Positions 1-36,125 of a stretch of DNA of 36,125 nucleotides are shown one piece after another. The number at the start of each line of letters is the position of its first letter. The stretch's first letter is position 1. The notes under the pieces are model-generated. The model made no database searches and was not told the DNA's origin. It was given only the letters and a program-made list of their open reading frames with translations. Both the position numbers and the translations under genes were made by a program. This DNA comes from Gammaproteobacteria bacterium. GTDB taxonomy: Bacteria > Pseudomonadota > Gammaproteobacteria > Enterobacterales > Alteromonadaceae. The stretch is from assembly GCA_018820995.1 (NCBI GenBank), contig JAHJNE010000258.1:1-36125 (forward strand), in the 5' to 3' direction.

Positions 1-825
<825 letters not shown>

Positions 826-839
<14 letters not shown>

Positions 840-2175
840 GACCACCTCCATTGGCTTTCGCGGCTTGATCCAGCTGCTGCAAATAATTCAGTTTATCCAG
901 CAACTGTTTCTCTAACCCCCGGTCGCTGGGCTGATAAAATTGTTGGCCGGCAAGCTCAATTGGCAAATAACGCTCACCCGCGGCATAAGCGCCTGGTTCA
1001 TCGTGTGCATATCGATAGCCTTGCCCATGCCCCATCTCTTTCATCAACTGGGTTGGTGCGTTACGCAAATGCAATGGCACTTCAAACGACGGCGATTGCT
1101 GCACTAAAGCCCGCATTTGTTTAAAAGCCCGATACACAGCATTACTTTTTGGCGCTAACGCCAGATAAACCAACGCTTGCGCTATCGCCCGCTCGCCTTC
1201 GGCCGGACCAACACGACTAAAGGTATCCCAGGCATCCAGCGAAATCGTCAGCGCGCGCGGATCTGCATTACCTATATCTTCAGAAGCAATCGCCAATAAC
1301 CTACGTGCGACATAAAGTGGGTCGCCGCCGCCTTCCAGAATTCGGCAATACCAATATAAAGCGCCATCTGGGTTTGAACCCCGTACCGATTTATGCAAGG
1401 CCGAAATCAAATCATAAAACTGATCGCCCTGATTATCAAAACCAGGTAATTGTCGCGGTACCAATTGTTTTAATAGTGGCGCGCCGATAATGCTTTCACC
1501 CTGCGCCTGCACCGACTGTGCAGCCAGCTCCAGCAGATTTAGCATCCTTCTCGCGTCGCCATCCGCCAATGCCAGCAATAATTCAACAGCGGCCGGCTCC
1601 AGCGTCAGTTGCTGAGCACCAAGACCAAGTTCAAGATCAGTGAGTGCTCGCGTGAGAACTGTTTGTAGTTCCGCTGGCGCGATTTTTTTTAAGATGCAGA
1701 CCCTTGCCCGCGATAACAATGCGTTATTTAATGAAAATGAAGGATTTTCAGTAGTCGCCCCAATAAAAATGATGGTGCCATCTTCGATGTGCGGCAAAAA
1801 TGCGTCTTGCTGACTTTTATTAAAACGATGGACTTCGTCGACAAATAATAAGGTACGTTGTTGGCGTTCCAGCAGTCGCAGTTTTGCTGCGGCAATCTCT
1901 TCGCGAATTTCTTTGACGCCCGCGGTCACCGCTGAAATTTTTGCAAGATACGCTTCAGCGTGACTCGCCACCAGTTCCGCTAAGGTTGTTTTTCCGGTAC
2001 CCGGTGGCCCCCAAAAAATCAGCGACGTCACACGTCCAGCTTCAATGGCTTGGCGCAATGGTGTTCCGGGACCAACTAAATGCTGCTGACCGACGTAGTC
2101 GGCCAGTTGAAGTGGGCGCAGTCTGGCCGCAAGGGGACGGACATCCGGCATAAAGTCAAAACTTAAACTGGTCAC
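826..2175 (-). CDS. rarA: Replication-associated recombination protein A (RarA/MgsA), AAA+ ATPase
   Basis: Clamp-loader-like AAA+ ATPase acting at stalled or gapped replication forks. 449 aa, full family length. Walker A GPPGTGKT is at about residues 56-63, Walker B FVDEVH near 111-116 and the sensor region GATTENP near 139-145. The C-terminal part carries the MgsA/RarA lid and tetramerisation region. It starts with GTG; the start is supported because MTSLSFDF...PLAARLRP lines up with the E. coli N-terminus (MSNLSLDF...PLAARMRP). The GTG overlaps the lolA stop as GTGA, a 4-nt coupling overlap, and the gene end overlaps crcB. lolA-rarA-serS is the E. coli order too. No missing key residue was seen. 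Confidence 0.95.
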
Positions 2176-2786
2176 TTATTGCGTAAATCTTCCACATCAA
2201 CACCTTCAGGCGTGACAAATTTAAACAGGTTGGCTTCGAGTTCAACATTATTCTGAATCGCTAAAAATTCAAAATCACTACGTTGACCGTTATTGTCCAG
2301 CACCGCCATATGCGACAACCCTACACCTGCGAAAGTCAGTGTCAACTGACGCACCGGATTGTCTTTGTTTTTCGGGGTAATAATATACTGTTGGCCTTCG
2401 CCACTGACATCATATTGTTGCCATAAACTGGCATCGTTGGAAGTCAGCAGTACAAATGGCGTTTGGTTCACTTCTTTTTTAGCGTCATACAAGCTGACTT
2501 GTTCTAATAGCTCGTTGTAATGCCACAAAGTTTTGCCATCGCCAATAAACAGATTGGGTTCTGGGCTCAGGGTTTCAAAGCGAAATAGTGATGGCTGCTT
2601 CAGTGTCAGCATGCCTTCACCCGCTTCTTGCACAGGTTGGTTTTTTGCATCAACCACAGTTTGTACAAAACTTGCCTGATAGCTGTATAAGCGCGCCAGT
2701 TTATTTTTTAAAGCATCGGCTTGTTCGGCGGCCGCATGCACCCCACCTGATAATAATAAGCTCAACACAACAACTAATTTTTTCAT
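2172..2786 (-). CDS. lolA: Outer-membrane lipoprotein carrier protein LolA
   Basis: Periplasmic chaperone that takes lipoproteins from the LolCDE complex and hands them to LolB at the outer membrane. 204 aa, normal for the family. The N-terminus [18 protein letters not shown] is a Sec signal peptide with probable cleavage after VHA (residue 18). The mature part has typical LolA features: [10 protein letters not shown] near the start, then PSLFRFE, a DGKTLWHYN strand and a C-terminal TPEGVDV. The ATG follows the ftsK stop directly (TAAATG, no gap), and the stop overlaps the rarA GTG, so the gene is translated as part of one chain. ftsK-lolA-rarA is the conserved gammaproteobacterial order. Confidence 0.94.
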
Positions 2787-5618
2787 TTAAAACCCTTTTG
2801 GCGGTGGAGGAGCTAACACTTCACGATTTCCATTGTGACCTGGGCCACTGACTATACCAATCTGTTCCATCGTTTCTACTAAGCGAGCGGCCCGGTTGTA
2901 TCCGATCCGGAAGCGGCGCTGCACGCCTGACACAGAGGCTTTACGACTTTCAGTGACAAACGCCACTGCTTGGTCAAACAGCGGATCCGCTTCGGCATCT
3001 TCGTCTTCCAGTGTTTCACCTGGCAACAGATTTTCTTCAGTGGTTTCACCATTGAGAATTTCCGGTATGTAATTTGGCCGACCGCGTTTTTTCCAATCTG
3101 CTACCACAGCATGGACTTCGTGGTCGTCAACAAAAGCTCCATGCACCCGATTTGGCACGCCTGAGCCCGGTGGCAAATACAACATATCGCCCTGACCTAA
3201 CAAACTTTCTGCGCCTTGCTGGTCAAGGATAGTTCGGGAGTCAATTTTTGAAGACACCTGAAAGGCAATCCGCGTTGGAATATTTGCTTTGATCAAACCG
3301 GTAATAACATCCACCGAAGGGCGCTGTGTTGCCAGAATCAAATGAATACCGGCAGCACGTGCCTTTTGCGCAATCCGCGCAATCAACTCTTCAACCTTTT
3401 TACCGACAATCATCATCATGTCGGCAAATTCGTCAATAACCACCACAATCGAAGGTAACTTTTCTAACAACGGTGGCTCAGTTCGCATATCGTCAGCAGC
3501 GCGCCAGATTGGGTCGCGCAGTGGTTTGCCTTCCGCAATCGCATCGGCGACTTTAACGTTATAACCTTTGAGGTTTCGCACCCCCAGCGCAGACATCAGC
3601 TTATACCGACGCTCCATTTCACCAACACACCAGCGCAGACCGTTGGCCGCTTCTTTCATGTCAGTAACCACTTCTGTCAGCAAGTGCGGTATGCCTTCGT
3701 AGACAGAAAGCTCAAGCATTTTAGGGTCAATCATTAAAAACCGCACATCATCTGGCGTTGATTTATAGAGCAGACTACAAATCATCACATTAACGCCAAC
3801 TGACTTACCTGAACCCGTGGTACCCGCCACTAGCAAATGCGGCATTTTGGCTAAATCAGCGACTACAGATTTACCGGCGATATCTTTCCCCAGTACCATC
3901 GTTAGCGGCGACTTAGATTGCTCAAAGATTTCATCGCCTATGACTTCGGATAACCGAACAATTTCACGGTGCTGGTTAGGTAGTTCCAGACCGATAAAGG
4001 ATTTGCCAGGGATCACTTCAACCACCCGCACACTTATCGCCGACAAGGAACGAGCTAAGTCTTTGGATAAACCGGTAATTTTGCTAACTTTGACCCCTGG
4101 TGCCAAGTCGAGCTCAAAACGGGTCACCACGGGGCCTGGGTAAACACCAACAACTTTGGCGTCGACGTTAAAATCAAGAAGTTTTAACTCCACTAAACGC
4201 GACACTTTGTCTAAATCTTCCTGTGAAATGGGATTCACTGTTTTGTTCGGCCGATCCAGTAAACCGAGTGCAGGCAGTAATTCAGCCAGGGTTTGTGGTG
4301 CGGCAACTGACGAGCTGCCTAGTTCTTGCTCGTCGTCATCCAAATCCAATGGCGGCTCTTGTGCAACAACGGGTGCATAGGCGCTTTGGGTGTGTGCAAA
4401 GCTTTGCTGTAATTCAGCCGTGTCATAGCGGTCATCAATCGCACTGTAGGTCAATTCATCATCGGCCAATTCGTCAACGCTGACAAAGGCTCTGGCATCG
4501 GTATTAGCATCCAAAGGTTGAAATGGTAAGGGTTCAACCTGTGCGTTGGCATCAGGGAAAAATGCCCGACTTTGCAGCAGTGGGTCTACTTTGATTGCGG
4601 TGCTATCATCGATCAGTGGCGCTGCTTCAGTAAATTCAGTGACCGAAACCTCATCTTCACTCGTCGTCCGATCTGTAACCTGAGTTTCAGGATTGAGCGC
4701 CGCCATATCAAACGTTGGCTCGACCATGTCACGCATTTCACAGCTAAATCCTGGCTCTTTGCGTTCCTGTACCGGCGCAATCACTTGTACCTTGGCACTA
4801 GTCTGCTCAGTCTCAGCGCTTTGTTCGGCAGCATTATAAGCCGGTATTTTATCTTTGCTTCGCGCAACTGCTTTTGCAGCAGGAATTTCAGTAAATGAAT
4901 TCGTCTTCTCTGGCTGTTTACCTTGTTGGAAACGGGCCAATAATTGGCGGATAAAATGATAACTTTCGACCACAAAACGGCCGAGCTCATCTGCTACTGT
5001 TAACCAGGAAATACCGGTGAGTAGTGTCAATCCAACACAAAACCCACATAACAACAACAAGCTACTACCAACGAAATTCAAATTTGGCAATAAAATGCCA
5101 ACTATGACATCGCCAACCACACCGCCGGAGGAATAGATAAAAAAGTCATCAAAATTGATGCTACTGATTGCACAAGCGCTAATGACGGTGACCAGTAAAC
5201 CAAGCAAACGTAGGCCTAGGATCAGATAATCAATAGAAATCAAATCTTTAAAGCGCTTAAATAGCAAATAACCACAAAAGCCAAAAAAAGGTGGGAATAA
5301 ATACGATAACCAGCCAAATACCGTGAACAGCACATCCGCAGTACGGGCGCCTACCGGGCCGGCAAAATTATGAATATCGGTGTTATAACCAGTCTGCGAC
5401 CAACTAGGATCCGCCGGGTCAAAGCTTAAAAGTGCCAGCAGCATGAATGCCGACAAGCCGACAAAAACAATTAACCCAACTTCAATCAGCCGTTGGATGC
5501 CATTTAATGAAAATACGGTTTTAGCTTGCAAGCGCCTGGCCCTATTAAAAATTCGAAAAAATACCCTGCCAAGATACCAGAGACCTGATAACCATGCATC
5601 TGTTTCAGTTCTGCACAA
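2787..5618 (-). CDS. ftsK: DNA translocase FtsK
   Basis: Septum-anchored DNA pump that clears the chromosome terminus and activates XerCD-dif recombination. The N-terminal region (about residues 45-205) holds around four or five membrane segments. A linker of about 220 residues follows, acidic and low in complexity and shorter than in E. coli. The motor domain has Walker A GTTGSGKS near residue 600 and a FLMIDPK strand. The C-terminal winged-helix gamma domain ([11 protein letters not shown] to the end) reads KOPS sites. The product is 943 aa. The track start at 5618 is TTG and an in-frame TAG lies just upstream, so no ATG start exists near the N-terminus. A second TTG at codon 30, preceded by AGGG at 8 nt, gives [15 protein letters not shown] and may be the true start. 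The gene lies 30 bp after lrp. Confidence 0.95.
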
Positions 5619-5648
5619 CCAGCATTGCCCATGCTATCTGTTTGTTTT

Positions 5649-6137
5649 TTAAGCTCTGACAGCAATAAATGTTGTCTGTTTCACTTCTTCCATCACCACA
5701 TAGGTTCGGCTCTCACGCACACTCGGCAGTCGTAACAAAGTTTCACCTAATAATTCACGATAGGCTGCCATATTGGTCACCCGCGTTTTTAACAAAAAAT
5801 CGAAACTACCTGATACCAGATGACATTCCAGAATTTCATCCAATTTTTGAACTGCTTTGCTAAATTCATCAAAATCTTCAGGTGAAGTTTTGCTTAAAGT
5901 GATCTCTACAAACACCAGCAGCGCAGCACCGACTTTATTTGGATCAACTCTGGCGTTGTAACTCAGTATAAATTTGTCCAACTCAAGCTTACGCACACGC
6001 TCCAGACAAGGCGTTGGACTCAGCCCTACCCTCTTCGCCAATTCGACATTCGATAAGCGGCCATCTTTTTGTAATTCAACCAGAATTTTCCGGTCAATCC
6101 GGTCTAGCTTTTTTGCACTATGATTTCCAGCCAACAT
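5649..6137 (-). CDS. lrp: Leucine-responsive regulatory protein Lrp
   Basis: Global Lrp/AsnC-type regulator of amino-acid metabolism. 162 aa. An N-terminal winged helix-turn-helix (about residues 10-70) contains DRIDRKILVELQKDGRLSN and the recognition region VGLSPTPCLERVRKLE, nearly identical to E. coli Lrp. The C-terminal RAM effector domain includes LLVFVEITL, ECHLVSGSFDFLLKTRV and RTYVVMEEVKQ. The high similarity argues for true Lrp and not a local AsnC paralogue. It is divergent from ald across about 145 bp, which suggests Lrp controls ald and perhaps itself; Lrp-type control of alanine dehydrogenase is known in other bacteria. ftsK follows after 30 bp, the same arrangement as in E. coli. 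Confidence 0.94.
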   Translation of the reverse strand: MLAGNHSAKKLDRIDRKILVELQKDGRLSNVELAKRVGLSPTPCLERVRKLELDKFILSYNARVDPNKVGAALLVFVEITLSKTSPEDFDEFSKAVQKLDEILECHLVSGSFDFLLKTRVTNMAAYRELLGETLLRLPSVRESRTYVVMEEVKQTTFIAVRA

Positions 6138-6175
6138 GGTAGTGAATTATGCTTCTATAAACTGAATGTCAGATG

Positions 6176-6203
6176 ATTATGCTACATATCTGGCATATTT
6201 CAA
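6176..6203 (-). promoter_or_regulatory. Putative sigma-70 promoter of lrp
   Basis: On the minus strand TTGAAA (plus 6198-6203) and CATAAT (plus 6176-6181) are separated by 16 bp. Each matches five of six consensus bases. The predicted transcript would start about 30 nt before the lrp ATG. The spacing is one base short of optimal, so this is a reasonable but unproven call. Confidence 0.5.
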
Positions 6204-6227
6204 ACATTCATTCTGCAAAATCAGCAC

Positions 6228-6233
6228 TATACT
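6228..6233 (+). promoter_or_regulatory. Putative -10 element of ald promoter
   Basis: TATACT lies 50 bp before the ald ATG. No good -35 box is found 16-18 bp upstream, as expected for a promoter needing an activator. The divergent lrp -35 box lies only 25 bp away, so a regulator bound between them could affect both genes. The AT-rich spacer would suit Lrp, but I cannot define a binding site. Confidence 0.35.
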
Positions 6234-6282
6234 AGCGGAATATTTTTACCCACCCTACAGCTCTTATTCAAAGGCGAAAATT

Positions 6283-7404
6283 ATGATTATTGGCGTGCCA
6301 AAAGAAATTAAAAACCACGAATACCGCGTCGGTATGACTCCTGCCAGCGTGCGCGAACTTGTTGCACATGGCCACAGCGTATTTGTCGAACATAATGCCG
6401 GTAGCGGCATTGGTTTTGGTGATAGCGACTACACCACAGCTGGCGCAACAGTACTCGCCACCGCAAGTGAAGTTTTCGCCAAATCTGAAATGATTGTAAA
6501 AGTAAAAGAGCCACAAGCAATTGAACGCGCGATGTTACGCGATGGCCAAATCCTGTTCACTTACCTGCACTTAGCCCCTGATTTACCACAAACTGAAGAC
6601 TTGATTAAATCTAAAGCAATTTGTATTGCCTATGAAACCGTCACTGATAATCGTGGTGGTTTACCATTACTTGCACCCATGTCAGAAGTTGCAGGCCGGA
6701 TGTCTATCCAAGCCGGTGCTCGCGCACTTGAAAAATCTTGTGCTGGCCGTGGCATGTTATTAGGCGGTGTGCCAGGTACAGAACCTGCCAAAGTTGTTGT
6801 GATCGGTGGTGGTATGGTTGGTACCAACGCAGCGCAAATGGCTGTTGGTTTAGGTGCTGATGTTGTAGTTCTGGATCGCAATGTTGACGTATTGCGTCGG
6901 ATCAATGCGCAATTTAATGGCGCCGTTAAAGCTATTTACTCAACGACAGATGCGCTGGAAAAACATATTCTGGAAGCGGACTTAGTCATTGGCGGTGTAT
7001 TAATTCCAGGTGCTGCAGCTCCAAAATTAGTAACCCGTGAACACGTTCGCAAAATGAAAGCTGGCTCAGCCATTGTTGACGTAGCAATTGACCAAGGTGG
7101 TTGTGTAGAAACCTCTCATGCAACTACACATGCCGATCCAACTTTCATTGTCGATGATGTTGTACATTATTGTGTCGCAAACATGCCGGGCGCAGTACCA
7201 CTGACTTCAACTTTCGCTCTGAACAATGCCACTTTGCCTTTTATTATTAAATTGGCAAATAAAGGCTACAAAGCGGCTTTACTGGAAGATCAACATTTAT
7301 TAAATGGTCTGAACGTGATTGGTGGCCATGTGGTCAACCAGCACGTTGCAGAAGCGCTGAATCTGCCTTTTGTTGACCCACGGGTGGCATTAAACGCGAA
7401 TTAA
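6283..7404 (+). CDS. ald: Alanine dehydrogenase (NAD)
   Basis: Catalyses reversible oxidative deamination of L-alanine to pyruvate and ammonia with NAD. The track ORF begins at 6166, but the family N-terminus [20 protein letters not shown] starts at the ATG at 6283, preceded by AAGG nine bases upstream; this gives 373 aa, the family length. The NAD-binding motif GGGMVG is at residues 175-180. The catalytic residues fall at the family positions: His96 in YLHLAPD and Asp270 in VAIDQGG. The C-terminal [18 protein letters not shown] is a family signature. It is transcribed alone, divergent from lrp, and ends in a strong terminator. It would feed alanine carbon into pyruvate when amino acids are plentiful. 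Confidence 0.96.
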
Positions 7405-7437
7405 GCAAACAGCTTACATTGCTCGATACCAAAATTG

Positions 7438-7463
7438 AAAAGCCAGCACCAGCTGGCTTTTTT
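7438..7463 (+). terminator. Rho-independent terminator of ald
   Basis: A 10-bp inverted repeat AAAAGCCAGC / GCTGGCTTTT with a 4-nt loop is followed directly by more T residues, starting 33 bp after the ald stop. The form is canonical. Confidence 0.9.
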
Positions 7464-7555
7464 ATTGCCGAAATAAAAGTCAGTCATCTATGAAGTTCAA
7501 TGATTGCGAACTCTTTGTTAATCCGCTTATGATGAAAAAAACAGAGGAACTTTTT

Positions 7556-8032
7556 ATGCAGCAGTTATTCGTCCTGGCTTTGGCGGGATGTCTCATCAGT
7601 GGTTGTCATGCTCAGCCAGCAACTACTCAATTCAGCGAAAAATTCGCCTTAATTCAGGTCAAAGTCGGTGATGAGTTGATACAAGTGCAATTGGCCGATA
7701 CTGATGCCAAAAGAAGTCAGGGCTTAATGGGACAAACGCCGTTACAGCATGGCATGTTGTTATTGCATAAAACTGCAAAACCGATGGTGTTGTGGATGAA
7801 AAACACCCCCAGTGCGCTCGATGTCGCATTTATCGACGCCAACTGGAACATCGTGGGGATGGCCCAGATGCAACCGTTTAGCGAAGATTTACATCCATCC
7901 CCAGGCCCGGTCATTGGCGCCTTAGAAATGCCGTTGGGCTGGTTTAACAAAACGAACATTCAACTGGGTCAACAACTTGTGTTGTGCGCACAGCAGCAAT
8001 GCCAATCAGCACCAAGCGTCAATAAAAATTAA
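7556..8032 (+). CDS. DUF192 family lipoprotein
   Basis: DUF192 domain protein of unknown biochemical role, probably periplasmic and membrane-anchored. The track starts at 7490, but ATG 7556 has a clear ribosome site (AGAGGAAC, 8 nt spacing) and gives 158 aa. The N-terminus MQQLFVLALAGCLISGCHAQ is a lipoprotein signal with likely lipobox ISGC and lipidated Cys17; an upstream ATG at 7532 would instead place LAGC as lipobox. The domain shows family signatures: LADTDAKRSQGLMGQTPL, MLLLHKT, VLWMKNTPSALDVAFID, and GALEMPLGWFNK at the end. It follows the ald terminator and converges on the DUF2960 gene, so it is probably a single-gene unit. No function can be given. Confidence 0.85.
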   Translation: MQQLFVLALAGCLISGCHAQPATTQFSEKFALIQVKVGDELIQVQLADTDAKRSQGLMGQTPLQHGMLLLHKTAKPMVLWMKNTPSALDVAFIDANWNIVGMAQMQPFSEDLHPSPGPVIGALEMPLGWFNKTNIQLGQQLVLCAQQQCQSAPSVNKN

Positions 8033-8085
8033 AAGATGCTTTTTGGCAGGGTAAAAATATTGATTTTATTGCGGATTGAGCTCCA

Positions 8086-8337
8086 TTAGAGATCTTTATC
8101 ATCTTTGTGCAGAAAAATTTCAGTAAAGCCAAAGCGGATAAACTCTTTTTGCCGGTAATCTTTAATCGCCGCAGTACGTTTAGCCGTCATCGCCACTTGT
8201 TGTTCCATTTTTAAGAATTGCGTTAAATCAATTCCTTCAGCCGCTGCAACTGCCTCATAAATATCATGAAACTTATCGTAACTAAATGGGATTTGCCGCG
8301 GCTGCCCTTTAAATTTGTAGGTAATAGCACGTGCCAT
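8086..8337 (-). CDS. DUF2960 family small protein
   Basis: 83-aa cytoplasmic protein matching the DUF2960 family I know from Vibrio and Shewanella-type genomes; function unknown. The start MARAITYKFKGQPRQIPFSYDKFHDIYEAVA is typical. It is basic and mixed-charge, with no signal peptide or membrane segment. The ATG overlaps the stop of the upstream acyltransferase by one base (TAATG), so translation is coupled. It ends facing the DUF192 gene. Confidence 0.8.
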   Translation of the reverse strand: MARAITYKFKGQPRQIPFSYDKFHDIYEAVAAAEGIDLTQFLKMEQQVAMTAKRTAAIKDYRQKEFIRFGFTEIFLHKDDKDL

Positions 8338-9470
8338 TAGAGCTGCTCCTTACTACGATTCGCATTTAACAAAGGATTGGCATACATCTGACATAACACC
8401 GGCCGAATTTGTTCAGGCACTGCCGCAAGACGACGTTTAAACTGCTCAACCGTACTGTCTTTTTCATCAAGTGCTGCGGGTTGATTGGCTGCGAGATAAT
8501 TCGCTGGATATAACCGATAGCCTTGGTATATTTCCCGATCAATAGCAGCAGCCATGGTTTCAGGGCTGATCAGATCTTCTGCTTTATCAACAACAGCACC
8601 AAAATGAACATGCACCCGGCCTTTTTCACCAATAATGCCCTGGACAATACTTTGAATATCTTCAAATTCAGCTTTTTGGTAGTTGCCTTGGGTCTGACGT
8701 TGATATAACTCCTGCGCTTTGGCTAAGTCACAGGGATCAAATTCATAAGACAGGCACACAGGAACGATTTGCAATGAAGCCATATAATCAGGAAAATTGA
8801 TTTGTTGTTGTTTGCCCGCAATATAAAACATTTTCAGGATAGCTGGGTCCGTAACGTCGTTACCGTCTTTGGCCCGCCCCTCTTTTTGAGCGATCCAGAT
8901 ATGATTGTGAGTAGTCAGCGAATGCCGGATGTAAGCGGATAACTGTCCCAGCGCTTTAAGCATTTCCCGTGGACCTTTCGCTGAACGTTTGACGATGAAA
9001 CTTTTATTCAGCTTCATCAATTCAGTGACGCAGGTCTTTTTCAATAAGTTGTCACCAATCGCAATGCGCGCGGTCGTAAAACCATGCTGGTGCAAACACC
9101 AGTTCACTAACGACGGATCCATCGCAATGTCGCGATGATTCGACACAAATAAATAAGATTTGTTGGGATCAAGCGCAGCCAAACCGCTGCAAGTCACACC
9201 TTGAGTAGTCCGTTTTAAAGTGTTTTCCAAATAGCCTGAGACATAACGTTGCACTGATTCAACGCTCTGGAAGCCTGACCAGTGCCGCCGTAAGTACCAA
9301 GTGAGCATAGGAGCCGCGATAGCGGTCAACCAAGACGCAGAGCTACCAAATCGAAAACGGATCACCGCCTGGATAAACTCTGGATCAGCAATAACGCGCT
9401 GCACAGCGGCAGGCACTTCAGCGTCGTTATAAGGACGGATATCGTCAAAATTTTCGGTTACTTCAGTCAC
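8337..9470 (-). CDS. 1-acyl-glycerol-3-phosphate-type acyltransferase
   Basis: Probable phospholipid or glycerolipid acyltransferase of the PlsC/PF01553 superfamily. The conserved block FVSNHRDIAMDP is near residue 110; downstream KRSAKGPREM and IWIAQKEGRAKDG resemble acyltransferase blocks II and III. The His-Asp motif reads H-RDIAM-D, one residue longer than the standard HX4D, so either HRD is the working pair or this is a subfamily variant. The track start is TTG at 9488. The GTG at 9470 has AAAGG eight bases upstream and gives 377 aa, so I prefer it. No obvious transmembrane anchor is seen beyond a hydrophobic patch near residue 50. Exact substrate unknown. It is coupled to the DUF2960 gene downstream. 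Confidence 0.8.
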   Translation of the reverse strand: MTEVTENFDDIRPYNDAEVPAAVQRVIADPEFIQAVIRFRFGSSASWLTAIAAPMLTWYLRRHWSGFQSVESVQRYVSGYLENTLKRTTQGVTCSGLAALDPNKSYLFVSNHRDIAMDPSLVNWCLHQHGFTTARIAIGDNLLKKTCVTELMKLNKSFIVKRSAKGPREMLKALGQLSAYIRHSLTTHNHIWIAQKEGRAKDGNDVTDPAILKMFYIAGKQQQINFPDYMASLQIVPVCLSYEFDPCDLAKAQELYQRQTQGNYQKAEFEDIQSIVQGIIGEKGRVHVHFGAVVDKAEDLISPETMAAAIDREIYQGYRLYPANYLAANQPAALDEKDSTVEQFKRRLAAVPEQIRPVLCQMYANPLLNANRSKEQL

Positions 9471-9586
9471 ACTTGAGGCCTTTATCAAATCAACCGGGCT
9501 ATTTTTACTGATTAACAGCTAACTGCCTAGCAGAATCGACGAATTAGCCGCAAAAACACCGAATCGAACGATGAACTCAGACCAGA

Positions 9587-10114
9587 TTAGGCCGAACGGG
9601 CGAAATGCCGTTGTGAGGTAGGCTTTAATTGTTGTGCAGGTTGGAGACGATCATTTAATACAACCAATGCTTGCCCAGCAAGCAATTGTTTTCCTTGCAG
9701 GTTTTCACCACTATCTAACAATAATAACTGGCTGCTTGCGCCATAACAGTTGGTCACAATGGCCAGCATCATCACCCGACCGGCTAATAATACAAGCTCT
9801 GCCACTGCGGGCTGGTACTGTTGCGAAACTGGCGAAAAGCCCCAGCTTTTATGGCCGGTTTGACGCACAAATTGCTGACAGCACAACGCGTCAACTGTCG
9901 CAGCAAAACAAGCGGCTTCGTTGAATTGCAATTGCTCCAGCGTGTGCCAAAACGACCAGAACCATTGAGCTTGTTCAAGGGTAAAATGAGTGTCGTCAAC
10001 GGCAATCAGCTGATGCATACCGAATGGCGTCGCTTGTATCGCGAAACCAGTATCCAATTGCATTTGCTCGTTTTGCAGCCATTGCCACTTGGCGGAAGGT
10101 GTATAGGCCGACAT
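9587..10114 (-). CDS. zapC: Cell division protein ZapC
   Basis: Cytoplasmic FtsZ-ring stabiliser. 175 aa (E. coli ZapC is about 180). Overall similarity is moderate, but the C-terminal region LLLLDSGENLQGKQLLAGQALVVLNDRLQP matches the E. coli stretch with ESGEN and MNDRLKP, and the N-terminal KWQWLQNEQMQLD matches its NWRWYYDEEHDRMMLD. Position immediately downstream of pyrD on the same strand is the conserved E. coli arrangement. The ATG at 10114 is preceded by AGGTGA at good spacing. No domain is missing. The intergenic stretch to the acyltransferase (9490-9586) holds no convincing terminator. Confidence 0.88.
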   Translation of the reverse strand: MSAYTPSAKWQWLQNEQMQLDTGFAIQATPFGMHQLIAVDDTHFTLEQAQWFWSFWHTLEQLQFNEAACFAATVDALCCQQFVRQTGHKSWGFSPVSQQYQPAVAELVLLAGRVMMLAIVTNCYGASSQLLLLDSGENLQGKQLLAGQALVVLNDRLQPAQQLKPTSQRHFARSA

Positions 10115-10203
10115 GTCATTTCACCTGAAAGATTAATTGCCATGCCGCCGTTTTACACTTTGCCGATCAATAAGTTAAAGATTTTTTTGCTCTAACTTCA
10201 GAT

Positions 10204-10218
10204 GATCCGTACCGGATC
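10204..10218 (-). other. Small hairpin just after pyrD
   Basis: GATCCG / CGGATC, 6 bp with a 3-nt loop, begins one base after the pyrD stop. No T-run follows on the minus strand, so it is unlikely to be a full terminator. It could weaken readthrough into zapC or protect the pyrD mRNA end. Confidence 0.3.
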
Positions 10219-10219
10219 G

Positions 10220-11230
10220 TTATAAGCTCTGTACGATCGAACGGATCAAGTCAGGGCCTTGATAAATAAAGCCTGTATAGACTTGTACCAACTGCGCACC
10301 GGCTGCAAATTTTTCATTAGCTGCATCAGCACTGTCAATACCACCAACACCAATAATTGGGAACTCCGGACCAACTGCAGCACGTAATTGTGCGATGACA
10401 CTGGTGCTTTTCGCCCGCACTGGCGCACCGCTCAGCCCGCCCATTTCTTCTGCAAATTGAAGACCTTGCACCAAGCTACGGTCTAAGGTTGTGTTGGTTG
10501 CAATCGCGCCATCGAGTTTACTTTGCAACAAAGTATCCGCAACTTGCTGCACCGCGACTTCGTCCATATCTGGAGCAATTTTGACAAAAACAGGCACGTA
10601 TTTCTGATACTTCGCCGCTAAATCCAGTTGCTCGTTTTTGACACTAACCAGCAAGTCCATGAGCGCATCGCCAAATTGTAGATCCCGCAGACCCGGGGTA
10701 TTCGGTGATGAAATATTTACCGTGATGTAGCTGGCATAAGGATATACCTTGCGCATACAGTGCACATAATCATCCTTGCCCTGCTCATTGGGTGTGTCTT
10801 TATTTTTGCCGATATTAATACCAAGCACACCCTGATAACGGGCTTTTTTGACATTTTCAACTAAATAATCAACGCCCTTATTATTAAAGCCCATGCGGTT
10901 TATAATGGCGTTTGCTTCAGGCAAGCGGAATATCCGCGGTTTATCATTGCCAGCCTGCGGTCTTGGCGTCACAGTTCCCACTTCGATAAAGCCAAAACCC
11001 ATCTGCGAAAATGCATCGATACAATCCGCATTTTTATCCAGACCGGCAGCCAAGCCAACCGGATTATCAAATCGGATCCCGGCAACGGTCACCGGTTTTG
11101 CTGGCAGCTGCTGGCGCCATAAGGCTGACATAGGTGTATGTTGTAGCGTTTTTAAACTACCCAGCGCGAAATGATGCGACTTTTCGGCATCAGCACAAAA
11201 CATCAGCCGCCTTGCAAGTTGATAAAACAT
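10220..11230 (-). CDS. pyrD: Dihydroorotate dehydrogenase (quinone), class 2
   Basis: Membrane-associated FMN enzyme oxidising dihydroorotate to orotate with quinone, the fourth step of pyrimidine synthesis. 336 aa, the E. coli length. The N-terminal amphipathic helix [23 protein letters not shown] marks class 2. Other motifs: [55 protein letters not shown] with the catalytic serine, [16 protein letters not shown], and the FMN-phosphate site [13 protein letters not shown]. The ATG at 11230 is preceded by AAAGG at 6 nt. It is first in a pyrD-zapC unit; no convincing promoter was identified. Confidence 0.96.
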
Positions 11231-11307
11231 AACAAACCTTTTTTTCTTTTAAAACCAAGGTGTAGCACACCGCGATGACTCTGACGATCCAATCATACAG
11301 AACCGGC

Positions 11308-11337
11308 TAAAAGAATGCCCCGTTGAGACGGGGCATT
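11308..11337 (-). terminator. Rho-independent terminator of the NAD-glutamate dehydrogenase gene
   Basis: A perfect 10-bp inverted repeat AATGCCCCGT / ACGGGGCATT with a 4-nt loop starts 30 bp after the gdh stop; on the minus strand it is followed by CTTTT. The T-run is short but the stem is very stable. Confidence 0.85.
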
Positions 11338-11366
11338 CAGCTGATTCAGATCAATTCACACAAACT

Positions 11367-14300
11367 TTATTTCACTGAATCACAATGGTGACTTAACAGC
11401 ATCAATTCACGCAGTGCCACTGAGAATTTAGCAAACTCATGACTCTTGGTGGTTTTGAACTCAGCCAACATCAGACTCCAACGCGCCAATACAAACTCAT
11501 TGGACGTTAACCAACGAGTGATTACGTCTTCTGCCTGACATTCGCCGCCACAGGTTCTGACCACAACCTGGCTTAATGCCCGTTGTTGCCAATCTAACTC
11601 TTCACGGTACGACGCGCGAGCCAGTGCCTGCCAATGGTTGGTCACTGGTTGATTGGTAATTTGCTCCAGGAACCAGTGCAGATCAAGTTTGTCACCGAGT
11701 TTGAAGTAGATTTCTGCAACCAATAACAAGTCCGTTTTCTCAGCATCCGCAACCTGCGCAATATCCATCACCGAGAATACCGTGCTTAACTGCGCCAGGT
11801 AGCGGGCTACATCCGCCGGGATTTTCTGCGATGTCAGTCTGTCTTCATTCGCCTTTAATGCCTCAGCTTCGCTACTTGCCAACAGACGTGGCAATTGCTC
11901 AGAAATTTGCTGATAAGCCGGCTTAAAGAACGCCACTGATTGCTCGATATCCAGCGCTTTATTGCGGTGACGTAAGAACCAGCGTGTTGTCCGACGCATC
12001 GTCCGACGTAACTGGAACAACAAACGCGTTTGCAGCTCGGCTGGAATTGTTGTATCCAGAGCTTCAAGTTGGTGCCAAATGCTTTCCACATCAAACAAAT
12101 CACGGGCAATTGCATAACAAATCGCAACTTCAGAAACTGTCGAACCTGTTTCTTCCATCATCCGCTGGGCGAAGTTTGCGCCCATGTCGTTTACCAGCAT
12201 GTTGGCTAGTTTTGTCGCAATGATTTCGGCCTTCAGCGGATGATTTTCCATCTCCTTGGCGTACTTATCCTGCAACACTTGCGGAAATGCCTGGAACAGC
12301 TCTTGTTTAAAGTAGTTGTTTTCAAAAATCTCCGGCAGCACCAATTGCTCTTTCAGCACCATTTTGCCGTAGGCAGTCAGGATTGCTAATTCTGGACGGG
12401 TTAAACCGGCCCCTTTGACCATCCGCTCTGCCAGCGCATCGTCGGTTGGCAAAAATTCAAGTTCGCGATTGAGCTTACCGTCTTTTTCAAGTGCATGAAT
12501 GAAACGAGTGTATTCCTTCATTTGCTCAGCACCGAGCAACGATGAAACAGAGATACTCTGCGTCTGACGGTAGCAGTCGTTGATGACGATATTCGACACA
12601 TCATCAGTCATGCTATAGAGCAGTTCATTCCGTTGCTTGAGGGTCAGATCACCACTTGCCACCAACGCGTTTAACAGGATTTTGATATTTACTTCGTTGT
12701 CTGAACAATCGACACCGCCGACGTTATCGATAAAGTCGGTATTGATACGACCACCATGGCTGGCATATTCAATACGGCCACGCTGCGTAGTCCCTAAGTT
12801 ACCACCTTCGCCAATGACTTTCGCTTTCACTTCTTTGCCATTGATCCGAAGCGGTTCAGAAGCTCGATCACCAACTTCTGCGTGTGATTCATCTGTTGCT
12901 TTGACATAAGTACCAATGCCACCGTTCCAGATTAAATCCACTTCCATCATCAACGCGGCACGAATAAGCTCGTTTGGCGTCAGACTGTTTTTATCAGTGC
13001 CCAGCATTTGCTTAATTTGTGGTGTGAGCTTGATGGCTTTGGCGCTACGCAGGAAAATCCCGCCACCTTCAGAGATCAATTCACGGTTATAGTCGTCCCA
13101 TGAAGAATTCGGCAGATTAAATAACCGCTCACGTTCAACAAAAGAAGTCGCCGACACAGGGTTTGGATCAACGAAGATATGTAAGTGGTTAAACGCCACC
13201 TGCAACCGGATATGCTTCGACAACAACATCCCGTTACCAAACACGTCACCCGCCATATCGCCAATACCTACCACAGTAAAATCAGTGGTTTGGCAATCAG
13301 TTCCTAATTCACGGAAATGGCGCTTGACCGATTCCCAACCACCACGTGCGGTAATCCCCATACCTTTGTGGTCGTAGCCGTTAGAGCCGCCTGATGCAAA
13401 AGCATCACCTAACCAGTGGTTATATTCTAATGAAATACCGTTGGCGATATCGGAGAAGGTGGCGGTACCTTTATCAGCAGCAACAACCAGGTACGGATCA
13501 TCTTCGTCCAGTCGGACCACATTTTGCGGTGGGACAATTTGGCCAAGCACGATGTTGTCTGTAATATCGAGCAATGCGCGGATAAAGGTGCGATAACAAG
13601 CTTTACCTTCATTCAACCATGCTTCGCGACCGCCGGTTTCAGGTAATTTTTTACAAACAAAACCACCTTTGGCACCGACTGGTACGATCACGGTATTTTT
13701 AACTTGCTGCGCTTTCACCAGACCCAGCACTTCAGTGCGGAAGTCTTCACGACGATCTGACCAACGCAAACCACCACGGGCCACCTTACCAAAACGTAAA
13801 TGCACACCCTCAACTTTCGGTGAGTACACAAAAATTTCAAAGAATGGCAACGGCAACGGCATATCCGGAATTAATGCCGGACGCACTTTAAATGAAATAT
13901 ACGGTTTATCAGAACCATCAGCCGCAGGCTGGAAGTAGTTCGTACGCACAATCGCTTGAATAATCGCGAGGAAACGACGAATAATCCGATCGTCATCCAG
14001 GTTAGCGACGTTTTCTAACTGCGCCAGAATTTCTTCTTCCAGTTTGACCGATTTAGCTGCATCAACTTTGTCCAGTGCAAACTTGCTGTTGAACAGTTGT
14101 ACCAGCAAACCAGCCAATAGCGGGTAACGACCAAAGGTCGATTCAACATAAGCCTGGCTGAAAGTACCGCCAATTTGTCGTTTATATTTGGCGAACGAGC
14201 GTAATAACGATGCTTCGCGACCGGTTAAGCCAGCGCCTAAAATCAGACGGTTAAAACCATCGTCTTCCAGATCACCTTTCCAGACCTTCGCAAAAGATTC

Positions 14301-16202
14301 CTGGAACAATTGCTGCGCCGCTTCAAAATCCAGTGGCACTTTGCCGTTAAGCTCCATGCTGAAGTTTAACACCCAGCTCACCGAACCATCTGGGCAACGT
14401 ACCGCATAAGGTGTTTCGCCAATTACCCGTAAACCAAAGTTTTCCAACATTGGCAAGACGTCAGATAAATGGATTGGGTGGTCTTTATGGAATAGGTTTA
14501 ACCGAACTGCTTTGGAATCATCTTTCTCTTCCTGCGGCCGGTAGAACAACATTTCCAGCGTATTTTCTTCTGTTAACGCTTCGAGCTTGGCGATATCAAC
14601 CAACGCGTCATTCGGTAACATTTCTTCTTTGTATGAGCGTGGGAAAGCATTGATATATTTAAGACCTAACTCGCGACCCGTTAATTCACCAAACCGACCT
14701 ATCAGAGCGTTGGCTAACTTGTCTTCCCAAGTACGGGCAGCTTCGATTAAATTATTTTCGATGTCTTTCACATTAAACTCGATATTGCTGTCGTTGACTC
14801 GGACAAAATAATGCGTCCGGGCCAGCATAGATTCAGAGAAATAAGTGGTAAATTCCACCGGCTCGGTACTGCCTAAAAACCCTTGCAGGATTTGCTGAGT
14901 TTCTTTACGCAACTGCGTGTTATAGCGCTCGCGTGGTACATAAACCATCGCTGATACAAAACGGCCAAATGCGTCTTTCCGCATAAAGACCCGTGTCATA
15001 TCCCGCTCTTGCATCTGCAGCACACCGGTAGAAATATCCAGCAATTCGTCAGCATCGGCCTGAATCAACTCATCCCGTGGATAAGTTTCCAGAATGTTCA
15101 ATAATGCTTTGTAGGCGTGGGTACCCGCAGCAAATTCAGAAGCAGCCATCACTTTAGCCAGTTTGTTTTTCAACAGCGGAATATCACCGGCGCTGTTGTT
15201 ATACAGAGATGATGAATACAAACCAATAAAGCGATCTTCTCCAACAACCCGACCTTCGGCATCAAAGCGTTTGATGCCAATGTAATCGATGTAAGCCGGG
15301 CGATGAACTCGGGATTTATTGTTGGTTTTGGTTAGGATCAGTGAACCGGTGCTCAGCGCTTGTTTTCTGGCGACATCAGGTAAGTCAGACAACATTAAAT
15401 CACGCGATACACTGCGACGCATCAGACCTAAGGCGGTATCTGCCATCCCTTCGATCCGGTAGTCGCCCTGCACCGGAACTATGGCATATTGGCGATAACC
15501 GAGTAAGGTGAAATTGTCTTTCGCCAACCATTTTAAGAATTCGATGGTTTCAGCAATTTGCTCTTTTGATGCTTTACCACTGTGAGAAGGCAATTCATTG
15601 ATGACTTGTTCAAGTTTCGCTTTGGTTGGTTTCCAGTCCTCAACCGCGAGCGACACATCCTGCATTACTGAATCAAGTTCAGCGATCAGATTGTCAATGG
15701 CCGTCTTGTCGGTCATCCGATCGATTTCAATATGAAACGCTGTTTGGCGGGTAGAAGGATTTTCTTTGGTACCCAGTTTATAGAATTCAGAAATCTCACC
15801 TTTGGCATCACGGAAAGTTTGCAGCGGGTTATGCAGCAATAAATGCGCGGTGATGTTATGCCGGTTTAATGCGATTCGAACTGAATCAACCAGGAACGGC
15901 ATATCTTTTACCACGATTTCCACGATGGTATGTTTTGATTCCCAACCATGGCGGGCAATTTCTGGGTTAAAAACCCGAATTTTTGCGCTGTCGTCAGCAT
16001 GGGTATTCAATGTTTGCCACAGACTTAAAGCTGCACCATATAAGTCACTGTCGTTGCGGCCAAACATGTCTTCATTGGCGACATTGCCATACAGCATAAA
16101 GGCAAATTTTTCGACCAGTTCAACCTGGTCTTTCACTTTTTGTTTGATGAGTTTACTTACATTTTGTAGAAGTACAGATGGTTGACCGTCTATCAGTGCC
16201 AT
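11367..16202 (-). CDS. gdhB: NAD-specific glutamate dehydrogenase, large (180-kDa class)
   Basis: Converts glutamate to 2-oxoglutarate and ammonia with NAD; a catabolic enzyme. 1611 aa, within the usual range for the bacterial 180-kDa class. The long N-terminal half carries ACT-like regulatory regions. The catalytic core has GGLRWSDRREDFRTEVLGL and VPVGAKGGFV near residues 800-850, with the lysine and glycines of glutamate dehydrogenases, and the dinucleotide-binding part includes GDMAGDVFGNGML near residue 980. A long helical C-terminal region follows. The ATG at 16202 has AAGGA eight bases upstream. It is transcribed alone, with its own terminator. With ald, pepN and the second M1 peptidase it points to amino acids as major carbon sources. 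Confidence 0.96.
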   Translation of the reverse strand: MALIDGQPSVLLQNVSKLIKQKVKDQVELVEKFAFMLYGNVANEDMFGRNDSDLYGAALSLWQTLNTHADDSAKIRVFNPEIARHGWESKHTIVEIVVKDMPFLVDSVRIALNRHNITAHLLLHNPLQTFRDAKGEISEFYKLGTKENPSTRQTAFHIEIDRMTDKTAIDNLIAELDSVMQDVSLAVEDWKPTKAKLEQVINELPSHSGKASKEQIAETIEFLKWLAKDNFTLLGYRQYAIVPVQGDYRIEGMADTALGLMRRSVSRDLMLSDLPDVARKQALSTGSLILTKTNNKSRVHRPAYIDYIGIKRFDAEGRVVGEDRFIGLYSSSLYNNSAGDIPLLKNKLAKVMAASEFAAGTHAYKALLNILETYPRDELIQADADELLDISTGVLQMQERDMTRVFMRKDAFGRFVSAMVYVPRERYNTQLRKETQQILQGFLGSTEPVEFTTYFSESMLARTHYFVRVNDSNIEFNVKDIENNLIEAARTWEDKLANALIGRFGELTGRELGLKYINAFPRSYKEEMLPNDALVDIAKLEALTEENTLEMLFYRPQEEKDDSKAVRLNLFHKDHPIHLSDVLPMLENFGLRVIGETPYAVRCPDGSVSWVLNFSMELNGKVPLDFEAAQQLFQESFAKVWKGDLEDDGFNRLILGAGLTGREASLLRSFAKYKRQIGGTFSQAYVESTFGRYPLLAGLLVQLFNSKFALDKVDAAKSVKLEEEILAQLENVANLDDDRIIRRFLAIIQAIVRTNYFQPAADGSDKPYISFKVRPALIPDMPLPLPFFEIFVYSPKVEGVHLRFGKVARGGLRWSDRREDFRTEVLGLVKAQQVKNTVIVPVGAKGGFVCKKLPETGGREAWLNEGKACYRTFIRALLDITDNIVLGQIVPPQNVVRLDEDDPYLVVAADKGTATFSDIANGISLEYNHWLGDAFASGGSNGYDHKGMGITARGGWESVKRHFRELGTDCQTTDFTVVGIGDMAGDVFGNGMLLSKHIRLQVAFNHLHIFVDPNPVSATSFVERERLFNLPNSSWDDYNRELISEGGGIFLRSAKAIKLTPQIKQMLGTDKNSLTPNELIRAALMMEVDLIWNGGIGTYVKATDESHAEVGDRASEPLRINGKEVKAKVIGEGGNLGTTQRGRIEYASHGGRINTDFIDNVGGVDCSDNEVNIKILLNALVASGDLTLKQRNELLYSMTDDVSNIVINDCYRQTQSISVSSLLGAEQMKEYTRFIHALEKDGKLNRELEFLPTDDALAERMVKGAGLTRPELAILTAYGKMVLKEQLVLPEIFENNYFKQELFQAFPQVLQDKYAKEMENHPLKAEIIATKLANMLVNDMGANFAQRMMEETGSTVSEVAICYAIARDLFDVESIWHQLEALDTTIPAELQTRLLFQLRRTMRRTTRWFLRHRNKALDIEQSVAFFKPAYQQISEQLPRLLASSEAEALKANEDRLTSQKIPADVARYLAQLSTVFSVMDIAQVADAEKTDLLLVAEIYFKLGDKLDLHWFLEQITNQPVTNHWQALARASYREELDWQQRALSQVVVRTCGGECQAEDVITRWLTSNEFVLARWSLMLAEFKTTKSHEFAKFSVALRELMLLSHHCDSVK

Positions 16203-16383
16203 TTTTGTATCCTTGTTTTAATCTCTGCGTAGGGAAAGCAGGATTGTGCATTACATACAGAGCGTGTCAGGTGCGAAGTCTATTGCCAATTGTAGTGCTT
16301 TTCGAGCTTTATTTCTGCGTTTGACACTGGTTGTACCAGACTGAAATTCCTGATTTGACAAGATATTCAAGCTTATTAAATAA

Positions 16384-16407
16384 CAAAATGGCCCGTAGGC
16401 CATTTTG
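16384..16407 (-). terminator. Rho-independent terminator of the YCF48-MMPL gene pair
   Basis: A perfect 10-bp inverted repeat CAAAATGGCC / GGCCATTTTG with a 4-nt loop lies 53 bp after the MMPL stop; on the minus strand TTATTT follows. The rest of the 257-bp gap to gdh (16203-16459) shows no other gene; the gdh promoter must lie there but I could not pick out a convincing one. Confidence 0.75.
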
Positions 16408-16459
16408 ATTAGTTTATTTGCATAAACATGCTATTAAATTATTTTAGCACTTTGCTGCA

Positions 16460-18778
16460 TTAACGGTTTTTTCGCCAGAAAAATGCGGCAAGTGCTGGCA
16501 ATACGAACACGGCACCGAGCATATTGACGATAAACATGAACGTCAGCAGGATCCCCATATCAACCTGAAATTTCAACGCTGAAAAGACCCAGGTACTGAC
16601 ACCAATCGCCAACGTAATCGCAGTAAACAGCACTGCACTGCCCGTTGACTTCAGCGCATTGTAATAAGCTTCACGCAGTGGCACACCATCGCGCAGCGGT
16701 TGCGTCATATTGGTCAGGATATAAATACCATAATCGACACCAATTCCCACGCCAAGCGCGATAACAGGTAAGGTCGATACGGTCAAACCAATATCAAGTA
16801 AAGTCATTAACGCGGTTGCTAACACAGTGACAATATACAGCGGCAGAATGACCGCCATCGTAGCGCGCAGTGAACGGAAACTAATTAAACACAATAAAAT
16901 CACAGCGCCATAGACGTACATTGTCATTGGGGTCTGCGCAGCAGCTACAGCTTCGTTCGTGGCAGCCATCACCCCTACCGGGCCTGATGCAAGCATAAAC
17001 TTGGTGGTATCAGTGCCAAGCTCGGCACCTATTTTTTTCGCTGCAGCGACAACTTTTTCAATGGTTTCGGCTTTGTGATCGTTTAAAAACAAGATCACTG
17101 GCATTACTGAACAATCTCCATTGAGCAATCCCGTGCTGGTCTCAACCCGCGACGAAGACTGCACCAAAGATTCTGTGGTTCTTGGTAAAATCCGCCACTT
17201 CACATTGCCTTCATTAAAGGCCGCATTAATTGTTTTTGATACGGACGGCAGTGACACAGCACTTTGCACGCCTGGCACATTTTCCATTCGCCATTGGAAC
17301 TGATCGATCTTGTCCATAATAGGATGAAAGGTGCAGCCATTGGCATCGGTTTCAACCATCACATTAATGTAGTCGACGGAGATTGCGTAGCGATCTGTGA
17401 TTAAAAACGTATCCTGGTTATAACGGGAATCTTCATGCAGCGATGATGCGCCCGGATGCAAATCACCAATTTTCAATTTTTGACTTTGGTAATAACCTCC
17501 GGCAAATAACACCGCAGCCACCAATAAAATCACAGCGGCCATTTTCGGTTCAGCACTGGCCGATAGCGCCCGCCAGAATTTATCTGCTTTTGGCGTGGGT
17601 GCGGAGACGGCTTTGACGTAAGAAGGCTTGAACCGGACAAATGACATCAATACCGGCAATAGGAATAAGTTGGTTAGAATGATCACGCCAACCCCCAAAC
17701 TTGCCGTTATAGCAAGTTCGCGGATAACCCCTATTTCAATAATTAACAACGTGATAAAACCAACGGTGTCTGACAACAATGCCACTCCACCCGGAATTAA
17801 CAAACGCCGGAAACTGGCTTGCGCCGCTGTTTTAGCATCCAATCCGGTGGCCACATTTTTGCCAGTGGCATTGATCATCTGCACGCCGTGGCTCACACCA
17901 ATAGCAAACACTAAAAACGGCACCAATATCGACATTGGATCGATACCAAAACCCAACAAAGTCAAAAGACCCATCTGCCAGATCACCGCAATCAGCGAAC
18001 AGGCAATAGGTAAAATTGTTAACGTCAGCGATTTAGAAAATAAGTACACCATCACGGTGGTGATGACGATAGCTAACGCGAAAAATGCCAATACACCTTT
18101 GGCACCATCGGCAACATCACCGACCATTTTGGCAAAACCAATAATATGCACCGACACTTGGTCGTTTTCGTATTGTCCACGGACATCTGTTTCAAGTTGA
18201 TTGGCAAAAGCGATGGTGTCGAGTTTTTCATTGGTATCAGGGTTAATTTCCTGCAATTGCGCCGTCACCATGGCGCAGCTGTAATCATCGGCAACCATCC
18301 GGCCAACAATGCCAGCCTTGTCTACGTTCTGCTTGACGATAGCCAAACCATTGGCATCGGGTGCAAAGTCAGCGGGGATCACCGGGCCACCGGCAAAACC
18401 ATCTTCCACCACTTCAACAAAACGGGTACTTGGACTGAATAACGATTTAACCAACACCCGATCCACACCCGGCATGTAATACACCTGGTCATGAATTTTT
18501 TTGAAGGTATCAAAAAACTGTGGGTTAAAAATATCACCAGACGCATCACAGACCGAAATCAGAATATTGTTTGCGCCGCCAAAATCTTTGGCGTGCTTTA
18601 AATATGTCTGCATATATTCATGTTTTAACGGAATATTTTTGGTAAAAGCAGCATCGAGTTTGATCTGACTGGCTTTAAATAACAAAAACAAGGTCATTGC
18701 GAAAAATGCCAGGATCACCACAGCACGGTGACGAAACAGCGCATATTCGCATTTGTTGATAAAACGACTGGTACTCAT
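16460..18778 (-). CDS. MMPL/RND-family inner-membrane transporter
   Basis: Secondary transporter of the RND superfamily, MMPL branch, probably proton-driven and moving a hydrophobic cargo. 772 aa. Topology is a duplicated RND half: TM1 near residues 18-36, a periplasmic loop of about 190 residues, TM2-6 (about 225-380), TM7 near 415, a second periplasmic loop, then TM8-12 (about 620-765). The C-terminal half keeps the proton-relay type motif GVGIGVDYGIY, while the equivalent N-terminal position reads AIGVSHGVQ, without Asp-Tyr. The ATG overlaps the YCF48 stop (ATGA), so the two are coupled. It is last in the DUF1302-DUF1329-YCF48-MMPL cluster. No membrane-fusion protein or TolC partner is nearby, unlike drug-efflux RND pumps. 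Substrate unknown. Confidence 0.87.
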   Translation of the reverse strand: MSTSRFINKCEYALFRHRAVVILAFFAMTLFLLFKASQIKLDAAFTKNIPLKHEYMQTYLKHAKDFGGANNILISVCDASGDIFNPQFFDTFKKIHDQVYYMPGVDRVLVKSLFSPSTRFVEVVEDGFAGGPVIPADFAPDANGLAIVKQNVDKAGIVGRMVADDYSCAMVTAQLQEINPDTNEKLDTIAFANQLETDVRGQYENDQVSVHIIGFAKMVGDVADGAKGVLAFFALAIVITTVMVYLFSKSLTLTILPIACSLIAVIWQMGLLTLLGFGIDPMSILVPFLVFAIGVSHGVQMINATGKNVATGLDAKTAAQASFRRLLIPGGVALLSDTVGFITLLIIEIGVIRELAITASLGVGVIILTNLFLLPVLMSFVRFKPSYVKAVSAPTPKADKFWRALSASAEPKMAAVILLVAAVLFAGGYYQSQKLKIGDLHPGASSLHEDSRYNQDTFLITDRYAISVDYINVMVETDANGCTFHPIMDKIDQFQWRMENVPGVQSAVSLPSVSKTINAAFNEGNVKWRILPRTTESLVQSSSRVETSTGLLNGDCSVMPVILFLNDHKAETIEKVVAAAKKIGAELGTDTTKFMLASGPVGVMAATNEAVAAAQTPMTMYVYGAVILLCLISFRSLRATMAVILPLYIVTVLATALMTLLDIGLTVSTLPVIALGVGIGVDYGIYILTNMTQPLRDGVPLREAYYNALKSTGSAVLFTAITLAIGVSTWVFSALKFQVDMGILLTFMFIVNMLGAVFVLPALAAFFWRKNR

Positions 18779-19806
18779 AAGGCTTTAGTTTCTTTTATCT
18801 GAACGGTTTTAATTCCGGCTTCTGTTGCCAGTACCAATTGGTCTGCAATCACCACCGCATTTAAAATGGCTTTGCCATCTTGTTGATGCAACGAGCTAAA
18901 TGTCAGACCGTCATCATCGCTGATTAATAAAGTGCCGGCATTACCCAGCAAATACACCCGACCATTCGGTCCGTTGATCACACTATTTAAGGTCGAAGGT
19001 GACGGAACAGCGATTTGTTGCCAGCTTTGGCCTTGGTCAGTACTGCGAAAAACATGACCACGCAGACCCACCGCAATTAAGCTCAGAGCTTTAGTTCTGG
19101 TTATGCCAAACAATGAACCATTGTAAAACTCTGGCTGGCGTTGCCAACTTACGCCAAAGTCATTACTTTTCGCAAAAAATCCAGCCTCGCCAACCAGATA
19201 CAAGGTCGTACCGTCGGCATATAAGCGATTAAAATGCGGCAATACCGAGGACATTTCGACGGCAAAACCTTCTGGGTCGGTATCTTTTAACTCAGCCAGT
19301 AGTTGCTGATCGTCTTCGCTTGCCAATTCCAGATGGAACTCATTGTGCCAGGTTTTACCTGCATCATTAGTTCGATAAAACATGCCATAAGCGCCAACAG
19401 CAATCCCCTGTTGTGGGTCTTTAAAATAAATATCAAACAATGGCTTATCAAGCTCAGGTAAAAACTGCTGGATCTGCCAGCTCGCGCCGCCATCTTCGGT
19501 ATGCAAAATGCTGGCGTCATGGCCAACGGCCCAACCGTGGGTGGTATCCGCAAAATAAATTGAATTCAGATTTGATTGCAGCGGCACCGGCATTTGGTGC
19601 CAGTCCTGGCCGTCCAGGCTTTGTAAGATGTGGCCACGCTCGCCGGCGGCCATCCAGAATTTCGCGCCCACAGGAATAATATCGGTCAACACCGAATGAA
19701 CTGCGCGTGGTAATTGGTAGGCGGCCTGAGGTTGTGTTTGCGCCTGCAATGGCGATGGCATCAACACACAACAAAGACCTAATCTCGACAAAATTTTCGA
19801 CATCAT
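18775..19806 (-). CDS. YCF48/BNR-repeat beta-propeller protein, exported
   Basis: 343-aa periplasmic protein of the YCF48/Hcf136-like family; plant and cyanobacterial relatives assist photosystem II assembly, but in this context it is more likely an accessory factor for the neighbouring transporter. The N-terminus MMSKILSRLGLCCVLMPSPLQA is a signal peptide cleaved probably after LQA. At least five propeller blades with Asp-box motifs are visible: TEDGGASW, TNDAGKTW, SNDFGVSW, STDQGQSW, SDDDGLTF, each preceded by a variant of the AVGxxGxxxRT strand. The start is ATGATG at 19806 with a weak ribosome site. It is coupled to the MMPL gene by a 4-nt overlap and lies 77 bp after the DUF1329 gene, beyond a strong hairpin. 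Confidence 0.86.
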   Translation of the reverse strand: MMSKILSRLGLCCVLMPSPLQAQTQPQAAYQLPRAVHSVLTDIIPVGAKFWMAAGERGHILQSLDGQDWHQMPVPLQSNLNSIYFADTTHGWAVGHDASILHTEDGGASWQIQQFLPELDKPLFDIYFKDPQQGIAVGAYGMFYRTNDAGKTWHNEFHLELASEDDQQLLAELKDTDPEGFAVEMSSVLPHFNRLYADGTTLYLVGEAGFFAKSNDFGVSWQRQPEFYNGSLFGITRTKALSLIAVGLRGHVFRSTDQGQSWQQIAVPSPSTLNSVINGPNGRVYLLGNAGTLLISDDDGLTFSSLHQQDGKAILNAVVIADQLVLATEAGIKTVQIKETKAL

Positions 19807-19839
19807 TAGAGCTAATACTCAAGGGTTAAACTGAAACAA

Positions 19840-19866
19840 AAACGGTTGGCACCAAGCCAACCGTTT
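19840..19866 (-). terminator. Strong terminator hairpin inside the envelope cluster
   Basis: An 11-bp perfect inverted repeat AAACGGTTGGC / GCCAACCGTTT with a 5-nt loop lies 17 bp after the DUF1329 stop; on the minus strand it continues as TTGTTT, with five T in a row counting the stem end. It separates the DUF1302-DUF1329 pair from the YCF48-MMPL pair. Only 33 bp remain between it and the YCF48 start, too little for a full promoter, so partial readthrough is likely. Confidence 0.85.
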
Positions 19867-19883
19867 GTTACCGACCAATCTGA

Positions 19884-21245
19884 TTAACGGGTACCTTCCC
19901 GACGCAGAGCCGCCGGAGTGAAGTCGTTGTCAGATAATTTCACTGAGAAATCATACATTTTGTCTTCATTATCCAGACCAATCGCAATATAACGGCGAGA
20001 GTTCAGATCATGATAAACCTCTAATGTACTCCAGTGAGTTGGCACTTCGTAATAGTTCAGACCATGTGCGACGGCAACGCGGTATAACTCACCACGCGCA
20101 TCGTACAGATCAGCCACATGGATTTGCCAACTGTCTTCGTCAATGTAGAACACACGTTTGCCATATACATGGCGCATGCCAGTTTTTAACGTCGCTTCGA
20201 CCACCCAAACACGGTGTTTTTCCCAGCGAACGTAATCTGGATTAATATGACCGGCCGTTAACAGACTATCGTACTTGGTGTCTTTGCTATGCAACTTGTA
20301 GCTGTTGTAAGGGATCAACATTTCCTGTTTGCCTTTAAGCGACCAGTTGTATCGATCCGGAGAGCCGTTAAACATGTCGAAGTCATCAGTGGTACGCAGA
20401 CCATCAGATGCGGTACCTGGTGCATCGTAAGCCACGTTTGGCGCACGACGAACACGACGTTGACCAGTGTTATACGTCCAAGCCTGACGCGGCGTTTTTA
20501 CCTGATCCATCGTCTCGTGGACTAACAAAGCGGTCCCTGCCAGACGTGCTGGTGTCGTAACGCTTTGTTTAAACCGGAACAGAATGTTTTCCGCCTGTAA
20601 CGCTTCAGCAGTCGCACTTGGATCCGAATACTTAAACATGATCTCTTCGTTAAAGCCGATCAAGGTATACGCACCTGTTGCTGTCGGTGCAGCCTGACCA
20701 CCATTACGGCTGGCTGCAACACCGCGGAAGCGAACGATATGGTTCCAAACCGCTTCTAAACCGTTGGCTGGAATTGGAAATGGAATACCAATGGCTGCAT
20801 TGATAATCCCGTTTCCGCCTTGCACCAACTCGGCAGAGCCCGCAATTTTCTTCGTGGCATCATAAACATACTGCGGATATGACGCTGAACGATGTGTAGG
20901 ATACACATTCATTTTGTATGTTTCTGGGTACAGGTTAAACAAAGCCTGTTGACCTGGAGACAGCAACGTTTTGTATTGCTCCATATTGGCTTTATTGACT
21001 GTAAATACCACTTTATCTGCCGCGAACGGATCAGGATGGTGGTCACCTGGTTTATAACCCGCTGGTGCTGACGTAATACCGCCAGTCCATGCTGGAATAC
21101 TTCCGTCCTTATTGGCAGCTTTTTCAGCACCGAGTGGTGTCAAATCAACGCCAAGACGAGCAACCTGATCAGCAGGTAATTTGGCCATTGCGCCACAGCT
21201 CAGTACTAATGCAATGGCGGACGATAATAGGGTGAGTTTTTTCAT
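19884..21245 (-). CDS. DUF1329 family exported protein (LolB-like)
   Basis: 453-aa DUF1329 protein; as I recall, this family is related in fold to the LolA/LolB lipoprotein-sorting proteins, so it may shield a lipid-like cargo in the periplasm. The track starts at 21299, but the signal peptide MKKLTLLSSAIALVLSCGAMA starts at ATG 21245. Cleavage after AMA is likely; VLSC could also be read as a lipobox, making it a lipoprotein. Family signatures in the mature part are LGVDLTPLGAEKAANKDGSIPAWTGG, NMEQYKTLLSPGQQAL, HETMDQVKTPRQAWTYN, GQRRVRRAPNVAYD and DEDSWQIHVADLYD. It starts 16 bp after the DUF1302 stop, so both are on one transcript. Confidence 0.9.
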   Translation of the reverse strand: MKKLTLLSSAIALVLSCGAMAKLPADQVARLGVDLTPLGAEKAANKDGSIPAWTGGITSAPAGYKPGDHHPDPFAADKVVFTVNKANMEQYKTLLSPGQQALFNLYPETYKMNVYPTHRSASYPQYVYDATKKIAGSAELVQGGNGIINAAIGIPFPIPANGLEAVWNHIVRFRGVAASRNGGQAAPTATGAYTLIGFNEEIMFKYSDPSATAEALQAENILFRFKQSVTTPARLAGTALLVHETMDQVKTPRQAWTYNTGQRRVRRAPNVAYDAPGTASDGLRTTDDFDMFNGSPDRYNWSLKGKQEMLIPYNSYKLHSKDTKYDSLLTAGHINPDYVRWEKHRVWVVEATLKTGMRHVYGKRVFYIDEDSWQIHVADLYDARGELYRVAVAHGLNYYEVPTHWSTLEVYHDLNSRRYIAIGLDNEDKMYDFSVKLSDNDFTPAALRREGTR

Positions 21246-21261
21246 AAGACTATCTCGTCCC

Positions 21262-23409
21262 TTATAGTGAGTATTTAATGTTAAAAGACACAAAATCACG
21301 GTCTTCAGTATTGTTCGTCGTCCCTACACCACCGAAAAAGGCGTTGTATGAAACTTCTGCTGACCATTGGCTCAGATAATCAAAAGCTAAACTATAGCTC
21401 AGTGATTTTTTGTCTTCAGTAAACATAAACAATGGATCTGGTGTAATACCGTTTACGTCATGCGCAAACACCAGACGTTGCGTCAGATTGACGCCCGCCA
21501 TAATGTTGTTGTAATTCGCAATAGCGACCAAACGATAACCCCAGGCCGAAGCTGTCGGGAACGGGTTGGTCTCAGCGCCATCAGACACACCTGTGTGTAA
21601 GCCGGTTTTTGAAATCAGAGGACCACCCACACCGTTGGTACCGTAAAGTGGATATCCGCTACGATCCGTGTTCGGGCCATTCAGTCTTAACACATCCTGA
21701 TCAGGCATATCTTTGATTTTAATGCCGCCAATTTCCGCCAATAACGTGAAATTGTCGGTATTGAGTACCGGACCAAACAAATGAGTAATCGTCACCTGCG
21801 CTTGCGTGGTATCTGCCAAAATGTAGCCTTGCGCAAATTGGCCAGGCTGAACTTTGTTATTGTCGAAACGACCAATTTGAGAAATACCCGCTAAATCAGG
21901 ACGAAGACCCGCAATGGCGAGTTGTTCTGGCATGCCAGCATACAAAATTTCAACGTCATCAATTTGCAGCGGTTCATCTTGGCGGAAAGCCAATTCACCG
22001 GCAATTGAAGTGCCTTCTAAAGTGGTGTTAAAGCTAAAACCGTACAGCTTAATGTCTTCCGGGTATTCAATTAGCCCTTTTGACATCGCTTTTAAACTAG
22101 ACACGTTTTCTTTGGTGATATTACCGGCATTGGCCGCTAAGAAACCAATATCAGCCTGAATAGCTGCAGTACGGAAATCTGATGCGATACCAGAAATCAC
22201 CGGTGTACGGCTATGATAATTCATGTGGTACAAAGCGAATTCGGTGTCGTTCAGATCTGGAGAGAAGTACTCTAACTTCAGACCATATTGACCACCGTCG
22301 TCCGGTTCGATTTCACCAGCATCACCATAAGGACGCAAAGTCACTTTGGTCGGATATGCCAGATAAGCTTGAGACAGTTGACCAAGCGCTGTTTGTGCGG
22401 CTTGTTTCGCTGCTGCCGGCGCATTCGGATTTGCCAATACCGCACTTGCTGCGGCAACACTGCTACCAATGCCATTAAGGCCAGCTAACAACGTCGATAA
22501 ATCAATATCCGGGTTACCTGCAAAACCTAACTGAATGTTCTGAGCATAACCGCCTTTACCGGCAAAGTCGTTGGTGGAGAAGTATGAGCCAGGTACAGGT
22601 AAGTAACTGTTTTTCCACTCGTATTGGTAAAATATTTCAGCAGAAAGTTGTTCGGTGATGCCTAAAGATGCAGTGAACATCCCAACTGGGATATACGCTT
22701 CTTTTAAATCTGCACCTGGTAAACGGGCAATACCGACATCGATAGGCGTGATGTTAATACCATGCTGGATTAAGGTACTTTCACCCCAACTTAACACCTG
22801 ATTACCTAAACGAAGTGATAACGGGTTAGCGCCATCATTTAATGCAAAGTTCGCGAAGATATAAGCGTCGAGTAAACGGATATCACGGCAGGCTAAATCC
22901 CTGGCATCATCATCCGCGCAAGGGTCAACATGATTGCCTGAAACCGGATTGGTGTAAGCGCCTTTGTCATCCATCAACGCCGAGTCATAGAAATACATAA
23001 ACCGGGTAAACAGACCAAAATCGCCTTTGGTAATGGATAACTCGTGAGTGCCTTTAAACAACTCAGAGAATTTATCGCCTTTGTCATAATTCAGGTTACC
23101 GGCATCACCATTTGACGAGTAGCTACCAGGATTCTTCCAGATTTCAGACGATGGATAAATGTTATTGGTCGCGGCATTGTAGCCAGTCCAGTTAAATCTT
23201 GGATGATTAACTTTACTGATGGTATCCCAATTCCGATCTTCAGTGCGGTAGCTGGCACCATAAGAAAAGCTTGAGTCGAATACAACTTCAACGTCGTCGC
23301 CAATTGTAAAATTGGCCGCTTGGATTGATGTTGCAGACAAGGCTAACAGCGCAGACGCGACGCCTATTGCTAAAGAACTTTTAGCAAAGGCAAATGGTCT
23401 TTTGTTCAT
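21262..23409 (-). CDS. DUF1302 family outer-membrane protein
   Basis: Predicted outer-membrane beta-barrel of the DUF1302 family, probably a channel or receptor for a hydrophobic compound. The track starts at 23472, but ATG 23409 has a strong ribosome site (GGGGGGAG) and begins a signal peptide MNKRPFAFAKSSLAIGVASA with cleavage after SIQA; this gives 715 aa. The mature protein opens with ANFTIGDDVEVVFDSSFSYGASYR, a typical first strand of the family, has LRLGNQVLSWGESTL, alternating hydrophobic-polar strands, and ends DFVSFNIKYSL as a barrel-closing strand. An Ala-rich insert (about LAGLNGIGSSVAAASAVLAN) looks like a loop or plug helix. It is the first gene of the cluster, with a 316-bp upstream region. 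Confidence 0.88.
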   Translation of the reverse strand: MNKRPFAFAKSSLAIGVASALLALSATSIQAANFTIGDDVEVVFDSSFSYGASYRTEDRNWDTISKVNHPRFNWTGYNAATNNIYPSSEIWKNPGSYSSNGDAGNLNYDKGDKFSELFKGTHELSITKGDFGLFTRFMYFYDSALMDDKGAYTNPVSGNHVDPCADDDARDLACRDIRLLDAYIFANFALNDGANPLSLRLGNQVLSWGESTLIQHGINITPIDVGIARLPGADLKEAYIPVGMFTASLGITEQLSAEIFYQYEWKNSYLPVPGSYFSTNDFAGKGGYAQNIQLGFAGNPDIDLSTLLAGLNGIGSSVAAASAVLANPNAPAAAKQAAQTALGQLSQAYLAYPTKVTLRPYGDAGEIEPDDGGQYGLKLEYFSPDLNDTEFALYHMNYHSRTPVISGIASDFRTAAIQADIGFLAANAGNITKENVSSLKAMSKGLIEYPEDIKLYGFSFNTTLEGTSIAGELAFRQDEPLQIDDVEILYAGMPEQLAIAGLRPDLAGISQIGRFDNNKVQPGQFAQGYILADTTQAQVTITHLFGPVLNTDNFTLLAEIGGIKIKDMPDQDVLRLNGPNTDRSGYPLYGTNGVGGPLISKTGLHTGVSDGAETNPFPTASAWGYRLVAIANYNNIMAGVNLTQRLVFAHDVNGITPDPLFMFTEDKKSLSYSLAFDYLSQWSAEVSYNAFFGGVGTTNNTEDRDFVSFNIKYSL

Positions 23410-23725
23410 CTTGTGATCTCCCCCCTGTCCCTGCAGGTATATTTTGTTTTTGTAATGAATGGGTGATTTCAACTGCTCTGATCTCTACCCACTTAATTAA
23501 AATAATTACATCATTTTCTAATGGGCGCAAGGCTTGGTTTGCCGTAAATCTGTTGATTTGGCTTTAGTTTTTTCGGCAAGTGTCGTGTTCAGCTTGTTTC
23601 CTGTTGCTGTTAAGTTTAACTACATTTTGCTATCTGCCAAATTAATCATCTAACCTAATGAAAATTAACAGCAAATAACATAAAAATGTCACACCCGTTT
23701 TAATCTACCGTTTAAAGCATATACT
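23410..23725 (-). promoter_or_regulatory. Upstream region of the DUF1302 cluster (no gene)
   Basis: This AT-rich 316-bp gap lies between the DUF2835 stop and DUF1302. A weak promoter candidate on minus is TTGGCA (plus 23635-23640) with TAAACT (plus 23613-23618), 16 bp apart. The near-perfect dyad GTTAAGTTTAAC (23609-23620) overlaps that -10 and could be an operator. No clear terminator for pepN-DUF2835 is seen and no conserved ORF. Confidence 0.35.
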
Positions 23726-23950
23726 CTAATTTAATTTTTTCAGCGCAACAAACTTACCCTCTTGAGTAGTCGTCAGCTCAAAACGGCCGGATAGTCCGTT
23801 ATGCGTAAAAAATGCCCGAAAATGGTCTGCGCGCAACTGCACGCGCTCGCCAGATTCGGCTTGTACCAGTACATATTGGATTTGGCCTTGGTAATACCCA
23901 AGGCATTGTTCAGTCGTCAATACCAATCGAAAGCGGTAAATACGCTGCAT
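23726..23950 (-). CDS. DUF2835 family small protein
   Basis: 74-aa protein of the DUF2835 family, function unknown. Sequence MQRIYRFRLVLTTEQCLGYYQG then QIQYVLVQAESGERVQLRADHFRAFFT is typical, with alternating beta-like pattern and a basic C-terminus (GKFVALKKLN). No signal peptide or membrane segment, so probably cytoplasmic. Its ATG overlaps the pepN stop by one base (TAATG), and adjacency to pepN is the arrangement I know from Shewanella and Vibrio relatives, suggesting a tie to the peptidase that has not been explained. Confidence 0.85.
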   Translation of the reverse strand: MQRIYRFRLVLTTEQCLGYYQGQIQYVLVQAESGERVQLRADHFRAFFTHNGLSGRFELTTTQEGKFVALKKLN

Positions 23951-26559
23951 TAGTCCAGGCTTCTTGCTACTTTTTCAAATAAATCGTTACTCAAACCAGA
24001 CTGTAACCGAAGTGTTTCTAGCTGGTTCTTGATTAGCTGCTGACGGGTCTGGTCATATCGCTGCCAAGACAATAATGGCGTGACTAACCTCGCAGCGAGC
24101 TGCGGATTACTTTGATCAATCTGCCCGACAATTTTAGCCAGCAACTGATAACCCTTGCCGTCAATTCGATGGAACTGCCGCGGATTCAAATGGCTAAAGG
24201 CACTAAACACCGCTCGGACCCGATTTGGATTGGTCCAGCTAAATTGTGGATATTCGGTTATGTTCTGGATGGTCGCGAACACATCCTCCCTTGGCAGACT
24301 CACTTGCAGGCTGGCCCATTTGTCAAATATAAGCGGATCTTGACCATCTTGTTGCAGCAGGTCCTGCAATAAAGGTTTCGCTTCTGACAGTCCGGCGTGA
24401 ACCGCTGCGGCAATTGCGGCCTGACGATCGGTCATATTGTCAGCCTGATGGTAATGCTGACTTAACATGATTTGAATGGTTGACGTGATGGCATGACCTA
24501 AAGAAACCTGGGCAGAAATTCCATGTGCAAGATAAGACAAACACAGGCTCTGCAACTTACGCACGCCCACCTGCTGCTGTTCATATTGGTAACTGTCACG
24601 TGGTAAAGACTGATAACAACGTAGTAGTTCGCCCGTTAACTGACTGGCGATTTGTTGGCGGAAGCTAGCGAGCGCAGCAAGAATGTCATCAACCGGAATG
24701 ATCGAATATTGCTCGGCAATGCTGTCATAGCTGGGCAAACTCAATAGTTCGGCCGTGAAGGCTAAATCGGCCAATGGCTTCTCGAGTAATTGGCTAAACA
24801 TGGCCAGTAAAGTTGACGGGATAGTGACTGCATTTTGCAAGGACACCGACTGGCGCACCAAATCTGACCAGATCTGCTGCATGGCATCCCAACGCGCCAC
24901 TCCATCGCTTGCATTCGCGGCGATAAAGAGTAAATCGTCTAATGTAAGCTGTTGTTGTAACTTAACCGGTGCCGAAAAGTCGGCAAGCAGCACTACACGA
25001 AGATTTGACGGAACCTTGTCAAATTCAAAGCTTTGCTCCATCTGATCTAAAACCAACAATTGCTGATGCCGGTAACTCAGATCTGGGCTGATCAGTTCCA
25101 GTTGAACAGGTATCACCAACGCGAGCTTGGCACTGCCATCGGCAGTAGGCGCAGTATACTGCTTCAGCGTCAATGTGAGGCGATTGCGACTATCGTCTTG
25201 TTCAATGGTTGCAGTGAGTTCAGGAGTGCCTGCCTGTTGATACCAACGGCGGAATTGGCTCAGGTCAAACTGATTAGCATCTTGCATCGCCTGCACAAAA
25301 TCGTCACAGGTCACAGCTTTACCGTCAAACCGTTGGAAGTACAAATCCATGCCACGGCGAAATCCTGCCTGCCCTAACAAAGTATGTTGCATCCGGATCA
25401 CTTCGGCACCTTTGTCATACACGGTTACCGTGTAGAAATTATTCATTTCCAGCACTTGTTCCGGACGGATTGGATGCGCCATGGGGCCGGCATCTTCAGC
25501 AAACTGTGCGGTGCGGATCGTTTTAACGGCATCAATCCGGCACAAAGTCGGCGAGCCCATCGCAGCACTGAATTGTTGATCTCGAAACACCGTCAGCCCT
25601 TCTTTCAGGCTCAGTTGGAACCAGTCCCGGCAAGTGACACGATTGCCAGTCCAGTTATGAAAGTATTCATGGCCGATAATGCTTTCGATATTGAAATAAT
25701 CGATATCGGTGGCGGTTTGGGGATTGGCCAACACAAATTTGCTGTTAAACACATTCAGGCCTTTATTTTCCATCGCCCCCATGTTGAAGAAATCGACGGC
25801 GACGACCATGTATATGTCTAAGTCATATTCAAGGCCAAATTCCTGCTCATCCCAAAGCATTGCCCGTTTTAGCGACTGCAACGCAAAGCTGGCTCGTTGC
25901 TGATTGCCTTTGTCGACATAAAACTTCAATGCCACTTCACGACCGCTGCCTGTCGTGTAACTGTCGGTCAACTCATCAAAATCACCGGCAACTAACGCGA
26001 ACAAATAACAAGGCTTTGGAAAAGGGTCAAACCAACTGACGCGGCGTTTACCACTGTCTAATACTGTATCAGCAATCAAATTGCCGTTTGATAACAAATG
26101 TGGAAAGGCTACGGCATCGGCAACGATATGTGTAGTAAACACTGCAAGGACGTCGGGACGGTCCTGGTAATAGGTGATCCGTCGAAAACCCTCAGCCTCA
26201 CATTGGGTACAATAAGCACCACCAGAGAGATATAAACCCTCTAAGGCGGTATTTTGTGTTGGGTTTAACTGCGTCACAATGCGAAGTTCGAATTCGTCCG
26301 GTACTTGATTCAGGATCAACAATTCGTCCGTTTGCACGTAATCAGTGAATTGGACATCGTTAAGCCAGACGCCGATCAATTCAAAACCATGACCATCTAA
26401 CTGCAACGGTAAATGATGATTCCCTTGACGACTGAGCGTGCTGGTCGCGGTCACTATTGTAGCGACCGCATCCAACTCGAATTCCAGTTCGATACGATGA
26501 GTAAGGAAGGCCGGAGCCTGGTAATCAGCTAAACGTTTGATTTGACGCGACTGGCTCAT
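23950..26559 (-). CDS. pepN: Aminopeptidase N (M1 family, PepN)
   Basis: Cytoplasmic zinc aminopeptidase with broad specificity, finishing peptide breakdown. 869 aa, equal to the E. coli enzyme in length. The substrate-anchoring GAMEN motif is at residues 261-265 and the zinc site HEYFH at 297-301 with the third ligand Glu320 in LKEGLTVF; these positions match E. coli PepN exactly. Cys-rich QCEAEGFRRITYYQDRPDVL upstream is also typical. The C-terminal part holds the barrel and helical domains. ATG at 26559 is preceded by GGAG at 6-7 nt. No signal peptide. DUF2835 follows with a 1-nt overlap. Confidence 0.97.
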   Translation of the reverse strand: MSQSRQIKRLADYQAPAFLTHRIELEFELDAVATIVTATSTLSRQGNHHLPLQLDGHGFELIGVWLNDVQFTDYVQTDELLILNQVPDEFELRIVTQLNPTQNTALEGLYLSGGAYCTQCEAEGFRRITYYQDRPDVLAVFTTHIVADAVAFPHLLSNGNLIADTVLDSGKRRVSWFDPFPKPCYLFALVAGDFDELTDSYTTGSGREVALKFYVDKGNQQRASFALQSLKRAMLWDEQEFGLEYDLDIYMVVAVDFFNMGAMENKGLNVFNSKFVLANPQTATDIDYFNIESIIGHEYFHNWTGNRVTCRDWFQLSLKEGLTVFRDQQFSAAMGSPTLCRIDAVKTIRTAQFAEDAGPMAHPIRPEQVLEMNNFYTVTVYDKGAEVIRMQHTLLGQAGFRRGMDLYFQRFDGKAVTCDDFVQAMQDANQFDLSQFRRWYQQAGTPELTATIEQDDSRNRLTLTLKQYTAPTADGSAKLALVIPVQLELISPDLSYRHQQLLVLDQMEQSFEFDKVPSNLRVVLLADFSAPVKLQQQLTLDDLLFIAANASDGVARWDAMQQIWSDLVRQSVSLQNAVTIPSTLLAMFSQLLEKPLADLAFTAELLSLPSYDSIAEQYSIIPVDDILAALASFRQQIASQLTGELLRCYQSLPRDSYQYEQQQVGVRKLQSLCLSYLAHGISAQVSLGHAITSTIQIMLSQHYHQADNMTDRQAAIAAAVHAGLSEAKPLLQDLLQQDGQDPLIFDKWASLQVSLPREDVFATIQNITEYPQFSWTNPNRVRAVFSAFSHLNPRQFHRIDGKGYQLLAKIVGQIDQSNPQLAARLVTPLLSWQRYDQTRQQLIKNQLETLRLQSGLSNDLFEKVARSLD

Positions 26560-26926
26560 AACGACTCCATCAGAAAATAGGTAAAAAAGCGCAGAAAGTA
26601 CCTAGCCTAGAACAAGCTGGGTAGTTTTAGAATTTGAAAACGCCGCATGTGAACACACCGTTGCAGCCTGGATTAGCAACCGCAGGCTATTTGGGACTAC
26701 ACCAAGTGTGACTTATCGACTCTGAACCAAGCGCTCTGGACTAGGTACATTGGACCAATATCCTTGAACAAAAAAAATAGAACAAAGCGTCACGAACAAA
26801 ACATCCAAAACTGATAAGCCTGAATTCAGACCTGAACGCAGATCACAGTAACACAAGACAACGTGTTCTCTCTCCTCAATGACGATACGGATAGAGGCTA
26901 AACACGCCATCTTATGCAGCTAGATG
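26560..26926. other. Intergenic stretch between pepN and nhaC (no gene recognised)
   Basis: 367 bp. It must hold the pepN promoter near its left end, but I see no consensus boxes. A 6-bp inverted repeat AGCCTG / CAGGCT (26665-26688, 12-nt loop) and AACAC / GTGTT near 26850 are visible, plus eight T on the minus strand near 26770 without an obvious preceding stem. A 65-codon minus ORF (26713-26910) has no family signature and no good start, so I do not call it. Confidence 0.4.
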
Positions 26927-28450
26927 TTACGATTTCAATGCAGATTGTGCCATTGAATCACTGGCCGATGCCGGCACGCCGCCTTGCACCACCGGACTAA
27001 ACACCGCAGGTGGTGGTGTTAGTTTTAAAATCTTTATACCACAATAAGCATAAATAATTGCCAGCACAGGGTTAATCAAATTGAAGAACGCATAAAATGC
27101 ATAGTCCAACGGATTAATGTTCAAAACACCGTGCATGTAAGCGCCACAGGTATTCCATGGGATCAACGGACTGGTGATAGTGCCGCCGTCTTCGAGCGTG
27201 CGCGATAAATTAACCGGTGCCAAGCCACGACGCGCATATTCTTCTTTGTACATCCGACCTGGCATCACAATCGCCATATATTGGTCCGCAGTCAGGATAT
27301 TAGTCGCAATACAGGTCACAATGGTACTGGTGATCAAAGATCCGGTGCTATGCGCTTTAGCCAAAATAATCTGCACAAATCGTTTTAATAATCCGGTATG
27401 TTCGAGTACCGAGCCAAAAACCATCGCCGACATCACTAGCCAAACAGTATTCATCATTTTTGCCATGCCGCCACCGGATAACAATTTATCTAGTTCTGCG
27501 TTGCCGGTTTCAATTGAGAACCCGCTATGCAAGGTGGTCCAGACTACTTTTAAAGTGCCTAAAAACGCTGGTAGTGTCTTATCAGTCATCCGGTCAATAA
27601 GTTCTGGCTGAAACAATACCGCCCACACTCCGCCTAACAACGCACCGATAAATACCGTCGGGAAGGCTGGCACTTTTTTAATCGCCATGGTCATCAGCAC
27701 CAGCATCGGCAGTAAGTGATACCAATGAATATCAAATTGTCGCTGCAGCTCGGCGCTTAGCTGTAAAATCTTCTCCGCATCGGCTTCACCAGAGTGATTA
27801 AACCCCATCACCGCAAAAATAAGGATCGCCAACAATAAGCTAGGCACTGTGGTCCAGGTCATGTGGCGGATATGATCAAACAGCTCAGCACCAGCCATAG
27901 CTGGCGCCAGATTGGTGGTATCAGAAAGCGGTGACATTTTGTCGCCAAAATAGGCGCCGGAAATAATAGCACCTGCGGTTACAACCGGCGATAAACCTAA
28001 GCCCATTGCTACACCGATAAGCGCAACGCCTATAGTGGCGGCCGTTGTCCAGGAACTCCCAATACTCAGTGCCACAACGGCACATAAAATACAGGTTGCG
28101 GCATAAAACCATGATGGGCTTAAAATCTGCAAACCAAAATAAATCAACGATGGCACGGTGCCAGATAGCAACCAGGTGCCAATTAACGCACCCACCGCAA
28201 ACAGGATCAGAATAGCGCCAAGCGACAAAGAAATCCCATGCACCATGGCTTGTTCCAATGCCGACCATTGATGGCCGTTTTTCAGACCAATAATAAGCGC
28301 GACACCAGCAGCTACAAATAGTGCAATTTGATTGGGGCCGTAGGATGAATCACTGCCATAGAGGTAGACCGACAGGCCTAAAAACGTGATAAGCATTACA
28401 AGAGGGATTAAAGCATCCAGCAGGCTGGGTTGTTTTATTTTTAGGGTCAT
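26927..28450 (-). CDS. nhaC: Na+/H+ antiporter NhaC family
   Basis: Inner-membrane sodium/proton antiporter of the NhaC family. 507 aa with about 11-12 hydrophobic segments. The family motif SGAYFGDKMSPLSDTT is at residues 164-179, preceded by GSSWTTAATIGVALIG; a second conserved region is TADQYMAIVMPGRMY and NLSRTLEDGGTITSPLIPWN. Exact exchange (Na+/H+ or, as in some relatives, malate/lactate with Na+) cannot be told. The start at 28450 has only a weak ribosome site (GAGTAA), and a hairpin ends 15 nt upstream. The NSS symporter gene lies upstream on the same strand, across the palindromic repeat; the pairing suits a sodium cycle. Confidence 0.9.
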   Translation of the reverse strand: MTLKIKQPSLLDALIPLVMLITFLGLSVYLYGSDSSYGPNQIALFVAAGVALIIGLKNGHQWSALEQAMVHGISLSLGAILILFAVGALIGTWLLSGTVPSLIYFGLQILSPSWFYAATCILCAVVALSIGSSWTTAATIGVALIGVAMGLGLSPVVTAGAIISGAYFGDKMSPLSDTTNLAPAMAGAELFDHIRHMTWTTVPSLLLAILIFAVMGFNHSGEADAEKILQLSAELQRQFDIHWYHLLPMLVLMTMAIKKVPAFPTVFIGALLGGVWAVLFQPELIDRMTDKTLPAFLGTLKVVWTTLHSGFSIETGNAELDKLLSGGGMAKMMNTVWLVMSAMVFGSVLEHTGLLKRFVQIILAKAHSTGSLITSTIVTCIATNILTADQYMAIVMPGRMYKEEYARRGLAPVNLSRTLEDGGTITSPLIPWNTCGAYMHGVLNINPLDYAFYAFFNLINPVLAIIYAYCGIKILKLTPPPAVFSPVVQGGVPASASDSMAQSALKS

Positions 28451-28464
28451 GTTCGTTACTCAGT

Positions 28465-28486
28465 GCCCGATTGAATCGGGCTTTTT
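28465..28486 (+). terminator. Terminator-like hairpin just upstream of nhaC, oriented on plus
   Basis: GCCCGAT / ATCGGGC with a 3-nt loop is followed by TTTTT on the plus strand. No plus-strand gene precedes it. On the minus strand it would form a stem 15 nt before the nhaC ATG. It may terminate antisense transcription or act as a leader structure. Confidence 0.6.
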
Positions 28487-28492
28487 AGTTAT

Positions 28493-28616
28493 ATACCCGT
28501 CATCATTGAAGATGCGGAGGTGTTGGCTACATCGATTAGGCTCATCACATAGCTGCCTATGCTTATCGAGATTTCCTCGGTTGCCGCCATCCCACATCGT
28601 TAATGATTTCGGGTAT
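28493..28616. repeat. 124-bp imperfect palindromic repeat (REP/MITE-like)
   Basis: The left end ATACCCGTCATCATTGAAGA and the reverse complement of the right end ATACCCGAAATCATTAACGA match at most positions over about 35 bp; the centre holds CATAG-CTGC-CTATG. The element could fold into a long hairpin. It fills nearly all of the gap between the NSS stop (2 bp away) and the hairpin before nhaC. It has no ORF. The ATACCCG termini resemble intergenic repeats I have seen in related genomes, but copy number cannot be checked here. Confidence 0.7.
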
Positions 28617-28618
28617 TG

Positions 28619-29998
28619 TCAGAGTACGCCGACAAGATTCAAAAACACCAAACCAATGGCAACAGGTGTGAACCAGCGGATACAGAAACGCCAGATAGTA
28701 TAAGCAAGTGGCGAAGTATTCAACTCTTGTTCAGTGGCATGACGTTTCATCACCCATCCGGTAAAGAGTGCGATTAACAAGCCACCAAGTGGCAATAGGA
28801 TATCCGCGGCTAAATGATCGAGAATTTCAAATAAATTATGGACTTCTTTCCCGAGAAAATTAAAGTGCCATTGCGCCCAACTGGCATTACTGAACGAAAA
28901 CACCGTTAGCAAGCTCATCAACCATAACACCACACCGGCCAGCACTGCCGCCTTAATCCTGGTAAAGCCTCTTGATTCAATCAACCAGGCCACCACAGAT
29001 TCAATCATCGCAATGGTCGATGTAAAAGCGGCAAATACCAACATCAAGAAAAACAAAGTTCCAATCACTGCCCCACCCGGCATACTGCCAAAGGCTATAG
29101 GTAATGTGACAAAAATCAGCCCTGGGCCCTGACCAGCATCTAGTCCTTGTCCAAACACGATCGGATAAATCACCATGCCAGCAATCAGTGCGACTGACGT
29201 ATCAGCTAGTGCTATCCAAATCGATGTTTTCACAATAGACACATTATTGGGCAAATAAGCGCCATAAATCATCATCACTCCCGAGGCCAGGCTCAATGTG
29301 AAAAAGGCATGCCCTAGCGCAATCAGAATTCCATTGACTGAAAGTTTTGAAAAATCCGGGTAAAACATAAAATTGAGGGCTTTTAGAAATTCGCCGGTCA
29401 TGCCGGCATAAACCGCCATCAGCACTAATAATAGATACAACATCGGCATCATCAGTTTCAGACTGCGTTCGAGTCCTTGCTTTAGACCTCGGGCGACAAC
29501 ACCACAGGTCAGGACAATCACCACTGTGGTCCACAACAGCAGACTGTGGCTGTCGGCAGAAAACTCTCCAAACATCTGCCCGAGCTCGGCTGCCGATTTA
29601 CCGGAAAAACCGTTTTGGACCGCCTTGGTGACATAAGCAAAAGCCCAGCCAGCAATGACTGAATAAAACGACAAAATGAGAAAACCGGCCAATAACCCAA
29701 TCCAGCCGGTCACTTGCCAATAACGATGGGCGCTGGCTTCAATGACCAAAGAACGCGCCGTTAAACCCGGACTTTGCCGGCCACGTTTGCCCATCAGAAC
29801 TTCGGCCATTAACACCGGGATACCAATCAGCAAAATTGCCAGCAAATACACCAGCACAAAAGCACCGCCACCGTTTTGCCCCATGATGTAGGGAAACTTC
29901 CAAATATTCCCTAGACCTACAGCTGCGCCAGTCGCGGCAATAATAAAAGTAAAGCGGCTAGACCAAAGCCCATGCACTGAAACGCGCTGTTGTTGCAT
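28619..29998 (-). CDS. Sodium-dependent transporter, NSS (SLC6-like) family
   Basis: Inner-membrane Na+-coupled symporter of the neurotransmitter:sodium symporter family, most likely for an amino acid. 459 aa with about 12 membrane segments, LeuT-like fold. The first segment carries the family signature AATGAAVGLGNIWKFPYIMG (residues 21-40) that forms the sodium and substrate site, then GGGAFVLVYLL and GIPVLMAEVLMGKRGRQSP. The motif TLSLASGVMMIYGAYLP matches the TM6 unwound region. ATG at 29998 with AGG eight bases upstream. Substrate cannot be assigned. No clear terminator follows; the palindromic repeat begins right after the stop and nhaC may be co-transcribed. Confidence 0.9.
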   Translation of the reverse strand: MQQQRVSVHGLWSSRFTFIIAATGAAVGLGNIWKFPYIMGQNGGGAFVLVYLLAILLIGIPVLMAEVLMGKRGRQSPGLTARSLVIEASAHRYWQVTGWIGLLAGFLILSFYSVIAGWAFAYVTKAVQNGFSGKSAAELGQMFGEFSADSHSLLLWTTVVIVLTCGVVARGLKQGLERSLKLMMPMLYLLLVLMAVYAGMTGEFLKALNFMFYPDFSKLSVNGILIALGHAFFTLSLASGVMMIYGAYLPNNVSIVKTSIWIALADTSVALIAGMVIYPIVFGQGLDAGQGPGLIFVTLPIAFGSMPGGAVIGTLFFLMLVFAAFTSTIAMIESVVAWLIESRGFTRIKAAVLAGVVLWLMSLLTVFSFSNASWAQWHFNFLGKEVHNLFEILDHLAADILLPLGGLLIALFTGWVMKRHATEQELNTSPLAYTIWRFCIRWFTPVAIGLVFLNLVGVL

Positions 29999-30100
29999 CA
30001 GAAAACCTATCTTTAGTGACGACCTGTAGCCTGTGGCTTAGCGCCAAAACATCAAGTGCTGATTCGGACGACAATCATCAAGTCAATTCCGGATCTCTAA

Positions 30101-30131
30101 CAAAAACAAAGGACTGAAGTCAGTCCTTTGT
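30101..30131 (-). terminator. Rho-independent terminator of the msrC-proQ-prc operon
   Basis: A perfect 11-bp inverted repeat ACAAAGGACTG / CAGTCCTTTGT with a 4-nt loop starts 33 bp after the prc stop and is followed on the minus strand by TTTTG. The remaining stretch up to the NSS start (29999-30100) shows no further gene. Confidence 0.92.
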
Positions 30132-30164
30132 GGTTTTATTGGCGATTGCCTGTATTCGCGACTA

Positions 30165-32189
30165 TTACTTTTTCGCGAGGTGATTGCTCATAATTAGATC
30201 AGAGGTAATTAAAGCCGCCTCTTCCAGGAACGGGTCTAATTTTTCCAGCTTTTCCGGCGCATCTTCAACCTTCTTCACCGCTGGTAATTTCAATCGGGTC
30301 AAACGCTCATTGGTCCGCGCTAATTCTTTTGCTGCCAGCTCATCTTTTTTCGCTAAACGTTCTTTTTCATTTAACGAGATTGTTTTGACATCTTTTTCGC
30401 GCTGATAATCCGCAATATCCTGTTGCAGGAAATTAAATTCTGGCTCAGTTGCGACGCGCTTTTGGTGTTTTTCATTCAGCACTGGCAGGATCACTTTCAG
30501 ATCAGGTGAGCTGGTATAGACCGCCGCCGGAATCGAATCCCAAGGCAACGCATTTTTCTCTTTACTCTCACCCCATTCCGCCGGGTCGATTGGCGACGGG
30601 AACGCAATGTCTGGTACTACGCCTTTATGCTGGGTACTACCACCATTAATCCGGTAAAACTTAGCAATGGTGTATTGAACACTGCCCAGTTCGCCGTCAA
30701 AAGTATCGTAAATACGCCCTAAACCACGATGTTGTTGTACAGTGCCTTTACCAAAAGTGTGTTCGCCAATAATCACTGCCCGACCATAATCTTGTAATGC
30801 CGCGGCAAAAATTTCAGAGGCTGAAGCACTATACCGATCGACCATAATGGTCAGCGGACCTTCGTAAAAAATGCTCGCGTCGGTATCATCATTTTGCATG
30901 ATCCGGCCACTGCCCTCACGAATTTGCACAACTGGGCCTTTATCAATAAACAAACCCGTCAAGGTAATTGCTTCTGGTAATGAACCACCACCATTACCGC
31001 GCAAATCGACAATAATGCCGTCGACTTTTTTCTCTTTCAGTGCAGTAAGTTCTTTTTTAACGTCTTCGGTCAGGTTGTTGTAGAAACTCGGAATATTGAT
31101 CACGCCAATATTTTTACCGTTTTCATGTAACAAAGATTTAAATACCTCGCCTTTGGCGGCGCGGTCTTCCAAGCGGATCTTGTCACGAACAATTTCAATT
31201 TGTTGCGGTGCAGTGCCAGCGATATCGCTCGCTGCCATCACCTGTAACCGGACTTTAGAACCTTTCGGGCCTTTGATCAGATCAACAACGTCATCTAAAC
31301 GCCAGCCTACAATATCAACAAATTCTTCGCTACCTTGCGCCACACCAACGATTTTATCTTTTGGTTTGAGCTTTTTCGTCAGATCAGCCGGACCACCAGG
31401 CACCAGGCTCGCAATGACAGTGAAATCGTCGTCAAGTTGCAACACTGCACCAATCCCTTCCAAACTCAGGTTCATTTCCTGCTGGAATCGATCGGCACTG
31501 CGTGGCGATAGGTAAGATGTATGAGCTTCGATACTGCGGGCGTAGGAATTAAGTATCAGCTGGAAAATATCTTCGCTTTCAGTTTGAGCTAACCGCTTTT
31601 TAGCGCTTTTATAGCGTTTTAACAGCAACTCTTTAATTTCTTCCGGCTTTTTGCCGGTCAATTTTAAATTGAGTGCATCAAATTTTACCCGCTCGCGCCA
31701 TAACTCATTTAATTGAGCAATGTCCGCAGGCCAAGGTGCACCTTCACGCTCATATTCGTAGCTGTCAGCCGTACTAAAATCAAAAGGTTTTTCCAATAAT
31801 GAAATTGCATAATCAAAACGTTCAGCACGACGCTGTAAACTTAAATTAAACATTTCAAAAGCAAAGTCAAACTGACCTTTTTGGATAGCGTCGTCGAACT
31901 GGAATTTGTATTGCGCAAAAGCGTCAATGTCGCTTTTGAGCATCACATTGTGGAAATAATCTAAACTATCCAGATATCGCTCGAACACTTTTGCTGATAA
32001 TTCATCATCAATTTTCACCGGTAAATAATGGCCACGGGTAAAAATTGCGGCAACACGTTTGCTGGCGGTGAAATGCTGATCTAATTGTGCCAGTTTGGGC
32101 ATGGTCACTGTATCAGTGGTCACGGAGGCAAGCGCAGAGCTGCCCATAACAATCAAAAGCGCTGCGGCGATACTGGATAATTTTTTCAT
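30165..32189 (-). CDS. prc: Tail-specific protease Prc/Tsp (S41 family)
   Basis: Periplasmic carboxy-terminal processing protease that trims FtsI and degrades ssrA-tagged or misfolded envelope proteins. 674 aa (E. coli 682). N-terminal signal peptide MKKLSSIAAALLIVMGSSALA. A PDZ domain spans about 240-330 (LSLEGIGAVLQLDDDFTVIA). Catalytic serine is about Ser456 in YSASASE and the general base about Lys481 in FGKGTVQ, with the same 25-residue spacing as E. coli. Conserved SVQYTIAKFYRINGGSTQHKG follows, then a C-terminal helical region. The gene starts 16 bp after the proQ stop, the same order as in E. coli, and is followed by a strong terminator. Confidence 0.96.
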   Translation of the reverse strand: MKKLSSIAAALLIVMGSSALASVTTDTVTMPKLAQLDQHFTASKRVAAIFTRGHYLPVKIDDELSAKVFERYLDSLDYFHNVMLKSDIDAFAQYKFQFDDAIQKGQFDFAFEMFNLSLQRRAERFDYAISLLEKPFDFSTADSYEYEREGAPWPADIAQLNELWRERVKFDALNLKLTGKKPEEIKELLLKRYKSAKKRLAQTESEDIFQLILNSYARSIEAHTSYLSPRSADRFQQEMNLSLEGIGAVLQLDDDFTVIASLVPGGPADLTKKLKPKDKIVGVAQGSEEFVDIVGWRLDDVVDLIKGPKGSKVRLQVMAASDIAGTAPQQIEIVRDKIRLEDRAAKGEVFKSLLHENGKNIGVINIPSFYNNLTEDVKKELTALKEKKVDGIIVDLRGNGGGSLPEAITLTGLFIDKGPVVQIREGSGRIMQNDDTDASIFYEGPLTIMVDRYSASASEIFAAALQDYGRAVIIGEHTFGKGTVQQHRGLGRIYDTFDGELGSVQYTIAKFYRINGGSTQHKGVVPDIAFPSPIDPAEWGESKEKNALPWDSIPAAVYTSSPDLKVILPVLNEKHQKRVATEPEFNFLQQDIADYQREKDVKTISLNEKERLAKKDELAAKELARTNERLTRLKLPAVKKVEDAPEKLEKLDPFLEEAALITSDLIMSNHLAKK

Positions 32190-32205
32190 CTGAGACTCTG
32201 TATGG

Positions 32206-32940
32206 TTAAGCCTGATACAAACTGCCGCTGTGCGTTTTGACCACCATTCCTGAGGCTAACTGCACCACGACATCCTGTTTAACTACTTCGACTACAGTGG
32301 CTGGCATTGGGTTCTTGCCCAACTTGATTAAAACTTTTGCACCAACAACTAAATCAACTGCGGTTGCTGCCTGCAACTCTTTCTCTGCTACGACAGGCGC
32401 AGCAACAGCGGCAGGCCGCTTCTGATTCAGATTAGAACTTTTTGCTGGTTTAGCGGCAGTTTTGGCTGGATTTCTTTTGTAAGCAGGTTTGTCAGTTTTA
32501 GAAACATCTGTCGCAGCAGGCTGTGATGCATCGGCCTGTGCCTTTTGCTGTTGCTGACGCGCTTTGTGTTCCAGAGCTTTGGCCTTGCGGACTTCGGCCG
32601 CCTTGGCTTTGCTTTCTAACAACGTTTTTGCAGCATGCTCTGCTTGTTGTTCATCAACCAGTTCGCCAGCAACACCTTCCAAATCAATCCTGGCAACTCC
32701 TGCCTTGACCGCATCCAGATAACGCCAGCTGGAGGTGTACACCCGAAGCGCCTGACGCAGTTGCGTTTTACTGAACAATGGATTGTCATTCAGGCGCTCA
32801 ACTAAGTCCTGGAAAATACCAATTTTCAGAGGTTTGGCTTCACCGGTCTGGCTAAAGCAAAGTGGAAACTGCTGTGCTAACAAAGCAACAATTTCTTTGA
32901 CGTTGTGCGGTTTAACTTGTGGTTCGACTTGGCTAGTCAT
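32206..32940 (-). CDS. proQ: RNA chaperone ProQ
   Basis: Cytoplasmic FinO-family RNA-binding protein that binds sRNAs and mRNA 3' ends and affects osmolyte transport genes. 244 aa. The FinO/ProQ domain is at about residues 10-125 (VKEIVALLAQQFPLCFSQ, PLKIGIFQDL, LRQALRVYTSSWRYL). A Lys/Ala/Gln-rich basic linker follows (about 125-190), then a Tudor-like C-terminal domain (LVVGAKVLIKLGKNPMPATV to SGSLYQA). The ATG is 3 nt after the stop of the acidic small protein and prc follows. proQ-prc is the E. coli order. Full length, no odd residue. Confidence 0.95.
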   Translation of the reverse strand: MTSQVEPQVKPHNVKEIVALLAQQFPLCFSQTGEAKPLKIGIFQDLVERLNDNPLFSKTQLRQALRVYTSSWRYLDAVKAGVARIDLEGVAGELVDEQQAEHAAKTLLESKAKAAEVRKAKALEHKARQQQQKAQADASQPAATDVSKTDKPAYKRNPAKTAAKPAKSSNLNQKRPAAVAAPVVAEKELQAATAVDLVVGAKVLIKLGKNPMPATVVEVVKQDVVVQLASGMVVKTHSGSLYQA

Positions 32941-32943
32941 GCA

Positions 32944-33306
32944 TCAATACTCTTCATCTTCTTCGTCATTTTCTTCATCGGTATCGCTGTCGTCATGATC
33001 TTCATTGTCGTCAGCATCGTCTTCGTCTTCATCCGCATTGGACAGCGTTTTTCGCATATGAGCTTGCGCCCAGTCGATCAACTCATATTCGTCAGCATCT
33101 AGAATAATAGTGCTGCCGCGAAGTTGATCCCAGATTTCATGTAGTACGCGGTCAATAAGATCGGCATCTGTGTCGTCTGGAATTTTATCCCAAACCGCAT
33201 GGTATATAGCATTGATCCGGTCTGCAACTAACTCTTCTTCTCCTTCCCAGTCTCCGACATCGGAAATGGACAATAAATAGTCCTGAATGGAAACTAAATC
33301 TTTCAT
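32944..33306 (-). CDS. Small protein with hyperacidic C-terminal tail, between msrC and proQ
   Basis: 120-aa protein that I do not recognise. Residues 1-85 look like a compact alpha-helical domain (DRINAIYHAVWDKIP, LIDRVLHEIWDQLRG, YELIDWAQAHMRKTL). The last 30 residues are nearly all Asp/Glu (from NADEDEDDADDNEDHDD to EEDEEY). No signal peptide or membrane segment, so cytoplasmic. The ATG overlaps the msrC stop (ATGA), and the stop lies 3 nt before the proQ ATG, so it is translated as part of the chain. Its tail has charge opposite to the basic ProQ linker; a link to ProQ is only an inference. Real coding is supported by the packing and by the acidic composition being confined to the tail. 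Confidence 0.8.
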   Translation of the reverse strand: MKDLVSIQDYLLSISDVGDWEGEEELVADRINAIYHAVWDKIPDDTDADLIDRVLHEIWDQLRGSTIILDADEYELIDWAQAHMRKTLSNADEDEDDADDNEDHDDSDTDEENDEEDEEY

Positions 33307-33776
33307 AAAGTTTGTTCCAGACGCTGCTCAAAAACAGCAACGAGCTCGGCAAGACCTTGTTGATCATCAAGATCAAAACGGGCCAATGAAGGGCTATCGA
33401 TATCGAGCACCGCGATGACCTGCCCCTGATAGCGGACTGGCAACACAATTTCAGAATTACTCGCTGCGTCACAGGCGATATGACCCGGAAATTCGTGCAC
33501 ATCGGTCACTAACTGGATTTCGCCGGTTGCGACAGCGGTACCACACACACCTTTGCCAACCGGGATCCGAACGCATGCAACTTTGCCCTGAAATGGGCCT
33601 AAAACTAATTCACCCTGGCGTAAAATATAAAAGCCTGACCAATTCAGATCAGGCATTTCATGAAACAGCAGCGCACTGAGGTTTGCCATGTTGGCAATCA
33701 TATCCGACTCATCAGCAATTAAGGCTTGAGCCTGCGCTACTAATGTGCGGTAAAAGTCTAATTTTTCAGCAAGCAT
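33303..33776 (-). CDS. msrC: Free methionine-(R)-sulfoxide reductase (GAF domain)
   Basis: Cytoplasmic GAF-domain enzyme that reduces free methionine-R-sulfoxide with thioredoxin. 157 aa. The three redox cysteines are present: Cys68 in KVACVRIP, Cys78 in GKGVCGTAV and Cys102 in GHIACDAASNSEIVLP; spacing equals E. coli MsrC (84, 94, 118). The substrate-site region DLNWSGFYIL is also conserved. E. coli has yebR (msrC) upstream of proQ-prc, so the context agrees. First gene of the operon; the 82-bp gap to the SIMPL gene (33777-33858) should hold the promoter, though no clear boxes are seen. Confidence 0.95.
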   Translation of the reverse strand: MLAEKLDFYRTLVAQAQALIADESDMIANMANLSALLFHEMPDLNWSGFYILRQGELVLGPFQGKVACVRIPVGKGVCGTAVATGEIQLVTDVHEFPGHIACDAASNSEIVLPVRYQGQVIAVLDIDSPSLARFDLDDQQGLAELVAVFEQRLEQTL

Positions 33777-33858
33777 TTATCTTTAACATATGGTCACTAC
33801 AATGGGGCCTACCATACTTGGTTTGGCCATAAAATTAAACCTTTGCCGCTAACATTTC

Positions 33859-34527
33859 TCAGGGTTTAGCCAGTTCAAACTGGATTGTCAGGTCAGCCCT
33901 GACATTGTTGCTGCCAAACTGTACAGCTTCAGCTGCCATCATCGCCATTTTTAGTCTTGGCGCTGGTGAACTGCCTTGCTCTTGAATTTGATGAACCCGT
34001 GCAATTTTACGACCACTAAGCTTAGCCAAAGCGTTGGCTTTTTCCTCGGCATCAGCATAAGCCAATTGCAAAGCCTGCTGATACAAACCTTCCGCTTTGG
34101 AAGACATTAACTCCGCAGGTTGCAATTGAGTGACACCAAGCACCGCTGCTTGTTCCAAAATTTCCGGATATTGACTGAGGTCACGCACGGTCACTGTTAC
34201 TTCGCGCTCCACCCGAAACAATTCAGTGGTGGTTTTTTCCGCTTGATACTCCGGATAAATCCGCAGTGGCGCGTTGTTGATATCTGTATTTTTCACTTTT
34301 AGTTTTTGCAACATGGCGGTAATTTGCGCAACTTTGTTGTCAACGTCTTTTTTCGCCTGACTGACTGCGGCTTGACGACTACCAATCGTCATTGTTAAAC
34401 GAGCGAAATCCGGCGTAGTCGGCACCGCACCAGAGCCTTGCACAGTAATGAGCGCCATGGACGGCTCAGCCATAACGCACATCGGCAATAGACTTAAACC
34501 AAGAAGTAGCGGTAGTATTTTTTTCAT
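33859..34527 (-). CDS. SIMPL (DUF541) domain periplasmic protein
   Basis: 222-aa exported protein of the SIMPL/DUF541 family, E. coli YggE-like, linked to oxidative-stress tolerance in some bacteria; molecular role unclear. Signal peptide MKKILPLLLGLSLLPMCVMA with cleavage before EPSMALITVQGSG. Family features are TVQGSGAVPTTPDFARLTMTIGSR near the start, NAPLRIYPEY, EREVTVTVRDLSQYPEIL and YADAEEKANALAKLSGRKIARVHQIQE. The ATG at 34527 has a strong ribosome site (AAGGAAGG). It appears to be its own unit, between two apparent noncoding gaps. Confidence 0.9.
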   Translation of the reverse strand: MKKILPLLLGLSLLPMCVMAEPSMALITVQGSGAVPTTPDFARLTMTIGSRQAAVSQAKKDVDNKVAQITAMLQKLKVKNTDINNAPLRIYPEYQAEKTTTELFRVEREVTVTVRDLSQYPEILEQAAVLGVTQLQPAELMSSKAEGLYQQALQLAYADAEEKANALAKLSGRKIARVHQIQEQGSSPAPRLKMAMMAAEAVQFGSNNVRADLTIQFELAKP

Positions 34528-34638
34528 TGAATTTTCCTTCCTTAAAACAAACCGTTATTTCAACGGCCATCAGTAACAACAGAAACATGGACAGTAGAAG
34601 ATGTAGACCGCTGTAAAATGCGCTGACCGAGCTTAACC

Positions 34639-34692
34639 TGCCCTGAAAGCCATCGGAACCCACGATGGCAATCCTAACAAGGACTCAGGGCA
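34639..34692. other. Possible three-way-junction structure upstream of SIMPL gene
   Basis: Outer stem TGCCCTGA / TCAGGGCA (8 bp) encloses a 7-bp stem GCCATCG / CGATGGC with a 7-nt loop and a 4-bp stem TCCT / AGGA with a 4-nt loop. The layout is symmetric for both strands, so it may act as RNA on either or as DNA. It sits 112 bp before the SIMPL start. It matches no riboswitch or RNA family I know. Confidence 0.5.
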
Positions 34693-34722
34693 AATACTGT
34701 GAAAGGATGTACAGAATGTTAA

Positions 34723-34745
34723 ACCATGGCCCAAATAGCCATGGT
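34723..34745 (-). terminator. Possible terminator of the M1 aminopeptidase gene
   Basis: An 8-bp inverted repeat ACCATGGC / GCCATGGT with a 7-nt loop begins 20 bp after the stop; on the minus strand only TTT follows at once. The stem is good but the T-run is poor, so it may be partial or Rho-assisted. Confidence 0.45.
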
Positions 34746-34765
34746 AATTCAAGGATGGCATGTCG

Positions 34766-36125
34766 TTATTCAGCAAACGCTTTATCAATTTGTGACTGCG
34801 TCAATGGATGATAACCCGCACGGGCTTGCTGATAAATTTGTTTAGCCAGGCTTTGCTGTGCTGGATTGGCCAACAATAAACGATAAAGCGGCACCACAAA
34901 TTTTGTCCGCCCCACGGTTAATAAAAAATGCTCGACATGTGGCATCACTGGTAAATAATTCAGCGGAATGGTTAACCGGCTCCAGGCGACGAAAATTTCT
35001 GCATTACTACTTTGGCTCAGTGAAAACGCCTTGTCTAATTCAGCCAATTGCGCCGGTGCTAAATCCCGCGGTAACTGATTGATGAAATGCAACCATTCGT
35101 GCACTGACCATTCACTCGTAGGCAAGGCCGCTAGTGCGATATCCTGTTTTAACCAGGATTGCAGTTGCGTCGATACCTTAACAAATGCATCTGATGGTTG
35201 CTGCGGGTAATCGGCAGGCAATCCAGGTCCAAACACCCACTGATCAACGACCTGTTTGCTAACAATCCCTGGATATTTTGCCATGAGTTCTTGCTGTAAA
35301 AATTGTAAGAAAGTCTCTGTATCCATGGATTGAAAAGCAAACTTCTTAAAATAGGCGCTGATAAACTTGTCAAAATTTGCCTGGCCAAACTTGTTTTCTA
35401 AAAATTGTAAAAACAACTGACCTTTCACATAAGCGACCTGGCTAAACGCATCATCCGGATTGCGGCCGTCCAATTGCAATTTCAATGCAGTATCTTCGGG
35501 TTCTAGTGTCGCCATATCCCGCTGCAATTCTTTGACACCTAAACTGTATTCCATCGCCGCACGCGCTGGACCGTAAACTTCCGCCATCAATCGATTTTCA
35601 AAAAAACTGGTAAACCCCTCATTGAGCCATAAGTCATCCCAATTGCTGTTTGTCACCAGATTGCCTGACCACGAATGCGCCAATTCATGCGCTATCAGAC
35701 TGACCAAGCTTTTATCACCGGTAATGACCGTTGGCGTAATAAACGACAAGCGTGGATTCTCCATGCCGCCAAATGGAAAACTGGCCGGTAAAATGAGTAA
35801 GTCGTAACGACCCCAAGGATATTCGCCATAAAGTTTGCTGGCGACATCGATCATTTTCTGCGTATCGCTGAACTCAGCAGCGGCTTTTGCTAACCATGTT
35901 TTTTCCGCATAAATACCGGTTTGTTCTGACATACTCTGGAAATGTAAATCACCTACCGCAATCGCAATCAGATAGGCCGGAATAGGTTGTGGCATAACAA
36001 ACTGATAATCGCCGTCTCGTTCGGTATTTTTGCTGTTATCGGCACTCATTACAGCCAACAATTGTTGAGGCGTGCGAATACGTGCCTGATAAGTCACCCG
36101 AACGGCCGGCGTGTCCTGCAGTGGG
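34766..36125 (-). CDS. M1 family aminopeptidase (LTA4H/aminopeptidase B-like), 5' end outside window
   Basis: Zinc aminopeptidase, distinct from the PepN above and closer to the LTA4 hydrolase/aminopeptidase B branch. The track starts at a GTG at 36097, but the frame stays open to the window edge (PLQDTPAVRVTYQARIRTP), so the N-terminal part is missing. Visible motifs are GGMENPRLSF (substrate anchor, in place of GAMEN), the zinc site HELAHSWSGNLVTN and the third ligand Glu in LWLNEGFTSFFENRLM. The C-terminal helical domain (LTA4H-type) ends with YHPLTQSQIDKAFAE. A signal peptide or lipobox cannot be judged. It is followed by a gap holding hairpins. Confidence 0.93.
   Translation of the reverse strand, partial: PLQDTPAVRVTYQARIRTPQQLLAVMSADNSKNTERDGDYQFVMPQPIPAYLIAIAVGDLHFQSMSEQTGIYAEKTWLAKAAAEFSDTQKMIDVASKLYGEYPWGRYDLLILPASFPFGGMENPRLSFITPTVITGDKSLVSLIAHELAHSWSGNLVTNSNWDDLWLNEGFTSFFENRLMAEVYGPARAAMEYSLGVKELQRDMATLEPEDTALKLQLDGRNPDDAFSQVAYVKGQLFLQFLENKFGQANFDKFISAYFKKFAFQSMDTETFLQFLQQELMAKYPGIVSKQVVDQWVFGPGLPADYPQQPSDAFVKVSTQLQSWLKQDIALAALPTSEWSVHEWLHFINQLPRDLAPAQLAELDKAFSLSQSSNAEIFVAWSRLTIPLNYLPVMPHVEHFLLTVGRTKFVVPLYRLLLANPAQQSLAKQIYQQARAGYHPLTQSQIDKAFAE

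Follow-up and report, generated by a model that had tools for sequence, protein, structure and literature searches.

The 36,125-nucleotide stretch of gammaproteobacterial DNA analysed here (the window) carries a four-gene cassette that lies on the chromosome and, judged by gene content, gene order and family assignments, belongs to the AmeABCD-type HAE3 RND systems. Taken jointly, the evidence is best read, with a probability of roughly 0.55, as a chromosomal AmeABCD-type export route with separable AB and CD parts, which would serve a core envelope function in Rheinheimera and not a degradation pathway. The four-gene system is not new, because it was described experimentally in 2018 (PMC6394551), has been seen in aromatic regulons (PMC6449761) and has been co-folded for Pseudomonas putida (PMC10866462). 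The present analysis adds the co-occurrence of the genes, the pepN locus, the S-H-x-x-Q motif in TM4 of the pump, the hairpin between B and C, and the predicted folds of A and B.

The four-gene cassette and its relatives

All four open reading frames lie within 16460-23409 on the minus strand and are transcribed in the order A, B, C, D. Gene A (21262..23409) encodes a DUF1302 outer-membrane protein of 715 aa (PF06980, 6e-156), B (19884..21245) an exported DUF1329 protein of 453 aa with a predicted LolA fold (PF07044, 4e-160), C (18775..19806) an exported YCF48/BNR-type beta-propeller of 343 aa (PF14870, 9e-24), and D (16460..18778) an MMPL/HAE3-type RND inner-membrane pump of 772 aa (PF03176, 6e-23). 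The mechanical reading frame of B begins at 21299, and the ATG at 21245 opens a normal signal peptide. Both A and B carry hydrophobic N-terminal segments, a probable signal peptide was recognised in C by inspection, and D contains many membrane segments. With gaps of 16 bp between A and B and 77 bp between B and C, and a 4 bp overlap of C with D, transcription as a single operon is likely. Besides PF07044, B matches PF17131 and not PF03548 (LolA). D scores 172 bits against the HAE3 model, below that model's cut-off of 351.9, and 61.5 bits against the HpnN model TIGR03480 (cut-off 751.85), and in a tree it groups with the pumps of plasmid cassettes. The nearest named genomes are those of Rheinheimera, with 91% identity in D. 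The fastest-diverging gene is C, with ~59-64% identity to some Rheinheimera-group loci (L042, L043 and L060) at which A, B and D keep ~80-88%.

By sequence search alone, neither A nor B had a relative of solved structure. AlphaFold2 models, for which 60 and 64 homologues were supplied, reached a pLDDT of 90.8 and a pTM of 0.85 for A, and 90.2 and 0.90 for B. The A model is a porin-type barrel, in which 18 long strands were counted, with an N-terminal signal peptide; its closest solved structures are OccAB, OprD-type and AlgE barrels, and as their TM-scores are modest (~0.5 of target), the model assigns A to the barrel class only. In Delftia, mass spectrometry detected a DUF1302 protein in the outer membrane (PMC3110197). 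The B model, which has a LolA-like fold, matches LolA3 (9tp6, 0.84), 3bk5 (0.76) and the DUF1329 structure 4z48 (0.71), with TM-scores normalised to target. Likely fold classes are now given to both DUF1302 and DUF1329.

These co-oriented genes are conserved as a unit, with one predicted product per envelope layer. The first-pass annotation had named the same four families, and all reading frames and Pfam matches were confirmed; its placement of one product in each layer is supported by Pfam and the predicted structures and agrees with the AmeABCD work, its LolA-like view of DUF1329 by the LolA3 match, and the trans-envelope route for a hydrophobic molecule that it proposed fits the families and folds and the AmeABCD papers. 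It had also reported no membrane-fusion or TolC-like gene, and none was seen among the genes of the window.

The AmeABCD system of Castellaniella defragrans comprises a DUF1302 protein (A), a DUF1329 protein with LolA similarity (B), a COG4447 protein (C) and an HAE3 pump (D), families and order identical to those of the window cassette, and the conserved gene content and order were already noted by its authors (PMC6394551). Its deletion resulted in poorer growth on unfunctionalised monoterpenes, lower monoterpene tolerance and raised Nile Red accumulation in de-energised cells (PMC6394551). AmeABCD resides in a monoterpene island, whereas in the window pepN and an NAD-glutamate dehydrogenase gene (NAD-GDH) flank the cassette, which has no catabolic neighbours. 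Four-gene sets also occur in aromatic regulons of Betaproteobacteria, for which a role in solvent stress was proposed (PMC6449761), and a related set is found in a benzene-culture island (PMC13101534). In P. putida, two split pairs, PP_0765/PP_0766 and PP_2018/PP_2019, are needed for growth on Tween 20; their products, which act together, likewise comprise DUF1302 and DUF1329 proteins, a periplasmic protein and an RND-type transporter, with predicted contacts that are strong for C-D and weak for B-A and B-D (PMC10866462). In P. putida, AB and CD occupy separate loci, whereas the genes of the window form one locus. Thalassolituus TOL_3187/TOL_3188 resembles the window in linking an RND pump to a LolA-like domain beside a porin-like protein, but there the pump and the LolA-like domain are fused, and the system is induced on n-C28 alkane and described without a propeller (PMC6304351). 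HpnN and MmpL3 are, like D, MMPL-type RND pumps, acting on lipids; they differ in that no single cassette provides them with dedicated genes for a barrel, a LolA-like and a propeller partner, and D has Ser-His in place of the TM4 acid. The pumps of HAE1 tripartite efflux systems (AcrAB-TolC type) are ~1040 aa long, compared with 772 aa for D, and the genes for their membrane-fusion and TolC partners are absent from the window. In Lol sorting, LolA belongs to PF03548, and the window has a separate, genuine lolA gene at 2172-2786.

Inheritance of the cassette and its pepN-linked locus

In a phylum-wide sample of 150 genomes, among the matches listed, the genomes with DUF1329 (E up to 1e-15) were the same 16 as those with cassette-type D (>500 bits), and strong DUF1302 occurred in those 16 and one more, a raw count that ignores shared ancestry. 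Again among the matches listed for this sample, 55 of 57 DUF1302 genes adjoined a DUF1329 gene, and only 22 of 31 D genes lay near one; AB pairs also far outnumber pumps in several genomes, among the matches listed. AB and CD are proposed to be separable modules. Scattering of the genes in relatives, named earlier as the observation that would speak against a common route, was not found: A-B-C-D stand in order at 65 of 80 named loci, and most exceptions are cut contigs. Methylibium, Aromatoleum and Vibrio plasmids retain the gene content in a shuffled order. Cassettes carried on plasmids, some of them in a different order, are usually found next to catabolic genes, and this speaks for a functional unit over a merely inherited order. 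Neighbour families of the cassettes outside pepN loci are only mildly enriched (UvrA, lipase and beta-oxidation genes).

The surroundings of the window copy consist of rarA, lolA, ftsK, lrp, ald, DUF192, an acyltransferase gene, zapC, pyrD, NAD-GDH (assigned by inspection and synteny), pepN, nhaC, an SNF symporter gene, prc, proQ, and GAF, SIMPL and M1 peptidase genes. With such housekeeping neighbours, the earlier statement that the window contains no catabolic gene holds, none having been found among the cassette neighbours within it. The suggested association with hydrophobic-compound metabolism does not apply to this locus. On the whole, the first-pass interpretation stands as regards the layers, the LolA likeness and the route, but it missed the AmeABCD precedent, and its catabolic link is inapplicable here. 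The window copy is conserved, and its neighbourhood is housekeeping, not catabolic.

Strong DUF1329 matches were present in all 24 relatives sampled from the window's family, in addition to the window's own genome. The order pepN-A-B-C-D-NAD-GDH recurs in Rheinheimera, Arsukibacterium, Alteromonas, Pseudoalteromonas, Colwellia, Shewanella and Ferrimonas, and in family f20; pepN-A-B-C-D is found in Pseudomonas and family f22, pepN-B-C-D in family f27, and pepN-C-D at two Pseudomonas-type loci (L148 and L186). PP_2017 is presumably the pepN gene of P. putida. In the tree of D, an unrooted tree made by a quick method with SH-aLRT support only, pepN-linked pumps fall mainly into two groups, one of the Alteromonadales type that includes the window and one with Pseudomonas, beside which the aromatic plasmid pumps nest. 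Positional conservation at pepN and this tree are best explained, although not proven, by an ancestral shared pepN-linked locus from which catabolic copies would have been mobilised. Many bacteria of sea and soil share this fixed housekeeping neighbourhood, which suggests a general task in handling lipids or solvents over a special degradation pathway.

Several variants were observed in addition. Wenzhouxiangella-type cassettes (L117, L141 and L142) contain two consecutive DUF1329 genes, as A-B-B-C-D or B-B-C-D. The window's genome also holds a parallel set (L041, G000:C492:1-8383) of TetR, an HAE3 MMPL pump with the TM4 acid, a LolA_like protein (PF17131) and a protein of 574 aa that matches no Pfam family and has an outer-membrane-barrel-like end; this set includes no propeller. 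In another phylum-level relative, an HAE3 pump gene overlaps a gene for a 429 aa DUF1302-like barrel (L163 191-3774), and several such HAE3-barrel pairs occur in family f36. A homologue of the window's acyltransferase (8337-9488) lies directly upstream of a DUF1329 gene in genome G061 (L193 7862-10755), the only genome with such a homologue beside a copy of B. A 1174 aa frame of D in genome G070 was considered as a C-D fusion and rejected as an upstream-frame artefact, its extra N-terminus being Arg-rich and matching no C or B model. No relative of D was found in viral contigs.

Pump signature, internal hairpin and probable promoter

Two motifs mark the cassette pumps: S296-H297-x-x-Q300 in TM4 (codons at 17879..17893, minus strand) and D682-Y683-x-x-Y686 in TM10 (16721..16735, minus strand), each invariant in 107 of 107 aligned pumps of the lineage, which were retrieved with patterns excluding the TM4 stretch. 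Thirty HAE3 loci served as controls. The reading frame of one was unusable, and two with S-H-x-x-Q belong to the cassette lineage; in the remaining 27, the column of H297 holds Asp or Glu 25 times, His once and Asn once. By this comparison, the cassette lineage has a replacement for the TM4 acid that HAE3 pumps elsewhere typically carry, and the proton relay of D may be altered.

A terminator- or attenuator-like hairpin with a T tail lies between B and C (19840..19866, minus strand), 33 bases before the start of C. Such a hairpin followed by T-rich sequence is present at 43 of 57 pepN-linked loci, compared with a shuffle mean of ~0.05, and at 9 of 42 other cassettes; at the A|B and C|D junctions of pepN-linked loci, none was found (0/55 and 0/60). 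Its stems vary between genera with the pairing kept, as in CGGTTGGC/GCCAACCG and GGGGCGC/GCGCCCC. A further hairpin after D (16384..16407), terminator-like on both strands and the probable transcript end, has counterparts at 38 of 49 loci. The B|C hairpin is probably an internal attenuator that makes AB more abundant than CD, with read-through setting CD below AB, and it fits the view of AB and CD as separable modules.

Upstream of A lies a conserved promoter-like block, the probable cassette promoter, with AAGCCTTGC ... ATGATGTAAT (23505..23535, minus strand), and just upstream of it the palindrome AAATCAACAGATTT (23546..23559, minus strand), which is conserved in Rheinheimera, Arsukibacterium (one base changed) and Alkalimonas. 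One more exact copy of AAATCAACAGATTT occurs in the window's genome (G000:C201:1078-1091), without a clear link, and the AAATC-N4-GATTT pattern gave no clear regulon there (9 relaxed matches, compared with 5 for the reversed control pattern). At nine Alteromonas-clade loci, AACTGGTACGATTWGTT or a near variant stands ahead of the promoter block, a site that we take to resemble the FadR operator consensus of E. coli. Single-locus shuffle tests of this site ranged from 0 to 13 per 100, so that its support comes from conservation. Each of the 18 genomes checked has FadR, most fadE promoters of the Alteromonas clade carry CTGGTCNGACC, and one further exact FadR-like match in genome G024 lies just before a gene read from its N-terminal sequence as ETF-ubiquinone oxidoreductase. 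The FadR-like operator is absent from the window's own promoter, where AAATCAACAGATTT fills the slot. Together, the Alteromonas-clade operator and the P. putida phenotype on Tween 20 point to an acyl-type cargo.

Direction, cargo and biological meaning

In the export reading, an acyl or apolar molecule would be moved by proton-driven transport: D would extract the cargo, the C propeller on the periplasmic side of D would act as an adaptor coupling it onward, B would shield the cargo in its LolA-type fold and carry it across the periplasm, and the 18-strand barrel A would release it as the outer-membrane exit. If B is a mobile carrier and A a channel, with fewer pumps to serve them, an excess of AB over CD would be expected.

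The opposite direction is a doubtful though considered alternative, in which A would admit long-chain fatty acids, esters or hydrocarbons, B would carry them inward and the RND pump would deliver them to the inner membrane, as in the direction of NPC1. RND/MMPL pumps of known direction are mostly exporters, which counts against import. The Tween 20 requirement of the P. putida members fits uptake as well as export (PMC10866462), but it could also reflect tolerance to released fatty acid; induction of an RND-LolA fusion and a porin on n-C28 alkane (PMC6304351) and the operator shared by Alteromonas-clade cassettes and fadE promoters are likewise compatible with import. A is nearest to OprD/Occ uptake channels, a match that is weak and general to barrels, and dye accumulation rose rather than fell after AmeABCD deletion (PMC6394551). 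A net outward direction is slightly favoured in our analysis.

A broad pump for tolerance of solvents and hydrophobes, with no specific endogenous cargo, appears unlikely. It would account for the tolerance phenotype of AmeABCD (PMC6394551), the solvent-stress response proposed for the four-gene sets of aromatic regulons (PMC6449761) and the many unrelated catabolic genes that plasmid copies adjoin, but the presence of the system at a fixed place in 24 of 24 sampled family genomes suggests an endogenous role. That the cassette sorts outer-membrane proteins or lipoproteins, with B as a second LolA, is very improbable: the predicted fold of B would suit such a device, but the window already has its own lolA, the cassette includes no LolCDE-type ABC partner, and B is paired with a barrel instead of LolB.

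Beyond the export reading, we tentatively consider a wider and still speculative picture, in which an ancient, core gammaproteobacterial system at pepN, with Ser-His at the TM4 proton site, would move an endogenous acyl or fatty-acid-like molecule between the membranes, the catabolic AmeABCD systems would be mobilised copies, and AB pairs would be interchangeable front parts served by a common CD engine. The passage of hydrophobic molecules across the Gram-negative periplasm is a poorly understood process, and the present analysis assigns a pump that has received little study to the core genome of common bacteria of marine and soil habitats, with four testable molecular features: the TM4 Ser-His, the probable AB|CD attenuator, the pepN linkage and the excess of AB modules over pumps.
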